Below, in pieces: positions 1 through 64,000 of a stretch of DNA of 64,000 nt (its first letter is position 1; each line of letters starts with the position of its first letter). This DNA is from an uncultured Spartobacteria bacterium (GTDB taxonomy: Bacteria > Verrucomicrobiota > Verrucomicrobiia > Chthoniobacterales > Chthoniobacteraceae). The position numbers and the translations under genes were made by a program. The stretch covers positions 1-64,000 of the forward strand of contig CAIRYQ010000122.1 in the NCBI GenBank assembly GCA_903882875.1. Direction: 5' to 3'. Below the pieces are notes generated by a model that was given only the letters and a program-made list of their open reading frames with translations, searched no databases and was not told the origin of the DNA.

Positions 1-408
1 GCGCGAGGCGAGGTTCGCCGCCGAGCCGATCAGATCCGTGCGCCCCGCCGCGGTGATGTCCGACACTTCGCCAAGATGGATGCCGAGCCGCGTGGCGAGC
101 GCGACCTCGCCCCACGCCATGTCGCGCAGCGCCTGCTGGAAACGCAGCGCAAACCGCACCGCGCCCGCCGCACTCGGGCACGATGCAAAGTAACCGTCGC
201 CCGTGAACTTCACGATCGTGATCCCCTCCTCCGCCGCGAGCCGCTCGAAGCTCTCGTTGTGCATCCGCAGCGCCGCCGCGTACGCAGCCGCGCCAAATTT
301 CCCAGGCAGCGCCGTGGAGCCCACGAGGTCGCTGAAAATCAGCACCGCAATGCGCGAGGCGGTGTCGGGACTGCCCGGTGCGGTGTGCGTTGTGGGTTCG
401 GCGGACAT
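1..408 (-). CDS. Class III adenylate/guanylate cyclase domain protein (3' end outside window)
   Basis: The gene reads leftward from an ATG at 408 and runs off the window edge, so only the first 136 codons are visible. After about 20 disordered residues comes the start of a class III nucleotide cyclase domain: 'VLIFSDLVGST' carries the first metal-binding Asp and 'VKFTGDGYFA' the second. Both motifs are family hallmarks, and a region like 'RLGIHLGEVSDI' follows. The enzyme class makes cAMP or cGMP from ATP or GTP. The substrate cannot be told because the specificity residues lie further on. No N-terminal membrane segment or signal peptide is seen, so the visible part is cytosolic. Confidence 0.85.
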   Translation of the reverse strand, partial: MSAEPTTHTAPGSPDTASRIAVLIFSDLVGSTALPGKFGAAAYAAALRMHNESFERLAAEEGITIVKFTGDGYFASCPSAAGAVRFALRFQQALRDMAWGEVALATRLGIHLGEVSDITAAGRTDLIGSAANLASR

Positions 409-981
409 GGCCGGGATTTCGCGCCTTCTCGCAAACACCCGCGCCGCAGACAAGGGCAAACGGCAGGGCGCCGACCGCCGGACGGGGCTGGCGGCTCAAT
501 TTTTGGCGCAAAGCGAAGCCCGCTCAAAGGCCGACAGACGTCCGCCAGCGGCGAAGGCAGCCCGCCGCGCGACGGCTGAAGGGAAAGATTTTTCCGGGAA
601 GGCGCGAGCTGCGGGACTTAGGCTGACGCAGAGACCGGGGCCTGTGGTGGCTTATGCGTGGTGAGCACGGTCCCTGCCAGCATCAGCCGCACAGCCCGCG
701 ACAGAACCGCAGCGTGTTCCGTGCTCGGCAATGGGTGCGGCATGGCCTTCCACGAACCATCCATGCCTATCCGGGCCCTCACCGAGCGGCGCGTAGCCGC
801 CCTCAAGCCACATTCCACATTCCATGACTGAACCGATGGCCCTGCTCTCGTGGTGACTGGCTGCTGCCGCTCACCCGCTCCCGCACAGCCATGCGAGCAT
901 CGTGCGGGACACACTTCCGACGGCTGCAAATTCGCCCCGTGAAATACAGGCGGCGGACTGAAGGAACACGCCGGGGACGGT
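409..981. other. Intergenic stretch, no gene recognised
   Basis: About 570 bases lie between the cyclase start and the stop of the FG-GAP protein. Open frames here have no recognisable protein features. No tRNA, strong hairpin terminator or repeat was seen. It presumably holds the cyclase promoter. Confidence 0.5.
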
Positions 982-3258
982 TCAGCGCAACCGCCAGTCC
1001 CCCAAGACACCGGTGTAGATAAACCCCGTGGCCGGCCTGAGTCCGCTCCCGGTGGAAAAATTGACAGCTCCTCCGGTGCCATCAAGCGCCCACGCATAAA
1101 TCTGGCCGGCCGTGTTTTGAAAAATCAAATCGGGCACCCCATCACTGTTGATGTCGGCCATCGCGGCGATCCTCCAATCTCCGAGCCCGCCGCCCCACAG
1201 GTAGCCGCTGCCCGGCTTTAGCCCCGTGCCGGTGGCAAAATTCACCGCACTCCCGGTGCCGTCCAGCAGCCACACGTAGATCTGGCCGACGTTGTTCTGA
1301 AATATCAGATCGGCCTTGCCATCCGAATTCACATCGGCACAGCCGACCACCCGCCAGTCTCCCAAGGCTGCGGTGTAAAGAAACCGCGATCCGGCAACCA
1401 GACCGCTCCCGGTGGAGAAATTCACCGCGTTCCCCGTACCGTCGAGAAACCACACATAAATCTGGCCGGCACTGTTTTGAAAGACCAGGTCGGCAAATCC
1501 GTCGCCATTGATGTCCGCGCAGCCGACCACCCGCCAGTCCGCCAGTCCGCCAGTGTAGAGAAACTTCGAGCCCGGCTTCAGGCCGGTCCCGGTTGAGAAA
1601 TTCACCGTGTTCCCGGTGCCATCGAGAAGCCACACGTAAATCTGGCCCGCATTGTTTTGAAAGATGAAGTCCGTGAACCCGTCATTGTTGATGTCGGCGG
1701 TGCCCACGAGCCTCCAGTCACTCAATGCACCGCCCCAAAAATAGCTGTAACTCTGCCTGACGCCGCTGCCGTTCATGAACCACCCGGCAAGCTGGCCTAT
1801 GCTGTTTTGAAACATTAGATCATCCACCGCGTCGCCGTTCACATCGGCATGGGCATCGCCGCCTGCGCGAGTCACCGTGACGGCATAAGTCCGGGTCGTC
1901 ACGCCATCGAGTGCCGTGACGACGACATTGAAGACATTTGCCCCGTTCACCAATGGCATCAGCCCGGTGGCGCTGCCCGATGCGACGGGCGTGCCGTTCA
2001 CGGCGACAGTCGCGCCCGGCTGGGAAACGACCGGCGTGAGACGGAAGCCCGCCGCCGTCCTGGCAAGGTTGAGCGAATAGGCGGTCGTGCTGCTTGCAAA
2101 TGAGGGCGAAAGCGCGCCTGCTCCCGGCGTCAAGGACGACAGGTTTGCATTGGCGGCACTGAGGATGAAGTTAGCGACCAGCGTCCTGTTCGCACCCGCG
2201 GTAAAGGAATAGGTTGCCGATCCGCTCACCTGCGCTCCGCCTTCAGTCCAGTTCACAAATGTATAACCGGTAGTAGGCGCGGCTGTCAGCGTCACGGTTG
2301 TGCCAGCAGCAATGCGTCCACCACCCGAGATGCTCCCACCCGCTGAGGGAATCGCACTCGTGCTGATGGTGAAGCTCGCGGGCGTGTAGCCGATCACGTC
2401 CATGGCCGTGATGTCCCACGGCGTCAGATCATCCTCTTCGTTCGTCGGGCCAAAGGCGTTGAACGAATCGGGTGCGGGGCCCGCCCAGTCCATGATGTCG
2501 CCGGAAGGATCCGAGTTGAAGTAATGCAGATTGGTCGCGCCGCCATCCGCGGAAAAATAGACGTTCACCGCATTCGGATCCATGCTTGGCACCCCCTTGG
2601 CGGTGTAACGGAAAAGATCGAAAGGAGCTGCGCCCACCGGGACGGAATCTATGTTGGAATTCCGCCCCATCACCTCGGATATCTCGTGTATCGCTATTCC
2701 GATGAAGTCATATTCGCCGGCCACCTTCCGGTTGGCCGGGTCATAAGTATAAGGATTGCCTCCGCCGAAATAGATCGTCCCGTCGCTGCCTGGGTCATTG
2801 GCTGCAAGCAGGCCGAGCGCCTTTGCCTCCGCCGAAGGCAGCGACCATCCTCCCGGCCCGGCAGGATCGTTCACGGGAAGACTTGCGACACTGCTGAAAT
2901 CCGCGGCACTCACCGCGCCTGCCGTGAGCGCGGCCTTCACGGCTGAATACGACGTGGGAATGAACGTCGCAAGGCTCGCACCGAGCGTCCTCGTGCCGCG
3001 GCTCACCATGATCGTGATGTTGATGGTGATCGCATCGGTGAAGACATTCTGAAACTGCTGCTCCGCATAGATCACCGCCGCCTGAAACTTCGGCACATCC
3101 GCCGCCGGCAGATACCTGTTGATGCTCGGATCCCATGTGTTGTTGAACGTGATCGCACTCCCTGAAACCGCCGAGAGAAGAACGAGGAGGAGAATGAAGA
3201 CCGCGCGTTGGAAGAGTGATTTCACGGGTGCGGATATGTCCCGGATCGTTGGCATCAT
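982..3258 (-). CDS. Exported metalloprotease-like protein with InlB-type, cadherin-like and FG-GAP repeats
   Basis: This is a 758-residue protein, taking the ATG at 3258 (a TTG lies 15 bases upstream). A signal peptide with the hydrophobic core 'AVFILLLVLLSAVSG' comes first. Residues about 30-310 match secreted zincin-like proteins, with 'HEISEVMGR' near residue 190. A classical HExxH is absent because the second His position is Glu. Next come a divergent InlB B-repeat (about 315-380, 'GYTFVNWTEGG'), a cadherin-like beta-sandwich (about 385-470) and five tandem FG-GAP/VCBS units of about 60 residues, each with a DxNxDG-type calcium loop and a 'FQN.AGQIYVW' strand. The protein is probably secreted or surface bound. 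Protease activity is inferred only. It is divergent from the DUF1080 gene at 3400. Confidence 0.8.
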   Translation of the reverse strand: MMPTIRDISAPVKSLFQRAVFILLLVLLSAVSGSAITFNNTWDPSINRYLPAADVPKFQAAVIYAEQQFQNVFTDAITINITIMVSRGTRTLGASLATFIPTSYSAVKAALTAGAVSAADFSSVASLPVNDPAGPGGWSLPSAEAKALGLLAANDPGSDGTIYFGGGNPYTYDPANRKVAGEYDFIGIAIHEISEVMGRNSNIDSVPVGAAPFDLFRYTAKGVPSMDPNAVNVYFSADGGATNLHYFNSDPSGDIMDWAGPAPDSFNAFGPTNEEDDLTPWDITAMDVIGYTPASFTISTSAIPSAGGSISGGGRIAAGTTVTLTAAPTTGYTFVNWTEGGAQVSGSATYSFTAGANRTLVANFILSAANANLSSLTPGAGALSPSFASSTTAYSLNLARTAAGFRLTPVVSQPGATVAVNGTPVASGSATGLMPLVNGANVFNVVVTALDGVTTRTYAVTVTRAGGDAHADVNGDAVDDLMFQNSIGQLAGWFMNGSGVRQSYSYFWGGALSDWRLVGTADINNDGFTDFIFQNNAGQIYVWLLDGTGNTVNFSTGTGLKPGSKFLYTGGLADWRVVGCADINGDGFADLVFQNSAGQIYVWFLDGTGNAVNFSTGSGLVAGSRFLYTAALGDWRVVGCADVNSDGKADLIFQNNVGQIYVWLLDGTGSAVNFATGTGLKPGSGYLWGGGLGDWRIAAMADINSDGVPDLIFQNTAGQIYAWALDGTGGAVNFSTGSGLRPATGFIYTGVLGDWRLR

Positions 3259-3399
3259 TTCGCTCGGATGCAAGTGAGAGGATGTTCAGAACCCCGTGAA
3301 GCCCGCACATGCCTCATGTGGACGGCCTTTCGCTTCCGTTCGTTCCGAATAAAATGCCTTTTCACCGGCGCTCTCCGCGGTTGTCACTCCCGCCATCCG

Positions 3400-4146
3400 A
3401 TGAATCCTCCCACATTCACACACAGCACCCGCTTTTCCGTCATCGCACGAAAATTCATCCTAGCCCTGCTCCTCGCATCGGCAGGCATCGCCGCGGATTC
3501 GCCGGAGCGCCCGGCGCTCACCGACGCGGAAAAGCAGGACGGCTGGAAACTCATGTTCGACGGCGTGAGCACCGCAGGCTGGCGCGGGCTCGGCATGGAT
3601 GGATTTCCCGAAGTATGGGTCGTCCAGGACGGCTGCCTCCGCTGTCTCGGCGGCTACAAGGGCGCCAACGACCTCGTGACCGTGGACGAATACGAGAACT
3701 TCGAGATGTCCTTCGAGTGGATGTTCCCGAAAAAGAGCGGCAACAGCGGCGTGAAATACCGCGTCCAGGAGCAGAAGGGAAAAGGCTACGCGTTCGGCCC
3801 CGAATACCAGTGCATGAACGACCCCGATGCGACGGACAAGCACGCCAGCGGTTCGCTTTACGACATCTTTGCGCCAGAGGGGAAAAAGCTGATGCCGCAG
3901 GGGGAGTTCAACAAGTCGCGCATCATCGTGCAGGGCAATCACGTCGAGCATTGGCTGAACGGCGTGAAGGTCGTCTCAGCCGAGTTTGGCAGCGATGCGA
4001 TGAATGCAGCCCTCGCGCAAAGCCATTTCAAGAACAGCGACTGGGGAAAGAAACCCCGCGGCCACATAATCCTGCAGGATCACCACAGCGAGGTGTTCTT
4101 CCGAAATCTCAAGATACGTGTCCTGCCGGATGCGAATCCGAAGTAA
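3400..4146 (+). CDS. DUF1080 (3-keto-disaccharide hydrolase-like) exported protein
   Basis: This is a 248-residue protein. The ATG at 3400 is preferred because it opens a signal peptide ('FILALLLASAGIAA'); open codons upstream look non-coding. The mature part is a concanavalin-like beta-sandwich of the DUF1080 family, with the marker stretches 'DGWKLMFDGVSTAGWRG', 'FEMSFEWMFPKKSGNSG' and 'HWLNGVKVV'. Some family members hydrolyse 3-keto-disaccharides, others are unassigned. It is followed after 24 bases by a TAT-exported Gfo/Idh/MocA protein, a common pairing in planctomycetes and verrucomicrobia that fits a 3-keto-sugar route. The substrate is unknown. Confidence 0.87.
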   Translation: MNPPTFTHSTRFSVIARKFILALLLASAGIAADSPERPALTDAEKQDGWKLMFDGVSTAGWRGLGMDGFPEVWVVQDGCLRCLGGYKGANDLVTVDEYENFEMSFEWMFPKKSGNSGVKYRVQEQKGKGYAFGPEYQCMNDPDATDKHASGSLYDIFAPEGKKLMPQGEFNKSRIIVQGNHVEHWLNGVKVVSAEFGSDAMNAALAQSHFKNSDWGKKPRGHIILQDHHSEVFFRNLKIRVLPDANPK

Positions 4147-4170
4147 CGCTAACCCGCCTCCATTTCCGAT

Positions 4171-5619
4171 ATGAAGCAAAACATCAGCCGCCGTTCCGCA
4201 CTAAGTCGCCTGTCCCTCGCCGCCGGAGGGATCGCAGCGACGCGCATCCTCGGTGCCCCACATATTCTTAGTGCGGCAAATGCGCCGCACAGGCTCAACT
4301 GCGTAGTTATCGGCTGCGGTGCGCGGGGCATGTCGCACATCGCAGCGGCCGCGGGGCACAATCAGACGGACAAGGACAGCCAGAACCTGATGGCCATCGT
4401 GGACGCAGACGAAGCCAAACTGGCCAAGGTGCTTGCATGGGCAAAGGGCAAGGGCTTTGACCCGGAGCGCATCCAGACCTTTACCGACTACCGCACGATG
4501 TTTGATAAGATCGGAAAGCAGATAGATGCGGTCTTCATCGCGACGCCGAACCATCAGCACGCACCTCCCGCGATGATGGCCATGCAGCTTGGCAAGGGCG
4601 TCTATTGCGAAAAGCCGCTCTCACACACCATCGCCGAGGCGCGCAAGCTCGCCGAGCTGGCCGCAAGCAGCAAGGTGCCGACCCAGATGGGTAATCAGGG
4701 CCATTGCGAGGAAGGCTATCGCCGACTGTGTGAATATGTGTGGGCAGGTGTCATCGGGAAAATCACCGAGACCCATAGCTGGACGAATCGCAGCAATGGC
4801 GGAATCGGCCCGCGGCCCGCTTCCATTGCGGTGCCGGGTGGCGTGCACTGGGACTCATGGATCGGCCCTGCGCCGATGCGCGACTATCATTCGGATCTCC
4901 ATCCGCACCAGTGGCACGGATGGCATGACTTTGGAAACGGCTCGCTCGGCAACATGGGCTGCCACGTGCTCGACGGCGTTTATTGGTCGCTAAAGCTCGG
5001 GCATCCCACGCGCATCGAAGCCGAACAGCTATTCGGCGGAAGCAATGAACGCTATCCGACAGGCACGCGAATCCGCTGGGATTTCCCGGCACGCGAAGAG
5101 ATGCAGGCGGTGAAGGTGTATTGGTACGATGGCCGCATCGGTGTCGGCGACACTGGCGATGAAAACAAAGCCACGCCCAAAGGCCCGAGGGGTAAGCCCA
5201 ACATTCCCCCGCTGCTGCTCGAACTAAGAGAGAAATATCCCGAGGAGAAATTCGAGGACAACGGGACGCTCTATGTCGGCGAAAAGGGCATCCTCTACAC
5301 TGGCACCTATGGCGGGAATATGCGCATCGTCCCGCATAAACTAATGCTCGAAACTCCCGAGCCTGCGAAGTCCCTCCCCCGCTCTTCCAGCTCCTTTGGT
5401 GATTTCATGCGTGCCTGCAAGGAGGGCACCAATAAAACGGCCTCCAGCTTCGATTACTCGGCACGGCTCACGGAATTCACGCTGCTGGGTAATCTCGCGC
5501 AGCTCGCCGGCGAACACCGTCCGGTCGAATGGGACGGGCCGAACATGAAGGTCACTAACCTTCCCGAGCTGAATCAATACGTGAAACAGGAATACCGGAA
5601 AGGCTGGGGAGGAATCTGA
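4171..5619 (+). CDS. Gfo/Idh/MocA family oxidoreductase with TAT leader
   Basis: This is a 482-residue protein. The N terminus has a twin-arginine leader ('SRRSALSRLSLAAGGIAA'), so export in folded form with bound cofactor is likely. A Rossmann NAD(P)-binding motif 'VIGCGARGMSHIA' follows at about residue 47, then 'IATPNHQHAPPAM' and the family's catalytic-lysine motif 'CEKPLSH'. The C-terminal half is the usual beta-sheet domain with a bacterial-type extension rich in charged residues. Known relatives oxidise or reduce sugars and inositols. Lying directly behind the DUF1080 gene, it probably works on the same sugar in the periplasm. The substrate is not deducible. Confidence 0.9.
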   Translation: MKQNISRRSALSRLSLAAGGIAATRILGAPHILSAANAPHRLNCVVIGCGARGMSHIAAAAGHNQTDKDSQNLMAIVDADEAKLAKVLAWAKGKGFDPERIQTFTDYRTMFDKIGKQIDAVFIATPNHQHAPPAMMAMQLGKGVYCEKPLSHTIAEARKLAELAASSKVPTQMGNQGHCEEGYRRLCEYVWAGVIGKITETHSWTNRSNGGIGPRPASIAVPGGVHWDSWIGPAPMRDYHSDLHPHQWHGWHDFGNGSLGNMGCHVLDGVYWSLKLGHPTRIEAEQLFGGSNERYPTGTRIRWDFPAREEMQAVKVYWYDGRIGVGDTGDENKATPKGPRGKPNIPPLLLELREKYPEEKFEDNGTLYVGEKGILYTGTYGGNMRIVPHKLMLETPEPAKSLPRSSSSFGDFMRACKEGTNKTASSFDYSARLTEFTLLGNLAQLAGEHRPVEWDGPNMKVTNLPELNQYVKQEYRKGWGGI

Positions 5620-5664
5620 GAGTTCCTGATGGGGCTCAATTAACTGCCCACACGACCAGCAGCC

Positions 5665-7254
5665 CTACCAGTTATCAGTCCGAAAAGGCTGCGCAGGCAG
5701 GCCGTCCTTGTTGAACAGATTGGCCCATTGAAAGCTGCCGGACCAAGCATAACGCACGGCGGCCGGCTTCTGGACTTCCTTGCTGGAGACCACGACGGCG
5801 TCGCCGTCAATCTGCGCGTCGGCCCATACGAATTTCTTGTCCTCACCGGCGATCATGAAGCCCTGGAGCGCTTCGCCATTCTTGAAGGCGAGGCCCTTGC
5901 CGGTGTGTGTGAATTTCAATGTGACAATTTTCCCCTCGACCTTGTGCGACGCGAGCTGCGGCCCGAGGTATTCGTTCTTCCCGCCGTATGCGACCGCCAT
6001 CGCGACCTGCGCGGCGCGCTCGCCGTAGCCGGACTTGTTCGGGGGATGGATGCCGTTCCCGAGGTCACTGGCGATGACCATGTGCGTGTTCGGATACTTC
6101 ATGAACTGCTCGAAAGCCACATGCGAATATTCGCGGTCGGGGCCATTCGGGATCGCCTTTGGCAGCGGCGCAAATTTTTCCGCGAGGCGGTTCATCGGCC
6201 TCGTGTAATCGAACGCGCAACCGCCGCCGCTCGGCTTTTCGACATAGAGGAATGGGAAGTCACCTTGGCCCCAGTCCTTGCGCCAGCCGCGGATGAGCGC
6301 GCCCATGAGCGTGATCTGATCCACACCGACGATGTTCGTGCGGCTCTCGCCCTGATCCCACAGCACGCCCTTGATCGCATAGCCGACGTACGGCCGGACG
6401 AACGCCTCGAAAAGCTGGCCGACTTTGCCACCGTTCGTCTCGCCCGCCCTGCCGGGCTGCTGCAGGCCGCGCGGCGCGGGGGGCTGCGGCTTGCCTTCCT
6501 TTTTCGCCGCCTCCGCGAGCGTCTTCCATGCGGCAAAATCCGCGTCATATTTTGCCTTCGCCACGTTGTACTTCGCGAGCGCCTCGTCGTAGTTGTAGGT
6601 CGCAGCAAATTTCTTCACCGCCTCCGCGCACGCGGCGTCGCTGCGATACATCTCTTCGCTAAGCCAGAATCCCGACGGCGTGCCGCCGACCGCGCCGACC
6701 ATGAGGCCGATCGGCACATCCACTTCCTTCTGCAGCGCGTAGCCGAAGGAAAAAAGCAGCGCGCTGAACTTTTCATTTGCCGCAGGTGTGGCCTGCTCCC
6801 ACACATCGTTCGGGCCTTTGCGGATGAGGCGCACTTTTGGAAAGGTCTGCTTCACGGCATCCGCAAGCACGGGATCGTTTGCGGTGTAGCTGGTGGCCGT
6901 CATGTCCATGTTCGACTGGCCGGAGCCGACCCACACGTCGCCGACGAGCACGTCCTCGATTTTTTTGTCGCCGACGGTCAGCACTTTCGGCTCGGCGCTC
7001 GCGGTCAGCGGCGCAAGCTTCACACGCCACGCGCCCTTGTCGTCCGCGGTCGCGCTGACGGTCTGCCCCGCAAAGGCGACACTCACCTTTTCACCCGGAG
7101 CCGCCGTGCCCCAGACCGGCACGTCCATCCCGCGCTGAAGCACCATGTGCGGCGTGAAGACTTTCGACAGCTTCACCTCGGCGTGCAGCGCGGGTGCGCT
7201 CCATGCGGTGACGAGGCAGAACAGGGCGGCGGATGAGGACGGGAGACGTTTCAT
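5665..7254 (-). CDS. Sialate O-acetylesterase-like exported esterase (SASA/DUF303)
   Basis: This is a 529-residue protein. The ATG at 7254 is preferred because it opens a signal peptide ('SSSAALFCLVTAWSAPALHA'). The mature protein begins 'VKLSKVFTPHMVLQRGMDVP', the typical N-terminal jelly-roll start of this family. Catalytic features are 'GSGQSNMDM' (nucleophile Ser), 'LWDQGESRTN' and 'GNGIHPPNKSGYGERAA' (catalytic His). The family removes acetyl groups from sialic acids or plant polysaccharides such as xylan, and the sequence does not distinguish these. An insert of about 70 residues rich in Ala, Lys and Pro lies between the catalytic blocks. It is convergent with the Gfo/Idh gene. Confidence 0.9.
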   Translation of the reverse strand: MKRLPSSSAALFCLVTAWSAPALHAEVKLSKVFTPHMVLQRGMDVPVWGTAAPGEKVSVAFAGQTVSATADDKGAWRVKLAPLTASAEPKVLTVGDKKIEDVLVGDVWVGSGQSNMDMTATSYTANDPVLADAVKQTFPKVRLIRKGPNDVWEQATPAANEKFSALLFSFGYALQKEVDVPIGLMVGAVGGTPSGFWLSEEMYRSDAACAEAVKKFAATYNYDEALAKYNVAKAKYDADFAAWKTLAEAAKKEGKPQPPAPRGLQQPGRAGETNGGKVGQLFEAFVRPYVGYAIKGVLWDQGESRTNIVGVDQITLMGALIRGWRKDWGQGDFPFLYVEKPSGGGCAFDYTRPMNRLAEKFAPLPKAIPNGPDREYSHVAFEQFMKYPNTHMVIASDLGNGIHPPNKSGYGERAAQVAMAVAYGGKNEYLGPQLASHKVEGKIVTLKFTHTGKGLAFKNGEALQGFMIAGEDKKFVWADAQIDGDAVVVSSKEVQKPAAVRYAWSGSFQWANLFNKDGLPAQPFRTDNW

Positions 7255-7517
7255 GAGAGGTAAGATGAGTGGGTCGCGAATTGACCCGGACGCCGCGCGG
7301 AAATTAGCAGCTTCGGAGTCGCAATGATCCGCGCACACGCAGTCCGGGAAAAATCGCGGCGCCAGTCTTCCACTCATTTCCATGGATCGCTCCATTTGGC
7401 GGCGGCGGAGCGTGGGCACTGCGAATGCCGAATGGAACCGGAAAGTGAGACGCACGCCTGTCAGCAAAGGACTGAAATCCCTCGCGCTGTGTGGCGTGAT
7501 CCATTACCCACCAGAGC

Positions 7518-8354
7518 ATGAAATCACCCCGCCTCCATGCCTGCCGAACGCTGATGGTCAGCGTGATCCTCCTGACGCTGACGAACGGAAAGCCCTGCGC
7601 GGCGCAAGCCGCCGATGCGAAGCATTCGTCGGAAGAGCAGATTGCGAAAGTGAAGTCGGACTTGCAGCACGGTGATGCCTCAACTCGTCAGGCGGCCATC
7701 GGCTCGCTCGTGCATTCCGCCATTTCGCCGCAGCTCCTTGCGGAGATGCGGAGCGCACTGTCCGATCCGGATGAAGTGGTTCGCTCAAGGGCAGCGACCG
7801 CGATTGGCAATCTTGGCGCGGATGCCGTCGCGGCCATTTCGCAACTGGCCGCCCAACTGAAGTCGGACAAAGCCAAGGAAGCCCGGGAGACTGCGGCGCG
7901 CGCGCTCGGGCGGATTGGCAAGGCGGCTCCGAGTTCAACGGATCAGCTTGTGCCGCTCCTGCGAACGGCGAGTCAGGATGATGCCGATCCGGTCACACGC
8001 GTCGTGGCGCTGGGTGCCTTGGCGATGGTTAATGACGAGCTTCCCAGCCAGATCACCGCGCTTCGCAAATACCTGCATCACGATGACGCTTTGGTTCGGA
8101 TGAAGTCTTCCCACGCATTGGGAATGCTCGGACTGGCAGCGAAGGATGCGGCTCCGGAGATCGTGGAGGTGTTGAAACACGAGACCGATGCTCATCGCCG
8201 CGGCTATGTCGCCCGTGCTCTCGGGAATACGGGAGACCCGGCGTCCCTGCCCGTATTGGAAGCGGCGCTGAAAGCCGAGACCGATCCCGGTGCGCAAGGC
8301 GAGATGCGAGGTGCAATCAGCCGGCTCAAGGCGAACCCTGCGGTGAAGCCTTAG
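7518..8354 (+). CDS. Exported HEAT-repeat protein
   Basis: This is a 278-residue protein with an N-terminal hydrophobic signal ('LMVSVILLTLTNGKPCAAQA'). From about residue 40 to the end it consists of HEAT/PBS-lyase-type helical repeats such as 'DEVVRSRAATAIGNLGADA', 'ETAARALGRIGKAAPSS', 'DALVRMKSSHALGMLG' and 'GYVARALGNTGDPASLPVL'. Such repeats are protein-binding scaffolds and no enzymatic motif is seen. Its stop lies 7 bases from the stop of the convergent SUMF1 gene. Partner and function are unknown. Confidence 0.8.
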   Translation: MKSPRLHACRTLMVSVILLTLTNGKPCAAQAADAKHSSEEQIAKVKSDLQHGDASTRQAAIGSLVHSAISPQLLAEMRSALSDPDEVVRSRAATAIGNLGADAVAAISQLAAQLKSDKAKEARETAARALGRIGKAAPSSTDQLVPLLRTASQDDADPVTRVVALGALAMVNDELPSQITALRKYLHHDDALVRMKSSHALGMLGLAAKDAAPEIVEVLKHETDAHRRGYVARALGNTGDPASLPVLEAALKAETDPGAQGEMRGAISRLKANPAVKP

Positions 8355-8361
8355 GGCGTGT

Positions 8362-9147
8362 TCATAGAATCGTCCTCGCCAGACGGAAGCCGAAATAGAT
8401 CGTCCCCAAGTTCGGCTCGAATTCGTAACGGAAGGTGGAACTGACGCCACCATTTGGCTCATCGTAAAAGCAACCACCGCGCAAAATGCGTTCTTTGCCC
8501 GCGGCAGGGCCCGTGGGATCCGAGACCGCCTTGTCCGGGAGGGGAGCGTTCCAATCCTGGCACCATTCCCAGACATTGCCGTGCATGTCATAAAGACCGA
8601 ATACATTCGGCATGTAACTCCCGACCGCCACCGCCTTGCCTGCATTGCCATATCCGAAGTTCGCCTGCGCTTGCGTAATCGTGTCGCCAAACGCAAAGGC
8701 GGTTTGTGTTCCTCCCCTGCATGCATACTCCCATTCCGCGTCCGTGGGCAGGCGATAGCCACCCTTCGTCTTTTCGTTGAGCTTCTTGATGAACGCCTGG
8801 CAGTCGTCCCATGAGACGTGCGTGACTGGCAGTTTCGGCCCCTTCGATTCGGACGGGTTATTGCCCATCACGGCCTGCCACTGTTCCTGCGTCACCTCGT
8901 ATTTGCCGATGTAAAATGGCTTCGAGATGGTGACTTCATGCTGGGGGTTGTCCTTGGCCTGAGGCCCTGTCCCCGGCTTTACGCCCATCACAAATTTTGC
9001 TGCCGGCAACAGGACCATTTCCAATTTCACCTCTCCACCAAGATCCACCGTTTCCACTTTCAGATGCGTGGCGTCCTGCGCCGCGGCTGAAAGTGCGAAC
9101 GCCACTCCTGCGACGAGAAAACAACGAGAGCATATATTAATTTTCAT
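8362..9147 (-). CDS. Exported SUMF1/FGE-fold protein lacking the usual cysteine pair
   Basis: This is a 261-residue protein, using the ATG at 9147 that opens a signal peptide ('CFLVAGVAFALSAAAQ'). The rest is one SUMF1 domain, with 'FYIGKYEVTQEQWQAVMG', 'LPVTHVSWDDCQAF', 'YRLPTDAEWEYACRGG', 'YDMHGNVWEWCQDW', 'RILRGGCFYDE' and the end 'FGFRLAR'. In true formylglycine-generating enzymes two catalytic cysteines sit in the segment after 'RGG..'. Here that segment reads 'GGVSSTFRYEF' and has none, so sulfatase activation is doubtful. The FGE fold is also used by hydroxylases and ligand-binding proteins. No sulfatase gene lies nearby. Confidence 0.88.
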   Translation of the reverse strand: MKINICSRCFLVAGVAFALSAAAQDATHLKVETVDLGGEVKLEMVLLPAAKFVMGVKPGTGPQAKDNPQHEVTISKPFYIGKYEVTQEQWQAVMGNNPSESKGPKLPVTHVSWDDCQAFIKKLNEKTKGGYRLPTDAEWEYACRGGTQTAFAFGDTITQAQANFGYGNAGKAVAVGSYMPNVFGLYDMHGNVWEWCQDWNAPLPDKAVSDPTGPAAGKERILRGGCFYDEPNGGVSSTFRYEFEPNLGTIYFGFRLARTIL

Positions 9148-9298
9148 GGCGTTGGCGAGTCTGCTTACGAGGGTCTGCTTCGCCAAGGCAGATTACTGCT
9201 CTGTTCCCTGCGTCTGCACTGAATGCTTCTCATCCTCTTTGCGCGTTACGCGGCGGTTGGATCCTGCAGCTCTCAACCGGAGCGAAAACGAATTCGCC

Positions 9299-10714
9299 TC
9301 AGATCAAGATTTCCTTCACCACATTCCCAAATACATCGGTGAGCCGGAAATCGCGGCCTTCCTGACGCCATGTGAGCTGTTCGTGATTCAGGCCGAATTG
9401 ATGGAGCAGGGTCGCATTCAAGTCGTGCAGATGCACGGGCCTCTCGATGGCGCGGAAGCCGAGTTCGTCCGTCGCGCCGTAAATCTGGCCGCCGCGGATT
9501 CCGCCGCCGGCCAGCCACATCGAGTAGCCATAGGGGCTATGATCGCGTCCGCTTTTTCCCTCGGTGGTCGGCGTGCGGCCAAACTCGCCCGTCCAAACGA
9601 CAAGAGTGTCTTCGAGCATTCCGCGGCTCCGAAGGTCTGTCAGCAACGCGGCGCATCCTTGATCCACTTCCCGCATCCGTTTGGTCTGGCCGTCGTGGTT
9701 GTTGCCGTGCGTGTCCCAGTCTTCGTTGTCGCCTCCGTGATAGATCTGCACGCAACGCACGCCTCGCTCGACAAGCCGACGCGCAGCGAGGCATTGCTCG
9801 CCAAAACCTTTTCCGTAGAGGTCGCGTGTCTCCATGTTTTCCCGACCGATGTCCACGGCCTCGGGCGCGGCGCTCTGCATACGGAAGGCGAGTTCGTAGG
9901 AAGCGATGCGCGCGTCGAGTTCGCCGTCGTGACGCTCCGCGGCGTGGCTGCGGTTCATGTCCTGCAAATAATCCAGCACCGCGCGCTGATTGCCGCCGCG
10001 CAGTTCGGGCGGTGGCGCGAGATGCGGAATCGGCGTCGCCCCCGTGCCGACGGGCGTGCCCTGATACACTGCGGGCAGAAAGCCGCTGCCCCACACGCCA
10101 GGTCCGGGTTTGAGCGGGCGCGAATGCATCACCACGAATGCCGGCAGATTGTCCGACACACTGCCGAGGCCGTAGGACAGCCACGCGCCGAGCGATGCGC
10201 GGCCCGGCAGCGACGAGCCCGTGTTGGCGAGCCAGATGGCGGGCGTGTGATTGAACACCTCGTGGTGCATGCTGCGGATTACGCACAGTTCGTCGGCGCA
10301 CTGCTGCAAGCGTGGGAGCGAATCGCAAATCTCGATACCGCTCCGGCCGCAGCGCGTGAAGGTCTGCCGGCTGCCCATGAGCTTCTGCTTTTTCACGTCG
10401 GTGAATTGCAATTTCAACTGGTGGAATTCCTCCGGCGGCGGCTGGCCGTCGAACTTCGTGAGCGCGGGCTTCGGATCGAAAATGTCCACATGGCTCGGAC
10501 CGCCGTGCATGAAGAGATAGATCACCGCCTTCGCCTTCGCGGGGAAATGAGGGGGGCGCGGCACGAACGGATTCGCGACGGTCGGCGGTTGGGCGGCACG
10601 CAGCCAGCCGTCGCGCGCCAGCAGTGATGCGAGCGCCAGGCTGCCGAGCCCGCCGCCCGCGTGGCGCAGCCAATCGCGGCGCGAAAGCAGTGACGACTTG
10701 GGTTCAGTCCACAT
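9299..10714 (-). CDS. DUF1501 family protein with TAT leader
   Basis: This is a 471-residue protein starting at the ATG at 10714 (another ATG lies 12 bases upstream). The leader 'LLSRRDWLRHAGGGLGSLAL' is a twin-arginine signal. The body is a DUF1501 domain of the alkaline-phosphatase/sulfatase-like superfamily, with 'VIYLFMHGGPSHVDIFDPKP', 'WLSYGLG', 'GGDNEDWDTHGNN' and 'EFGRTPTTEGKSGRDHSPYG'. These proteins are nearly always encoded beside a PSD1/DUF1549/DUF1553 protein in planctomycetes and verrucomicrobia, as here, where the two genes overlap by 11 bases. The biochemical role of the pair is not established; binding or degradation of complex polysaccharide is suspected. Confidence 0.9.
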   Translation of the reverse strand: MWTEPKSSLLSRRDWLRHAGGGLGSLALASLLARDGWLRAAQPPTVANPFVPRPPHFPAKAKAVIYLFMHGGPSHVDIFDPKPALTKFDGQPPPEEFHQLKLQFTDVKKQKLMGSRQTFTRCGRSGIEICDSLPRLQQCADELCVIRSMHHEVFNHTPAIWLANTGSSLPGRASLGAWLSYGLGSVSDNLPAFVVMHSRPLKPGPGVWGSGFLPAVYQGTPVGTGATPIPHLAPPPELRGGNQRAVLDYLQDMNRSHAAERHDGELDARIASYELAFRMQSAAPEAVDIGRENMETRDLYGKGFGEQCLAARRLVERGVRCVQIYHGGDNEDWDTHGNNHDGQTKRMREVDQGCAALLTDLRSRGMLEDTLVVWTGEFGRTPTTEGKSGRDHSPYGYSMWLAGGGIRGGQIYGATDELGFRAIERPVHLHDLNATLLHQFGLNHEQLTWRQEGRDFRLTDVFGNVVKEILI

Positions 10715-12924
10715 ACACGAATTCATTGGAGTTGAGCAAAGCGATGCACCATTCGACCCAAGCGGCTCCGCGTGCGGATGGCATCGCCAACTCGCCCGAA
10801 ATTCCGGTCGGCAATGTGCCGGCGGCTGGCGGGCTCTTCATCCATTCAGTCTCGCGAGCTTGCAGGAAAGCCCGCGCATGCTCGCGCTCGGCCGGTGTGA
10901 TCTGCCGTGCAAACAGCAACTGCCACGCGAGCGCAGCGGCATTGGAAGCATCGCCACGGCTTTGCATCCAGAGCCGTCCCGCGAGTGCGCGGGCGTGCAT
11001 GAGCGTGTCCCCGCCGTTGAGCAGCGTGAGCGCCTGTGAGGCGACGACGGTGCTGTCGCGTCCTGCGCAACTATTCACGTTGTCGGGGAGGTTGAACGCA
11101 TCAAAGAAAGGCAGCTTGATCGAGCGGCGCACCACACAATAGAGGCTGCGCCGTCGCCATTCGTTCTCGTCCTTGGTGACCTCCCAGTTCCTGTTCCGCA
11201 AAGGCGCAAGCGCCCACGGTTCCACCGGCGGCACCACCGGCGATCCATACGATTTCAAATTCAACGCACCAGACACCGCAAGCAGCGCATCGCGCAGTTC
11301 CTCCGCCTGCAAACGCCGGCGAGGAAAGCCAGCGAGCAAACGATTTTCCGGATCCGCGCCCCGCGCCTCGGGCGGGCGGATGCCCGACTGACGATACGTC
11401 GCGGACTCGAGGATGAGCCGTTGCAGGTGGCGCAAGTCCCAGCCGCTGGCGATGAAGTCACTCGCCAGCCAGTCGAGCAGTTCCGGATGCGACGGCGCTT
11501 CCCCCTGCCGCCCGAAGTCATTCGCAGTGCGCACCAGGCCGCGCCCGAAATGCCATTGCCAAACGCGGTTCACCAGCACGCGCGCTGTGAGCGGGTTGTT
11601 CGCCGACGTCAGCCACGTGGCCAGCGCCGCGCGGCGATTCTTCGTCGCAGGCAAAGCTCCGCCGCCAGGCAAAATTGCCGGCAAGGCCGCCGCGGCTTCG
11701 CGCAGCGGCAAGTCCACTTCGCCGCGCCGCAAGACCTGCACGATCCCCGGCCGGGCACGCGGGACGGCTCGGATGAATGCCGGATCCGTTTCTTTTGCCG
11801 GCTTGCCCGCGCGCTCCTGCTTCACCTCGCTGTCCGCAAAAATGGCCTGCAGTCCATAGTAATCGTCCTGGGTGAGCGGATCAAATTTGTGATCATGGCA
11901 GCGCACGCAACCCATCGTGAGGCCCAGGAAAGCCGAGCCCGTGGTGTCGGCGAGGTCGGTGAACCATTCGTTCTCGCGGTCCTTGGTGCGCTGGATTCCG
12001 CCCTCGTGACGCATCGGCCCGATCGTGAGAAAGAGTGCGCCATCCGCCGCATCGTCGTTGCCTGGCCACATTTCATCCCCGGCGATCTGTTCGCGGATGA
12101 AACGATCCATCGGTTTGTTCGTCGCCAATGATCGTACCAGCCAGTCGCGATACCGCGACGCATGGGTGAAAAGATAGTCCAGTTCGTAACCCGCGCTGTC
12201 CGCGTAGCGCGCAAGGTCCATCCAGTGCCGCGCCCAGTGCTCGCCGTATGGCGTCGAAGAGAGCAGATGATCCAGCAGTGCCGCGTAGTCCGCCTCACGG
12301 TGCTTTTCCGCAAACGAAGCCACCGCCTCCGGCGACGGCGGCAGTCCCGTCACACCGAAACTCACACGCCGCAAGAGTGCCTCGGGCGATGCCTCACGTA
12401 CAGGCGCGAGGTTTTTGCGCTCCAGCCTTTCGAGAATGAAAAAGTCGATCGCGTTGCACGGCCATGATTTGTCTTTCACCGCTGGCAACGCAGGCCGCCC
12501 GCTGGCCGTGAACGCCCAGGTGCCTCTCAAACTTTGCGCCCTCCGCGATCCATCGCTTCAGCAAATCCTTTTGCGCAGCGGTGAGATGCTTGTGGGATTT
12601 TGGCGGCGGCATCACGTCATCGCCGTCGCTCGATTCGATCCGTGCCACGAGCGCACTTTGCCCCGGCTTGCCCGGAACAACAGGTGTGTCGCCTGACTCC
12701 GCCGGTGTTACTGCCTCCTCGCGCACATCGAGCCGCAGCTTCGCCTTGCGCTGCTTCGCATCCGGCCCGTGACACACAAAGCAATTGTCCGAAAGAATCC
12801 GCAGCACATCGCGATTGAAGCGCACTTCCGCGTCTGCGCCCGAAGCGATCGCACACGCAAGCGCGAGCGCGCCCAACACGAACGTGCCGGTCTTCGTCGT
12901 TCGATTTCGTTTCGCACTGCGCAT
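10704..12924 (-). pseudogene. PSD1 / DUF1549 / DUF1553 protein, broken by a single-base frameshift
   Basis: Two adjacent reading frames together make one ordinary member of this family. The first part starts at the ATG at 12924 (a GTG lies 18 bases upstream) with a hydrophobic leader. A planctomycete cytochrome-c-like PSD1 domain follows ('NCFVCHGPDAKQRKAKLRLD', one CxxCH heme site), reading to 'WIAEGAKFERH'. The second part resumes with 'WAFTASGRPALPAVKDKSWP' and carries DUF1549 and DUF1553 to the stop at 10704. Dropping one of the two G residues at 12519-12520 restores a continuous frame. Nothing else is damaged, so it is either a very recent inactivation, a sequencing or assembly error, or a programmed shift. 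It is paired with the downstream DUF1501 gene. Confidence 0.85.
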
Positions 12925-13056
12925 TCGAAGGCCGAGTTTCACCTTCAGTTTCAGAACTGCAATACTTGGATTTCCACCGGGGGCTTTCTGTTTCGCTCGT
13001 CGGCCGGCGAACGGCGGTCGAGCGGAATCACTGAACCCGATCTCGCCATGATGAAA

Positions 13057-14403
13057 TCATCGCGCGCCAGTCGTCTTCAGCGGCGGCGTGTACACGCGCA
13101 CGGTCGCGGCGCCGGTGAGTTCGAGAATGTGTTTGGTGTTTGGCAATCCACTCGCGACAGTGAGCGTCCTGCCGTTCACCTCGTCCGCAAAGTACGGCAC
13201 CACGCTCCATGCGACGGTGAACTTTTCCGGCACAGGTTTCACGCCGGCCAAAACGCCGAGTGCGAAATCCACGTTCCACGCATCCGGTTCGATGACGATG
13301 CGTCTGGAGTTGGAAACGAATCGCTGATCGGAACGGCCCGATCCATCGAGCCCGGTCTTCGAGCCGCGGACTGTGAATTCGAAGAGTTTGTCGCCGGCTT
13401 TGGTCACGTCCATCGTCCAGTCTTCCAACACGAGCGGACTCGCCGACTGAATCGGCGCGACTGGCGGCCATTTTCCGCCGGGCTTCGGCTTCGCGCGCGA
13501 GAACCCGTACAGCGCGGGGATTTCCGAAGGCTTGTGGCCGTCAATCTTCACGCCGATTTTTTCGCCGGGTTTCGGGATCACGTCCACGCGGCTGCCCTCG
13601 AATTCGAGCCTTCCGTCCTTGCCGACTTCATAGTCCTTCACCCACTGCTCCGCGGGCGACGGGCCGAGCTTCGGGTCGTAGCGGAGGTACGCCTTCACGC
13701 ATTCGGCCATGAGAAATTCGCCGTGGGCATTGAGATGCACGCCGTCGCGGAGCAGCGTCTTGGGTTCGAGGCTGTTCGCCTTGAGGTAGCCCTTCCACAG
13801 GGCGCGCTGGTCGCAGAATTCCGTCCCGTATTTTTTCGCCACCTCCGGCAGATGGCGATGATTCATGAATGCGTCCCAGTGTTTTCCATTCGGCGGCAAA
13901 AGCTTCGCCGGATCGGTTTCCTCAGTGAACGCCTCGGGTTTCGTGACGTGATCATTCTGCTGGAGAATCTCCGCAGTCGTGCGCTCGCGGGTGCGGCGGA
14001 TGATGTCCTCGTATTTGTCGTGCGACCCGTACACGTGAAAGATCAGCAGGTCCGGCTGGAACGGATAGAGATCCGTCTCGGCCGTCTTCACGAGCAATTG
14101 CGACGCGAATCCGCCAAGCGCGCGATTTTCGATGACGAGGTCCGCATTCGGAAACCGCGCGCGCAAATCGTCCGCGACGATCTGAGACCATTTCTGCTCC
14201 GTGATGGACTGCCCGTAGAAAAGGATGCGCACGGTATTGCGATGTTCCGGCGTGCTCGTGGAAAGTAACCGCATCGTGCGCTGGATATTTTTCCCCAGGC
14301 CGGACGTGTCACCGGCAAGCAACGGCGGAAAGGATTCCGCGGCCGATGCGGCAAAGGACGCTCCCGACGAAAGGAGGATAATGATGCGGGGAATTGTGGT
14401 CAT
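13057..14403 (-). CDS. Exported SGNH/GDSL-type hydrolase
   Basis: This is a 448-residue protein from the ATG at 14403, with a signal peptide ('IIILLSSGASFAASAA'). SGNH landmarks are 'ILFYGQSITEQ' (block I, nucleophile Ser), 'VIENRALGGFAS' (block II Gly) and 'DGVHLNAHG' (block V Asp/His). The block III Asn is not obvious in 'IFHVYGSHDKYED'. The C-terminal 200 residues form an additional beta-rich region of unknown role. Family members are esterases or acetylesterases on polysaccharides and lipids. The genomic setting favours deacetylation of a polysaccharide, which is inference. Confidence 0.82.
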   Translation of the reverse strand: MTTIPRIIILLSSGASFAASAAESFPPLLAGDTSGLGKNIQRTMRLLSTSTPEHRNTVRILFYGQSITEQKWSQIVADDLRARFPNADLVIENRALGGFASQLLVKTAETDLYPFQPDLLIFHVYGSHDKYEDIIRRTRERTTAEILQQNDHVTKPEAFTEETDPAKLLPPNGKHWDAFMNHRHLPEVAKKYGTEFCDQRALWKGYLKANSLEPKTLLRDGVHLNAHGEFLMAECVKAYLRYDPKLGPSPAEQWVKDYEVGKDGRLEFEGSRVDVIPKPGEKIGVKIDGHKPSEIPALYGFSRAKPKPGGKWPPVAPIQSASPLVLEDWTMDVTKAGDKLFEFTVRGSKTGLDGSGRSDQRFVSNSRRIVIEPDAWNVDFALGVLAGVKPVPEKFTVAWSVVPYFADEVNGRTLTVASGLPNTKHILELTGAATVRVYTPPLKTTGAR

Positions 14404-14685
14404 GAGTTTTGCTGGCGATTCCGTTTTCCGGTCGGCGGACACTGAATGTCCAGATCAAGGAGCGGCATTTCGCGACATCCAGAAGCGGTCAAGGCACCCG
14501 CGTCAAAGTCCGGCGCCACGCCCTGTCATCCGCCGTTTTTCAAAGGCTTCGATGTAAGCGTCACACTTCTTCACCAAGTTCGGCCGCTCATCGCGACGAT
14601 GAGCAAAGCGAGAACGGAAAATTTCGTCCGGCGATTGGACATGTGGAAATGAATTCCAGCTCAACCGTCCCGTTTCCCGTCGGCC

Positions 14686-15516
14686 TCACTCTGCAACCGA
14701 CGCGCGCCGGTGTTCGAGGAGCCACTCGTAAAGTTTTGGGTTGGCATAGCTGGCGCTCCACGAATCGTGGCCGGCCTCGGGATAGACGGTGAGTTGAATG
14801 TCCTTCACGCCAGCCTTCTTGAGCGTGTCCACCATGCGCTGCGATTCCTCCGGCGGCACGGTCCCGTCCTTTCCGCCGTGAAAGGCCCATACGCCGAGCG
14901 ATTGCAGCGCCGCCCTGTGCTCGCGCGAACCGATGAGGACATCAATGCGCTCGCCTCCGCCGCAAATCGGCACGATCGCCGCAAAGCGCCCGGGGAAACG
15001 GCAGCCGAGGCTCCACGCGCCAAAGCCGCCCATGCTCAGGCCGGTGAGATACACGCGGCCCGTGTCCACTTTGTGCGCAGCGGTGATGTGATCGAGGAGC
15101 AGGAGCAGCGTGTCATTGTCCCAACGCGCGCCGGACGGGCACTGCGGCGAGACGACGATGAAATTTTCCGCCAGCAGTTTCGACGCGGCCTCGCGCTGCT
15201 GGCGGGCCTCATCGGTTTCGCCCTTCGCCGGCGGGACGACGGTCTTCAGGAGCTTCGGCGGCCCGTGCATGGCGACGGCCCACACGTCGCTGCCTCGCTC
15301 ACCTGAGCCGTGCAGGAAAAGGAGCAACGGCCATTTTTTCTCCGCCTTCGGATCGTAGCCCTTCGGCAGGAACAGAAGGTATTCGTATCCGACGGTCTTG
15401 GTGAAGGTCTGCTTGAAGGACAACGGCCCCTGGTTGTCCTTGATGTCGCCAGCTCGCACAGTAGCCGATCCGCAAATCAGCAACGCGGCGAGAATGAGGG
15501 GGAAAAGCTTGCGCAT
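14686..15516 (-). CDS. Exported alpha/beta hydrolase (dienelactone hydrolase/esterase type)
   Basis: This is a 276-residue protein. The ATG at 15516 opens a signal peptide ('LFPLILAALLICGSATVRA'). A complete catalytic triad is visible: Ser in 'LTGLSMGGFGAW', Asp in 'FHGGKDGTVPPEES' and His in 'YPEAGHDSWSASY'. The oxyanion-hole region is 'LLFLHGSGERGSDVW'. This arrangement is typical of feruloyl or acetyl xylan esterases and related exported esterases in these phyla. It lies 83 bases after a DUF1080 gene on the same strand and probably shares its transcript. Confidence 0.88.
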   Translation of the reverse strand: MRKLFPLILAALLICGSATVRAGDIKDNQGPLSFKQTFTKTVGYEYLLFLPKGYDPKAEKKWPLLLFLHGSGERGSDVWAVAMHGPPKLLKTVVPPAKGETDEARQQREAASKLLAENFIVVSPQCPSGARWDNDTLLLLLDHITAAHKVDTGRVYLTGLSMGGFGAWSLGCRFPGRFAAIVPICGGGERIDVLIGSREHRAALQSLGVWAFHGGKDGTVPPEESQRMVDTLKKAGVKDIQLTVYPEAGHDSWSASYANPKLYEWLLEHRRASVAE

Positions 15517-15599
15517 GTTGTCTCGGTGTTGCCCCTGCGCCTTTCTGAACGGCGCGTGCGAAAACAGCGCGAACCTCCGGGAGCAAAGGGCCGGATTGG

Positions 15600-16361
15600 T
15601 TACTTCTTCTCCAGCAGTTTGATTTTCAAGTCCTTGAACTGGATGATCATCGTGTGCCCGCCGTGCATCTGGAGGCCGATGACGCCGTCCTTGCACGCCT
15701 TCGGGCTGTTATCAATCATCTCGGTCGTGAGCACTCCGTTGAGCGTGTAGGTGATGTGGTTGCCGTCCGCGACCACGACCGCCTCGTTCCATTCGCCGAT
15801 CGGCTTGATCGTCGCCTTGATCTCCGCGTCGGTCTTTTCGAGCGGCGTGCCGGTGCGCTTGTGCTCCGCGTCCCACACGGTCTTTTCGCCGCGCTTGCTC
15901 ATGATGCCACGGCCGCCGGCGACGCCGCTCTCATCGTAGATGATGCCGGTGTAGCCATTGCCTGCATCAATGTCCGCCTGATAGCCGCCAACGTGCAGCA
16001 TCTCCGGCTTGTCAATCTTTCCGCGGATCTGAACTCCCGAGTTGCCGGTCGGCGTCACCCATTTGAAGCTGTAGCGGAGTTCGAAGTCCGCGAATTTCTC
16101 CGGGTGGTCTTTCGAGCTGAGCAAAATCAAATCCGACTGCTTGGAGTTTTCTTTCGTCTCGGAGCACTGGATCGCGCCGTCCACGACGCTCCAGTAGCCG
16201 GGGAGACCTTCCCAGCCGGCGAGATCCTTGCCATTGAAAAGCGGGATCCAGCCGTCGGCACCGGCGGCGGGGATTTCCGATTTGGGTTTGTCTTCGGCGA
16301 CACCAATGTTCGACAGGATGGAGATCGCCAGCAATGCACAGATTTTGGGGAATGATTTCAT
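15600..16361 (-). CDS. DUF1080 (3-keto-disaccharide hydrolase-like) exported protein, second copy
   Basis: This is a 253-residue protein with the start at the ATG at 16361 and a signal peptide ('ICALLAISILSNIGVA'). The DUF1080 markers 'DGWIPLFNGKDLAGWEGLPG', 'FADFELRYSFKWVTPTGNSG' and 'NHITYTLNGVLTTEM' are present, and the C terminus 'HTMIIQFKDLKIKLLEKK' is the usual closing strand. It is clearly homologous to the protein at 3400 but diverged. It lies upstream of, and probably with, the alpha/beta hydrolase gene. Confidence 0.9.
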   Translation of the reverse strand: MKSFPKICALLAISILSNIGVAEDKPKSEIPAAGADGWIPLFNGKDLAGWEGLPGYWSVVDGAIQCSETKENSKQSDLILLSSKDHPEKFADFELRYSFKWVTPTGNSGVQIRGKIDKPEMLHVGGYQADIDAGNGYTGIIYDESGVAGGRGIMSKRGEKTVWDAEHKRTGTPLEKTDAEIKATIKPIGEWNEAVVVADGNHITYTLNGVLTTEMIDNSPKACKDGVIGLQMHGGHTMIIQFKDLKIKLLEKK

Positions 16362-16633
16362 CAACGAATTACTGCGGGCAATTTGGATTTGCTGCAAGGA
16401 ATTTGCTCACGCCGTCTCGCAAATCACTCTGGCTCCGAATCACGGGGGCTTGACGCGAATGACATGGAGCCGCGGTCCGCTCGGGTGCCGGGACTCGACG
16501 CCGTTGCCGGTGTCCACTCCGCCGGAGAACGCATTGAACCAGTGGCCCGGCTTTGTCTTGCAGTGGTGCCTAATGGAGCAGGCGTTCAGATCCTGATGAA
16601 CAATTCCGCGGTGGATCCGTCCAACATTGCACT

Positions 16634-16828
16634 ATGACTGATATCACATTCCAAATCGAATTCATCGGCGGCAGCAGGGATGGAGACGTGGAGGAGGCGA
16701 CTGCCGCGCCGCCTTTTTGCGAAGTGAGAGTGGGGCCTGACGTGATGGAGATTTACGAGCGGCAGAACGACAAGCCGCCGTTCATTTACGTCCAGATCGG
16801 GTATGTGGGAAATCACACTTGGAACTGA
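16634..16828 (+). CDS. Small conserved-looking hypothetical protein with GGxxDG motif
   Basis: This is a 64-residue reading frame. It has protein-like composition and the motif 'IEFIGGSRDGDVEE', followed by 'VMEIYERQNDKPPFIYVQIG'. Small proteins of the form GGPxDG...YE...Y are widespread and unassigned, and this one resembles them. It has no signal peptide or membrane segment. No Shine-Dalgarno motif precedes it, but that is normal in this window. The case for it being real rests on motif resemblance. Confidence 0.55.
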   Translation: MTDITFQIEFIGGSRDGDVEEATAAPPFCEVRVGPDVMEIYERQNDKPPFIYVQIGYVGNHTWN

Positions 16829-17183
16829 CCTCGCAGACGCCTCTGAACATCGTCCGCGCCAAACACGGCAAGTCCGCCCGAGCGTCGCAACTTTCGCCTA
16901 ATGCGCGTCGCCATCCTTATTTTTCCGCCGACGCTGGCCTGCATCGCTTGCCTGCTGGTTCTTTCACAGCGGGAAATCTGAATTTCATCCGTGCCGCCCG
17001 ACCTCGAAAAACCCGGGGTTCCATTTTACCGTCGGCGCACTTTGATTCGGCGACTACGGCGCGCCACGGTGGAAAATCGGCAAGATTCCGCTGACCTTTG
17101 GAAAGCACGGCGACGACGTTTCGCCTAGTGTTTTGGCAGCGACGCCCCACTTTGGCGCGAACATGACTCCAGCACCCCTAAGC
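16829..17183. other. Intergenic stretch, nothing recognised
   Basis: About 355 bases lie between the small GGxxDG frame and the coiled-coil protein. Open frames here have no recognisable features, and no RNA gene or strong hairpin was seen. Confidence 0.4.
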
Positions 17184-18188
17184 ATGATCCATTTTCCATA
17201 CATCGAAGTCGTTGCGAAATTCCTGCGCACGCTCGCCTTCGTGATTGCCTGCGGGACTCCCGCATTTTCGGCGCAGCCGGCAGCGGATCCGAATCTCCCC
17301 GGATGGGAGGCGGCGCTCGCGGCGATGGAGCGGCGGGCAAATTTGCTGCGCGAGGAAATCAAGGCGCTGGATTCACGCATCGAGACCCGTGGGGAGGCGC
17401 TGCTTGCATCGCTTCGTTCCATCGGTGATTCGAAGGATTCGCACAGCAAAGTCGCCAGAATGAAGGAGGAGACGATCGAGGCTCTCCGCAGAAATATCCA
17501 ATACTACCGCGACAAGCGGGCCGCGATGAAGGAGCAGTTGCGAAGGCCGACGCTGAACCTCACGACCGAGGAAAAGCGGCGGATCGTTGCCTCATTTGAC
17601 GAACGCATCAACAAGCGCGTCGCACAGATCCTCACGCTCCTGAAATCGCTGCCGACCCACAGGGACTACGAGCGTTACAGAGTGCAGGGCTCAAATTGGG
17701 CCGGGCCAGTCTATGCGGTGAACGAGGACTATCTGCAAAACCAGCAGCTCGTCACGATCACGAACCGGCTGCGAAAGGAAATCGTGGAGGGGCTGCGCAA
17801 GAGCATCGCGCGGCTCGAACGGGACAACCGCACGCTGATGGCGGAACTGAATGCCGCGCCGAATTTTTCATCGCCGAAGGATCTCACCGGGGAGATGGCA
17901 AAGAACGAGGCGCTGATCGCCGAGCGCCGCGACCAGATCGCGCAGGCGCTTTCCTTTGCGAGCACGCCCACGCGGCAGCTCGGCCAGCGGGAAGCGATTG
18001 ATTTCGACCACGAGCGGCTCCGCACGGTGAACGAGCTGCGCCGCGATTTCGAAAACCTCTTCGCGCGCTACAACACGCTGATCCCGCAGCTCTCGCTGAT
18101 CAACAGCACGCGGGCGACGATCGCGGCTGCGAAAGCGCGGGCGCAGAAGGCCCCCCCAACGCCGGCGCCGACGAGTTCGAGCCGGTGA
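17184..18188 (+). CDS. Exported coiled-coil protein of unknown function
   Basis: This is a 334-residue protein from the ATG at 17184 (another in-frame ATG is at 17163). A signal-like hydrophobic stretch ('FLRTLAFVIACGTPAFSA') is followed by about 280 residues that are almost entirely helical, charged and heptad-rich, such as 'MERRANLLREEIKALDSRIE' and 'LRKSIARLERDNRTLMAELN'. It ends in a short Pro/Ser tail. No known enzymatic domain is visible. A periplasmic structural or adaptor role is possible but unsupported. Confidence 0.75.
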   Translation: MIHFPYIEVVAKFLRTLAFVIACGTPAFSAQPAADPNLPGWEAALAAMERRANLLREEIKALDSRIETRGEALLASLRSIGDSKDSHSKVARMKEETIEALRRNIQYYRDKRAAMKEQLRRPTLNLTTEEKRRIVASFDERINKRVAQILTLLKSLPTHRDYERYRVQGSNWAGPVYAVNEDYLQNQQLVTITNRLRKEIVEGLRKSIARLERDNRTLMAELNAAPNFSSPKDLTGEMAKNEALIAERRDQIAQALSFASTPTRQLGQREAIDFDHERLRTVNELRRDFENLFARYNTLIPQLSLINSTRATIAAAKARAQKAPPTPAPTSSSR

Positions 18189-18194
18189 ACGGAC

Positions 18195-18219
18195 GGCGGC
18201 GCGAACTGAGCCGCCTTTT
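18195..18219 (+). terminator. Probable rho-independent terminator
   Basis: A 6-bp GC stem (GGCGGC at 18195-18200 pairing with GCCGCC at 18210-18215) with a 9-base loop is followed by TTTT. It sits between the stop of the coiled-coil gene (18188) and the stop of the convergent ABC gene (18222). Confidence 0.55.
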
Positions 18220-18221
18220 CG

Positions 18222-19061
<840 letters not shown>

Positions 19062-19120
19062 GGGAGGTGGAAAAAGTCGCGTGCATTCTCCGCGCGCCGC
19101 CGCCGCGAAGCAAGCCGCGA

Positions 19121-19738
19121 CTACCGCGCCGCGCCAAGCAGACGGTCGAAGCCATCCACGCAAAGCTGCGACCACGTCTCCAGCGCGTCACGGCGAGCGC
19201 GCAGTTCAGCGACGGTGAGGAAGCCCGACTCGGTGATCACGCTCTCGCGCTTGCGCGCGGCGGGCGCATCGAGGTGGAAAATGTGGACGACTCCGAGATG
19301 CACCTTGCCGACTTCATTTGAGTCGTCGTTCAGCAGCGCGACGACGTGGTTCGTGAATTTCGTCTCGATGAAAACCTCCTCCGCGACCTCGCGCTGCACG
19401 GCGACATTGTACGCCTCGCGATCGAGTGCGAATAGCCCCTCGTCGCCGTCATTCATGTGCCCGCCGATGCCGATGCTGCCCTTCGCGACGAGCCGCTGTT
19501 CGCCCGCCTTTTTCCCGCGGACGTAGTGGAAAATGGAATCGCCATGCACGAGCAGCACGTAAGGGATGATCTGCTTCAGCGCCGGGTTCTGCTCCGCCGG
19601 GCCGCGCGGCGTGAAAAAGTTGTTCTCGCGCGCGAGGAACGCAGGCAGATAGCGGTCTACGTCGAAGCAGAGACCCTGAAACGCACCGAGCAGATCAAAG
19701 AGCGAGCGACGGACGACGAGGATGTTTTCTTCTTTCAT
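19121..19738 (-). CDS. Nudix-domain protein
   Basis: This is a 205-residue protein from the ATG at 19738. A Nudix-like box is visible around residues 100-130 as 'GIGGHMN' then 'VAVQREVAEEVFIET'; the REVxEE core is intact, but the spacing from the Gly to the REVxEE is longer than in the classical GX5EX7REUXEEXGU. Residues 25-80 ('YLPAFLARENNFFTPRGPAE') precede it. Nudix enzymes hydrolyse nucleoside diphosphates linked to other groups; the substrate is unknown here. It is divergent from the sigma factor gene at 19826. Confidence 0.8.
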   Translation of the reverse strand: MKEENILVVRRSLFDLLGAFQGLCFDVDRYLPAFLARENNFFTPRGPAEQNPALKQIIPYVLLVHGDSIFHYVRGKKAGEQRLVAKGSIGIGGHMNDGDEGLFALDREAYNVAVQREVAEEVFIETKFTNHVVALLNDDSNEVGKVHLGVVHIFHLDAPAARKRESVITESGFLTVAELRARRDALETWSQLCVDGFDRLLGAAR

Positions 19739-19825
19739 CAAACCCCGTGTAGCGGGCTGAAAAAATTTAGAGACAAAAAAATCGAACGGCGACGCCGTGT
19801 TGGTTGACTACATGATCTCCCGCCC

Positions 19826-20320
19826 GTGCATCACGAACCCTCTTCCGACGAATGGCGCAGTTGGCTGCGGACCACTGGCCCGCGCTTCCTGCTCTACGCA
19901 CGCCAGCAGACCCGCACCGAGTCCGACGCCGAGGACGTGCTGCAGGATGCGCTCGTCGAGTCGTGGAAACGCACCGGAGGAATGCCGCCGGACCCGCTCG
20001 TCTTTGCGACCATCCGCCGCCGAGCGATCGATCTCGCCCGCAGCAGCGACCGCCGCGGCGTGCGCGAGGTCGAGGCCGGCACGCCGGACACGGACTGGTT
20101 TTCACCGGACATCGAGGAGCGCGAAACGCAACGCATGCTGGAGGACGCCGTGAAATCGCTGCAACCGATCTACCGCGAAGTCATCACGCTGAAAGTCTGG
20201 GGTGGCCTGACTTTCCAGGAAATCGCCGAGACCACCGGCGTGCCGCTGAACACCGCCGCCTCGCGCTACCGCTACGCGATCGAGGGGCTGCGCGGGATTT
20301 TGAAAGGAGTCGTCCTGTGA
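19826..20320 (+). CDS. ECF-type RNA polymerase sigma factor
   Basis: This is a 164-residue protein. The only possible start is the GTG at 19826, because an in-frame stop lies at 19805. Region 2 is 'TESDAEDVLQDALVESWKR' and region 4 is 'SLQPIYREVITLKVWGGLTF' followed by 'QEIAETTGVPLNTAASRYRY'. The linker is short and there is no extra domain. ECF factors redirect RNA polymerase to a small regulon, usually under control of a co-encoded membrane protein. The next gene starts inside this gene's stop codon and encodes a single-pass membrane protein, the expected partner position. Confidence 0.93.
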   Translation: MHHEPSSDEWRSWLRTTGPRFLLYARQQTRTESDAEDVLQDALVESWKRTGGMPPDPLVFATIRRRAIDLARSSDRRGVREVEAGTPDTDWFSPDIEERETQRMLEDAVKSLQPIYREVITLKVWGGLTFQEIAETTGVPLNTAASRYRYAIEGLRGILKGVVL

Positions 20321-20784
20321 GTGACCACGATCCCATTGAGGGGGCTTTGCAAAAACTCCACCCCGCGCGACTCGATCCTTCGCTGCTGGCCCGCCTTTCC
20401 GCCGCGCGCCCGCACAACGAAACGCCGCAGAAAAAATTCTCCTGGCGCGATATGTTCCTGCGATGGCTCGTTCCGGTCGCCACAAGCGCCTGCGTGGCCG
20501 TCGGGACGTTTGCCTTCCTTGATCGGAACCGTTCGCACGAAGCGCACAATACGAGCGCGAACGGCGTGGCATCCACGCATGAGCCGCCACCTGTCGAGAG
20601 CCAGGACTACCTCGTGAGCGCGCGTCCGGTCGGAATCATCGTCGCGCCAAACCAGCAGCCGTATCGTATCATGGACGTCGAGTGGCTGGAGCACGAGACC
20701 GTGCGCGACGGTGCCGATGGTCGCGCCCTGCACACCGCGACGACGCGCCGCGACGTGATTCCGGTCGCGCTCGAAATTTACTGA
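20317..20784 (+). CDS. Single-pass membrane protein coupled to the sigma factor (candidate regulator)
   Basis: This is a 155-residue protein starting at the GTG at 20317, overlapping the sigma-factor stop (GTGA). An AAAGGAG ribosome site at 20303-20309 supports this start and is one of the few clear Shine-Dalgarno motifs in the window. Residues 1-45 are cytosolic and contain 'EGALQKLHPARLDPSLLARL'. One membrane helix follows ('WLVPVATSACVAVGTFAFL'), then an outer part with 'VIVAP'-like strands ending in 'RRDVIPVALEIY'. It lacks the zinc-binding HxxxCxxC motif of ZAS anti-sigma domains. An anti-sigma role is inferred from position only. Confidence 0.8.
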   Translation: MSDHDPIEGALQKLHPARLDPSLLARLSAARPHNETPQKKFSWRDMFLRWLVPVATSACVAVGTFAFLDRNRSHEAHNTSANGVASTHEPPPVESQDYLVSARPVGIIVAPNQQPYRIMDVEWLEHETVRDGADGRALHTATTRRDVIPVALEIY

Positions 20785-20940
20785 GGCGATCCGCCGCAAG
20801 CTCTCACTCGTAATCTTGTTCCTCATCCAAATCCCCACAGCAGCGACTCCGCGCGGCGACCGGGAAGCAAGATGAAAAGCCGAAGCACACACCCGCGCCA
20901 ATTTTTCCACTGCAAGAAAACTACAACCCACATCCAACCC

Positions 20941-22017
20941 ATGAAACCAAACATCCTGACCAAGACCATCGCCGCACTGCTGCTCGCCCTCCCGCTCGCG
21001 CGGGCGGAAGACGAAAAACCAAACGTGAAAAAAGAGGAACGGAAGGGCGACGCGAACAATGCATCCTCGACCGTCGTCACCTCCGCGGATGGCACGGCGA
21101 CGATCACCATTGACATCAACGGCAAGAAGGAGACGCGCACCTTCAAGCTCGGCGACGGAAACAGCACGTTCACCTTCGGCAAGGATGGCAACGGTGCGAA
21201 GGCGGAAGGCGCCGCGGGCTTCGTCCGCGGTGCGGGCGGCGCGCCCGGCCAGCCGCAAGTGCTGAATCCCAAGCACGAAAAAGGCCCCTGGATCGGCATC
21301 GCAATGGAGCCCGTGCAGGACGTCGTGCGCGAGCAGCTCTCGCTCGCACCGGGCGAGGGCGTGGTGATCAACCACGTCGCGCCGGAGAGCCCCGCGGCAA
21401 AGGCCGGCCTGCAACCGAACGACATCCTGCTGCGCTTCGAGGATCAGATCATCGTCGAGCCCTCGCAGCTCCGGAAATTGATCGCGATGAAAAAGCCCGG
21501 CGACACCGTGAAGCTCACGGTTCTCCGAAAAGGCGAACGCAAGGACGCGAGCGCCACGCTTATCGAGCACGAGATCGAACCCGGAGAGCACGGCCCGATG
21601 CAGTGGCTGCAGATGGCGCCCGGTGTGCAAAGCTGGCAAATCACCCCCGGTGCAAATCCCGGCGCGCGCGTGCAGGGTTTGATGAAGGAACTGAAGGAAA
21701 AGCACCCCGGCGTGATCGTGGACAAACGCTCATGGACGACCGGCGATTCCACCGATGCGATCAAAGGGCAGCTCGATAAACTGCTGCACAGCCTCGAAGA
21801 TTCGAAAGTCCCGAAGGAACGGCTCGATCATCTCCGCAAGGAACTCGATCGCGCGAAGCACGAGGTCGAGGAGGCGCTCGAAAATGCAAGACACAACCCC
21901 GACAACAAGCCGGGAAAGCTGCGTGAAAAGGAGAAGGGCGCGGAGGATTCCTTCGGTGGCAAACTGCAAGAGAAGGAAAAAGGCACGGAGAAGAAGAAGC
22001 AGCCCGAGCCGCTGTAA
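20941..22017 (+). CDS. Exported PDZ-domain protein
   Basis: This is a 358-residue protein from the ATG at 20941, with a signal peptide ('TIAALLLALPLARA'). After an acidic/polar stretch there is one PDZ domain (about residues 115-205, 'WIGIAMEPVQDVVREQ', 'VVINHVAPESPAAKAGLQPN', 'TVKLTVLRKGERK'). A charged, coiled-coil C terminus of about 90 residues (mostly Glu/Lys) ends the protein. There is no trypsin-like protease domain, so this is not DegP/HtrA but possibly an adaptor or regulator. It lies 156 bases downstream of the sigma-factor pair and may belong to that stress-response unit. Confidence 0.85.
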   Translation: MKPNILTKTIAALLLALPLARAEDEKPNVKKEERKGDANNASSTVVTSADGTATITIDINGKKETRTFKLGDGNSTFTFGKDGNGAKAEGAAGFVRGAGGAPGQPQVLNPKHEKGPWIGIAMEPVQDVVREQLSLAPGEGVVINHVAPESPAAKAGLQPNDILLRFEDQIIVEPSQLRKLIAMKKPGDTVKLTVLRKGERKDASATLIEHEIEPGEHGPMQWLQMAPGVQSWQITPGANPGARVQGLMKELKEKHPGVIVDKRSWTTGDSTDAIKGQLDKLLHSLEDSKVPKERLDHLRKELDRAKHEVEEALENARHNPDNKPGKLREKEKGAEDSFGGKLQEKEKGTEKKKQPEPL

Positions 22018-22073
22018 AAATGTGACGCTGACGTTCCGTCGGCACGCAGCACACGCACTTGGGGCAGCATTCT

Positions 22074-22114
22074 GAACACGCCGGCCGGAGCGATCCGCCC
22101 GGCGTGTTCCTTTC
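22074..22114 (+). terminator. Rho-independent terminator after the PDZ gene
   Basis: An 11-bp perfect stem (GAACACGCCGG at 22074-22084, complement at 22099-22109) is followed shortly by TTT. It lies 57 bases after the PDZ stop and can serve both that gene and the convergent yraN. Confidence 0.75.
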
Positions 22115-22158
22115 ATCCACAGTGCAGTCCCGCATCTGCACGCGATGCCGGAAAAAAA

Positions 22159-22605
22159 TCAGCGGTGCCGCTCCTCATGCAGGATGAATGCGCTCTTGAT
22201 CACGTTGATGCGCGGCTTCCCGCTGCCGATGACCACCTCGACGATGTCGAAGCGGAAATTCACCTCTGGCCGGTCGAGCAGTTTCAGCCACGCGCGTGCG
22301 CCGTGGGAAATGAGTTCCTCCTTCGCGCGATCCACCGCATCGGCGGGGCGTCCGGCTTCGTCGCTCGTGCGCGTCTTCACTTCGGCGAAGACCAGCGTGT
22401 CATCCGTCGTGTCGCGCAGCACGAGATCCACCTCTCCCCCGCCCTTCGCGCGGAAATTCCGGCGCAGGATCTTGCAACCGTGCTTGCGCAGAAATTTCTC
22501 CGCGAGCTTCTCGCCGCGCCGCCCGAGCGAGTGGCGCGGATCAGAGCCCGAGTTCCGCCTGGCGGACCGGGAGAAAAGAGCGGCGATGGATCGGACAAGG
22601 CCCAT
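22159..22605 (-). CDS. yraN: YraN family (UPF0102) putative endonuclease
   Basis: This is a 148-residue protein. Its core matches the UPF0102/YraN restriction-endonuclease-like fold: 'HSLGRRGEKLAEKFLRKHGC', 'ILRRNFRAKGGGEVDLVLRD' and 'LVFAEVKTRTS', which give the E...D...ExK-type residues. Family function in the cell is not settled; a role with Holliday-junction or DNA processing is suspected from the fold. The start overlaps the 3' end of rnhB by 65 bases, and yraN-rnhB adjacency is conserved in many bacteria. Confidence 0.92.
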   Translation of the reverse strand: MGLVRSIAALFSRSARRNSGSDPRHSLGRRGEKLAEKFLRKHGCKILRRNFRAKGGGEVDLVLRDTTDDTLVFAEVKTRTSDEAGRPADAVDRAKEELISHGARAWLKLLDRPEVNFRFDIVEVVIGSGKPRINVIKSAFILHEERHR

Positions 22606-23158
22606 GTTTTTTCAGAGCTGCAAGATGTTGTGGCGTGCCGTAGCCCTTGTGTCGGGCAAAATCGTAGCCGGGAAATTTCGCGTCGTGCGCCACCATGATG
22701 CGGTCGCGCGTGACCTTCGCAATGACGCTCGCCGCCGCGATGCTGAAGCTGATCGCATCGCCGCCCACGAGCGCGGTCTGCACGATGGGAAACGGACGCA
22801 CGGGCAGCCCGTCAATGAGCACATGCTGCGGCCGCGGATCGAGCTTTGCGACGGCGCGGCGCATCGCCTCGTGCGTAGCGCGCAGGATGTTCAGCCGGTC
22901 TATCTCCTCGTTCTCGACGATCGCGTGCGCCCAGCGGATTTCAGCGCTCGTGGTGAGTTCGGCAAAAATCGCGTCGCGCCTCCGCTCGGTGAGCTGCTTC
23001 GAGTCGTTCAGCAAATCGTGCCGGAAGCCTTCCGGCAAAATCACCGCCGCAGCGACGACCGGCCCCGCAAGCGGTCCGCGCCCGGCCTCGTCCACGCCCG
23101 CGACAAAAAGCAATCCTCGCGCAAGAAGAAGTTCCTCATGCGCGAGGCTGCAGGCCAT
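22541..23158 (-). CDS. rnhB: Ribonuclease HII
   Basis: This is a 205-residue protein. It cleaves RNA in RNA-DNA hybrids and removes misincorporated ribonucleotides. Type 2 RNase H motifs are complete: 'FVAGVDEAGRGPLAGPVV' with the DE pair, 'DSKQLTERRR', 'VLIDGLPV' (third Asp), 'ASVIAKVTRDRIM' and 'FARHKGYGTPQHLAALKKHG'. It is encoded between rplS and yraN, a common bacterial order, and its C-terminal codons overlap the start of yraN. Confidence 0.96.
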   Translation of the reverse strand: MACSLAHEELLLARGLLFVAGVDEAGRGPLAGPVVAAAVILPEGFRHDLLNDSKQLTERRRDAIFAELTTSAEIRWAHAIVENEEIDRLNILRATHEAMRRAVAKLDPRPQHVLIDGLPVRPFPIVQTALVGGDAISFSIAAASVIAKVTRDRIMVAHDAKFPGYDFARHKGYGTPQHLAALKKHGPCPIHRRSFLPVRQAELGL

Positions 23159-23204
23159 CTGGGAGACTGGGGGGGATGGCAGATTTTTTCGGAGAACGGT
23201 TCGG

Positions 23205-23579
23205 TTACGCCGCGGTTGCTTCGGTCTCGACCCGCTCCTTGTCCTTCACCGCGAGGGCGGCCTTACCGCTGCGGTTGCGGAGATAGTTCAGCTTCGAGCG
23301 GCGCACGCTGCCCGCGTTCTCCACCGTGATTTTTGCGATGCGCGGCGAATGCAGCGGGAACACGCGCTCCACGCCCTCGCCGTAACTGATGCGGCGGACG
23401 GTGAAGCTCGCATTGATGTCCGTCCCGCGGCGGCCCAGTACGATGCCGGTGAATTTCTGGACGCGCTCCTTGTCGCCTTCCTTCACGATGGTGTGGACGC
23501 AGATGGTATCGCCCACGTTGAAGCCGTTGCGATCCGACTTGAGTTGCGACTTGTTGATTTTTTCGATGATGTTCGACAT
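23205..23579 (-). CDS. rplS: 50S ribosomal protein L19
   Basis: This is a 124-residue protein, standard length for L19, which sits at the 30S-50S interface. Landmarks are 'FNVGDTICVHTIVKEGDKER', 'QKFTGIVLGRRG', 'TVRRISYGEGVERVFPLHSP' and 'VRRSKLNYLRNRSGKAA'. No Shine-Dalgarno motif is seen upstream of this highly expressed gene. The gene heads the rplS-rnhB-yraN run and is divergent from tadA. Confidence 0.97.
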   Translation of the reverse strand: MSNIIEKINKSQLKSDRNGFNVGDTICVHTIVKEGDKERVQKFTGIVLGRRGTDINASFTVRRISYGEGVERVFPLHSPRIAKITVENAGSVRRSKLNYLRNRSGKAALAVKDKERVETEATAA

Positions 23580-23661
23580 AAGCCCGTTTGGGTTGAAAAA
23601 GGGGCGGCGTATTTAACCGATTCGCACAGGCACGCAACCGAAATCTCCGCCCACTTTGCAC

Positions 23662-24138
23662 ATGGATGAAATCATTGACCTTCACAGCGACCAATACTTC
23701 ATGGGCGAAGCCCTGCGCCAGGCGCACCGCGCGTGGGAACGCGAGGAAGTTCCCGTCGGCGCAGTGATCGTCCACGGCGGGCGCATCATCGCCCGCGCGT
23801 GCAATCAGGTGGAGACGTTGAAAGACGCGACTGCGCACGCCGAGATGCTCGCCATCACGCAGGCCGAGAGCGCCATCGGCGACTGGCGGCTGAACGAATG
23901 CGAACTCTACGTGACGAAGGAGCCCTGTCCGATGTGCGCCGGCGCGCTCGTGCATGTGCGGATGCGGCGCGTGGTCTTCGGCTGCGCCTCGCCAAAAGAC
24001 GGCGGTGCGGGCGGAGTCGTAGATCTTCTCCGGCACCCGAAGCTAAACCACCAGTGCGAAGTCACGACGGGGGTGCGCGAGCAGGAGTGCGCGGAAATGC
24101 TGCGCGCATTTTTCCGCGAGCGCCGCACGGAGCCGTAG
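23662..24138 (+). CDS. tadA: tRNA-specific adenosine deaminase
   Basis: This is a 158-residue protein. The ATG at 23662 is preferred over a TTG at 23656. It converts A34 to inosine in tRNA-Arg(ACG). Zinc and catalytic residues are visible: 'TAHAEMLAI' (His ligand and catalytic Glu) and 'EPCPMCAGALVHVRM' (two Cys ligands). The N-terminal 'FMGEALRQAHRAWEREEVPV' and the end 'CAEMLRAFFRERR' are typical of TadA. It is convergent with the SDR gene, with 3 bases between the stops. Confidence 0.95.
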   Translation: MDEIIDLHSDQYFMGEALRQAHRAWEREEVPVGAVIVHGGRIIARACNQVETLKDATAHAEMLAITQAESAIGDWRLNECELYVTKEPCPMCAGALVHVRMRRVVFGCASPKDGGAGGVVDLLRHPKLNHQCEVTTGVREQECAEMLRAFFRERRTEP

Positions 24139-24141
24139 CCT

Positions 24142-24849
24142 TCAGCGCGGCCGCACGATCATCTCCTCGATGATCACATGCGCCGGCATATGGATCGAAA
24201 ACACGATGCAGTCCGCGACATCCTCGGGACGCATCATCTTCGCGAGTGCATCCGCGTCCGGCACGACGGGGCGCTTCTTCAGCAGCGGCGTGTCGATGTC
24301 GCCGGGGAAAATTCCGATCGCGCGCACACCGCGCCCGCGCTCCTCGGCGTTGATGCTCTGCGTCAGCCCCGCGAGGCCGAACTTCGACATCACATACGCG
24401 GGCCCGGCCTTTGGCGACGCCGCCTTTCCCGCGTCGGAGATCACATTCACGATCGTCCCGCTGCCACGCGCGCGCATCCCTGGCAGGAATGCCTGCACGC
24501 AGTAATACGCGCCATTGAGATTCGCATTCATCATGTCGTGAAAATCGCCGGACGACAGCACCTCCAGCGCACGCTTCGGGGCATTCGTCCCCGCCGCATT
24601 CACGAGCACCTCCACTTCGCCAAACTCCGCGAGCACGCGCTTCCCCATCGCCGCTACTAACGCCTCATCACCGATGTCGCAAGGGCACACAAGCACCTTG
24701 CCGCCATGCTCGCCCGCGATGCCCGCCGTCTCCAGCAGCACGTTCTCGCGCCGCCCGACGAGCGCGACGCTCCACCCCTGCGCCGCAAGCGCGACTGCCG
24801 TTGCACGACCCACGCCGCTGCCGGCGCCTGTGATGACTGCTGTTTTCAT
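24142..24849 (-). CDS. SDR family oxidoreductase
   Basis: This is a 235-residue classical short-chain dehydrogenase/reductase. Features are the cofactor motif 'VITGAGSGVGRATAVALAAQ', 'LVNAAGTNAP' (NAG-like), a catalytic region with 'IVNVISDAGKAASPKAGPAY' and the 'YVMSK' Tyr/Lys pair, and 'AIGIFPGDIDTPLL'. It uses NAD(P) to oxidise or reduce an alcohol or ketone; the substrate is unknown. It lies 26 bases downstream of a Gfo/Idh/MocA gene on the same strand, suggesting a shared sugar-related pathway. Confidence 0.92.
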   Translation of the reverse strand: MKTAVITGAGSGVGRATAVALAAQGWSVALVGRRENVLLETAGIAGEHGGKVLVCPCDIGDEALVAAMGKRVLAEFGEVEVLVNAAGTNAPKRALEVLSSGDFHDMMNANLNGAYYCVQAFLPGMRARGSGTIVNVISDAGKAASPKAGPAYVMSKFGLAGLTQSINAEERGRGVRAIGIFPGDIDTPLLKKRPVVPDADALAKMMRPEDVADCIVFSIHMPAHVIIEEMIVRPR

Positions 24850-24875
24850 AGAATGCTTTCTTTCGCGCAGATTGC

Positions 24876-25952
24876 TTAGACGAGGTCAATCCACTTTCCG
24901 CTCTCCGCCGATTCGAGCGCTGCATCCATCACACGGATCACATCCGCACCCTCGACGAAGCTCGGCACGCAAGGGCGCTGCGAGCGGATCGCATCCACAA
25001 ACTCGAACGCCTGATCGTAGCGGAACGCCACGAGCGGATCGCCCACGCCGGGATCGCGCGGTGAGCCGGGCCACGTCCAGAATTCGCGCGGCACGGCGAG
25101 CGGCGCGAGGCCGGGGCCGCCGACTTTTCCGAAGATGAGCTCGTTCCATTTTCCCGTCGTGAACTCGAACGTCCCCTCGCTGCCGTTCAGCTCCACGTAG
25201 TCGAGCGAACGCCAGCCCTCGTTACGTCCGCTCGCGAGCTTCGAGCTTTCCATTACGCCGGTCGCGCCATTTTGAAAATCCGCGAGGATCGCCACCCAAT
25301 CCTCGGTGTCGTTCGGCAGTCCGCCTCGCATCGGTGTTAAGTTTTTAAAATTGGCGACAACCCGTTTCATCGGACCAACGAGATGCTGCGCGAAATTGAT
25401 GCGGTGGCTGAGCATGTCGCCGAGTTCGCCGGTGCCCGCGAGCTTCTTCACCATACGCCAGCCGAGCGGGCGCGTGCCCCAGTCCTGCAGGCGGCACGAG
25501 CGGAAATGATACGGCTGCCCGAGGTCGCCGCGTTCGATGAGATGCCCGAGGTAGCGCATCGCCGGCACGAAGCGATACGTGAACGCCGTCATGTGCCGCA
25601 CGCCCGCGCGATCCGCCGCCTCGGCCATGCCGCGTGCCTCCGGGTAATTCATCGCGATCGGTTTTTCACAAAGCACATGCTTGCCCGCCGCGATGGCCGC
25701 GAGCGCAATCGGCGCGTGTGTAAAATTCGGCGTCGCGATGATCACCGCATGCACGTCGTCGCGCTTCACGATGTCCTCGTAATTCACCGAGCAGGTCTGC
25801 ACGCCGGTTTGCTGACGCGCGGCTTCGAGCGTCGCGGGATTCGTGTCGCACAGCGCGGTCACTTTCACATCCCCGCACATCGCGAGTCCGGGAAGATGAT
25901 TCTGCAAAGTGATGCCGCCAGTGCCGACGATTGCGAAATTCAGAGTGCTCAT
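24876..25952 (-). CDS. Gfo/Idh/MocA family oxidoreductase (cytosolic)
   Basis: This is a 358-residue protein from the ATG at 25952. The Rossmann motif 'FAIVGTGGITLQNHLPGL', 'IIATPNFTHAPIALAAI' and the catalytic motif 'VLCEKPIAMN' are present, followed by the substrate-domain stretch 'YRFVPAMRYLGHLIERGDLG'. No leader is seen, so unlike the gene at 4171 it should act in the cytosol on NAD(P)-dependent sugar or cyclitol oxidation. It is probably co-transcribed with the downstream SDR. Confidence 0.93.
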   Translation of the reverse strand: MSTLNFAIVGTGGITLQNHLPGLAMCGDVKVTALCDTNPATLEAARQQTGVQTCSVNYEDIVKRDDVHAVIIATPNFTHAPIALAAIAAGKHVLCEKPIAMNYPEARGMAEAADRAGVRHMTAFTYRFVPAMRYLGHLIERGDLGQPYHFRSCRLQDWGTRPLGWRMVKKLAGTGELGDMLSHRINFAQHLVGPMKRVVANFKNLTPMRGGLPNDTEDWVAILADFQNGATGVMESSKLASGRNEGWRSLDYVELNGSEGTFEFTTGKWNELIFGKVGGPGLAPLAVPREFWTWPGSPRDPGVGDPLVAFRYDQAFEFVDAIRSQRPCVPSFVEGADVIRVMDAALESAESGKWIDLV

Positions 25953-26002
25953 GGGCTGCGCAGAACAGCCGAGCGCCATACCCTGCGCAAGCGGGAACAA
26001 CG

Positions 26003-29000
26003 CTACGCCGGCGGCAACACGCTGCGAAGGAACGGGCCGGTGCGGCTCACCTTGTGCGCGGCGATCTCCTCCGGTGTCCCGCACGCGACGACTTCTCCAC
26101 CCGCCGCACCAGCCTCGGGGCCGATGTCCACGACGTAGTCGGCGTCCGCGATGAGCGAAAGATTGTGCTCGATGACGAGCACCGTCGCACCGTCGTCCAC
26201 GAGCCGATGCAGCACTTTCAGCAACTCGGCGACATCCGCCATGTGCAGACCGATCGTAGGTTCTTCGAGAAGGTAGAGCGTGCTCTTCGGCTCGCGCTGG
26301 CGACGCAGGCGTGAGTTCGCATCACGCGCGACGCCCTGCACAAGTTCGGCGACGAGTTTGAGTCGTTGCGCCTCGCCGCCGCTGAGCGTCGGGCTGGGCT
26401 GGCCGAGGCGAATGTAGCCGAGGCCGGTGTCGCACAGCAGCGCGAGCGGGCGGTGGATTTTTGGAGCGGCCTTGAAAAATTCCGCAGCCTCCGCAAGCGA
26501 CATCTCCATCACGTCGCCGATGCTCTTGTCATTGTAGAGCGCTTCGAGCGTCGCGGGGTTGAAACGCTTCCCGTGGCAATCCGTGCAAGGCTGGTAACTC
26601 GTCGGGAGGAACGCCATCTCCATGCGGATGACGCCCTGCCCGCTGCACGTCTCGCAGCGGCCGCCCTCGGTGTTGAAAGAAAAGCGCGACGCCGTGTAGC
26701 CGCGCATCCGCGAAGTCGGGAGCTGCGCAAAGAGCGCGCGGATTTCATTGAACACGCCGAGATACGTCGCAGGCGTGGAGCGCGAAGTCTTGCCGATGGG
26801 TGACTGATCCACCTCGTGAACGGCCTCGATGAATTCAATGCCGAGCAGCTTCACCGCTTCTGCGTTCTTTGCCGGTTTTTTCTTCAGCGCGTTTTCGACC
26901 GTTGGCTTCAAGACGCCGCGCATGAGCGTGCTTTTTCCACTTCCGCTGATGCCCGTGATGACGCTCAGCCTGCTGATGGGAAAGCGCACATCCACGTTCT
27001 TCAGATTGTTCGTCCGAGCACCGTGGAGTTCGAGCCAATGTCCGCCTTCGAGCGAGCGCCGAGCGCCGCGCGTGGGATGCTGGAGCGGATGCCGCAAGTA
27101 TTTTCCCGTCGCGCTGCGCTCACACGCGGCGATGTCGTCGAGCGATCCGATCGCGCAGACTTCGCCGCCGTGCACACCGGCGAGCGGGCCGAGATCCACG
27201 ACGGTGTCCGCGCGGCGCATCGTCTCCTCGTCGTGCTCGACGACCACGAGCGAGTTTCCTTTTCCGCGCAGCGCGATGAGCGTGTCGAGCAATGCGTCGT
27301 TATCGCGCGGATGCAGGCCGATGGTCGGCTCGTCGAGGACGTAAAGCACGCCGCGAAGATTGCTGCCAAGCTGCGCGGCGAGGCGGATGCGCTGGCTCTC
27401 GCCGCCGCTGAGCGTCTTCGCGCTGCGGTCGAGCGAGAGGTAATCGAGGCCGACCTTTCCCATGAACGTGAGCCGCTGGATGATCTCCGGCACGATGTCC
27501 TGCGAGATGGGCTTTTCCTGCGGGCCAAAGCGGAGCTTCTCCGCAACTGCGAGCGCTTCGCGCACTGGCAGTGCGGCGTATTCGCCGATCGTGCGACCTT
27601 TCAATTTCACCGCGCGAGCCTGCGGATTCAGCCGCGCGCCTGCGCACGACGGGCATGGCACCGCCTCGCCTTCCTCCAGCGATTCGCCCTGTCGCTCAAT
27701 ATCGAGTTCCTGTTCGAGCGCAGTCTCCAATCGCGGATTCACGTAATGCTTCCACACCTCGCCGAAACCACGGCACTCCGCGCACCAGCCGTGCGGCGAG
27801 TTGAACGAGAACAGCCGCGGATCGAGTTCCTCAAATGAAAGCCCGCAATCTGGGCACGCCTGCTCGGTGCTGAGAATGGTGCCGCGCTTGTTTGCATCGA
27901 GCACGCGGATGGTGCCGCGCCCGATCTTGAGCGCGCTCTTCACCAGCTCCGCGAGCCTACGACGCCGCGGGCCGCGCGTGTCGGCGGGCGTGCGTTCGCC
28001 GACGAGCACCTCGATCGTGTGTTCACGGAATCGCTCCAGCTTCGTGAACTCGTCCACGCGCACGAGTCGGCCATCCACGAGCAGCGTCTCGAAACCCTGT
28101 CGCCTCGCCCATTTCGCGATGTCGGTGTGGAAGCCTTTGCGCGCTTTCACGAGCGTCGCGAACACGCGCACGCGACCCTTTTTCGCAAACGCCTCGACGC
28201 GACGCGTGACGGCGGCGGCAGTCTGCGACTCGACCGCGCAGCCGCAGTCCGGGCAGTGCTGCACGCCGAGCTTTGAGAAAAGCAGCCGCAGAAAATGATA
28301 GACCTCGGTGACCGTCGCGACGGTGGACTTTCCGCCGCCGCGAGTGACGCGCTGCTCGATGGCCACGCTCGGCGGAAGGCCCGTGATGCGATCCACGTCG
28401 GGCTTTTCGAGTTGCTGGATGAACTGCCGCGCGTAGGGCGACATCACGTCGAGAAAACGGCGCTGGCCCTCGGCGAAAAGAAGATCGAATGCCAGCGTGC
28501 TCTTCCCCGATCCGCTGAGGCCGGTGATGACGACGAGCTGATCGCGCGGGATGGAAAGCGTGATGTTCTTCAGATTGTGCTCACGCGCGCCGTAGATGCC
28601 GATGGCGGAGGCAGGCATTGCGCCTTGGAGTGCGGCGGCAACGACACCTCCTTCGGATGCGCCGTGTGCATACGGAAATTCTTCGGCGACACGCGCGGTT
28701 TGTTCATCGTCCCCCACCGCGTCGCTCCGCTCCTGCCAAGGCGGCGTCGCGCTGTCACCCGCCGCCGCACTCCAAGGTCGCGCATCGTGCGTCCCGCGCA
28801 AAACATCACGCAGGTAGCGCCCAGTGTGCGATTCCTCGACGGTCGCGACTTCCTCCGGCGTTCCCTTCGCGACGAGCAGACCGCCATCGTTTCCCGCCTC
28901 GGGACCGAGGTCCATGACATAGTCAGCGCATTTGATAACTTCGAGATTGTGCTCGATGACGAGAAGCGAGTTCCCCTGCTCCACCAGCCGATCGAAAACT

Positions 29001-31750
29001 TTCACAAGCATCGCCACGTCATCGAAGTGCAGGCCCGTCGTCGGCTCGTCGAGAATCAGCAGCGCATTCGCGGAGTCCTGCTGCGTCAGTCGCTCGACGA
29101 GTTTCAGCCGCTGGCTCTCGCCGCCGCTGAGCACGTTCAGCGGCTGGCCGAGGCGGATGTAGCCGAGGCCGACTTCCTCCAGCACTCGCAACGGTGCAGC
29201 GACGCGCTTCGCACCGCGCTTCTCAAAAAATTTCACAGCCTCGGTGACGGTGAGTTCCAGCACATCGTGGATGTTCTTTCCCTCGACACGAATCTTCAGC
29301 ACGTGCGGCTGGTAGCGTCGGCCCTCGCATTCGGGGCAGCGCACGAAGACGTCGCTGAGAAATTGCATCTCGATCTTTTCAAAGCCGCTGCCGCCACAAC
29401 GCTCGCAACGCCCCGCGCCGCCATTGAAGGAAAACGCGCTGGCGCTGAGTCCCTCGCGCAGCGCCTCGTCGGTCATGGCAAACATCTCGCGGATGTCGTC
29501 GAAGATGCCGAGATAAAGTGCGGTTGTGGATTTCGGCGTGCGCGCGAGCTGCGACTGATCTACGAGGATGACCTGCGAAATCTGCCGCGCACCGACGAGC
29601 TTCTTCAGCGCGCCCGCCTGATTCCCGCTCGCGATGCCTTTTGCGTTCAGCAAGTTTTCGTAGAGGACGCTGTGGACGAGCGTGCTCTTGCCCGAGCCGC
29701 TGACGCCGGTGACGCACGCGAATACACCGAGCGGAATCTCGACGGTGAGATTCCGGAGGTTGTGCTCGCGCGCGCCTTCGATGCGGAGCCATGCGGCGGG
29801 TTTGCGACGCGTGACGGGGATGGGGATGGATTTTTCGCCAGTGAGATAGGCGCGGGTCAATGATGACTGGCTTTGTTTGCCCGAGGCCGACTTTGCACGA
29901 GGCGCATTGCTCATCATTCCTTCCGCCGGACCTGCGAACACCAACTCGCCGCCGCTCTCACCACGGCCGGGGCCGAGTTCGATGAGATGATCTGCGGCGC
30001 GCATGACGGCTTCCTCGTGCTCGACGACGAGCAGCGTGTTGCCTTTGTCGCGCAGCGATTTCATCACGCGGATGAGTCGTCCGGTGTCGCGCGGATGCAG
30101 GCCGATGCTCGGTTCGTCGAGGACGAAGAGCGTGTTCACGAGCGATGCGCCGAGGCAGGTGGTGAGGTTCACGCGCTCGACTTCGCCGCCGCTGAGCGTG
30201 CGCGTGGGACGGTCGAGCGAGAGGTAGCCGAGGCCGACTTCGAGCAGGAAGCCGAGGCGCGAGCGGACTTCACCGAGGAGCATGTCGGTGGTGCTGTCCA
30301 ATGACGGAGCATCATTTCTGATTTCGTCCGAACTGCGCGCCTTCGTTTCAATCGCAGGAGAAAAATCAACCCGCCTCCTGCCGTCCGCGGCTACGAGGAG
30401 ATCGCTCATTTCTCCGAGCGGCATCGCTTGCAGTTCTGGCAGCGTCTTTCCGGCGAAACGATAATTGAGCGTTGCGGGCTGGTAGCGGCCGCCGCGGCAG
30501 TCGGGGCACACGGAATAGTTGCGATAGCGGCTGAGCAGCACGCGGACGTGCATTTTGTATGCCTTGCTTTCGAGCCAGCGAAAGAATCCGCGCACGCCAT
30601 ACCACAGACCTTCCTTCCACAGTTCCTCGCCATCGCGCCGTTGCGAAGCACTGCACCGGGAGTCTTCGCCTTCGAGCACCCATTCCTGATCGCTCTCGGG
30701 CATTTCGGAAAACGGCACGCGCACGTCCACAGCCTTCGCCTTTGCACAACGCAAGAGATCGCGCTGGCAGTCGGCTCCGCTCTCTGTCTGGAATGGTTTC
30801 ACGCAGCCGTCGGCAATGCTCAGCGAGTGATCGGGAATCGCGCGTTGCAGATCGATCGCGATGGTGCGCCCGAAGCCTCGGCACGTCGGGCACGCGCCGA
30901 GAGGGTGATTGAAACTGAACAGCCCCGGCGACGGCGGAACGATGTCCACATCGCAATGCGCGCAGTGCCAACCCGTGCTGTACGGATGCCGGAATCCCGT
31001 GTCGGGATGCCGCACCGCGAGCTTGCCGCTGCCGAGCCGGAGCGCGTGTTCGATGGCCTCGGCGAGACGCGTGCGGCCTTCCTCGGAAATGGCCACGCGA
31101 TCCTGGATCACCTCGACGATCACCGGCAGACGCTTCGCCTGCGGCGGTTCGTCGGTGCGCAAAATTTCACTGTCGAGCCACACGCGCAGATAACCCTGCT
31201 GCTGGAGGAACGAGAAAAAATCCGCCGGCTTTGTCCCCGCAGGCGCGGGCACGCCGAACGTCACGAGCACCGTCTCGCCGCCGTGCTGCGCGAAGACATG
31301 CTCGACGATGCTCTTCGCCGACTCGGGCCGGATTTCCTGCGCGCACTCCGGACACCGCGCCGTCGCGATGCGCGGGAAGAGCAGTTTCAGGTAGTCGTTG
31401 ATCTCCGTCATCGTGCCGACTGTCGAGCGCGTGCTCTTCACGTTGTTCGTCTGCTCGATGGCGATGGCCGGCGGGATGCCGCGGATCTCGTCCACGCGCG
31501 GCTTGTCCATGCGATCTAAGAACTGCCGCGTGTACGGGCTGAACGTCTCGACGTAGCGCCGCTGCCCCTCGGCGTAAATCGTGTCGAATGCGAGTGACGA
31601 CTTGCCGCTGCCACTCGGGCCGGTGACGACGATCAATTTTCCCAGTGGCAGATCGAGATCGAAGCCCTTGAGATTATTCTGCCGCGCCCCGCGCACCTCG
31701 ATGCAGGAATGACTCGGAACCACGGTGAGTGCTGGGCGTTTTTTGGGCAT
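26003..31750 (-). CDS. uvrA: Double-length excinuclease ABC subunit A (tandem UvrA)
   Basis: This is a 1915-residue protein, about twice the usual 940, from the ATG at 31750. It recognises bulky DNA damage and loads UvrB. Two complete UvrA-like halves are joined head to tail, giving four ABC ATPase units with Walker A 'GPSGSGKSS' (residue 44), 'GVSGSGKST' (about 680), 'GLSGSGKST' (about 1080) and 'GISGSGKST' (about 1600). Four 'LSGGE' signatures and several CxxC zinc-module pairs such as 'CPTCRGFG', 'CPECEGRRY' and 'CAECRGFG' are present. A low-complexity linker (about 985-1050) joins the halves. Chlamydiae are known to have such a fused UvrA. A short insert near residues 450-460 coincides with a repeat also found at 49769. 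Confidence 0.95.
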   Translation of the reverse strand: MPKKRPALTVVPSHSCIEVRGARQNNLKGFDLDLPLGKLIVVTGPSGSGKSSLAFDTIYAEGQRRYVETFSPYTRQFLDRMDKPRVDEIRGIPPAIAIEQTNNVKSTRSTVGTMTEINDYLKLLFPRIATARCPECAQEIRPESAKSIVEHVFAQHGGETVLVTFGVPAPAGTKPADFFSFLQQQGYLRVWLDSEILRTDEPPQAKRLPVIVEVIQDRVAISEEGRTRLAEAIEHALRLGSGKLAVRHPDTGFRHPYSTGWHCAHCDVDIVPPSPGLFSFNHPLGACPTCRGFGRTIAIDLQRAIPDHSLSIADGCVKPFQTESGADCQRDLLRCAKAKAVDVRVPFSEMPESDQEWVLEGEDSRCSASQRRDGEELWKEGLWYGVRGFFRWLESKAYKMHVRVLLSRYRNYSVCPDCRGGRYQPATLNYRFAGKTLPELQAMPLGEMSDLLVAADGRRRVDFSPAIETKARSSDEIRNDAPSLDSTTDMLLGEVRSRLGFLLEVGLGYLSLDRPTRTLSGGEVERVNLTTCLGASLVNTLFVLDEPSIGLHPRDTGRLIRVMKSLRDKGNTLLVVEHEEAVMRAADHLIELGPGRGESGGELVFAGPAEGMMSNAPRAKSASGKQSQSSLTRAYLTGEKSIPIPVTRRKPAAWLRIEGAREHNLRNLTVEIPLGVFACVTGVSGSGKSTLVHSVLYENLLNAKGIASGNQAGALKKLVGARQISQVILVDQSQLARTPKSTTALYLGIFDDIREMFAMTDEALREGLSASAFSFNGGAGRCERCGGSGFEKIEMQFLSDVFVRCPECEGRRYQPHVLKIRVEGKNIHDVLELTVTEAVKFFEKRGAKRVAAPLRVLEEVGLGYIRLGQPLNVLSGGESQRLKLVERLTQQDSANALLILDEPTTGLHFDDVAMLVKVFDRLVEQGNSLLVIEHNLEVIKCADYVMDLGPEAGNDGGLLVAKGTPEEVATVEESHTGRYLRDVLRGTHDARPWSAAAGDSATPPWQERSDAVGDDEQTARVAEEFPYAHGASEGGVVAAALQGAMPASAIGIYGAREHNLKNITLSIPRDQLVVITGLSGSGKSTLAFDLLFAEGQRRFLDVMSPYARQFIQQLEKPDVDRITGLPPSVAIEQRVTRGGGKSTVATVTEVYHFLRLLFSKLGVQHCPDCGCAVESQTAAAVTRRVEAFAKKGRVRVFATLVKARKGFHTDIAKWARRQGFETLLVDGRLVRVDEFTKLERFREHTIEVLVGERTPADTRGPRRRRLAELVKSALKIGRGTIRVLDANKRGTILSTEQACPDCGLSFEELDPRLFSFNSPHGWCAECRGFGEVWKHYVNPRLETALEQELDIERQGESLEEGEAVPCPSCAGARLNPQARAVKLKGRTIGEYAALPVREALAVAEKLRFGPQEKPISQDIVPEIIQRLTFMGKVGLDYLSLDRSAKTLSGGESQRIRLAAQLGSNLRGVLYVLDEPTIGLHPRDNDALLDTLIALRGKGNSLVVVEHDEETMRRADTVVDLGPLAGVHGGEVCAIGSLDDIAACERSATGKYLRHPLQHPTRGARRSLEGGHWLELHGARTNNLKNVDVRFPISRLSVITGISGSGKSTLMRGVLKPTVENALKKKPAKNAEAVKLLGIEFIEAVHEVDQSPIGKTSRSTPATYLGVFNEIRALFAQLPTSRMRGYTASRFSFNTEGGRCETCSGQGVIRMEMAFLPTSYQPCTDCHGKRFNPATLEALYNDKSIGDVMEMSLAEAAEFFKAAPKIHRPLALLCDTGLGYIRLGQPSPTLSGGEAQRLKLVAELVQGVARDANSRLRRQREPKSTLYLLEEPTIGLHMADVAELLKVLHRLVDDGATVLVIEHNLSLIADADYVVDIGPEAGAAGGEVVACGTPEEIAAHKVSRTGPFLRSVLPPA
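30370..30395. repeat. 26-base REP-like repeat inside uvrA (copy 1)
   Basis: This 26-base stretch beginning CCCGCCTCCTGCCGTC matches the sequence at 49769-49794 at 24 of 26 positions. It lies in frame within uvrA, in a variable segment between 'SDLLVAADGRRR' and 'LLGEVRSRLGF', where other UvrA proteins show no conserved sequence. CCGCC and GGCGG ends give it a partial palindrome. Confidence 0.55.
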
Positions 31751-33423
<1,673 letters not shown>

Positions 33424-33762
33424 GTGAAGGACGCCGCCTCACACTTCAGACCCGCCCGACCGGAGCGATTCCTATCCCGGCTCAACAAGATTCTCCTCGC
33501 GCTCATCGTCGCGACGGCGGTGATCCCGCTCACCAACCGCGCACTGCCGGGACGCAGCGAGAAGGCGGCGCAGGACAAAATGATCGCAGATGCAGAGGCA
33601 GAACTCGCAGATGCCAACATGATCAAGGATCGCCTGACGCGTGAGGTGACGCTGCTGGCGAATGACGGCGAATATCTCGGCCTTTTTGCGCGCGACAAGG
33701 TGGACCGGGGCTACATGAAGCCAGGGGAAACGATCTTCCGCATCGTGCCGAAGCAGCAGTAG
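33424..33762 (+). CDS. ftsB: FtsB/DivIC-like septum formation initiator
   Basis: This is a 112-residue protein starting at a GTG directly after the enolase TAA. It has one membrane helix ('ILLALIVATAVIPLTNRALP'), then a coiled coil ('AAQDKMIADAEAELADANMI') and a C-terminal segment 'EYLGLFARDKVDRGYMKPGE', the usual FtsB/DivIC plan. The family bridges cytokinesis proteins in the divisome. eno-ftsB adjacency occurs in many bacteria including E. coli, which supports the call despite low sequence conservation. Confidence 0.85.
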   Translation: MKDAASHFRPARPERFLSRLNKILLALIVATAVIPLTNRALPGRSEKAAQDKMIADAEAELADANMIKDRLTREVTLLANDGEYLGLFARDKVDRGYMKPGETIFRIVPKQQ

Positions 33763-33787
33763 CAGTAGTCCGCAAGTCCTGCTCCTT

Positions 33788-34393
33788 TCACTGGATTATC
33801 TTCGCAAGCTCCGCGATGCAATCCGCCATTACCCCTGCAGCCGGGCGCGACGCATCCACGCGGCGGATGAACGGACGCTCCAGACCGAGAAAAATTTTCC
33901 GAACCGCGCGAAGCTGCCCTGCCTCCTCAAATGTGTTCGGCGCATCGCCCCGCGCGCGGATGCGTGCGAGCCCGCCGTGCGGATCAAAGTCGAGCAGCAG
34001 CACGAGGTCGGGCCGCGGGGCAAATCGCTCGTTCATTTCCAAGATCGCCGTCGGATCCGCGCCGCGCGCTCCCTGGTATGCGGCGGTGGAAAGGTAATAG
34101 CGATCGAGCAGCACGACCTTTCCGGCGGCGAGCGACGGGCGGATGATCTGCTCCACATGCTCGGCGCGATCTTTCAGGAAAAGCGCGAGTTCCTCGTCGA
34201 GTGTGAGCCGCCCTTCGGTCATGCTGCGGCGCAGTTTCATGCCCCACGGGCCGCGCGTCGGCTCGCTTCCCGTCACGCTTGCGAGGCCGCGCTGCGCGCA
34301 ATGCTCCGCGAGCGCGCGCACGACGGTGCTTTTGCCCGCGCCGTCAATTCCCTCGACGACAACGAGCCAACCGGGAGCATTCGGGCGCGACAT
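33788..34393 (-). CDS. tmk: Thymidylate kinase
   Basis: This is a 201-residue protein from the ATG at 34393 (another ATG at 34414 is possible). It phosphorylates dTMP to dTDP. The P-loop is 'VVVEGIDGAGKSTVVRAL', the substrate loop 'LLDRYYLSTAAYQGARG' contains the DR(Y/W) motif, and 'RIRARGDAPNTFEE' is the lid region. Length and motif order are standard. It is convergent with ftsB. Confidence 0.95.
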   Translation of the reverse strand: MSRPNAPGWLVVVEGIDGAGKSTVVRALAEHCAQRGLASVTGSEPTRGPWGMKLRRSMTEGRLTLDEELALFLKDRAEHVEQIIRPSLAAGKVVLLDRYYLSTAAYQGARGADPTAILEMNERFAPRPDLVLLLDFDPHGGLARIRARGDAPNTFEEAGQLRAVRKIFLGLERPFIRRVDASRPAAGVMADCIAELAKIIQ

Positions 34394-34548
34394 GGCGCGC
34401 GGTGTAGGCTGCATGTCCAGTCGCGTCACGCGAAATAAACGTGTGCATCCGCTCGCGATTTTGCAGCGAAAAGACCGGTTGCCGATCGGTGCATCACGCA
34501 CTAAAAACGGCTCCCCATTTTCAACGACAAACCAAACACCCACACACC

Positions 34549-35028
34549 ATGCCCATCGCAGTCGGAACCAAAGCCCCGGATTTCACCCTCAAATCGAAGG
34601 ACGCCAACGGCCTCAAGGACGTGACTCTCTCCGCGAATTTCGGAAAGAAGACCACGGTCGTTCTTTTCTTCCCGCTCGCGTTCACGGGCGTGTGCACGCA
34701 GGAATTTTGTGACATCACGCAGGGCATCAGCAGCTATGCGGACATCGGCGCGGATGTGATCGGAGTGAGCGTGGACAGCCCGTTCGCGCAGGAGGCGTGG
34801 GCGCAGAAGGAGAAGATCACGGTGACGCTCGTGAGCGATCTGAACAAGGCGGTGACGAAAGCGTATGCCGTCGAATTCCCCGGCCTCGCGGGCATCGGCG
34901 ACACGAGTGCGCGCGCGGCGTTCGTCGTGGATAAGGACGGAGTCGTGCAGTATGCCGAGCAGACCCCGACGCCGAAGGATCTGCCGAACTTCGCGGCGAT
35001 CAAAGCGAAGCTCGCGGAACTCAAGTAA
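34549..35028 (+). CDS. Peroxiredoxin (AhpC/TSA family)
   Basis: This is a 159-residue thioredoxin-fold peroxidase. 'KTTVVLFFPLAFTGVCTQEF' contains the peroxidatic Cys in a TGVCT context (AhpE/one-Cys-like), and the Arg needed for catalysis can be placed in 'GDTSARAAFVVDKDG'. There is no C-terminal second Cys, so an external thiol must resolve the oxidised enzyme. It reduces hydroperoxides using a thiol donor. It is separated from the next peroxiredoxin gene by a strong terminator. Confidence 0.93.
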   Translation: MPIAVGTKAPDFTLKSKDANGLKDVTLSANFGKKTTVVLFFPLAFTGVCTQEFCDITQGISSYADIGADVIGVSVDSPFAQEAWAQKEKITVTLVSDLNKAVTKAYAVEFPGLAGIGDTSARAAFVVDKDGVVQYAEQTPTPKDLPNFAAIKAKLAELK

Positions 35029-35045
35029 CGCGCAGAACTTTTCAC

Positions 35046-35082
35046 GGGGCCTGTCCGCAAACGGGCAGGCCCCTTTTGTTTT
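35046..35082 (+). terminator. Strong rho-independent terminator
   Basis: A 12-bp stem (arms 35046-35057 and 35062-35073, one G-T pair) with a CAAA loop is followed by TTTTGTTTT. It lies 17 bases after the first peroxiredoxin stop and only 21 bases before the start of the second, so the second gene's transcription must read through or begin inside it. Confidence 0.9.
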
Positions 35083-35102
35083 CCATTTTTCAAAAGCAAA
35101 CC

Positions 35103-35576
35103 ATGAGCAAGGAACTTACAGCAGGTGACAGGGCCCCGGCATTTTCGGCGACAGCCGTCGGCGGCAAATTCGGCGATGGCGCGCAGGTGTCGCTCTCGGA
35201 CTTCAAGGGGCAGACGGTGGTGCTCTACTTTTACCCGAAGGACGACACGCCCGGCTGCACCACGCAGGCGTGCGCGCTGCGCGACGAATGGGCGGAGTTC
35301 GGCGGCAAGGCGGTGATCTTTGGCGTGAGCCCCGACTCGGCGAAGAGCCATGCGAAATTCATCACGAAACACTCGCTCCCCTTCCCGCTGCTCGCGGACG
35401 ATTCGAAGAAAATCGTCGGCGACTACGGTGTGTGGGTGGAGAAAAGCATGTATGGGAAAAAATACATGGGCACCGAGCGCTCGACCTTCGTGATCGGCGG
35501 CGACGGAAAACTGAAGGCCGTGCTGCGCAAGGTGAAGCCCGCCGAGCACAACGCGCTGCTGAAGGCGGCGCTCTGA
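35103..35576 (+). CDS. bcp: Thioredoxin-dependent peroxiredoxin, Bcp/PrxQ type
   Basis: This is a 157-residue protein. The motif 'YFYPKDDTPGCTTQACALRD' holds both the peroxidatic Cys (PGCT) and the resolving Cys five residues later, the atypical two-Cys arrangement of PrxQ/Bcp. The N terminus 'ELTAGDRAPAFSATAVGG' and 'RSTFVIGGDGKLKAVLRKV' are typical. It reduces organic peroxides with thioredoxin. The stop is 8 bases before the rsmA-Nudix gene. Confidence 0.95.
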   Translation: MSKELTAGDRAPAFSATAVGGKFGDGAQVSLSDFKGQTVVLYFYPKDDTPGCTTQACALRDEWAEFGGKAVIFGVSPDSAKSHAKFITKHSLPFPLLADDSKKIVGDYGVWVEKSMYGKKYMGTERSTFVIGGDGKLKAVLRKVKPAEHNALLKAAL

Positions 35577-35583
35577 GCGCGGC

Positions 35584-36933
35584 ATGAAGCTCTCGACGAT
35601 CTCGGCCACGCTCGCGGAACTCGGCACAAAACCGACGCAGAGCCTCGGGCAGAACTTCCTGCACGATCAAAATATCGCGCGATGGATCGTCGAGCAGGCG
35701 GGCATCACGCCCGGAAAGCCGTGGGTGGAAATCGGACCGGGACTCGGCGCGCTCACGGAATTTGCCACGGAGATTTCGCCGCGCGGAATCCTGCTCGAAA
35801 AGGACGACCGCTTTGCGCCGTGGCTGCGCAAACATTTTCCCTCGACGGAAATCGTGCATGGCGACGCGCTCGATTTTGATCCGCGCGACCTTTTCTGGCG
35901 CGGGCCGCTGCCCGTCTTTGGCAATCTGCCCTACTACGTCTCAAGCCAGTTGCTTTTCCAGTTCACCGCCGAGCCGAGCCCTGCGAGCCGCATGGTCTTT
36001 ACGCTGCAGCGTGAACTCGCCGAGCGGCTGTGCGCGAAGCCCGACACGGGCGAATACGGCGCGCTCACGGTGCTCATCGGTCGTCGCTGGAATGCCCGCA
36101 TCCTGAAGCATCTGCCGCCGCAGATTTTCACGCCGGTGCCGAAGGTCGGTTCATCCGTCGTGCTGCTCACGCCCCGCGACGACGACTTGCTGCCCGAGTG
36201 CGACGGCGCGCTGTTCCGCAAGCTGGTGAAGCGCGGATTCAGCCAGCGCCGCAAGCAACTCCAGAAAATGCTGGAGCTGGAACGCTGGCCCGAATTTTCC
36301 ACGAAGCTGGGTGTGCCCTCGACCGCGCGCGCGGAAGACCTGAGCCTCGCACACTGGGTCACGCTCACGAATCTCGCCTCGGGCGCACCGAACGATCACA
36401 GCGCCGGCGCGCAGGATGTGAACGGCGAGATGTTCGACGTGGTGGACGAACACAATCGCGTGATCGATCAAAAGCCGCGCGGTGTCGTGCATCGCGAGAA
36501 GTTGCTGCACCGAGCGATCCACATCTTCGTCTTCAACAAGCGCGGCGAGCTTTTCCTCCAGCGCCGTTCCCGATGGAAGGACGCGCACCCGCGCCGCTGG
36601 GACAGCAGCGCCGCCGGCCATGTGAACGCGGGCGATGACTATGACACGACTGCACCGCGAGAACTCACGGAGGAACTCGGCGTGAGCGCGCCGCTGGAAC
36701 TAGCGGGCGAGCTTGCGGCGTGCCGGAACACCGGCTGGGAATTCGTGAAAATCTACCGCGCACAGCACGAGGGGCCTTTCCGCCTGCCGCCTTCGGAAAT
36801 CGAATGCGGAGCCTTTTTTTTCCCCGAACAAATCCGGCGCTGGATGGATGAGCGCCCAGAGGATTTCGCGAACGGATTCATCGAATGCTGGCGGACGCTC
36901 AATGCGGCAGGACGCCTCGCCCCACAGACATAG
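35584..36933 (+). CDS. rsmA: RsmA (KsgA) 16S rRNA dimethyladenosine transferase fused to a Nudix hydrolase
   Basis: This is a 449-residue fusion. Residues 1-265 are RsmA/KsgA, which dimethylates two adjacent adenines near the 3' end of 16S rRNA: 'QSLGQNFLHDQNIARWIVEQ', SAM site 'WVEIGPGLGALTE', catalytic 'VFGNLPYYVSS' and C-terminal 'RGFSQRRKQLQKML'. After a short linker, residues about 280-440 form an IDI/YfcD-like Nudix domain ('EMFDVVDEHNRVI', 'LHRAIHIFVFNKRGELFLQR', 'SSAAGHVNAGDDYD', 'RELTEELGV'). The REUXEEXGU core is intact. There is no stop or internal start at the junction, so this is a real single frame. What the Nudix half hydrolyses is unknown. Confidence 0.94.
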   Translation: MKLSTISATLAELGTKPTQSLGQNFLHDQNIARWIVEQAGITPGKPWVEIGPGLGALTEFATEISPRGILLEKDDRFAPWLRKHFPSTEIVHGDALDFDPRDLFWRGPLPVFGNLPYYVSSQLLFQFTAEPSPASRMVFTLQRELAERLCAKPDTGEYGALTVLIGRRWNARILKHLPPQIFTPVPKVGSSVVLLTPRDDDLLPECDGALFRKLVKRGFSQRRKQLQKMLELERWPEFSTKLGVPSTARAEDLSLAHWVTLTNLASGAPNDHSAGAQDVNGEMFDVVDEHNRVIDQKPRGVVHREKLLHRAIHIFVFNKRGELFLQRRSRWKDAHPRRWDSSAAGHVNAGDDYDTTAPRELTEELGVSAPLELAGELAACRNTGWEFVKIYRAQHEGPFRLPPSEIECGAFFFPEQIRRWMDERPEDFANGFIECWRTLNAAGRLAPQT

Positions 36934-37537
36934 CGCCCGCCAGCGGCTCTTCCCAAAGAAGAGATTCGGATCATCGAGCATTTTTCTGCTATGACAAACG
37001 CCTTAGCTGCTAATGGTTTCACAAATAATTCTAACCCCCCCGCTCATGATTGAAGCTTCGGGCGCTCACGGCGGTGCCGCGCTTGCATTCCATGCCTCGA
37101 TTTACGTTTGCCCGACCGAGAGCAAACTAAAAGTGCTGTGTAAAATGACCTGATCATGCGGCTGATACTTTGCAGTCAACCTCATGAAATTACGCGCAGT
37201 TTCGTCCTTTTCGTTTCCATCCGAAATTGGCACAATGATCGAGAGTCATGCTCTCTTCCTCCCCCAAGCCCCTAAACCTTCGTGCGAAGTTCAGCCGGAC
37301 TCCTGCGCGTCAGCACGGAATCGTCACTCCTGAGCGAGCGTTTGACTTACCTGCCCCTGATCTTGATCAGTGCGAAATGCGAATCGTGATTGTTCCTGCA
37401 AGGACACTCGGCAACTTTCGTAAAACTTGGAAGTGTTTCGCATGATGCACCACGGACTGCCCGGTTACCAAAATTGATTGCAATCGCAAAATTCCATATT
37501 TCAATCAGTGATGCAAGCATCTCAAAAAAGAAGTATA
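36934..37537. other. AT-richer intergenic region before tRNA-Arg
   Basis: About 600 bases, visibly poorer in G+C than the neighbouring genes. Only short meaningless frames are present. A weak 6-bp inverted repeat (36947-36952 and 36958-36963) lies just after the rsmA-Nudix stop. No gene remnant was recognised. Confidence 0.5.
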
Positions 37538-37609
37538 GTCCCCGTAGTTCAACGGATAGAACGCTGGTTTCCTAAACCGGTGATGTGGGTTCGATTCCCG
37601 CCGGGGACA
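37538..37609 (+). tRNA. tRNA-Arg (anticodon CCU)
   Basis: This is a complete 72-base cloverleaf. The 7-bp acceptor stem is GTCCCCG/CGGGGAC. The D arm is GTTC...GAAC, the anticodon stem CTGGT/ACCGG (one G-T) with loop TTCCTAA gives anticodon CCT, and the variable loop has 4 bases. The T arm is GTGGG-TTCGATT-CCCGC and the discriminator base is A. CCA is not encoded. It reads AGG codons. Confidence 0.96.
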
Positions 37610-37692
37610 CTGCTCTGAAACGCGCTGCGTGTTCCTTATCGTATTTTTGGGATTCCGATATTCCATGCACAAGAGATCAGCCCGCTCACTCC

Positions 37693-37746
37693 CCGATGCC
37701 TGTCCGAGTTCTGACCGTCCACGGGGCAGCGGTCACGAAAGCAAAT
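37693..37746. repeat. 54-base intergenic repeat, copy A
   Basis: This is the first of three gap-free copies starting CCGATG and ending GCAAAT, with a shared core GTCCGAGTT. By eye it matches copy B (38648) at about 46 of 54 and copy C (41502) at about 43 of 54 positions. It ends 25 bases before the start of the gene at 37772. Confidence 0.8.
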
Positions 37747-37771
37747 ACCTCGCAAAAAAAAACGGTAATCC

Positions 37772-38593
37772 ATGAATCGCGCATCGCTCCTTCCTGTCGC
37801 TCTCCTCACCTTATCCAGTCTGACATGCTTAGTCACGGGAATCCCTTCTATCCGCGCTCAGACACCCCTCTCCGTCGGCTCTTCCGCAAATAGCCCAGCC
37901 AATCCAGCCAGTGTCCCTGCTGAAATTGAAAAAGTCATTCAGATGCCGGATGGCAAAGACAAAGTTACCGCGCTCAATGCCGCCATAAAAACTTGGGCGC
38001 AAAAGGATCCCACCGCGGGCCTCGCGTGGATTCTCTCCCTTCCGCAGGCTCAATACTCACAACTCAGACCGGACGTTAAAGGGTTTGCAGTGGGGGCCGA
38101 TCCGAAAAGCTCGGCAGAATGGCTCGTTCAACAAAACACCCCAAAGGCAATGGAGCTTCTTCATCCCATGCTAATCGGCTGGTCCATGTCGGATCCAAAT
38201 GCCGCCGAGGCGTGGTGCGTCAAACTGCAATCCCACGACGCCCGCGCCCGCCATGTCTCCTTCTATTCCGTGGCCGATGGGTTAATCCGCAAGAAAGCCG
38301 ATCTCGCCACCGCATGGGTGGCGCAATTACAGCCCGGTGCCGATCGCCTTTCTGCAATCGCCGGGGTGACCACGATCTGGGCGAGGGGTGACATTGTGGC
38401 AGCCACCGCATGGATCAAGACATTGGCCCCGGCTGAACTCAAACAGGCCGCCCAAGTTGTTGCGGGCGTCTGGCGCTTTGCCAAAGGCACGAGGGATTCG
38501 CCCAACCCGTGGCACAGCGTGCAGGACTGGCTCGACCAGATGCCGTTCACCCCGGCCGATAAGGAATACGTCCTGAAGAACCCTCAATCCTGA
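37772..38593 (+). CDS. Exported helical-repeat protein with W...DP units, unknown function
   Basis: This is a 273-residue protein with a signal peptide ('LLTLSSLTCLVTGIPSIRAQ'). The mature part has repeating helical units around a 'W...DP..A..W...L' pattern: 'TWAQKDPTAGLAWILSLPQA', 'GWSMSDPNAAEAWCVKLQ' and 'TIWARGDIVAATAWIKTLAP'. I have seen such patterns in verrucomicrobial exported proteins of unknown function, and the arrangement suggests a TPR/HEAT-like solenoid. No catalytic motif is seen. It lies just behind the tRNA and repeat copy A. Confidence 0.78.
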   Translation: MNRASLLPVALLTLSSLTCLVTGIPSIRAQTPLSVGSSANSPANPASVPAEIEKVIQMPDGKDKVTALNAAIKTWAQKDPTAGLAWILSLPQAQYSQLRPDVKGFAVGADPKSSAEWLVQQNTPKAMELLHPMLIGWSMSDPNAAEAWCVKLQSHDARARHVSFYSVADGLIRKKADLATAWVAQLQPGADRLSAIAGVTTIWARGDIVAATAWIKTLAPAELKQAAQVVAGVWRFAKGTRDSPNPWHSVQDWLDQMPFTPADKEYVLKNPQS

Positions 38594-38647
38594 TGCCCCT
38601 CACTTCTCCATCCGCAAATCCCGCGCAAACATCCGCCCCGTTAACTC

Positions 38648-38701
38648 CCGATGTCCGTCCGAGTTTTGACCGTCCACGGTGCAGCGGATGCGCAAGCAAA
38701 T
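38648..38701. repeat. 54-base intergenic repeat, copy B (in a 334-base intergenic gap)
   Basis: This second copy lies in the gap 38594-38927, 54 bases after the upstream stop and 226 bases before the G8 gene start. Similarity to copy C continues a few bases past GCAAAT (CTA.CAG). The rest of the gap shows no gene. Confidence 0.8.
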
Positions 38702-38927
38702 CGCTAACAGCCGGAACAAAGTTTGCGGTACCAATTTCCTGTAGTCGGCAAAATTTGCTCTAGCGAGCAGTTCAAGACGCAGGGCGACGGAAGTGGAAGG
38801 GATGTCTGGATTGCCCGGCTGTGTCACAAACTTGCTAATCAAGTCTTTGTGCATCGGTCGTCCACATCGCAGGTCTTGTCCCCGCCTGACCCCACGCCAT
38901 CTGGCAAAAAAGGGATATATCCATAGC

Positions 38928-41486
38928 ATGAACCCCCATCACCTTGTTGTTCACCAGACCTCGCTTTCCCATGACGCGGATTCCGATTCGTGCCGATTGC
39001 GCGCCAGCGCGCCGGATTCGCGTCGCTCCCTTTTGCCACTCGTCCTTGCGGTCGTCACCTGCGCATTGATGCTCGCGCCGAATGTTTGCGCTGCTGCCGC
39101 AACGAGTGATCCCGCGCACTTCCACACTCACGATGCCGTTCAATTTGATCTGCGCAGCGTCCGGGACGGCAACTGGTCAGATATAAAGACTTGGAGCCAG
39201 CCCCGCGTGCCTAAGGCCGGCGACCGCGTGCTCGTGAGCCGCGGGACGCGCGTCACGTATGATGGAGCGAGCAAGGATGTGGTCCGGCTGATTCAGGTGG
39301 TCGGAACGCTCACGTTCGCCCGGGATCGCAACACCGAACTCAACGTCGGGATTCTGAAGGTGCAGGACAGCGATGATTGCACGGAGACCGGCTTCGCCTG
39401 CGACATGGCGAAAAGGAATGCCGACGGGAAGTCGCAGGCGATGCCGACGCTCGAAGTCGGCACACTGGCCGAACCGCTGCCACGGCAATTTACGGCGCGC
39501 ATCCGCCTGCATCAGGTAGACGGTCTCGATCCGAATGACGGCCCAGCGATGGTCTGCTGCTCGGCGCGGATGGATCTGCACGGAGCGCCGATGAGCCGCA
39601 CATGGGTGAAGCTGGGCGCAAATGCCGAGGCTGCGGCCAAGACGCTCACGCTCTCCGAGCCGGTGGATGGCTGGCGCGCGGGCGACGAAGTGATCATAAC
39701 GCCGTCCAAAGTGCATCAGCGACGCGGCGTGGATCCGAAGGAATATCAGAACCAGATGGGAACCGAGGAGCGGCGAATCGTCCGCATTGACGGCACGACC
39801 GTCGAACTCGACAAGCCCCTCACGGAAGAACACTCGGGCAGCGGCGAGTTCCGCTGCGAAATCGCGAATCTCTCGCGTAATGTCATCGTGGAAAGTGCCG
39901 ATCCCGGCGGCGTTCGCGGGCACACGATGTATCACGCGAACAGCAGCGGCGGCATCAGCTATGCGCGCTTCGCGCATCTCGGAAAGCAAGGCGTGCTCGG
40001 CCGCTATGCGATCCATTTTCACCTCGTCGGCAATACCATGCGCGGGAGCCAGGTGCTGGGTGTCGCAATCGTGGATTCGGCAAATCGCTGGGTGACGATT
40101 CATGGCACCGAGTATCTCATCGTCCGCGATTGCGTCGGCTATCGCAGCGCCGGCCACGGATTTTTCATGGAGGACGGCACTGAAATTTACAATCTGCTTG
40201 ACCGCAATCTCGCCGTGCAGGCGAACCGCACGAAGCGCCTGCCGAAGCAGGCGCTGCCCTTCGATGAGAACGATGGCGCGGGCTTCTGGTGGGCGAATGG
40301 TCGCAACACATTCGTCCGGAACGTTACGACTGAAAACGACGCGTACGGCTACCGCTACGACATGCAGCACTCGAAATATTTCAACAGCACGCTCCCCATC
40401 ACGCAGCCCGACGGCACGCAGAAGCCGGTGGATGTCCGCACGATTGCGAACTGGCGTTTTGACGACAACGAGTCGCACTGCGATCAGGGCGCGGGAATGG
40501 TCATCACCGGCAACGGCGGCGCACAGCAGCCGGACACGACAGTGCGCGATCAAAAGCTGCTCGATCAGATCAAGGCGCTCGACTGGACCGGCCCTGACAC
40601 ACGGCATCCACACATCGTGCGGAATCTGAAAATCTGGGAGACCCACTACGCGTTCCGCCCTCACACGCCCTCGATGTTGATTGACGGCCTGCGCATCTAC
40701 CGCACCACCTACGGCGTCTATCGCCCGGCATTCGACAACCAAGTCTATCACAACATCCACCTCACCCGCGCGGGCGGCGAGCCTTTCAATCGCGGGATGG
40801 ACGACGCCAGTTGCCAGACCGGCGTCTTCACTGTGGATGGCCTTCAAATTGACGATCTCGACAAGGCCAGCAACCACCACACTCCGATCGTGCAGATGAG
40901 CGACAACAACCTGAGCGGGCGCGCCGAGAGCCATTTCCGCAACGTCACCTGGACCCCCTCCACGATCGGAAAGGGATCGCTTTTCAATCGTGGTGGCCAG
41001 ACACGCGGCGATCAGTTCGTGGAAGGCGGCGTGCCCTATTACCTGCACGACTATTACGGCCCCGGTCGCGACGCACGGATCATCAGCACGTCCGCCAAGC
41101 CCTTGCTTGCTGACGGCAACACCTACCACGAAGAGGCGCCGCTGACCGGTGATGAGTCGGTCGTAACCGAAGTCAAAAACGTCCCCTGGCCCAAACTGCT
41201 CGATCCTGTGGACGATCTCCCGCCTGCGACCGTCATCACCGCCGTGCGACGCACCGGCGAAATGCTCGCCGTCACCGGCATCACACACGACAACGGCGAA
41301 ATCGTGGCGGTGAAGGTGAACGGCGTGGCCGCGAATATCATCAAGACCCACAGCGGCGTCGCGGACTGGTCCATCGAAGTGCCGGTTCCCGCCGATGGAA
41401 CCGTCACCGCATTCGCCACCGACGATGCGGGCAATATGGAGCGAACCGGTCATGTCGTACGAGTGAGCCCCTCGACGCAACGGTAA
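38928..41486 (+). CDS. Exported G8-domain protein with parallel beta-helix-like body
   Basis: This is an 852-residue protein from the ATG at 38928. A long leader ends in the hydrophobic stretch 'LPLVLAVVTCALMLAPNVCA'. Residues about 75-190 form a G8 domain ('DGNWSDIKTWSQPRVPKAGD', 'VTYDGASKDVVRLIQVVGTL'). A right-handed beta-helix-like middle follows ('IHFHLVGNTMRGSQVLGVAI', 'GHGFFMEDGTEIYNLLDRNL'), then a C-terminal beta-sandwich ('TGITHDNGEIVAVKVNGVAA'). G8 domains occur in the animal hyaluronan-binding proteins CEMIP and TMEM2, and bacterial members are common in planctomycetes. A glycan-binding or lyase role is inferred. Confidence 0.85.
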   Translation: MNPHHLVVHQTSLSHDADSDSCRLRASAPDSRRSLLPLVLAVVTCALMLAPNVCAAAATSDPAHFHTHDAVQFDLRSVRDGNWSDIKTWSQPRVPKAGDRVLVSRGTRVTYDGASKDVVRLIQVVGTLTFARDRNTELNVGILKVQDSDDCTETGFACDMAKRNADGKSQAMPTLEVGTLAEPLPRQFTARIRLHQVDGLDPNDGPAMVCCSARMDLHGAPMSRTWVKLGANAEAAAKTLTLSEPVDGWRAGDEVIITPSKVHQRRGVDPKEYQNQMGTEERRIVRIDGTTVELDKPLTEEHSGSGEFRCEIANLSRNVIVESADPGGVRGHTMYHANSSGGISYARFAHLGKQGVLGRYAIHFHLVGNTMRGSQVLGVAIVDSANRWVTIHGTEYLIVRDCVGYRSAGHGFFMEDGTEIYNLLDRNLAVQANRTKRLPKQALPFDENDGAGFWWANGRNTFVRNVTTENDAYGYRYDMQHSKYFNSTLPITQPDGTQKPVDVRTIANWRFDDNESHCDQGAGMVITGNGGAQQPDTTVRDQKLLDQIKALDWTGPDTRHPHIVRNLKIWETHYAFRPHTPSMLIDGLRIYRTTYGVYRPAFDNQVYHNIHLTRAGGEPFNRGMDDASCQTGVFTVDGLQIDDLDKASNHHTPIVQMSDNNLSGRAESHFRNVTWTPSTIGKGSLFNRGGQTRGDQFVEGGVPYYLHDYYGPGRDARIISTSAKPLLADGNTYHEEAPLTGDESVVTEVKNVPWPKLLDPVDDLPPATVITAVRRTGEMLAVTGITHDNGEIVAVKVNGVAANIIKTHSGVADWSIEVPVPADGTVTAFATDDAGNMERTGHVVRVSPSTQR

Positions 41487-41501
41487 CATCCCTTTTACTT
41501 C

Positions 41502-41555
41502 CCGATGCCCGTCCGAGTTCTAACAGTCCCCGGCTCGGCGAACGAGAAAGCAAAT
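41502..41555. repeat. 54-base intergenic repeat, copy C
   Basis: The third copy lies 15 bases after the G8 gene stop and 192 bases before the start of the DUF6600 gene. It has the same CCGATG...GCAAAT frame at the same length as A and B. It is the most diverged copy in its central part. Confidence 0.75.
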
Positions 41556-41747
41556 TTCTAGCAGTTGCCGCCGCCTGCCGAAACGGGAAGATTACCGCAC
41601 CGAAGCGAGCGGCGTAATTTGGCGCTGCTCCGCAGCCCGCGAAAAATACTTCGATTAAAGACGCGACCTGCGGAGTCTGATCGTGCGAATAGAGTAAAGA
41701 ACGTTCATCCAGCAATGAGCGTTTCCAATTCCCAACCGACCCAATCC

Positions 41748-44171
41748 ATGAAAACCCGAATCGTCCTTTCCGGAATCCTGATGGCAGCCGCCTTCCCCCT
41801 CGCCGCCCGTGCCGGCACCCTGTTCTACGTCCCCGTCCCCGCAGCCGGGAGCGACGCGCAATCGGGGCTCGACAGCACGAAAGTGTACACGAACGCAGTC
41901 GCCGCAGGGAACAGGAAGGAAGCCGGACGCAACGTGAACGGCGTGCCGCTCACCGCGCTGCCGGCCTCGGGCAATTCCAACGCGGCAAACGGAGTGACGA
42001 TCTCCGCCGCGACCGGCACACTCGCGAATGGCGGCGGAAAGTCCGACAGCATCAAGGCCGACGGCGCGATGTCCGACCTGCTCGCCGGGATGATTTTCAA
42101 TGATGGTGCGGGCGACAATTCCGAGCAGTACGTGGTGCTCGATCCCGCCAAACTCGCACCCGGCAAAACGTATGACCTCCGCGTCTATGTCTGCAACGCA
42201 TCGGGGGAAAACCGGCAGGTGAACCTCTCTTTCGCGGGTGACGGCAAACCGGCGGTGAACACGGATTTTTTTAACGAGGACGATGCGACGACTTCCGCGG
42301 GTGGATTCACCGATCCGAACCAGGTCTATTACATCAATTACCGGTTCACTTGGGACGGCGTGAGCACGCCCGGTTTCACGGCCACACAGAAATTCGGCAG
42401 CACGCCATTCTGCCTTTACGCGGTGACCAATGAGGAGGTCGGCGCCGCGGTGGAAGCCCAGCCCGCCGGAGCCGTGACGCAGGTCGCGCCCGAGCCGATT
42501 GCTGAAGCGCCGCGTTCCAGCATCTCACGAACGGGTGCGGTGGACTACGAGGACGACATCGGAGTCGCGAGCGAAGTCTTTTATAACTCGGACACGCTGC
42601 GGGATCACGGGCGCTGGGTGAATGTGGGAACCTATGGCCGCTGCTGGCACCCTGCGGATGTGGACGAGGACTGGCAGCCTTACACACGCGGACGCTGGGT
42701 CTATTCCAATGACGACGGCTGGGTGTGGGATTCGGATGAGGATTTCGGCTGGGCCACCTATCACTATGGCCGCTGGTTCCGCGAGGAAAATGCCGGCTGG
42801 TTCTGGGTGCCGGGCCGCGTGTGGGCACCCGCATGGGTGTCATGGCGGCACGGGCATTCCTTCGTCGGCTGGGCACCGCTGCCTCCGCTCGCGCTGGCGG
42901 CTGCGGGCATCGGGATCGGCTCGTGGGCGGATCATCGCTGGGGCATCGGACCCCATGCCTATAATTTCGTGAACGTGCGTGATTTTGGCGCACGCTCAAT
43001 GGCGAAGGTTCTCATCCCGCGACAGCAGAATGCCGCAGTGATGACGAACACCGTCAACGTCACCAACGTCGCGCACAGCAAGCACGGGATCTTCAACGGC
43101 GGGCCGAGCTTTCAGGCCTTGAACAACGCGCTCGTGCGCTCCGGCGGCGCGGCGATTCCCACCGTGAGCGTCTCCCGCAAAACGGGCACGAAGGCGGTCA
43201 CGCCGGACGGAAAATTTTCACACCTGTCCGCGGGCGTCCTCTCGGTCGCCGCGCCGACCGTCACACGCGCAAAGAAATCCGCCGCATTGCCGCCTGTCGC
43301 CACGACGATCGCGTCACCGAAATTCGACAAGGGCTGGAACGGCCTCACGGATCCGACCCATGCCACGGCATTGCAGGCGAAAATCGCCGGCGAGACGCCG
43401 GGAGCCAAGGCAAAGACCGCGCCTGCGCGGCTGCCCGGCGCGATCGTGTCCGCGGGCGTGGCAACCGCAACCTCGAGCACAAGTCCGCTGAAGTCATTCC
43501 GCCCAGGCAAGCCGCCCGGCACGCCGGGCACACCTCCTCCGACTGCGTTCGTCAAGCCGGGCCTGCCGGTGAACTCAGCGGTCATAGCGACGCCTCAGCC
43601 GCTGCAACCCACCACTCCGATTGTCGGCAACAAAAAGAAACCCGGCAGCAAGACGACTGGCACAAACGTTCCCGGAACACCCCCTGTCACGCCCGGAAAC
43701 CCAGTGGTGATCGTTCCGCCGAAACCCGGAAAGCCGGGAACGCCTGCGTCCGTCACACAGCCAGCAACCATTCCGTCCACAGCGCAACCGACCGTTCCAA
43801 AACCCACGGCTGTGCCGACACCGGAGCCAATCCGGGCGAAGAAAGGAAAGCCGCAACCCGCGACGCCGGGCACGGATCCCGTCATCAAACCGGCTCCGAC
43901 GCCCGAACCCGTCCGCATTCCGAAGCGCACGGTGCCAGTGGCCACACCGGCTCCTGCTCCGATAAAACCCACAGCGACGCCCAAACCCGAACCTCCCCGT
44001 ATCCCGAAGCGCGTCGCTCCGCAACCGACTCCAGCCCCGGCTCCAGTTGCAAAGCCGGTCCCGGTTCCCGTGAGGCCCGCGCCAGTCGTCATTCCGCCGA
44101 AGCCCGCGCCGGTCGCCCCGACAGCACCGAAAGGCAAGCCCACGCCTACGCCTGCACCGACCAACGGCTGA
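41748..44171 (+). CDS. Exported DUF6600-like protein with a long Pro-rich tail
   Basis: This is an 807-residue protein from the ATG at 41748 (a second ATG at 41715 is in frame). After a signal peptide ('MAAAFPLAARAG'), residues about 30-240 form an unassigned beta-rich domain. Residues about 265-400 carry tryptophan-rich repeats of the DUF6600 kind, such as 'HGRWVNVGTYGRCWHPADVD', 'GRWVYSNDDGWVWDSDEDFG' and 'VSWRHGHSFVGWAPLPP'. From about 585 to the end it is a Pro/Thr/Lys/Ala-rich tail with repeated 'TPEP.RIPKR' units. It is probably surface or envelope associated. No enzymatic site is seen. Confidence 0.82.
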   Translation: MKTRIVLSGILMAAAFPLAARAGTLFYVPVPAAGSDAQSGLDSTKVYTNAVAAGNRKEAGRNVNGVPLTALPASGNSNAANGVTISAATGTLANGGGKSDSIKADGAMSDLLAGMIFNDGAGDNSEQYVVLDPAKLAPGKTYDLRVYVCNASGENRQVNLSFAGDGKPAVNTDFFNEDDATTSAGGFTDPNQVYYINYRFTWDGVSTPGFTATQKFGSTPFCLYAVTNEEVGAAVEAQPAGAVTQVAPEPIAEAPRSSISRTGAVDYEDDIGVASEVFYNSDTLRDHGRWVNVGTYGRCWHPADVDEDWQPYTRGRWVYSNDDGWVWDSDEDFGWATYHYGRWFREENAGWFWVPGRVWAPAWVSWRHGHSFVGWAPLPPLALAAAGIGIGSWADHRWGIGPHAYNFVNVRDFGARSMAKVLIPRQQNAAVMTNTVNVTNVAHSKHGIFNGGPSFQALNNALVRSGGAAIPTVSVSRKTGTKAVTPDGKFSHLSAGVLSVAAPTVTRAKKSAALPPVATTIASPKFDKGWNGLTDPTHATALQAKIAGETPGAKAKTAPARLPGAIVSAGVATATSSTSPLKSFRPGKPPGTPGTPPPTAFVKPGLPVNSAVIATPQPLQPTTPIVGNKKKPGSKTTGTNVPGTPPVTPGNPVVIVPPKPGKPGTPASVTQPATIPSTAQPTVPKPTAVPTPEPIRAKKGKPQPATPGTDPVIKPAPTPEPVRIPKRTVPVATPAPAPIKPTATPKPEPPRIPKRVAPQPTPAPAPVAKPVPVPVRPAPVVIPPKPAPVAPTAPKGKPTPTPAPTNG

Positions 44172-44242
44172 TCGCATAGCCGTTACACGCCCGCACGAAT
44201 CTCCGTCTTCGGAATTCTGCGCGCGAATTGCCTGATGACTCC

Positions 44243-45049
44243 TCAATCCGCAGGCCGCGCCTCGACTGAAAGCAGCTCCGCCATCTGCGCCGGGATCCCC
44301 GCGATCCCGGCGCGCATGAGAGATTCGCCGACGAGGATCGCATTGGCACCGCAATCGAGCACGCGCTGCGTGTCGGCGCGCGTCTTCAGCCCGCTCTCGC
44401 TCACGAGCAGCACGTCGTCCGGCACATCCTCGCTCAGTTCCTCGGTGCTCGCGACGTTCACCTCGAACGTGTGCAGGTTGCGATTGTTCACGCCGATCAG
44501 CTTTGCACCGAGATCGAGCGCACGATCCAGTTCCTCGCGCGTATGGACTTCGACAAGCACGTCCATTTGAAAATCCGACGCGGTGTGAAAAAGCTTCTCC
44601 AGCTCGGCCTGCTCCAGCGCGGCGACGATGAGCAGGATGCAGTCCGCCCCGGTGACGCTCGCCTCGAAAATCTGCGCCTCGTGGATCATGAAATCCTTGC
44701 GCAGACACGGCAGCGCAACCGCCTCGCGGATGCGCGGGAGAAACGACAGGCTGCCTTGGAAAAATTGCTCGTCCGTGAGTACGCTGATGCAGTCCGCGCC
44801 CGCCGCCTCGTACGCCTTCGCGATTGCGACAGGATCAAAGTCCTTCGCGATCACCCCAGCGCTCGGGCTCGCTTTTTTCACCTCGGCGATCACACCGAGC
44901 GCGGCCCCGCAGTTATTGAGAGCAGCGTCGAATCCGCGGAAATCGTCGCGTAACAGCGCGGCCTTACGGAGGTGTTCGAGCCGCGGAAGCAGCTTCGCCA
45001 CTTCCGCGCGCTTCACTTCGAGAATCTGCTGGAGCCGCGTGGGAATCAT
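44243..45049 (-). CDS. trpC: Indole-3-glycerol phosphate synthase
   Basis: This is a 268-residue TIM barrel catalysing the fourth reaction of tryptophan synthesis from anthranilate. Characteristic stretches are 'GVIAEVKKASPSAGVI' with the catalytic Lys, 'CISVLTDEQFFQGSL', 'LPCLRKDFMIHEAQIFEA', 'LVEVHTREELDRAL', 'LIGVNNRNLHTFEV' and 'ESGLKTRADT'. It is monofunctional, not fused to TrpF. No other trp gene is in the window, so the pathway is dispersed in this genome. Confidence 0.97.
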   Translation of the reverse strand: MIPTRLQQILEVKRAEVAKLLPRLEHLRKAALLRDDFRGFDAALNNCGAALGVIAEVKKASPSAGVIAKDFDPVAIAKAYEAAGADCISVLTDEQFFQGSLSFLPRIREAVALPCLRKDFMIHEAQIFEASVTGADCILLIVAALEQAELEKLFHTASDFQMDVLVEVHTREELDRALDLGAKLIGVNNRNLHTFEVNVASTEELSEDVPDDVLLVSESGLKTRADTQRVLDCGANAILVGESLMRAGIAGIPAQMAELLSVEARPAD

Positions 45050-45145
45050 TGCGCACACATATTTCGCGGCGGCGCGCGGGTGACGAGTGGAAAGTGAGCG
45101 AGCGCGGAGTTGCCACGCACTTTTCCAGCGCCGACACTGCGCCGC

Positions 45146-45610
45146 ATGAGCACGCAAATCGAAATCCCATCCCCCGTCGCACTCGCACTGCAATCGCGCG
45201 ACGCGCAGGCCGTCCTCGACGAATCCATCCGCGCATTCGGCTGCCAGGCGGGCACCGTCCACTGGAACGACACGCAGAGCGGGATGCTGAAGCTCGCCGC
45301 GAGCCGCAACATCCCGCCGCCGATCGTGCAAATCGTCGCGACGGTGCCGATCGGCAAAGGCATCGCAGGACTCGCCGCGCAGAACCGCGAGCCCGTGTCG
45401 CTCTGCAACCTCCAGACCGACACCTCCGGCCAGGCACGCCCCGCAGCGAAGACGACAGGCATGGAAGGCTCCATCGCAGTGCCGATGCTCGTCGCGGGCG
45501 AATTGCGCGGCGTGCTCGGCGTGGCAAAGGCCGAGGCGCACGACTGGACCGACGCGGAAAAATCGCTGCTGCTCGCCATCGCGGCGAAGCTCGGCGAGGC
45601 GCGGCCCTGA
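45146..45610 (+). CDS. Stand-alone GAF-domain protein
   Basis: This is a 154-residue protein from the ATG at 45146, essentially one GAF domain: 'AGTVHWNDTQSGMLKLAASR', 'VPIGKGIAGLAAQNREPV', 'SIAVPMLVAGELRGVLGVAK' and 'WTDAEKSLLLAIAAKLGE'. GAF domains bind small molecules such as cyclic nucleotides, bilins or 2-oxoacids. No output domain is attached, so this is a single-domain sensor or enzyme. It is divergent from trpC and lies 48 bases before the isomerase gene. Confidence 0.85.
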   Translation: MSTQIEIPSPVALALQSRDAQAVLDESIRAFGCQAGTVHWNDTQSGMLKLAASRNIPPPIVQIVATVPIGKGIAGLAAQNREPVSLCNLQTDTSGQARPAAKTTGMEGSIAVPMLVAGELRGVLGVAKAEAHDWTDAEKSLLLAIAAKLGEARP

Positions 45611-45658
45611 GCGTCGTTGCAGGCGGTGCATTCACAGTGCATATTCCGCGGCAAGAAA

Positions 45659-46603
45659 ATGAAACGCCGTGAATTCCTATTCGCCGCCGGCGCAGCGGCC
45701 GTGGCACCGATCAAGAATCCACCGGCCGCAGAGCAGCCGCCGCATTTCAAGAAACGAATCAAGCTCGGGATCTCGACATATTCGTACTGGCACTTTGAGG
45801 AGAAAAAATTCCCGATCGAGACCGTCATCGAACGCGCCGGGAATTTCGGCGTGGAGTCCGTGGACGTGCTGCACCGGCAGATGGATCTGAAGGAAAAGGC
45901 GCCCTTCGACGCCGCCGGCCGCGCCTACTGCCGCAAGCTCAAGCGCCTCGCATTCCGCAACGGCGTGAATCTCGTGTGCCTGACGACGGAGCAGAATTTC
46001 GTCTCGCCGGATCCGAATATCCGCCAGTCACAGGTGGATCACACGCTGAAGTGCCTCGAAATCGCGGACGCACTCGGTGCCGCCAGCATCCGCGTGAGCG
46101 CGGGACGCTGGAACACCGTGCCGGATTTTGAGGAGTTCATGAAAAAACGCGGACTCGAACCGCCGCTCGCCGGACACACGGATGACGAGGCGTTCGAGTG
46201 GGCGATTGACGGGCTCGGCAAAAGCCTCAAGCGCGCGGAAGAATTCGGCATCGTGCTCGCGGTGGAAAACCACTGGGGCGTCGCGGCTTCACCTGCGGGC
46301 CTTCTGCGCGTGCTTGCGCCGTTCCGCTCGCAATACATCGGCGCGCTGATGGACACGGGGAATTTCCTCGAGGATCCGTACGACAAGCTGAAACAGATCG
46401 CGCCGAAGACGGTCTTTGTGCAGGCGAAGACCTACTATGGCGGCGGACTGTGGTACACGTTCGACCTCGACTACATGCGCATCGCGCGCATCCTCGCCGA
46501 CTCAGGATACAGCGGCTACGTCTCGCTCGAAATGGAAGGCAAGGAACACGCCGACACCGCAGTGCCAAAGAGCCTCGCGATTTTGCGGAAGTGTTTCGTC
46601 TGA
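45659..46603 (+). CDS. Sugar phosphate isomerase/epimerase family protein with TAT leader
   Basis: This is a 314-residue protein from the ATG at 45659. The leader 'MKRREFLFAAGAAAVAP' is twin-arginine-like. The body is a xylose-isomerase-type TIM barrel: 'KLGISTYSYWHFEEKKFPIE', 'DVLHRQMDLKEK', 'VRVSAGRW'-like 'SIRVSAGRWNTVPDFEEF', 'VLAVENHWGVAASPAGLLRV', 'GALMDTGNFLEDPYDKLKQ' and 'GYSGYVSLEMEGKEHADTAV'. The Glu/Asp/His metal-binding residues are in the expected places. The substrate is unknown; relatives act on keto-sugars and inosose. Confidence 0.9.
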   Translation: MKRREFLFAAGAAAVAPIKNPPAAEQPPHFKKRIKLGISTYSYWHFEEKKFPIETVIERAGNFGVESVDVLHRQMDLKEKAPFDAAGRAYCRKLKRLAFRNGVNLVCLTTEQNFVSPDPNIRQSQVDHTLKCLEIADALGAASIRVSAGRWNTVPDFEEFMKKRGLEPPLAGHTDDEAFEWAIDGLGKSLKRAEEFGIVLAVENHWGVAASPAGLLRVLAPFRSQYIGALMDTGNFLEDPYDKLKQIAPKTVFVQAKTYYGGGLWYTFDLDYMRIARILADSGYSGYVSLEMEGKEHADTAVPKSLAILRKCFV

Positions 46604-46614
46604 CCGCGCGCGCC

Positions 46615-47046
46615 TCAGTGCGGCGCAAACCAGCGGTAGAGGAAAAAATAGACGAGCACGCCGGTGACGCTCACGTAGAGCCAGACAGGAAACGTGATCT
46701 TCGAGAGCTTGCGGTGCTCGGCGAATCGCCCCGCGAGCGCGTGGCGCATCGTGACGATCGCGAGCGGCGGCACGCAGATCGCGAGGATGATATGCGAAAC
46801 TAGCATCGCGTAGTAGATCGTGCGCCACGCCCCTGCCCCGCCGAACGGCGTGTGGACGCCATGCACGAGGATCTTGTGCGCGACGTAGCTGACGAGGAAA
46901 ACACACGACACGACGAATGCCGCGCCCATCAGCAGGCCGTGCGCTTGTTTTGCCTCGCGCTTGATGGCGACGATGCCCGCGCACAAAAGCACGGTCGCGG
47001 TGGCATTGAGGGCGGCGTTGATCGGAGGCAGGTCGGCGGCGGTCAT
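46615..47046 (-). CDS. DUF420 membrane protein (CtaM-like, oxidase biogenesis)
   Basis: This is a 143-residue protein with four membrane helices: 'ALNATATVLLCAGIVAIKRE', 'MGAAFVVSCVFLVSYVAHKI', 'MLVSHIILAICVPPLAIVTM' and 'VWLYVSVTGVLVYFFLYRWF'. DUF420 proteins (YozB/CtaM) are needed for cytochrome a-type oxidase assembly in Firmicutes. Here the gene is the last of the respiratory operon, overlapping the stop of the sco gene by 4 bases, which supports the same role. Confidence 0.88.
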   Translation of the reverse strand: MTAADLPPINAALNATATVLLCAGIVAIKREAKQAHGLLMGAAFVVSCVFLVSYVAHKILVHGVHTPFGGAGAWRTIYYAMLVSHIILAICVPPLAIVTMRHALAGRFAEHRKLSKITFPVWLYVSVTGVLVYFFLYRWFAPH

Positions 47047-47669
47047 GGTTCGTTGATGAGGCGTTTGATGTCGGCAAGCAGGCGATCCTTTTCGCCGCTA
47101 TCCTCGCCGACACCGTCGTAGTAGCCGCGGATCCAGCCCTTGCGATCCACGAGGATGAGCTTCGTGCTGTGGATGAATTTTTCCTTCACGTCCACGCCCC
47201 CGGCATCCGCAAGCGCAAGCTTGAATCCCTTGATGCTCAGATCGAAAATTGCGGCACGCGCACCGGTGAGAAATGCCCAGCGCGAATCCGTGCCGAGACC
47301 CGCGGCATATTTCGTCATCACCTCCGGCGTGTCGGTCTCGGAATCCGTGCTGATCGAGACGAAACGGACATTGTCATCCTTGCCGAACGCCGCGTGGATT
47401 TCCTTCATGCGCCTGCTGAGCATGAGGCAGGTGCCGGGACACGAGGTGAAAAAGAAATCCGCGACCCACACTTTGCCGCGCAGCGATGCGGAATCGAACG
47501 GCTGCCCACTGCGCTCCGTGAGTGTGAACTGCGGGAGTTCGAACATCTTGTTCAGCGGCTGCGACGGACGCTCGCAACCGGCGAGGCAAAGAAGACAGAC
47601 AACGAACATCCAACTTCCAAACAACCTGCCGACACGCGGCGCGTGCCATTCAACGTTGGAGGTTTTCAT
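47043..47669 (-). CDS. SCO1/SenC family copper chaperone
   Basis: This is a 208-residue protein from the ATG at 47669, overlapping the ctaB stop by one base. A lipoprotein-like leader ends in 'VVCLLCLAGC'. The thioredoxin-fold domain has the copper-binding 'FFFTSCPGTCLMLSRRM' (CxxxC) and a distal His in 'EKFIHSTKLILVDRKG'. SCO proteins deliver or reduce copper for the CuA site of oxidase subunit II, encoded three genes upstream. All ligands are intact. Confidence 0.95.
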   Translation of the reverse strand: MKTSNVEWHAPRVGRLFGSWMFVVCLLCLAGCERPSQPLNKMFELPQFTLTERSGQPFDSASLRGKVWVADFFFTSCPGTCLMLSRRMKEIHAAFGKDDNVRFVSISTDSETDTPEVMTKYAAGLGTDSRWAFLTGARAAIFDLSIKGFKLALADAGGVDVKEKFIHSTKLILVDRKGWIRGYYDGVGEDSGEKDRLLADIKRLINEP

Positions 47670-48562
47670 CACGCTTTTGTCAAAATCATCAGCCCGAGGA
47701 TGAGCGGAAGGTAGATGATGCTCGCGAAAAAAAGACGCCGCGCGACGGGGCGCGAGCGGTCGGCGAAAAAATTCAGCGCGGCGAGGAAGAACACGGAATT
47801 GATCAGCAGCGCGCCGCCGAGGTAGGTGCCGTCGGCCTCGCCGGAATTGAACGGCACGAGCGTGGCGGCGGTGAGCAGCAGCGTGAAAATGAAACTCGTC
47901 AGCGCGGTCGCGAAGCCGGTCTGGTCGTCGCTTTTCAACATGACGAGTCCCGCACCGCGGTACTGGTCGCGGTGCATCCATGCGATCGCAAGGAAGTGAG
48001 GCATCTGCCAGGTGAACAAAATCGCGAAGAGCACCCACGCGCCGAGCGTGAGGTGAGGATTTGCGGCCGCCCATCCGACGACGGGCGGGATCGCGCCGCT
48101 CACCGCTCCGACGAGCGTACACCACGCGGTGCGGCGCTTCAGCGGCGTGTAGAGCAGCACGTAGATCACGATCGTGCTCGCGGCGAGCGCGGCGCTGAGA
48201 AAATTCACGGCAAGCGCGAGCCATGCAGTTCCCGCAGTGCCGAGGGCGACGGCGATCCAGAATGCGGCGCTCTTTTTCATGCGCCCTGCGACGATGGGAC
48301 GATCGGAAGTGCGCGCCATGAGCGCGTCCACTTTCACTTCCCAAAGCTGGTTGAACGCCGCGGCGCTCGCGGCGCAGAGCGCGGTGCCAAGCATCGCCTG
48401 AATGAGGCGCAGCCACTGCACCGGGCCGTCGGTTCCCATCCAGTAGCCGACAAAAGTCGTGATGAGCACGAGGAGGTTCAGCCGCGCCTTCGTGAGATCG
48501 AGCAAATCGGCGAGAATGCCGGGCTCGGCATTCGCGTGCGGAATGGCGGCGACTTCGCTCAT
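47669..48562 (-). CDS. ctaB: Protoheme IX farnesyltransferase (heme O synthase)
   Basis: This is a 297-residue polytopic UbiA-type prenyltransferase from the ATG at 48562. The diphosphate-binding region 'FNQLWEVKVDALMARTSDRP' is characteristic of heme O synthases, with 'LLYTPLKRRTAWCTLVGAVS' and 'FTWQMPHFLAIAWMHRDQYR' further on. It adds the farnesyl chain to heme B, the first step to heme A. It overlaps ctaA by 4 bases (ATGA). Confidence 0.96.
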   Translation of the reverse strand: MSEVAAIPHANAEPGILADLLDLTKARLNLLVLITTFVGYWMGTDGPVQWLRLIQAMLGTALCAASAAAFNQLWEVKVDALMARTSDRPIVAGRMKKSAAFWIAVALGTAGTAWLALAVNFLSAALAASTIVIYVLLYTPLKRRTAWCTLVGAVSGAIPPVVGWAAANPHLTLGAWVLFAILFTWQMPHFLAIAWMHRDQYRGAGLVMLKSDDQTGFATALTSFIFTLLLTAATLVPFNSGEADGTYLGGALLINSVFFLAALNFFADRSRPVARRLFFASIIYLPLILGLMILTKA

Positions 48563-49650
48563 GCGGTGGCGCGCAGACGTCCGGCGCGGGCAAAATAAAG
48601 CGCGGCGGTCGCACAGAATGCGGCTCCGACGACGACGTGCGTGTTGGTGATGTGCGGCTGCCGCGTTTTCCAAATGACCATGACGCCGAGCGTGAACTGC
48701 AAAGTGACAAGTGCAAGCAGCGCCCATCCGACGCGCGTGAGACGAGGAAATCCGGCGGCGCGCTGCGCGGTGCCGATCGCCATGCCGATGACGTGGCCTG
48801 CGATCAAGATCGGAAGGATGCGCGTGTGGATGAAATGAATCGCAACGACGTGGTTCCATCCGACGGGCAATATGCCGCCCGGTTGCGCCAGGGGCCATGT
48901 GGGGATGAGCAAGCCGATGCCCTTGTGCCGCAGATACGCCGCGCACGCGAGCTGTACAAAATAGAGACCGAGCAGCGCGACGGCCATGCGACGGAATTTG
49001 TCGGCCTTCTCGTGCGACTGCACGCCGAGTTCCGTCCACACGGGCGAGAGGCGCGCGGCGAGGACGACGACGAGGACGAGGAATGCCTGCGCGGTTATGG
49101 CGTGAAAGACGCGGAAGATGATTGCCGATTCCGGCGAGACGTGTGCCTCGATGAGCACGCGCAATCCGCCGAGCATCGCTTGGATTGTGACGAGCCACGC
49201 GGCGGCAAGCGCGAGCTTCTGTTCCGTGCTGCGCGGGCCTTTGTGCCGCGCGAGGAGCACGGCGGAAAATACGAGCGCGTTGGTCGTCATGCCGATGACG
49301 CTCGCAATCGCGCCAGTAGCACCACATTTCCAAGCGATGAATCCGGCAACCGCGCCACACACGGGACCGATGGCAAGCGCGATCCAGTTTTTCCACAAAG
49401 CGCAGCAGAGGATGGCGGTGGTGATGGCAGTAAGCGTGGCGATGAGGCGGTGCGAGTGTTCGAGCGCCTTGAGCATGTTCTGCGTCCAGCCGGGCGGGTT
49501 CACGGAGCCGTCGCTGAGCGGCCATGTCTGGAAGGCCATGCCAGCGCCGCTCGTGGTGACCATACCGCCGACGAGAATGAGGGCGAACGTGAGCACGACG
49601 TAGGACTTCGCGAGCGGTGAGAGCCAAGTTGGTTGCGGCGCAGTAGGCAC
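48559..49650 (-). CDS. ctaA: Heme A synthase (COX15/CtaA)
   Basis: This is a 363-residue protein starting at a GTG (49650). It is an eight-helix membrane protein that oxidises the heme O methyl group to give heme A for the aa3 oxidase. Conserved histidines are visible in 'ALEHSHRLIATL', 'IFRVFHAITAQAF', 'IHFIHTRILPILIAGHV' and 'ITNTHVVVGAA'. 'GGMVTTSGAGMAFQTWPLSD' is the usual first loop. It lies 146 bases downstream of subunit II, the largest gap in the operon, with a REP-like repeat between. Confidence 0.94.
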   Translation of the reverse strand: MPTAPQPTWLSPLAKSYVVLTFALILVGGMVTTSGAGMAFQTWPLSDGSVNPPGWTQNMLKALEHSHRLIATLTAITTAILCCALWKNWIALAIGPVCGAVAGFIAWKCGATGAIASVIGMTTNALVFSAVLLARHKGPRSTEQKLALAAAWLVTIQAMLGGLRVLIEAHVSPESAIIFRVFHAITAQAFLVLVVVLAARLSPVWTELGVQSHEKADKFRRMAVALLGLYFVQLACAAYLRHKGIGLLIPTWPLAQPGGILPVGWNHVVAIHFIHTRILPILIAGHVIGMAIGTAQRAAGFPRLTRVGWALLALVTLQFTLGVMVIWKTRQPHITNTHVVVGAAFCATAALYFARAGRLRATA

Positions 49651-49768
49651 GGGTGCGGATCAGTTGCGCGAAAGGATGCCGGTTTGCCGTTGGACTCTGA
49701 TCGTCCAAAGGATGCGATCGCGAATTCGGTTGGCTGCTGGTTTTGTGAGGATCGGGTGCAAGAATTTG

Positions 49769-49794
49769 CCCGCCTCCTGCCGTCGGCGGCTATG
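49769..49794. repeat. 26-base REP-like repeat between coxB and ctaA (copy 2)
   Basis: This copy matches 30370-30395 in uvrA at 24 of 26 positions (differences C/G and C/T). It lies 3 bases after the coxB stop codon, in the longest gap of the respiratory operon. The CCGCC...GGCGG ends could form a small hairpin, possibly a transcript-stability element or partial terminator. Confidence 0.55.
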
Positions 49795-49796
49795 GA

Positions 49797-50702
49797 TCAA
49801 TGCTCCTTTTTCTCGCCGTGGCCGGAACCGTGTTCGGAGCCATGCTCGGCGGCTTTCTTGGCGAGTTCGGCCTTGTCGGCTTCGGCCTGCTTTTCGATCT
49901 CGCCCTTCTGCTTTTGCAGGTACCGCTGCGTGGCTTCGAGCTGCTCTTTGTACCACACGTCGAAATCCTTCTGCTCCTCGACGATGTATTTCGCGGCCAT
50001 GCCCGAATGTCCGGCTCCGCAGAGCTGCGCGCAGATGATCTGCCATTCGCCGGTGGAAACGGGACGGAACCACTGCGGCGCTTCGGTGCCAGGGATAGCG
50101 TCCTGCTGGATTCGCATCTGGTGCAGAGCGAAGCCGTGGATGACGTCCTTGGAACTCACGCGGGTCACGGTGGCCTTGTGGTTCACGAGGTGCATCGTGC
50201 CGGTGGCGACGACGTCGTCGGCACCATCAGGATCAGTCGGGTCGAGGCCGAGGACGTTCGAGCCGGTGATGAAGCGGATGTGCTGGCGTCCGAATTTTCC
50301 ATCCGGCCCGGCGTAGTGGAAATTCCAGCCGAACTGGTAGCCGATCGCGCGGATTTTCAGCGCGCCGTCCTTTTCATTGTCGGGAATTTCGTTCACGCGC
50401 TTGCCCCACAGCGGGAGTGCGAAGCCGAGAAGAATGACGGCTTCGATGATGACGACACCAACCTCCAAGTGCGTGGAGAGGTGGGTGCGGACTCCGTGGT
50501 AGTCGGCCTTCGGATGGCGGGACTTGCGGAAACGAAAGACGCTGACGAGGAAAAAGGAGCCCCAGCCCACAAACAGCGCGAGCATGAACCAGTGGCAGAA
50601 GTTCAGCATGTGATCGATCTCCTTGCCGTGCTCCGAGTGGTTCGGGAGCATGCCCATGAGTTTGTTCAGATCAAAATAGTCGGAGAGTGCGGCGAGTGTC
50701 AT
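49797..50702 (-). CDS. coxB: Cytochrome c oxidase subunit II
   Basis: This is a 301-residue protein from the ATG at 50702. Two N-terminal helices ('FCHWFMLALFVGWGSFFLVS', 'VVIIEAVILLGFALPLW') precede the cupredoxin domain. CuA ligands are present: His in 'DVIHGFALHQMRIQQDAIPG', and Cys, Cys, His and Met in 'CAQLCGAGHSGM'. The Glu usually found between the cysteines (CSELC) is Gln here. There is no fused cytochrome c domain, so electrons must come from separate c-type proteins upstream in the operon. The C terminus is a charged, His-rich tail of about 50 residues. Its place at the end of the structural genes, not before subunit I, is unusual. Confidence 0.95.
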   Translation of the reverse strand: MTLAALSDYFDLNKLMGMLPNHSEHGKEIDHMLNFCHWFMLALFVGWGSFFLVSVFRFRKSRHPKADYHGVRTHLSTHLEVGVVIIEAVILLGFALPLWGKRVNEIPDNEKDGALKIRAIGYQFGWNFHYAGPDGKFGRQHIRFITGSNVLGLDPTDPDGADDVVATGTMHLVNHKATVTRVSSKDVIHGFALHQMRIQQDAIPGTEAPQWFRPVSTGEWQIICAQLCGAGHSGMAAKYIVEEQKDFDVWYKEQLEATQRYLQKQKGEIEKQAEADKAELAKKAAEHGSEHGSGHGEKKEH

Positions 50703-50703
50703 T

Positions 50704-50973
50704 TCAGCATTCTTCTGGTTCGGCATTGAGATTCTCAACGAGCTGGACATCCGGAGGGATCGGCCGGTTCGCGCGACGCCAGAGGTAAAACATGGTCGCC
50801 GCGGTCGCGATGAAGATGAAGCCGACCAGCGAGAGGAGCATCCACAGCGTCGCGTCGGATGCGACCGCGAGCGCGGAATTCGGATCGCCCATGCATACGG
50901 CACAGGCGGAAGCGTTTTGCTGCATCACGGCGGACGCGGCCAGCAGTGTGACGGCTGAAGTCGTGCGCTTCAT
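50704..50973 (-). CDS. Small membrane protein with CxxCM motif in oxidase operon
   Basis: This is an 89-residue protein from the ATG at 50973. A signal-like start ('TTSAVTLLAASAVMQQNASA') is followed by 'CAVCMGDPNSALA', then one membrane helix ('LWMLLSLVGFIFIATAATMF') and a basic/acidic tail. The paired cysteines with Met on the outer side suggest possible copper handling, but no family was recognised. It overlaps the previous small gene by 4 bases and its stop is one base before coxB, so it is made together with subunit II. Confidence 0.85.
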   Translation of the reverse strand: MKRTTSAVTLLAASAVMQQNASACAVCMGDPNSALAVASDATLWMLLSLVGFIFIATAATMFYLWRRANRPIPPDVQLVENLNAEPEEC

Positions 50974-51155
50974 AGGATCAGCTTGCGCGTCTTCCACAGG
51001 AACCATGCGCCATAGACCGGCAGCAGCGCGGCGGCCGAGGCGAATATCCAAGTGCATGTCTTCGCGACCCCATTCACAGAACACCACCACGCCACGCCCG
51101 CACAGAGGAGCGTGCTCAGGATGATGAAGCAGATGTGGAAGATTTTGAGCGACAT
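50970..51155 (-). CDS. Small two-helix membrane protein in oxidase operon
   Basis: This is a 61-residue protein from the ATG at 51155, sharing one base with the subunit IV stop. Two helices are visible ('IFHICFIILSTLLCAGVAWW', 'WIFASAAALLPVYGAWFLWK'), ending in 'RKLIL'. It has no known motif. Start/stop overlaps on both sides show it is a real coupled gene. It could be a small accessory oxidase subunit or assembly factor. Confidence 0.82.
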   Translation of the reverse strand: MSLKIFHICFIILSTLLCAGVAWWCSVNGVAKTCTWIFASAAALLPVYGAWFLWKTRKLIL

Positions 51156-51565
51156 CAGTGGTGCGTGTGTCCCGTCGTCATGATGGGATTGAAATACGCG
51201 AGAAGGCAGAGGACGAATAGCCCGAGGCAGAAAAAAAATGTGAACAGGAGTGGAATCCAGATGCTGCGTTTCTCGGACTTCAAGTGCATGAACCACGCGC
51301 CGACGAGACACACCTTGAAAGTGGCCACGGCGAGGCCGATTTTCATGTTCATGCCGTGGCTTCCGAAAATGTGATCGAAGTCCACATACGACAGGCCGAC
51401 GGTGACGACGGTGAAGACAAAGAGGGCGACGCCGACGATGAGATACGGGCGGACGTGGTGCAGATAGCTGCCATGACCGTGCGCATCGGAGCCGTGCGAA
51501 TGGGCCTCTGCCGCGTGGACGTGGCCGTCTTTGGATTCGGGTGCGTGGGTGTGCTGTTCAGCCAT
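51155..51565 (-). CDS. Cytochrome c oxidase subunit IV (CtaF/CyoD-like)
   Basis: This is a 136-residue protein from the ATG at 51565. A His/Asp-rich hydrophilic N terminus of about 45 residues precedes three membrane helices: 'YLIVGVALFVFTVVTVGLSY', 'KIGLAVATFKVCLVGAWFMH' and 'LLFTFFFCLGLFVLCLLAYF'. 'FMHLKSEKR' is the hallmark of prokaryotic subunit IV. It stabilises the subunit I-III complex. It lies 2 bases after subunit III. Confidence 0.92.
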   Translation of the reverse strand: MAEQHTHAPESKDGHVHAAEAHSHGSDAHGHGSYLHHVRPYLIVGVALFVFTVVTVGLSYVDFDHIFGSHGMNMKIGLAVATFKVCLVGAWFMHLKSEKRSIWIPLLFTFFFCLGLFVLCLLAYFNPIMTTGHTHH

Positions 51566-51567
51566 TT

Positions 51568-52467
51568 TTACAGGAGATAGAAAATCGGGAACACGAAGAT
51601 CCAGATGAGATCCACAAGATGCCAGAACAGGCCGGCTACCTCGATGCGGTTGCAAAGCTGCTCGGGATTCGTCTTGTAGAGCTTCGAGCCGGGCCCCCAG
51701 AAGAAGATGAACACGATCACGCCGCCGAGCACATGCAGTCCGTGCAGGCCAGTGATCATGAAATAGCACGCGAGGTAGGTGTTCAGCCTCGGGTAGAACG
51801 GGCCGAAGCCGTTCACGAGATCTTTTTTGTCGAGCACGACCTCGTGGCCCTCGTGGAGGTGAACCATGTCGCGCGGGATGAAATGTGCGCGGTCATTTTC
51901 CGCGGATTTCGGCGTGTGGTTCTCATCGTCAATCGCAGCGAGGACGATCTTGTCCATGCTTGGATCCTTCACATCGCTCCATGCCTTCGGATGGCCGCTG
52001 ATGAAAAGACGCGGTGCCTGTCCGCGGGCGAGGCGTCCGTCTTCTCCTTCGTTGCCGAGATATTCCTCGTACTTCTCGGCAGCTTCCTTTTTGATGTAGG
52101 CACCGAAGTGATTGAACTTGTTCGGCCACTCGTAGCTGAGCTTGATGATGAGGAACAGGAGGCCGCAAACCCATGTGAGGAACAGCCACCATTTGTATGC
52201 CTTGAAATTGCGCATCTTCAGCGCCTCCCACGAGAGGATGACGGTGACGGACGAGAAGATGAGGACAAACGTGTTGAACGTGCCGACGGGGACATTCAGC
52301 CAGCCGTGCGGCCACATCCAAGGCTCCGCGCCGAGGCGCATGAAGATGTAGCCGGCGAAAAGTCCGCCGAAAAGCATCACTTCGGATGCGATGAACAGCC
52401 AGATGCCGAGCTTGGGATTTGCAAGGCCCGTATCGGGACGTGGCCGAACTGTGTATGGGATTTCCAT
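51568..52467 (-). CDS. Cytochrome c oxidase subunit III with a large hydrophilic insert
   Basis: This is a 299-residue protein, longer than the usual 190-270. The start is the ATG at 52467. 'KLGIWLFIASEVMLFGGLFA' and 'TYLACYFMITGLHGLHVLGG' with 'VAGLFWHLVDLIWIFVFPIF' are diagnostic. Between helices two/three and the last ones lies a polar insert of about 110 residues (about 115-225) with no match to standard subunit III. The subunit supports proton uptake and stability of subunit I. Confidence 0.94.
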   Translation of the reverse strand: MEIPYTVRPRPDTGLANPKLGIWLFIASEVMLFGGLFAGYIFMRLGAEPWMWPHGWLNVPVGTFNTFVLIFSSVTVILSWEALKMRNFKAYKWWLFLTWVCGLLFLIIKLSYEWPNKFNHFGAYIKKEAAEKYEEYLGNEGEDGRLARGQAPRLFISGHPKAWSDVKDPSMDKIVLAAIDDENHTPKSAENDRAHFIPRDMVHLHEGHEVVLDKKDLVNGFGPFYPRLNTYLACYFMITGLHGLHVLGGVIVFIFFWGPGSKLYKTNPEQLCNRIEVAGLFWHLVDLIWIFVFPIFYLL

Positions 52468-52488
52468 GTGTCGCGAAATATCTGCAGC

Positions 52489-54387
52489 CTAGGCGTGCGC
52501 TTTGGCTTCCAACGGCTTCGAGTCCCTCGGCGGCTCGGACTGCGGAGTGTAGTCCTTGTCTTCGCCGGGCACGCTGTATTCGTACGGGCCGCGATAGACG
52601 GTGATGGGTTTGATGAAGTTGCCATGCGGCGGCGGCGTGGGCGTGTCCCACTCGAGTGTCGTCGCCTGCCACGGGTTGTCGCTCGTCACTTTCTTTCCGC
52701 GGATCATACTCCAGCAGAAATTGAACACGAAGATGAGCTGCACCGCACCGAGCGCCCATGCGGCGTAGGAAATTTTCAGGTTCCAGTCGAGCCACGGGCC
52801 GACGGTGGCCTCGTAGGCGCTCTTGCCGCCGTCCCACCAGCGGCGATGCACACCGGCCATGCCCTGCATGAACATCGGCATGAAGAGGCAGTTGATTGCG
52901 ACGAGCGATCCCCAGAAATGCAGCTTGCCAAGCGTCTCGTTCATCATGCGGCCACACGCCTTTGGGTACCAGTGATAGACACCCGCGAAGATGGCAAATA
53001 TCGTGCCCGGCGCGACGACGTAGTGGAAGTGCGCGATGATGTAATACGTGTCGTGCATGTAGAGATCCACCGCATTGAATGCCAGCGGGATGCCCGTGAG
53101 GCCGCCGATGCCAAACATCGGCAGGAATGCCGCGGCGAAAAGCATCGGCGTATTGAAGCGCAACGAACCTCCCCACAGCGAAAGCAGCAGCGCGGTGAGC
53201 AAGATCACCGATGGCACGGAAATTAGGATTGTCGTCGTCTGGAAAAAAGCCGCCACTTTCGGGCCCATGTCCGTCATGTACATGTGGTGCGCCCAGACGA
53301 TGAACGAGAGGAATGCGAGCGTGAATAGCCCGCCGACCATCGCCTTGTAGCCCCATATAGGCTTGCGGCTGTTGCACGCGATGATCTCCGTGACCATGCC
53401 GATGCCCGGCAGGATGAGCACGTACACCTCCGGATGCGCGAGGAACCAGAACAGATGCTGCCACAACACCGGGCTGCCGCCTCCGGAGAAAAGGAGCGGC
53501 TGGCCGTCCGGACCGACCGCGCCATTCACCACGAGTCCGGTCGGCATGAAGAAGCTCGATCCAAACACGCGATCGAACAGGTTCATGATCGCCGCGGACT
53601 CCAGCGGCGGGAACGCGAGCAGCAACAAATACGCGGTAATGAACTGCGCCCAGCAGAAGAATGGCAGCCGACCCCAGGTCATGCCCGGTGCGCGGAGCTG
53701 GACGAAAGTGGTGATGAAATTCACCGCACCGAGGAGCGACGATGTGATGTTGAACACCATGCCCAACAGCCAGAGCGTGCCGCCATTGAGCACGGCGTGG
53801 TGCGACTGATCGGCGATGCCGGCGAGCGGCGGGTAGTTCGTCCAGCCGGACTTCGCCGCGCTGCCTTCCACGAAGAAGCTCCACACCATGATCACGCAAC
53901 TGATGAAGAAGGACCAGAAGCTCGCCATGTTCAGCCGCGGGAACGCCATGTCCACTGCTCCGATCTGCAAAGGCATTACGAAATTTCCGAAGCCCGCGAA
54001 CGCAATCGGCACGATGCCGAAGAACACCATGATGGTGCCGTGCATGGCACCGAAGACGTTGTAGCCCTGAGTCGAGAGCGAGTAACCGACCATCGCCTTC
54101 GTGCTGGGATCCACAGCCTTGTCAAAGACCGCATCCCCGAAAATGCCGTGCAGGAGGTTTCCCCAAAAGCCCGGAAGCACATCCGAGCCGTGCGCGATGC
54201 TCCAGCGCATCACCATCATCAGCCCGAAGCCGAAGAACAGGAACGCAAGTCCCGTGACGATGTACTGGATGCCGATCATCTTGTGATCGGTGGAGAACAC
54301 CCACTTCCGCCAGAACCCGGGTTCGTGGTGGTCGTGCGCGTGGTCGTCGTGACCGTGCTCTGTGTGTGCTGCTGCGGCGTGAGCCAT
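52489..54387 (-). CDS. ctaD: Cytochrome c oxidase subunit I (aa3 type)
   Basis: This is a 632-residue catalytic subunit. All metal ligands are present: heme a His in 'FGAMHGTIMVFFGI', CuB His and cross-linked Tyr in 'FLAHPEVYVLILPG', CuB His pair in 'VWAHHMYMTDMG', and heme a3/heme a His in 'YIIAHFHYVVAPGT'. The D-channel stretch 'NFVMPLQIGAVDMAFPRLN' and the Glu in HPEVY make it an A1-type oxidase. The His-rich N terminus may bind metal or reflect packing. It reduces O2 to water and pumps protons. Confidence 0.97.
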   Translation of the reverse strand: MAHAAAAHTEHGHDDHAHDHHEPGFWRKWVFSTDHKMIGIQYIVTGLAFLFFGFGLMMVMRWSIAHGSDVLPGFWGNLLHGIFGDAVFDKAVDPSTKAMVGYSLSTQGYNVFGAMHGTIMVFFGIVPIAFAGFGNFVMPLQIGAVDMAFPRLNMASFWSFFISCVIMVWSFFVEGSAAKSGWTNYPPLAGIADQSHHAVLNGGTLWLLGMVFNITSSLLGAVNFITTFVQLRAPGMTWGRLPFFCWAQFITAYLLLLAFPPLESAAIMNLFDRVFGSSFFMPTGLVVNGAVGPDGQPLLFSGGGSPVLWQHLFWFLAHPEVYVLILPGIGMVTEIIACNSRKPIWGYKAMVGGLFTLAFLSFIVWAHHMYMTDMGPKVAAFFQTTTILISVPSVILLTALLLSLWGGSLRFNTPMLFAAAFLPMFGIGGLTGIPLAFNAVDLYMHDTYYIIAHFHYVVAPGTIFAIFAGVYHWYPKACGRMMNETLGKLHFWGSLVAINCLFMPMFMQGMAGVHRRWWDGGKSAYEATVGPWLDWNLKISYAAWALGAVQLIFVFNFCWSMIRGKKVTSDNPWQATTLEWDTPTPPPHGNFIKPITVYRGPYEYSVPGEDKDYTPQSEPPRDSKPLEAKAHA

Positions 54388-54399
54388 GATGATGTGCGG

Positions 54400-54879
54400 T
54401 TATTTCGCGGGGAACGCCTTCGCGAGATCCTCGGCATTCCACGGCGTGGTGCGATCCTTGAATTCGTCGCGGACTTTCTGGATAAATTCCGGCGTGATCG
54501 CCTTGTCAGCCTTGTTCGACCATGCGGTGCGGACATAGTTCAGCACGTCGGCGAGCTTCGCGTTTTCCTTGAGCATCGGGAACTGCGTGTCCACGGCGAT
54601 CAGGATGTTGTTGAATTTCTGCCCCTTCACTTCGATCGGCCCCATGTAGCCCTTAATGACGAGCGCGACCAATCGCTTCGTGTCACCCTGAACGTACTCG
54701 GAGCCGTCGAATGGCGGAAACGCTCCGGGGATGCCAAGACCGGTGGGCTGATGGCAGGCCATGCACGTCTGCATAAAGACGGCCTTGCCGCGTTCGGCGG
54801 ATGCCTTGATGTCGTCCTCCGCGAAGATTGCGAAGTTGGCGCAAAGTGAAAGCGCGAGAGTCAGTGTGAGTTTTTTCAT
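54400..54879 (-). CDS. Exported single-domain cytochrome c
   Basis: This is a 159-residue protein with a signal peptide ('LTLTLALSLCANFAIFA'). It has one heme site ('CMACHQPTGLGIPG') and a likely Met ligand in the 'DTQFPMLKEN' region or downstream. About 115 residues after the heme site are very close to the second domain of the 408-residue cytochrome encoded just upstream, so it arose by local duplication. It probably shuttles electrons from complex III to CuA. Confidence 0.92.
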   Translation of the reverse strand: MKKLTLTLALSLCANFAIFAEDDIKASAERGKAVFMQTCMACHQPTGLGIPGAFPPFDGSEYVQGDTKRLVALVIKGYMGPIEVKGQKFNNILIAVDTQFPMLKENAKLADVLNYVRTAWSNKADKAITPEFIQKVRDEFKDRTTPWNAEDLAKAFPAK

Positions 54880-54897
54880 AGTGAAAATTGAGGCGTA

Positions 54898-56124
54898 TTA
54901 CTTGGCTGCGGGAAATGTTTTTTCCATGTCGGCTGCGTTCCAAGGTTCGACGCGATCCTTGAATTCGGCGCGCACTTTTTCGACGAGCTCCGGCGTGACC
55001 GGGACATCGGATTTGTTGCTCCACGAGTTGCGGATGAAGTTCAGCACATCGGCGAGGTTTGTGTTTTCCTTGAGCACCGGGAACTGCGTATCCACCGCGA
55101 TGAGAATGTTGTTGAACGCTTGGCCCTTCACAGTGATCGGCCCCGCGTAGCCCTTGATCACCAGCGCGACGAGGCGACGAGGATCACCCTGCACCCACTC
55201 GGAGCCGTCGAACGGCGGGAACGCTCCGGGGACGCCCGTGCCGCCGGGCTGATGGCACGCAGTGCAGGTCGTGCCGTAGATGCCCTTGCCGTTGGCAATG
55301 GATTTCGCGATGTCAAATGTCCCGGTGCTGACAACAGGCGCGGATGCGGCAGGTTTTGCATCAGCCGGTTTGGTTTCCGTCTTCGCTTGCGTTGCAGCAG
55401 GAGCGGCAGGTGAGGCAGCGCCTTCGAGCTTCGCATCAAGCGGGACTTTCTTGATTTCCTCGATCGTCCATTGGTCGGTGCGATCGGCAAATTCCTTTTT
55501 CGCAGCACCAACCTGCGCCTCGGCGATCTCGCCGCCCTTGTTGCCCCAAGCCTGCTTCACGTAGGTGAGCACTGCGGCGATTTTCTTCGGGTTGAGCGCC
55601 TGCTCCTGGCCGGGCATCGCGCCGTTAAATGCGCCACCCTTTACGGTCACCGGTCCCTTCAACCCCTTGAGCACGATGGCGACGACACGTTTCTCGTTGT
55701 ATTCCGATCCGTCCAGCCACTCGGAGCCAGCCAAAGGTGGGAACTGACCCGCCTGTCCGAGACCGGTCGGCTGATGGCACGCCTGGCAGACCTCCTTGTA
55801 AACTTTTTCGCCGAGCTGCACCTGCGTGAGTTCGGCAGCGGCACCGCCGCTGGTGGCGACTGCATTGCCCGGCAGCGGGAAAAATGCAGACGGATTGCTC
55901 TCGTATTCGTTGAAGACCTTCGGGTTGAAGCCGCCATGAAAGATGCCGATGTAGATGCCCGCCCAGCACAGCGCGGCGGCGCACACGAGGCTCAACCACG
56001 TCGGAATCGGCGTCACGTCCGCACTGGGCTCGGCGTGTTCGCGCGCGATGGCGGCGTGGACTTCGGTGATGTCTGCCGTCTCCTGATAGTCGAGACGATC
56101 CTGTCCTTCGTTCGGCTGGCTCAT
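54898..56124 (-). CDS. Membrane-anchored cytochrome c with two heme domains
   Basis: This is a 408-residue protein. One N-terminal helix ('WLSLVCAAALCWAGIYIGIF') anchors it. Domain 1 has 'CQACHQPTGLGQAG' (about residue 113). An Ala/Thr/Pro/Lys linker (about 235-265) follows, and domain 2 has 'CTACHQPGGTGVPG' (about residue 286). Both domains share the pattern 'FPPF.GSEW' and 'VKG..FN'. It overlaps ccoO by 4 bases. In a cbb3 operon this position would be CcoP (also a di-heme anchored protein), but the sequences after the CxxCH sites are not CcoP-like. Confidence 0.92.
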   Translation of the reverse strand: MSQPNEGQDRLDYQETADITEVHAAIAREHAEPSADVTPIPTWLSLVCAAALCWAGIYIGIFHGGFNPKVFNEYESNPSAFFPLPGNAVATSGGAAAELTQVQLGEKVYKEVCQACHQPTGLGQAGQFPPLAGSEWLDGSEYNEKRVVAIVLKGLKGPVTVKGGAFNGAMPGQEQALNPKKIAAVLTYVKQAWGNKGGEIAEAQVGAAKKEFADRTDQWTIEEIKKVPLDAKLEGAASPAAPAATQAKTETKPADAKPAASAPVVSTGTFDIAKSIANGKGIYGTTCTACHQPGGTGVPGAFPPFDGSEWVQGDPRRLVALVIKGYAGPITVKGQAFNNILIAVDTQFPVLKENTNLADVLNFIRNSWSNKSDVPVTPELVEKVRAEFKDRVEPWNAADMEKTFPAAK

Positions 56125-56834
56125 TTCTTCGCCTCCTTGGGCTTGATGACGGTGGGCGATTCCTTCAGCTCATGCGTGCGATCGAGCGAGAGGAGGTAAT
56201 CCGCAAGGCGCTCGGCCTCGTGCGTGGGCACGTATTCAAATTTGCCATCGGTCTCAACGGCGTTCGGCGACGGCTTCTCGCCGATTTCTTTTTTCTCAAA
56301 AAAGAAGCGGTACGGCGGGCACTTCGAATCGGTAAAAATGGCGCGCGGGTTGAACAGATGTTTGTAAATCCACCGCTCGTTGCGCTCGGCGGGCTTCTTC
56401 GGGTCGTCCTCGTGTTCGTCGCGCCACATGCTCACGGTTTTTTCGGTGCCGTCCTTTTGAGTGACCTTCACGGTCCATCCGAAATTTGCCAAGTCCGGCC
56501 CGAGGCGCTGGCTGCCGAGCAGCGGCACATCCTCGTAAAGATAGTCGCGCGCAACGGTGCGCCGCGAACCCCAGCCACGCTCCATGTCCGGCCCATACTG
56601 CGGGTCGCGCACCTGCTGCGTGTGGCAGTAGAAGCAGCCCTCGGCGACATACACGTCGCGGCCGACCACGCTGCGTTTCTGCGGATACACGTCGGACGGG
56701 GAATTCGCGCCCTCGTCCCACTGCACCTGCGGCTGGAGCGACGCAAGCTGGCTGTGAGGGATGAGCACCATAGCGCCGAGCGAGACCGCGAACGCACCGA
56801 AGATGCCGGTGAAAAGTATGCTGGGTTTCTGCAT
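56121..56834 (-). CDS. ccoO: CcoO-type monoheme cytochrome c (cbb3 subunit II-like)
   Basis: This is a 237-residue protein. An N-terminal anchor helix ('FTGIFGAFAVSLGAMVLIPH') is followed by the CcoO signature 'YVAEGCFYCHTQQVRD' with heme site CFYCH, then 'ERGWGSRRTVARDYLYEDVP' and 'LLGSQRLGPDLANFG'. In cbb3 oxidases this protein feeds the catalytic subunit. It directly follows the degenerate CcoN-like gene (stop and start adjacent), so the two are presumably partners. The heme motif is intact even though the partner's metal sites appear lost. Confidence 0.92.
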   Translation of the reverse strand: MQKPSILFTGIFGAFAVSLGAMVLIPHSQLASLQPQVQWDEGANSPSDVYPQKRSVVGRDVYVAEGCFYCHTQQVRDPQYGPDMERGWGSRRTVARDYLYEDVPLLGSQRLGPDLANFGWTVKVTQKDGTEKTVSMWRDEHEDDPKKPAERNERWIYKHLFNPRAIFTDSKCPPYRFFFEKKEIGEKPSPNAVETDGKFEYVPTHEAERLADYLLSLDRTHELKESPTVIKPKEAKK

Positions 56835-58382
56835 TTAGTGGCCCTCCCCCGGTGTTTCGAGCAGCGTCGGCTCGCCCGCAGGCTGGCCGATGCGCAGCCG
56901 CATGAGCAGGAAATGAAAAGCGAAGATGAGCTGCGCGCCGCCGAACAGCACGTAGCCGATGTAGGTCTTCACAGGCATGTAGGCATTGGCGATCCCGTCC
57001 ACGTTGTAAAAGCCCATCTTGTCCGCAGTCGGCTCATTCAGCACGAAGCCGGTCGCGAGTCCGCCGAAAAGGAAGAGCGCGATGATCGTGCCGGCACCGT
57101 AGGCCGTGCCGAAGAAGTGCAGCTTCATGAACGTGCGCGAGAGCCATTCGCAGCCGACGAGGCGCGGCGTAATGTAGTAGATCGCGCCAAACATCACCAT
57201 GCTGAAGAAGCCCATCGTGACGAGGTGCAACTGCCCGTGCGCCCAAGAAGTGAAATGCGTGTAGCTGTCCACCGAGCGCAGCGCGGAGAACACGTTGAGC
57301 GCCGCCGCGATGCTGAAGAAAATCGTGCCGACAAACGTAAAGCGCAGCGTGGGCGACGAGGCCATCAGGCCCGTATGGCCTTTCATCGTACGGACGAAAT
57401 TTACTGTAAGCGTGGCGATCGGGATGATCATCAGGATGCTTGCAGCGATGCTCAGCGTGACCAGATACGCGGGCACCGGACCACCGCTCAGTCGCGTCAT
57501 CGCCGTGAGGCCACCGAGGAAAATCCACGACCAGAATCCAATGCTCGCAAGATTGTAGCTGTAGATCGGGCGGTTGATGACTTTGGGAATCAAATAGTAC
57601 GCCGTCGCGAGGCCGATGCAGCCGAGCCAAAGATTGAAGAGGCCATTCTGATACCAGGCATTGACGACATTTTTCATCACGCCCGCGAGTGGCATTGAAC
57701 TGAGAACTTCGGTCGTCCCGAAGAACCACGGGAAAAGGAAGAACGCCGCAGCCAGATACCAGACCGAAATGAATGGCGTGGACTGGCGGCGGTAGCGGAA
57801 AAGAATCAATCCCCAGATGCCGATGAACAGATAGCCGATGAACAGGCACAGTCGGGCCGCGCGGTGCATCTCGAAGTATTCGAGCCCGCTGTTGTAGCCG
57901 CAGAGGATCGTGATGACCGCGACCGCGACTCCCGCATTCCAGAACCACGCACCGAATTGCAGCACGGCGGGCGCCTTGATCGAGACGCGCGTGAGACGCC
58001 CGATGAGCCACGTAGCGACGCCCATTCCCGCGAGCGAGCACCAGCCGTAAATCATCGCGGTCGTGTAGGCCGGCCACACGCGGCCATACGTGAGGTGCTC
58101 GAAAATCGGGTTCACGATGCTGCGGATGTGCAGCAGCTTGTAGAGCCATTCTGGGCCGAGGATGAAATCGGGCGAGTGCAGTTTCTTCGACGCGATGTAG
58201 CCGAGCACGACGGACACGAGCAGCCAGAAAATCGCCGTCGTGAAAAACGTGAGCACCGGCCCGCGGGCCGACTGGTCAATGAGCGCGCGCTCGACGGCTT
58301 CGATGTCGCGCCGTGTGACATCACCCTGTGCGGCGGATGCCCCGCCCACCGGGGCGGCAGTAGTTTCGGGTGTGGCATTCAT
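56835..58382 (-). CDS. CcoN-like membrane protein without oxidase metal ligands
   Basis: This is a 515-residue, about 12-helix protein that would be annotated as cbb3 oxidase subunit I. Colinear CcoN landmarks are clear: 'LTYGRVWPAYTTAMIYGW' (CcoN L..GRLRPLHTNAVIFAF), 'AWYQNGLFNLWLG' (CcoN WYGHNAVGFFLT), 'LIPKVINRPIYSYNL' and 'THFTSWAHGQLHLVTMGF' (CcoN HYTDWTIGHVHSGALGW). In register, the TM2 heme b His is Tyr106, the first CuB His is Asn246, the CuB HH pair near residue 292 is missing, and the heme b3 His is Gln384. Only His386, a heme b ligand, remains. O2 reduction at a heme-copper site is therefore unlikely. It overlaps the upstream gene by 4 bases. Confidence 0.88.
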   Translation of the reverse strand: MNATPETTAAPVGGASAAQGDVTRRDIEAVERALIDQSARGPVLTFFTTAIFWLLVSVVLGYIASKKLHSPDFILGPEWLYKLLHIRSIVNPIFEHLTYGRVWPAYTTAMIYGWCSLAGMGVATWLIGRLTRVSIKAPAVLQFGAWFWNAGVAVAVITILCGYNSGLEYFEMHRAARLCLFIGYLFIGIWGLILFRYRRQSTPFISVWYLAAAFFLFPWFFGTTEVLSSMPLAGVMKNVVNAWYQNGLFNLWLGCIGLATAYYLIPKVINRPIYSYNLASIGFWSWIFLGGLTAMTRLSGGPVPAYLVTLSIAASILMIIPIATLTVNFVRTMKGHTGLMASSPTLRFTFVGTIFFSIAAALNVFSALRSVDSYTHFTSWAHGQLHLVTMGFFSMVMFGAIYYITPRLVGCEWLSRTFMKLHFFGTAYGAGTIIALFLFGGLATGFVLNEPTADKMGFYNVDGIANAYMPVKTYIGYVLFGGAQLIFAFHFLLMRLRIGQPAGEPTLLETPGEGH

Positions 58383-59173
58383 TTCTTGGATTCAGGCCAG
58401 TTCAAAAGTGTGGGACGCGCGGGCGCAGGGACGCTTGCGACGGTCGCGGCAGGAGACGCTGCCGATGCACCGTTTGCGGGCGCTGGTGGCGCAGGTGCAG
58501 GACTCGTAGGTGCCGCCGGTGCGGGTACGGGGGCGGACGGAGGAGTCGCTGGCGCAGACGCGGGCGTTGCCGGTGCAGGAGCCGCGGACGGTGCAGGTGC
58601 GGCGGCAGCGGCGCTGAGGTCAGGGAAAGTCACGGTCTTCGCACCGCCTCCCATCACGTTCGGCATCGTAGGTGCCGCATTGGGATCAGCGGCGGGCATC
58701 ACGTCCGCTTTCACCGAGGATGCCTTCGGCTTGCGGTTCGGGAGTCCGTCCGCAACCAGCTTGATCGCGAGATTGATTGGCATCGTCACCTCGCCCTTGG
58801 CCTTGTCTTTCCAAGCAACCGCACCAGTGAGCGCCTTGTCAGCTTCTGCCTTCAGCTTCTGCGCCTCGCGGAAACGGATCACTCCGCGCAAGTCATCGAG
58901 CTTGTCGAGATTGGGCTGCGCGCCGCCGTTGTATTTGCCGGCGGCGGCATTGAGAAGCGCCGCCGTCTCGGCCTGCTTCTTCGCCACGTCGTCCGTCTTC
59001 GCATCGTCCGCGGAACGCAGGCCGAGCGCGATCTGCTGCGGACGCAGCTCGGTGTTTGCCGCGGGCGATTTCACCCACCAGTAAACAACCGCCGCCACGA
59101 CGCAGAACGACACGATGCCGCCGAGGCCGACAAAAAATCCGCCGGGTGTGGTGACGTTGGCTTTCGATGACAT
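58379..59173 (-). CDS. Membrane-anchored Ala/Pro-rich protein in ACIII operon, unknown function
   Basis: This is a 264-residue protein. One N-terminal helix ('FVGLGGIVSFCVVAAVVYWW') is followed by a soluble helical part (about 40-145) and a low-complexity Ala/Pro/Ser tail of about 90 residues, ending in 'RPTLLNWPESKK'. It starts one base after the actF stop and overlaps the CcoN-like gene by 4 bases. No known domain was recognised. It may tether or space parts of the respiratory supercomplex, like other Pro-rich tethers, but this is only inference. Confidence 0.82.
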   Translation of the reverse strand: MSSKANVTTPGGFFVGLGGIVSFCVVAAVVYWWVKSPAANTELRPQQIALGLRSADDAKTDDVAKKQAETAALLNAAAGKYNGGAQPNLDKLDDLRGVIRFREAQKLKAEADKALTGAVAWKDKAKGEVTMPINLAIKLVADGLPNRKPKASSVKADVMPAADPNAAPTMPNVMGGGAKTVTFPDLSAAAAAPAPSAAPAPATPASAPATPPSAPVPAPAAPTSPAPAPPAPANGASAASPAATVASVPAPARPTLLNWPESKK

Positions 59174-59174
59174 G

Positions 59175-60371
59175 TCAGTTGGAAGCTTTCAGGGATTCGG
59201 CGAGGCGCGGATCTTTCGTCGGGAAGAGGTAGCCTTCGCCGAGCGTGCGGAGGAAAAGCAAGCCGAGACAGCCCCCGATTCCCAGCCACGGGAAAATCGA
59301 GGCGAGCGCCGCACGGAACGAGAAACCGACGGGGCTCCACTCGGGAATCACGATGAGGAAAATGTCGAGGAACTGCATCGCGAGAATCCACACTGCGGTG
59401 AAATTGATGAGCTTCGACTTTTTCAGCCCCTGGAAAAGCAGCGGCACGAACATGAAGAAGAACCGTCCGAACACGAGCAGGTGGCTGAGGTAATTCCAGC
59501 TCCCGGTGTTGCGCACACGGAAGTAGATCGTCTCCTCATCCAAGTTCGCGTAGGTGATGAGCATGTATTGCGAGAAGCCGATGTAGGCCCAGAAGACCGT
59601 GAAGGCCAGCAGCCACTTGCCCATGAGGTGATAGTGCTCGTCATTCACGACCGTGAGGTAGCCGAGCTTTTTCAGCCACGAGACGACGAGAATGATGAGC
59701 GCCATGCTCGCGCCCGCAGCACCGGCAAAAAGATAGACGCCCCACATCGTGGAAAACCAGTGGTGGTTCAGCGCCTTCAGCCAGTCAATGCCGGAGAAGG
59801 TGAGGCAAATCGCCAGCGTCGGGATTCCGAGGATCGCGACCTTGCGCATGATGATCGTGTGCAGTGCGGCACCATCCTTGTCCTGCGCCATGCTGCGCTT
59901 GCGGAGGATGTGCGGGAGCAGCGCGAGCAGGCCGAAAAATGCGATCGCGCGGAACCAGAAGAACGGCTTGTTCAAGTAGAGCCCCTTCGTGCCGGCGAGC
60001 GACGCGTCGGTCTGCGGCGTCTTCGTGTACCACACGTAGAGGATCGTGACGCACAGCGCGATCGGGATGAAGAACAAAGCGACGTAGCGGAGCAGCGACG
60101 CGAGATTTTCAATCTGCCGACGGATCACCACCGACCACTCAGAGTCCGTCGCGTGATGCACGCAGTTCCAAAAAAAGCAGCCACACAGCACAGTGAAGAA
60201 ATACATGAAGGCGAACAGCCAGACATGCGCGAAGAGTTCCTTGTTTGCGAAATAGACGACACCTGCACCAAGGAGACCGACGGCGGCGGCAACGCTGAAG
60301 ACATTCTTCAGCAGCACGCCTTTCGCCGCGTCGAACTTCTCGGAATTTGGGACGTGAATGGGATGGCTCAT
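59175..60371 (-). CDS. actF: Alternative complex III subunit ActF
   Basis: This is a 398-residue polytopic protein with about ten helices. The stretch 'LAFTVFWAYIGFSQYMLITY' followed by 'ANLDEETIYF' is the hallmark of ActF, one of two related quinol-site-bearing membrane subunits (with ActC) of the quinol:cytochrome c/oxidase oxidoreductase. 'CVHHATDSEWSVVIRRQIEN' is the conserved early loop. It overlaps actE by 4 bases. Confidence 0.95.
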   Translation of the reverse strand: MSHPIHVPNSEKFDAAKGVLLKNVFSVAAAVGLLGAGVVYFANKELFAHVWLFAFMYFFTVLCGCFFWNCVHHATDSEWSVVIRRQIENLASLLRYVALFFIPIALCVTILYVWYTKTPQTDASLAGTKGLYLNKPFFWFRAIAFFGLLALLPHILRKRSMAQDKDGAALHTIIMRKVAILGIPTLAICLTFSGIDWLKALNHHWFSTMWGVYLFAGAAGASMALIILVVSWLKKLGYLTVVNDEHYHLMGKWLLAFTVFWAYIGFSQYMLITYANLDEETIYFRVRNTGSWNYLSHLLVFGRFFFMFVPLLFQGLKKSKLINFTAVWILAMQFLDIFLIVIPEWSPVGFSFRAALASIFPWLGIGGCLGLLFLRTLGEGYLFPTKDPRLAESLKASN

Positions 60372-61057
60372 TTCTGCTCCTGAAGTTTCTTCTGCTCGTC
60401 AGCGGGCAGGTCGGCGAGTTTCGCGCCCGTAGCGGTCTGGAGGGCGCGCACGTATGCGACGATCGCCCAGCGATCCTCGACGGGAACCACGGGGCCGTAT
60501 GCGCCCATCGTGTTTTTGCCATGCGTGATCGTGTTGAAAATCTGGCCGTCGGGCTGCGCACGCAGCAGGTCGTCCACGAGCGGACGCACTGTCGCGAGGC
60601 CGAAGCTTTTTACGACGCCATTCCCCTGCCCCGCCGCACCGTGGCAGACTGCGCAGTAGATGTTGTATCGCTGCTGGCCGCGCACGACGAGTTCCGCGCC
60701 GCGAGCCGTGAGCACGTCAGGGATTCCGTCGCCGTACACATCGCCGATGCGGCCCGTGTTGAAATAGTCGGGCTGGTTTGCAAAGCCGCCCAAGCCGTCC
60801 ACAAGGTTGTTGCCCTCGGTCTGGAAATAGCGGCCGGGAAGATTGAATCCAATCGGCACAGTGCCGGGGATCGGCAGGCGCGCGGCACGCGAGTCATTGA
60901 AAAAATCGCTGCGATGCTGCGGCTCGTATTTCGGCTGGTGGGCCATGTCGTTGAACCACTCAACCGGCGTGTGGCCCATCTTGTCGCCACGGAATCCGGC
61001 AAGGCCGACACCGACGACTGCGAGGATGATGAGTGCTCCGAATGATGCTTTCAACAT
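60368..61057 (-). CDS. actE: Alternative complex III monoheme cytochrome c subunit ActE
   Basis: This is a 229-residue protein. An N-terminal helix ('FGALIILAVVGVGLAGFRGD') is followed by a region with 'EWFNDMAHQPKYEPQHRSDF' typical of ActE. The heme domain has 'YNIYCAVCHGAAGQGNG' and a candidate Met ligand in 'GKNTMGAYGPVVPVEDRW'. It accepts electrons from the Fe-S subunit ActB and passes them on, here presumably to the anchored cytochromes and CuA. Confidence 0.95.
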   Translation of the reverse strand: MLKASFGALIILAVVGVGLAGFRGDKMGHTPVEWFNDMAHQPKYEPQHRSDFFNDSRAARLPIPGTVPIGFNLPGRYFQTEGNNLVDGLGGFANQPDYFNTGRIGDVYGDGIPDVLTARGAELVVRGQQRYNIYCAVCHGAAGQGNGVVKSFGLATVRPLVDDLLRAQPDGQIFNTITHGKNTMGAYGPVVPVEDRWAIVAYVRALQTATGAKLADLPADEQKKLQEQK

Positions 61058-61060
61058 GGC

Positions 61061-61618
61061 CTAGTCGTGGTCAAAAACTTCGGTGACGTGTTTGCCGCCG
61101 ATTTCGGCGAGCAGCGCCTTCGCCTTCGCATCCGAAAACAGCGGGTCGCGTGTCTCGATGACGAGGAAGAATTTGTCGTCGGTCACTTTGGCAAAGCGGC
61201 TCCAGTTAAACAGCGGATGATGGAAACGCGGCAGGCCGTTGCGCAAAATCATGCCGAACGTCGCTCCAAACGCGCTGAACAGAATCGTCAGCTCATACAT
61301 CACCGGAAAGAAGAACTGGAGCGCGCGGATGCCGTGCGACCAGTCAATCGGTTTGCCATTCACGATGATCGGATAGATGCCGAAACTCGTGACGGTGACA
61401 AGACCGAGGCCGGTGAGGAATCCCGTGAGGCCGCAGACGAAGACGAATGCGGACAGCCAGGATTTTCTCATGCCCATCGCCTTGTCGAGCCCGTGAATCG
61501 GGAACGGCGAGTGACAATCCCAAGCGGTATAGCCGGCGTCGCGGACTTTTTCAGCGGCGTGGTAAATTTCCGCGGCACTTTCAAATTCAGCGCCGATTGC
61601 GTGGAGTCGTTTGCTCAT
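61061..61618 (-). CDS. actD: Alternative complex III subunit ActD (DUF3341)
   Basis: This is a 185-residue DUF3341 protein. The N-terminal soluble part 'GAEFESAAEIYHAAEKVRDA' with 'GYTAWDCHSPFPIHGLDKAM' is diagnostic. Two helices follow ('AFVFVCGLTGFLTGLGLVTV', 'FFFPVMYELTILFSAFGATF'), then a C-terminal ferredoxin-like piece. It is a structural subunit without cofactors. Confidence 0.95.
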   Translation of the reverse strand: MSKRLHAIGAEFESAAEIYHAAEKVRDAGYTAWDCHSPFPIHGLDKAMGMRKSWLSAFVFVCGLTGFLTGLGLVTVTSFGIYPIIVNGKPIDWSHGIRALQFFFPVMYELTILFSAFGATFGMILRNGLPRFHHPLFNWSRFAKVTDDKFFLVIETRDPLFSDAKAKALLAEIGGKHVTEVFDHD

Positions 61619-61620
61619 GA

Positions 61621-63087
61621 CTAGTGTGCGCTGAGCGCCGCCTCCTTCGGCTGTTCGTGGTCGTGTCCTTTTGGATCGTGATGAGGATCAGCCTGCGGTG
61701 TGACAGCCTTCACCTCGAAGGCGCAGACCATCGGCAGGAAACGCATGAAGAGCAGGAACGCGGTGATGAAGAATCCAAACGTGCCGACGAACGTGAGCAC
61801 CTCGACCCACGACGGAGTGTAGTGTCCCCATGACGACGGCAGGAAGTCCTGCGCGAGCGTGGTGCCGATGATCACGAAGCGCTCATACCACATGCCCGCA
61901 TTCACAAACTGGCACGCGATGAACACCACGATGTAATTCCGCCGCATCGCCTTGAACCAGAAAATCTGCGGCGTAATGACGTTGCAGAACATCATCGCGA
62001 AATAGTGCCAAGCATACCACCCGGTCGCGCGATTGTAGAATGCGTTGTATTCGTAGAAATGGCCGGAATACACCATCGCGATGAACAGCTCCATCAGGTA
62101 GGCGTAGCCGACGATGGATCCGGTGAGCAGGATGATTTTCGCCATCTTGTCCACGTGGTTCCGCGTCATCATGTCATCGAGCTGCGGATACAGAAGCCGC
62201 GCGGGAAGCATGAGCGTGAGCACCATGGCGAAGCCGCCGAACACGGCGCCCGCGACGAAATACGGCGGGAAAATGGTTGTGTGCCAGCCGGGGACGATGG
62301 ACGTCGCGAAGTCGAATGACACGATGGAATGCACCGAGAGCACGAGTGGCGTGCTAAGGCCGGCGAGGATGAGATACGCCATCTCGTAGTGCTGCCAGTG
62401 GCGGTTGCCACCGCGCCAGCCGAGCGCCGCGAGACCGTAGCCCCACTGCTTGAGCTTCGACTTTGCACGGTCGCGCAGCATCGCGAGATCGGGAATGAGG
62501 CCGACGTACCAGAACAGCACGGACACCGTGAAATAGGTCGAGACTGCGAACACGTCCCACAGCAGCGGCGAACGATAGTTTTGCCAGAGGCCATTCCAGT
62601 TCGGAATCGGGAACAGATACCACGCCTTCCACACACGACCAACGTGGAAGCCGGGATAGAGACCGGCGCACATCACCGCGAACAGCGTCATCGCTTCCGA
62701 GGCGCGGTTGATCGAGGTGCGCCACTTTTGACGCGTGAGGAAAAGGATCGCCGAGATGAGCGTGCCTGCGTGGCCGATGCCGATCCAGAAGACGAAATTT
62801 GTGATGTCCCACGCCCAACCGAACGGCTGGTTCTCACCCCACACACCGACGCCGTTTGAGACCTGGTAGCCGAGTAGCAGCGGCACGAGCAGCGCGATGG
62901 GCGAGAAAATGAAGAACGCGATCCACCACCACGGGCGTGTCTTTTCCTCGCAAATCACGGAGACTTTCTCGGTGATCCAGTTCAGCGAGCGGTCGTGGTT
63001 GACGAGCTTTTCGCGGACGAGTTCCGGCGGGCAGTGCAACACCACCACTCCGTCTTCGCTCACAAGTTTGGCAGCGTGGTCGGCCAT
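61621..63087 (-). CDS. actC: Alternative complex III subunit ActC (NrfD/PsrC type)
   Basis: This is a 488-residue, ten-helix NrfD/PsrC-family membrane protein. Features are '[20 protein letters not shown]', '[20 protein letters not shown]', '[20 protein letters not shown]' and '[20 protein letters not shown]'. It forms the main quinol-oxidising membrane subunit of ACIII and contacts ActB. Its ATG overlaps the actB stop by one base. The C terminus is His/Asp-rich. Confidence 0.96.
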
Positions 63088-64000
63088 TACGCGTGTCCTC
63101 CAGTTTCGTGCGCAGCGCCCGCGTCATGGGGAACGTCGGGCATCTTCGGATTCGGGTTCATCACTCGTGCGAGGTAGCTCACGCGCGCATTCACGCCGAT
63201 GTAGTCGAAAAGGCGGTAGTCGCGCGGGTTGTCCTTCATCTTGCTCACGGCGCTGTTCTTGTCGTTCTTGTTGCCGAAAGTGATCGCGCCCGTCGGGCAC
63301 GCCTGCGCGCACGCGCTCGTGAAGCTGTCGGTCGGCACCTGCACGTCGGGGCTGTCCTTCGCCTTCACTTTCGCGGCGATCTTTGCTTCCTGGATGCGCT
63401 GCACGCAGAACGTGCATTTCTCCATGACGCCGCGCATGCGCACCGTGACGTTCGGGTTCTTCGACATCTTCAGCGTGTCGGCCATGCCCTTTTCGTTGAT
63501 CAGATTCCAGCGGAAGTATTTGTCCTTCTGGCGCTCGTTGAAGTCAAAAAAGTTGAAGCGGCGGACTTTGAAAGGACAGTTGTTCGCGCAATACCGCGTG
63601 CCGATGCAGCGGTTGTAGGCCATCACGTTCAGGCCGTCGTCACTGTGAACGGTTGCGTTCACGGGGCAGACGGTTTCGCACGGCGCGTTCTCGCAATGCT
63701 GACAGGGCATCGGCTGCATGACCATGCGCGGCTCATCCACGTTGAGCGCATTTTTGCCGCCCTTCTTCTCCTCGCGGTCATTCATGTTCGTCACAAAGTA
63801 ACGATCCATGCGAATCCAGTGCATCTCGCGGCCCTCCGCGACCTGCTCCTTGCCGACGACGGGAATATTGTTCTCGCTCTGACACGCGATCATGCACGCG
63901 GAGCAGCCGGTGCAAATGCTGAGGTCCACGGCCATGCCCCACTGGTGGTGCTTGTCCGTGAGTTCGGGATGCGAATACGCGCTCTGCGGAATCGGGTAGC
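63087..64000 (-). CDS. actB: Alternative complex III Fe-S subunit ActB, C-terminal part (5' end outside window)
   Basis: The reading frame is open to the window edge, so the visible 304 codons are the end of a larger protein. The Met at 63935 is internal: upstream codons read '[20 protein letters not shown]', a conserved ActB stretch. Fe-S motifs are '[16 protein letters not shown]', '[18 protein letters not shown]', '[18 protein letters not shown]' and the pair 'CTFCVQRIQ' / '[13 protein letters not shown]', giving several [4Fe-4S] and probably one [3Fe-4S] cluster. It carries electrons from the quinol site to ActE and ActA. Confidence 0.96.

Follow-up and report, generated by a model that had tools for sequence, protein, structure and literature searches.

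The window, a stretch of 64,000 nucleotides from an uncultured Spartobacteria bacterium, contains three 54-base blocks (A, B and C) on the forward strand, which begin at exactly the positions given by the sequence-only reading (37693, 38648 and 41502). Each block opens with CCGATG, carries GTCCGAGTT inside and closes with GCAAAT. The earlier counts of identity were also exact, with 46/54 between A and B and 43/54 between A and C, and we counted 42/54 between B and C, all over gap-free columns. Tests with a 21-base core pattern placed the similarity of the blocks well above chance: at up to 3 mismatches, four matches were observed in the window against 0.42 expected (0 of 100 shuffles reached four), and at up to 2 mismatches the whole genome contained 12 matches, compared with 0 for a reversed control pattern. 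The real repeating unit, R, is longer than the 54-base block, at ~75-80 bp. Copy A of R (37681..37755, forward strand; core at block 37693-37746) was 89% identical to a typed family consensus by blastn, and copies B and C, also on the forward strand, were observed at 38636..38710 (core 38648-38701) and 41490..41564 (core 41502-41555).

A tRNA-Arg (CCT) gene lies just upstream of copy A (37538..37610, forward strand; ARAGORN, with Rfam RF00005 at 37538-37609). A search of the window for further copies of its 3' end, as would be expected for an island, matched only the tRNA itself. Gene 1, between copies A and B (37772..38593), encodes a 273-aa protein with a signal-like N-terminus and no Pfam family above cut-off, while gene 2, between copies B and C (38928..41486), encodes an 852-aa G8 / CEMIP beta-helix protein (PF24606 and PF10162 above cut-off). 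Downstream of copy C, gene 3 (41748..44171) encodes an 807-aa DUF6600 protein (PF20245) with a signal-like N-terminus; all three genes are on the forward strand. Relatives of gene 3 on contigs G002:C228 and G003:C707 align from window positions 41627 and 41641 onward, and R was not found in these two fetched stretches. The blocks had been described as lying outside genes, which our own gene caller confirmed (0 of 3 within a predicted gene), and as lying ahead of genes, which covers only half of the geometry. The next starts are 16, 217 and 183 bp downstream of copies A, B and C, but copies B and C also begin 42 and 3 bp behind the stop of the preceding gene. All three neighbours had been described as exported-protein genes; by our crude rule genes 1 and 3 are signal-like, but gene 2 failed the rule from the ATG at 38928, as its hydrophobic stretch begins late.

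Distribution, divergence and structure of R

The typed family consensus gave 27 blastn matches in the genome of the window, and R was present in all ten genomes of the genus and in 19 of 40 genomes of the bacterial family. The same genome was the sole match in a phylum sample of 387 genomes, a search of low sensitivity, and we consider R mostly restricted to a single family of Verrucomicrobiota. Genomes G002, G005 and G416 are among those rich in R. R had no match in plasmids, and two exact R patterns gave 0 matches in viral contigs, exact matching being insensitive. No R-like repeat described in Verrucomicrobia was found in the literature, as judged by titles and the beginnings of abstracts.

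Searching the whole genome and its relatives, as the sequence-only reading had proposed, revealed many dispersed copies located mostly between genes. The 107 fetched stretches contained 131 near-full copies. Neighbouring matches no more than 6 kb apart shared a strand in 53 of 59 pairs. The copies grouped by genome, with the nearest neighbour in the same genome at a rate of 0.485 compared with 0.228 for shuffled labels (maximum 0.339 in 200 shuffles), and they scattered around the genus consensus with a median identity of 0.893, the window copies having identities of 0.81 (A), 0.73 (B) and 0.77 (C). Nearby copies were barely more alike than distant copies of the same genome (mean 0.843 vs 0.828); some clusters were near-identical, and the test for local homogenisation gave a small mean difference overall. 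In some instances R formed the 3' end of a ~250-bp unit, and these long forms have a 3' end in common with the short forms. Partial matches more often lacked the 5' part (17) than the 3' part (6), and contig ends cut at least 2 of the former and 1 of the latter. Behind R, partial tandem copies were few and the shortest were near chance, while the longest (46, 19 and 12 bases) stopped at the last base of R.

A mobile small repeat, one of the origins first suggested for the blocks, is supported by the many dispersed copies, the subfamilies by genome, the scatter around the consensus and the junctions that differ between relatives. A MITE-like repeat had also been suggested; R is no classical MITE. 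A search of 130 copies with 3- to 8-base words, placed at a wide range of offsets, detected no target-site duplication (identity exceeded that of shuffles by at most 4.3 points), and terminal inverted repeats were not visible, as the ends CAGACCCCCTCA... and ...AATTCCTNGCAG are by eye not mutual inverted repeats. The left edge of R showed a weak CA[GT]A and otherwise no fixed target, and a clear replication-strand bias was not seen (24 vs 32 copies, as judged by the GC skew of each fetched stretch). Y1 transposase genes were observed in all ten genus genomes, with 54 matches listed; R was present at 0 of the 30 of these loci that were fetched.

The consensus of R folded better than shuffles (z -2.06), but its hairpin is lost in window copies A, B and C, which folded no better than shuffles. 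R had no match in Rfam, and RNAalifold returned 0 pairs for a structure alignment of 125 distinct copies out of the 131. Support for the named hairpin in this alignment was marginal, with 87.2% of cells paired compared with 86.8% in shuffles (22 of 500 shuffles reached it), and so was its covariation, with 10 double-change cells compared with 4.6 (6 of 500). Taken together, these results did not clearly support the small-RNA or mRNA element that had been offered as a further possibility.

Genes neighbouring R

Signal-like N-termini were scored by a crude rule, and the statistics on neighbours were based on our own gene caller. Of the genes with a same-strand R within 300 bp upstream, 39/73 were signal-like, compared with 59/196 of R-free control genes behind gaps of 100-600 bp (p 6e-4) and 5/20 of genes with R in the other orientation (p 0.04). 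The earlier remark on exported-protein genes therefore generalises beyond the window, but the promoter or operator proposed with it is not clearly supported. If exported-protein genes had R as their common 5' leader, promoter or operator, and R had been duplicated together with these genes and maintained by selection, both this enrichment and the direction of R in co-directional gaps (with transcription in 58 of 69, against it in 11) would be accounted for. We regard this explanation as distinctly unlikely. Twenty of the 131 copies were located in convergent gaps (19 were in divergent gaps), and the genes just upstream of R were somewhat enriched for signal-like N-termini too (24/59). Copies ahead of signal-like genes were no nearer to the consensus of their own genome (medians 0.893 vs 0.907 and 0.907, p 0.035), and their distance to the start codon varied from 3 to 234 bp. 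The three window blocks, in which the hairpin is lost, had no sigma-70-type match, and no Pfam family recurred in more than three neighbours on either side of R, the scan covering 64 of 86 listed downstream and 56 of 71 listed upstream.

Synteny breaks and gene pieces at R

Several synteny breaks between close relatives, all in draft assemblies, fall inside R or at its ends. Junctions were visible in only two groups of sufficiently close relatives, in which the DNA on one flank of R or the other differs, and the flank search covered 3622 of 7354 prepared bases, these being the G009 copies. Within the first group, genomes G009, G004 and G006 have a common segment that is ~97% identical, and G009 departs from G004 at one copy of R (R1), inside a second (R2) and at the end of a third (R3). 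The order in G004 is X-R-Y, while G009 has X-R-Z and another R ahead of Y. The left flank on G009:C7 continues in G004 and G006, with only ~200 bp aligning, and the right flank is unrelated. Within the second group, G003 has the order U-R-D, one G002 contig has U-R followed by ~860 bp and then D, and another G002 contig has U-R followed by other sequence; a shorter version of the ~860 bp segment abuts R in G000. Breaks between relatives thus fall at R, as for a repeat that mediates recombination, although exceptions exist and the genomes are drafts only. G006 departs from the common sequence 144 bp before R3, and a stretch behind R that is common to G009 and G004 ends at a point without R. No clean empty site for R was found.

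The start of R coincides with the end of five conserved protein domains and, with less clarity, of a thioredoxin, and several gene pieces in sense orientation stop at R. Open coding frames abutted R on its right side in 27 of 117 cases and on its left side in 19 of 117. In 5 of 117, frames in one direction flanked R on both sides, which could reflect plain insertions into genes. Segments bounded by R were up to 8 kb long, including one with all of its genes opposite to R. The fragment searches drew on 3438 and 1090 prepared bases, of which 2396 and 950, respectively, were used. An mnmA-like gene piece cut by R has a second, 89% identical match in G008, and for a sigma-factor gene cut by R in G002 the other half was observed at the start of a contig whose first 64 bases match the end of the cut piece at 92% identity. 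The remaining part of an M20 peptidase gene cut by R was not found in G002. These pieces are compatible with either foreign fragments or broken resident genes and do not decide between the two.

Interpretation and comparison with known systems

R has many, mostly intergenic copies, several of them at swapped neighbours, and we therefore read it as a small mobile or recombining repeat rather than a shared gene switch. It is probably a family-specific mobile repeat acting as a recombination junction, with assembly error a possible contributor to the pattern, and blocks A, B and C are best read as old, worn members of this dispersed family. R would be, or would once have been, a small non-autonomous mobile sequence, with a transposase, recombinase or reverse transcriptase as the candidate source of new copies in trans. 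Its co-oriented copies may offer portable homology or a recombination site at which segments are gained, lost or swapped, and exchange at R would join unrelated and sometimes truncated genes. The string tRNA-R-gene 1-R-gene 2-R-gene 3 in the window may have been built by such exchange. A regulatory function is not needed to explain R. The enrichment of signal-like genes and the alignment with transcription (58 vs 11) are not predicted for a neutral repeat. If this reading is true, R drives gene exchange and truncation in a little-studied bacterial group and accounts for part of the broken assemblies of these bacteria, its sites are defined places to watch insertion, loss and swapping in long-read data, and strings of genes separated by R should not pass for operons with a common control element.

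Movement by a Y1 transposase in trans, with R as the end of a non-autonomous IS200/IS605- or REP/RAYT-type single-strand transposon and the junction changes secondary, is possible but on balance unlikely. The folding of the consensus, a second hairpin-like stretch that by eye starts the long form, the missing target duplication and the Y1 transposase genes throughout the genus agree with it, whereas the fetched Y1 loci without R, the unclear replication-strand bias, the lack of a fixed target beyond the weak CA[GT]A and the marginal covariation of the hairpin do not. Movement of this kind and a recombination junction can hold together. Assembly is a further concern, as the ten genus genomes are in ~120 to 790 contigs and R is the type of sequence at which assemblers err. 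That the apparent shuffling is wholly artefactual, with R an ordinary dispersed repeat and contigs misjoined or broken at its copies, nevertheless appears rather improbable. Several contigs do end at or near R, some copies are identical within one bin, and G002 is listed with 7% contamination. However, the G009 copies before Z and before Y differ at several positions and therefore have no long identical word in common, and similar junctions were observed in genomes seemingly from separate projects.

We give very little weight to the spread of R through RNA, in which a reverse transcriptase would recognise a short transcript ending in R and possibly switch template to mRNAs, leaving copies that are 5'-truncated or tailed with R. 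The excess of matches lacking the 5' part, the common 3' end of long and short forms, the longest tandem copies finishing at the last base of R and the sense gene pieces ending there all point in this direction. Frames abut the right side of R at least as often as the left, however, and there is therefore no excess of R-tailed pieces; the partial tandem copies are also few, the shortest of them near chance. The same counts did not support a retro-copy model that restricts the cutting to genes on the left side. Extremely improbable is an integron attachment site (attC, including attC clusters that lack an integrase), even though the copies of R form co-oriented arrays, spaced by one or a few genes, and integron integrases were above cut-off in 3 of 10 genus genomes. 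The integron of the window's own genome has classical attC sites of a different sequence, a result on which we rejected classical attC for R. None of 8 fetched integrase stretches contained R above chance (best E 0.48). The end boxes of attC follow RYYYAAC ... GTTRRRY, and by eye the 125-copy alignment showed no paired end boxes in R.

Several known systems resemble R, read as a mobile repeat and recombination junction, in part. As in integron cassette arrays, sites in one orientation are interspersed with unrelated genes, and the segments at these sites vary between relatives; R differs from the resident attC sites in sequence, in its absence from all 8 integrase stretches and in segments of up to 8 kb. 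A bolder proposal, which we hold to be unlikely, makes R the working site of an undescribed, non-integron cassette system, in which a dedicated enzyme (a recombinase, single-strand transposase or reverse transcriptase) would excise segments ending in R, insert them behind other copies of R, at the 3' end, and so shuffle genes, preferentially those for exported proteins, among related Verrucomicrobiota. MITEs resemble R in being small, non-coding and mobile-looking with many decayed copies, and differ from it in target-site duplication, visible terminal inverted repeats and the common 3' end of the long and short forms of R. REP/BIME elements and other short dispersed intergenic repeats are hairpin-forming and lineage-limited, and R is like them in its tens of copies in some genomes, its mostly intergenic position, its hairpin-forming consensus and its restriction to one lineage. 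R is longer (75-80 bp), is also present in divergent gaps (19/131), is strongly co-oriented and had a Y1 transposase beside it in 0 of 30 loci. The intergenic mosaic elements of Neisseria consist of short paired repeats around variable ones, an anatomy not seen in R, which is set apart from them by description and not by sequence; both are intergenic repeats with copies where neighbouring genes are exchanged.

Extent and distribution of the repeat

The sequence-only reading had placed three 54-base blocks in the window, at 37693 (A), 38648 (B) and 41502 (C), and these positions were correct. Its counts of shared bases over 54 ungapped columns were also reproduced (46 for A-B and 43 for A-C), with 42 identical columns for B-C. 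Alignment of copies extended the blocks to a unit of about 75-80 bp, (CAGA)CCCCCTCACTCCCCGACGCCCGTCCSCGTTCTGACCGTTTCCGGTGCGGCGGGCGCGAAAGCAAWTTCCTNGCAG, here called R, with a sharp right edge and a left edge preceded by a weak CA[GT]A. The three aligned copies occupied 37681-37755 (A), 38636-38710 (B) and 41490-41564 (C), all on the forward strand. In 24 copies R could be aligned as the 3' end of a longer unit of about 250 bp, and a profile of the upstream part of this unit gave 32 matches in the 107 genus stretches; at least two of these were not followed by R.

A 21-base core pattern matched four times in the window at up to three mismatches, against 0.42 from shuffles (0 of 100 shuffles reached four), and 12 times in the whole genome (5.78 Mb, 129 contigs) at up to two mismatches, against none for the reversed pattern. 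The search of the whole genome and of relatives that was proposed in that reading returned many dispersed copies at the genome, genus and family levels. A total of 27 matches were found in the window's own genome at E up to 1 (24 at 0.01), and R was present in all ten genus genomes including this one, with 1 to 44 matches each. Of the 160 matches in the 107 fetched stretches, 131 were near full length. Within the family, R was observed in 19 of 40 genomes and six of nine genera, the genus of the window counted in. The own genome was the sole match in a phylum sample of 387 genomes, a search of low sensitivity with few candidates scored per genome. An exact 43-base pattern was found in 21 stretches of the genome collection, 20 of which were titled Verrucomicrobiota, Verrucomicrobia, Spartobacteria, Chthoniobacter, Chthoniobacteraceae, Pedosphaera or Prosthecobacter; the remaining one (L185, CALQJI020000050.1) is a contig from a bin whose title, Klebsiella pneumoniae, is probably a wrong label. 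Two exact patterns gave no match in viral contigs, and the plasmid search gave none. R is very likely a dispersed, family-specific repeat.

Copies scattered around a single consensus (median identity 0.893, minimum 0.667), those of the window being among the more worn (0.73-0.81). The nearest relative lay within the same genome for 48.5% of copies, compared with 22.8% with shuffled labels. Some clusters held identical copies (G005:C9, G002:C111, G000:C77, given as genome:contig), but the mean identity of near pairs barely exceeded that of distant pairs (0.843 vs 0.828). Exact repeats of R's own sequence were observed nine times in the 60 bases behind 129 copies: four ended at R's last base (46, 19, 12 and 10 bases, in G000:C77, G005:C37, G002:C149 and G002:C111), one was a full tandem copy, and four were short (9-10 bases) and ended elsewhere. 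The short repeats are near chance, given 10 matches of this kind in a control of up to 393 distant pieces. Partial matches lacked the 5' part in 17 cases and the 3' part in six, some of both being contig-end cuts. These patterns hint that the 3' end is the defined end in the copy-making process.

Placement among genes and possible roles

Using gene positions from our own gene caller, we found 58 of 131 copies in co-directional gaps with both genes on R's strand, and 11 with both on the opposite strand. Convergent gaps held 20, divergent gaps 19, and 23 had one side of the stretch without a predicted gene. R thus points with transcription in co-directional gaps, yet it lies neither strictly before nor strictly behind genes. 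Adjacent matches at most 6 kb apart shared a strand in 53 of 59 pairs, and at G009:C3, a contig of a genus relative, copies were co-oriented though the intervening genes run the opposite way; GC skew gave no clear replication-strand bias (24 vs 32).

Fifteen of the 131 copies lay inside predicted genes, and 19 of 22 overlaps with predicted genes were in R's strand. Coding frames abutted R on its strand in 19 (left) and 27 (right) of 117 cases, and on the other strand in 9 and 7; the fractions for random places in the same stretches were 0.48 and 0.29. R therefore avoids genes, and cut genes were not notably overrepresented on its left. Incomplete Pfam profiles ending where R begins included a tRNA methyl-transferase/thiouridylase type, an M20 peptidase, a sigma factor, a trigger-factor domain and a DUF1587 protein, while a thioredoxin was cut relative to some profiles and complete relative to another. 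R is readable through in two frames, and genes entering it end in recurring peptides, e.g. ...PPHSPTPVRVLTVSGAAGAKAIS or ...DPLTPRRPSxF; database proteins with such tails would mark genes cut by R.

All three blocks had been linked to exported-protein genes, a link that generalises in part. By a crude hydrophobicity rule, 39 of 73 same-strand genes with R at most 300 bp upstream were signal-like, compared with 59 of 196 R-free genes with gaps of 100-600 bp (p 6e-4) and 5 of 20 genes with R in the opposite orientation (p 0.04). Genes directly upstream of R on its strand were signal-like in 24 of 59 cases (other genes, 150 of 527). Exported-protein genes may simply be among those exchanged most often. 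A shared promoter or operator, also suggested earlier, was not borne out, nor was a role as a leader: the neighbouring genes are diverse, with 115 Pfam families matched among 64 downstream genes and 106 among 56 upstream genes (the commonest in three in each set), and the convergent copies also speak against it. Nor did copies ahead of signal-like genes match the consensus more closely when compared by medians, either for the genus consensus (0.893 vs 0.880 and 0.907, p 0.04) or the own-genome consensus (0.893 vs 0.907 and 0.907, p 0.035).

The third suggestion, a small-RNA or mRNA element, likewise found little in its favor. Folding of both strands showed the consensus to fold better than shuffles (z -2.06 on the plus strand, -1.60 on the other), but the three window copies did not (z -0.94 to 0.80 over both strands), RNAalifold returned no pairs on 125 copies, and an Rfam search gave no match. 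A named hairpin was paired in 87.2% of cells, against 86.8% shuffled (reached by 22 of 500 shuffles), and had 10 double changes against 4.6 (reached by 6 of 500), which kinship of the sequences can yield without structure. We read the hairpin as belonging to the active sequence and not kept in old copies.

Breaks of synteny at R

A segment at G009:C3, which carries successive copies R1, R2 and R3, is common to three genus genomes (G009, G004, G006) at about 97% identity. Relative to G004, identity was 98% behind R1 but only about 82% in the long form before it, the match ending there; the next breaks fell within R2 and where R3 ends. At the R2 site G009 has a single R, G006 about 270 bp extra, and G004 more than 1.2 kb of other DNA, with R reduced to its tail close to where the next contig begins. 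At R3, G004 runs on into a segment Y, which G009 has on contig C67 behind another R; about 240 bp of G009's own continuation sits at a different place in G004, and that stretch lacks R. There were exceptions: G006 departs 144 bp before R3, and Y's end in G009 falls where no R exists. The flank to the left of R at G009:C7 carries on in G004 and G006 with the break within a shared CAGAC, in an alignment of just about 200 bp at 82-84%.

Two other flanking segments, U and D, are arranged U-R-D in G003, as U-R-about 860 bp-D on one G002 contig and as U-R-other DNA on another; G000 has the 860-bp segment in a shorter form that runs up to an R. This segment (L262 5911-6790 in G002, L046 1685-2146 in G000), lying between R and flanking DNA and missing at the same place in G003, carries a gene that we take to resemble the nucleotidyltransferase type. 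Relatives of the window's third gene (41748..44171) in G002 and G003 did not begin to align until 41627 and 41641, and their stretches lacked R; in those genomes the blocks that flank this gene in the window, presumably an rsmA-like and a trpC-like gene, sit on other contigs.

A tRNA-Arg (CCT) at 37538-37610 was identical over 75 of 75 bases in G003:C153, where the rest of the searched window region had no match; a second copy of its 3' end was sought in the window and was absent.

Comparison with integrons and a second repeat

Another repeat, about 190 bp long and 76-93% identical, was observed at L043 5394-5580 and 9689-9884 and in L047, L126, L127 and L262. Its edge bears a terminator-like hairpin, and among the matches listed the repeat occurred in nine of ten genus genomes, often near R.

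An integron integrase passed the cut-off in three of ten genus genomes, and the own genome has an integron array with classical attC sites. The integron at G000:C117 (L159 4555-9730) is a real one: its integrase gene scores 417.9 bits to TIGR02249 and is preceded by several classical attC sites, each about 110-180 bp long; a tandem array of about 21-bp repeats, open in several frames, lies between integrase and contig end (L159 10345-10712). R was found in none of eight integrase stretches searched. Of the earlier suggestions, a mobile small repeat held up best: besides being dispersed, R likely has properties of a small mobile element and, subject to assembly error, likely those of a recombination junction.
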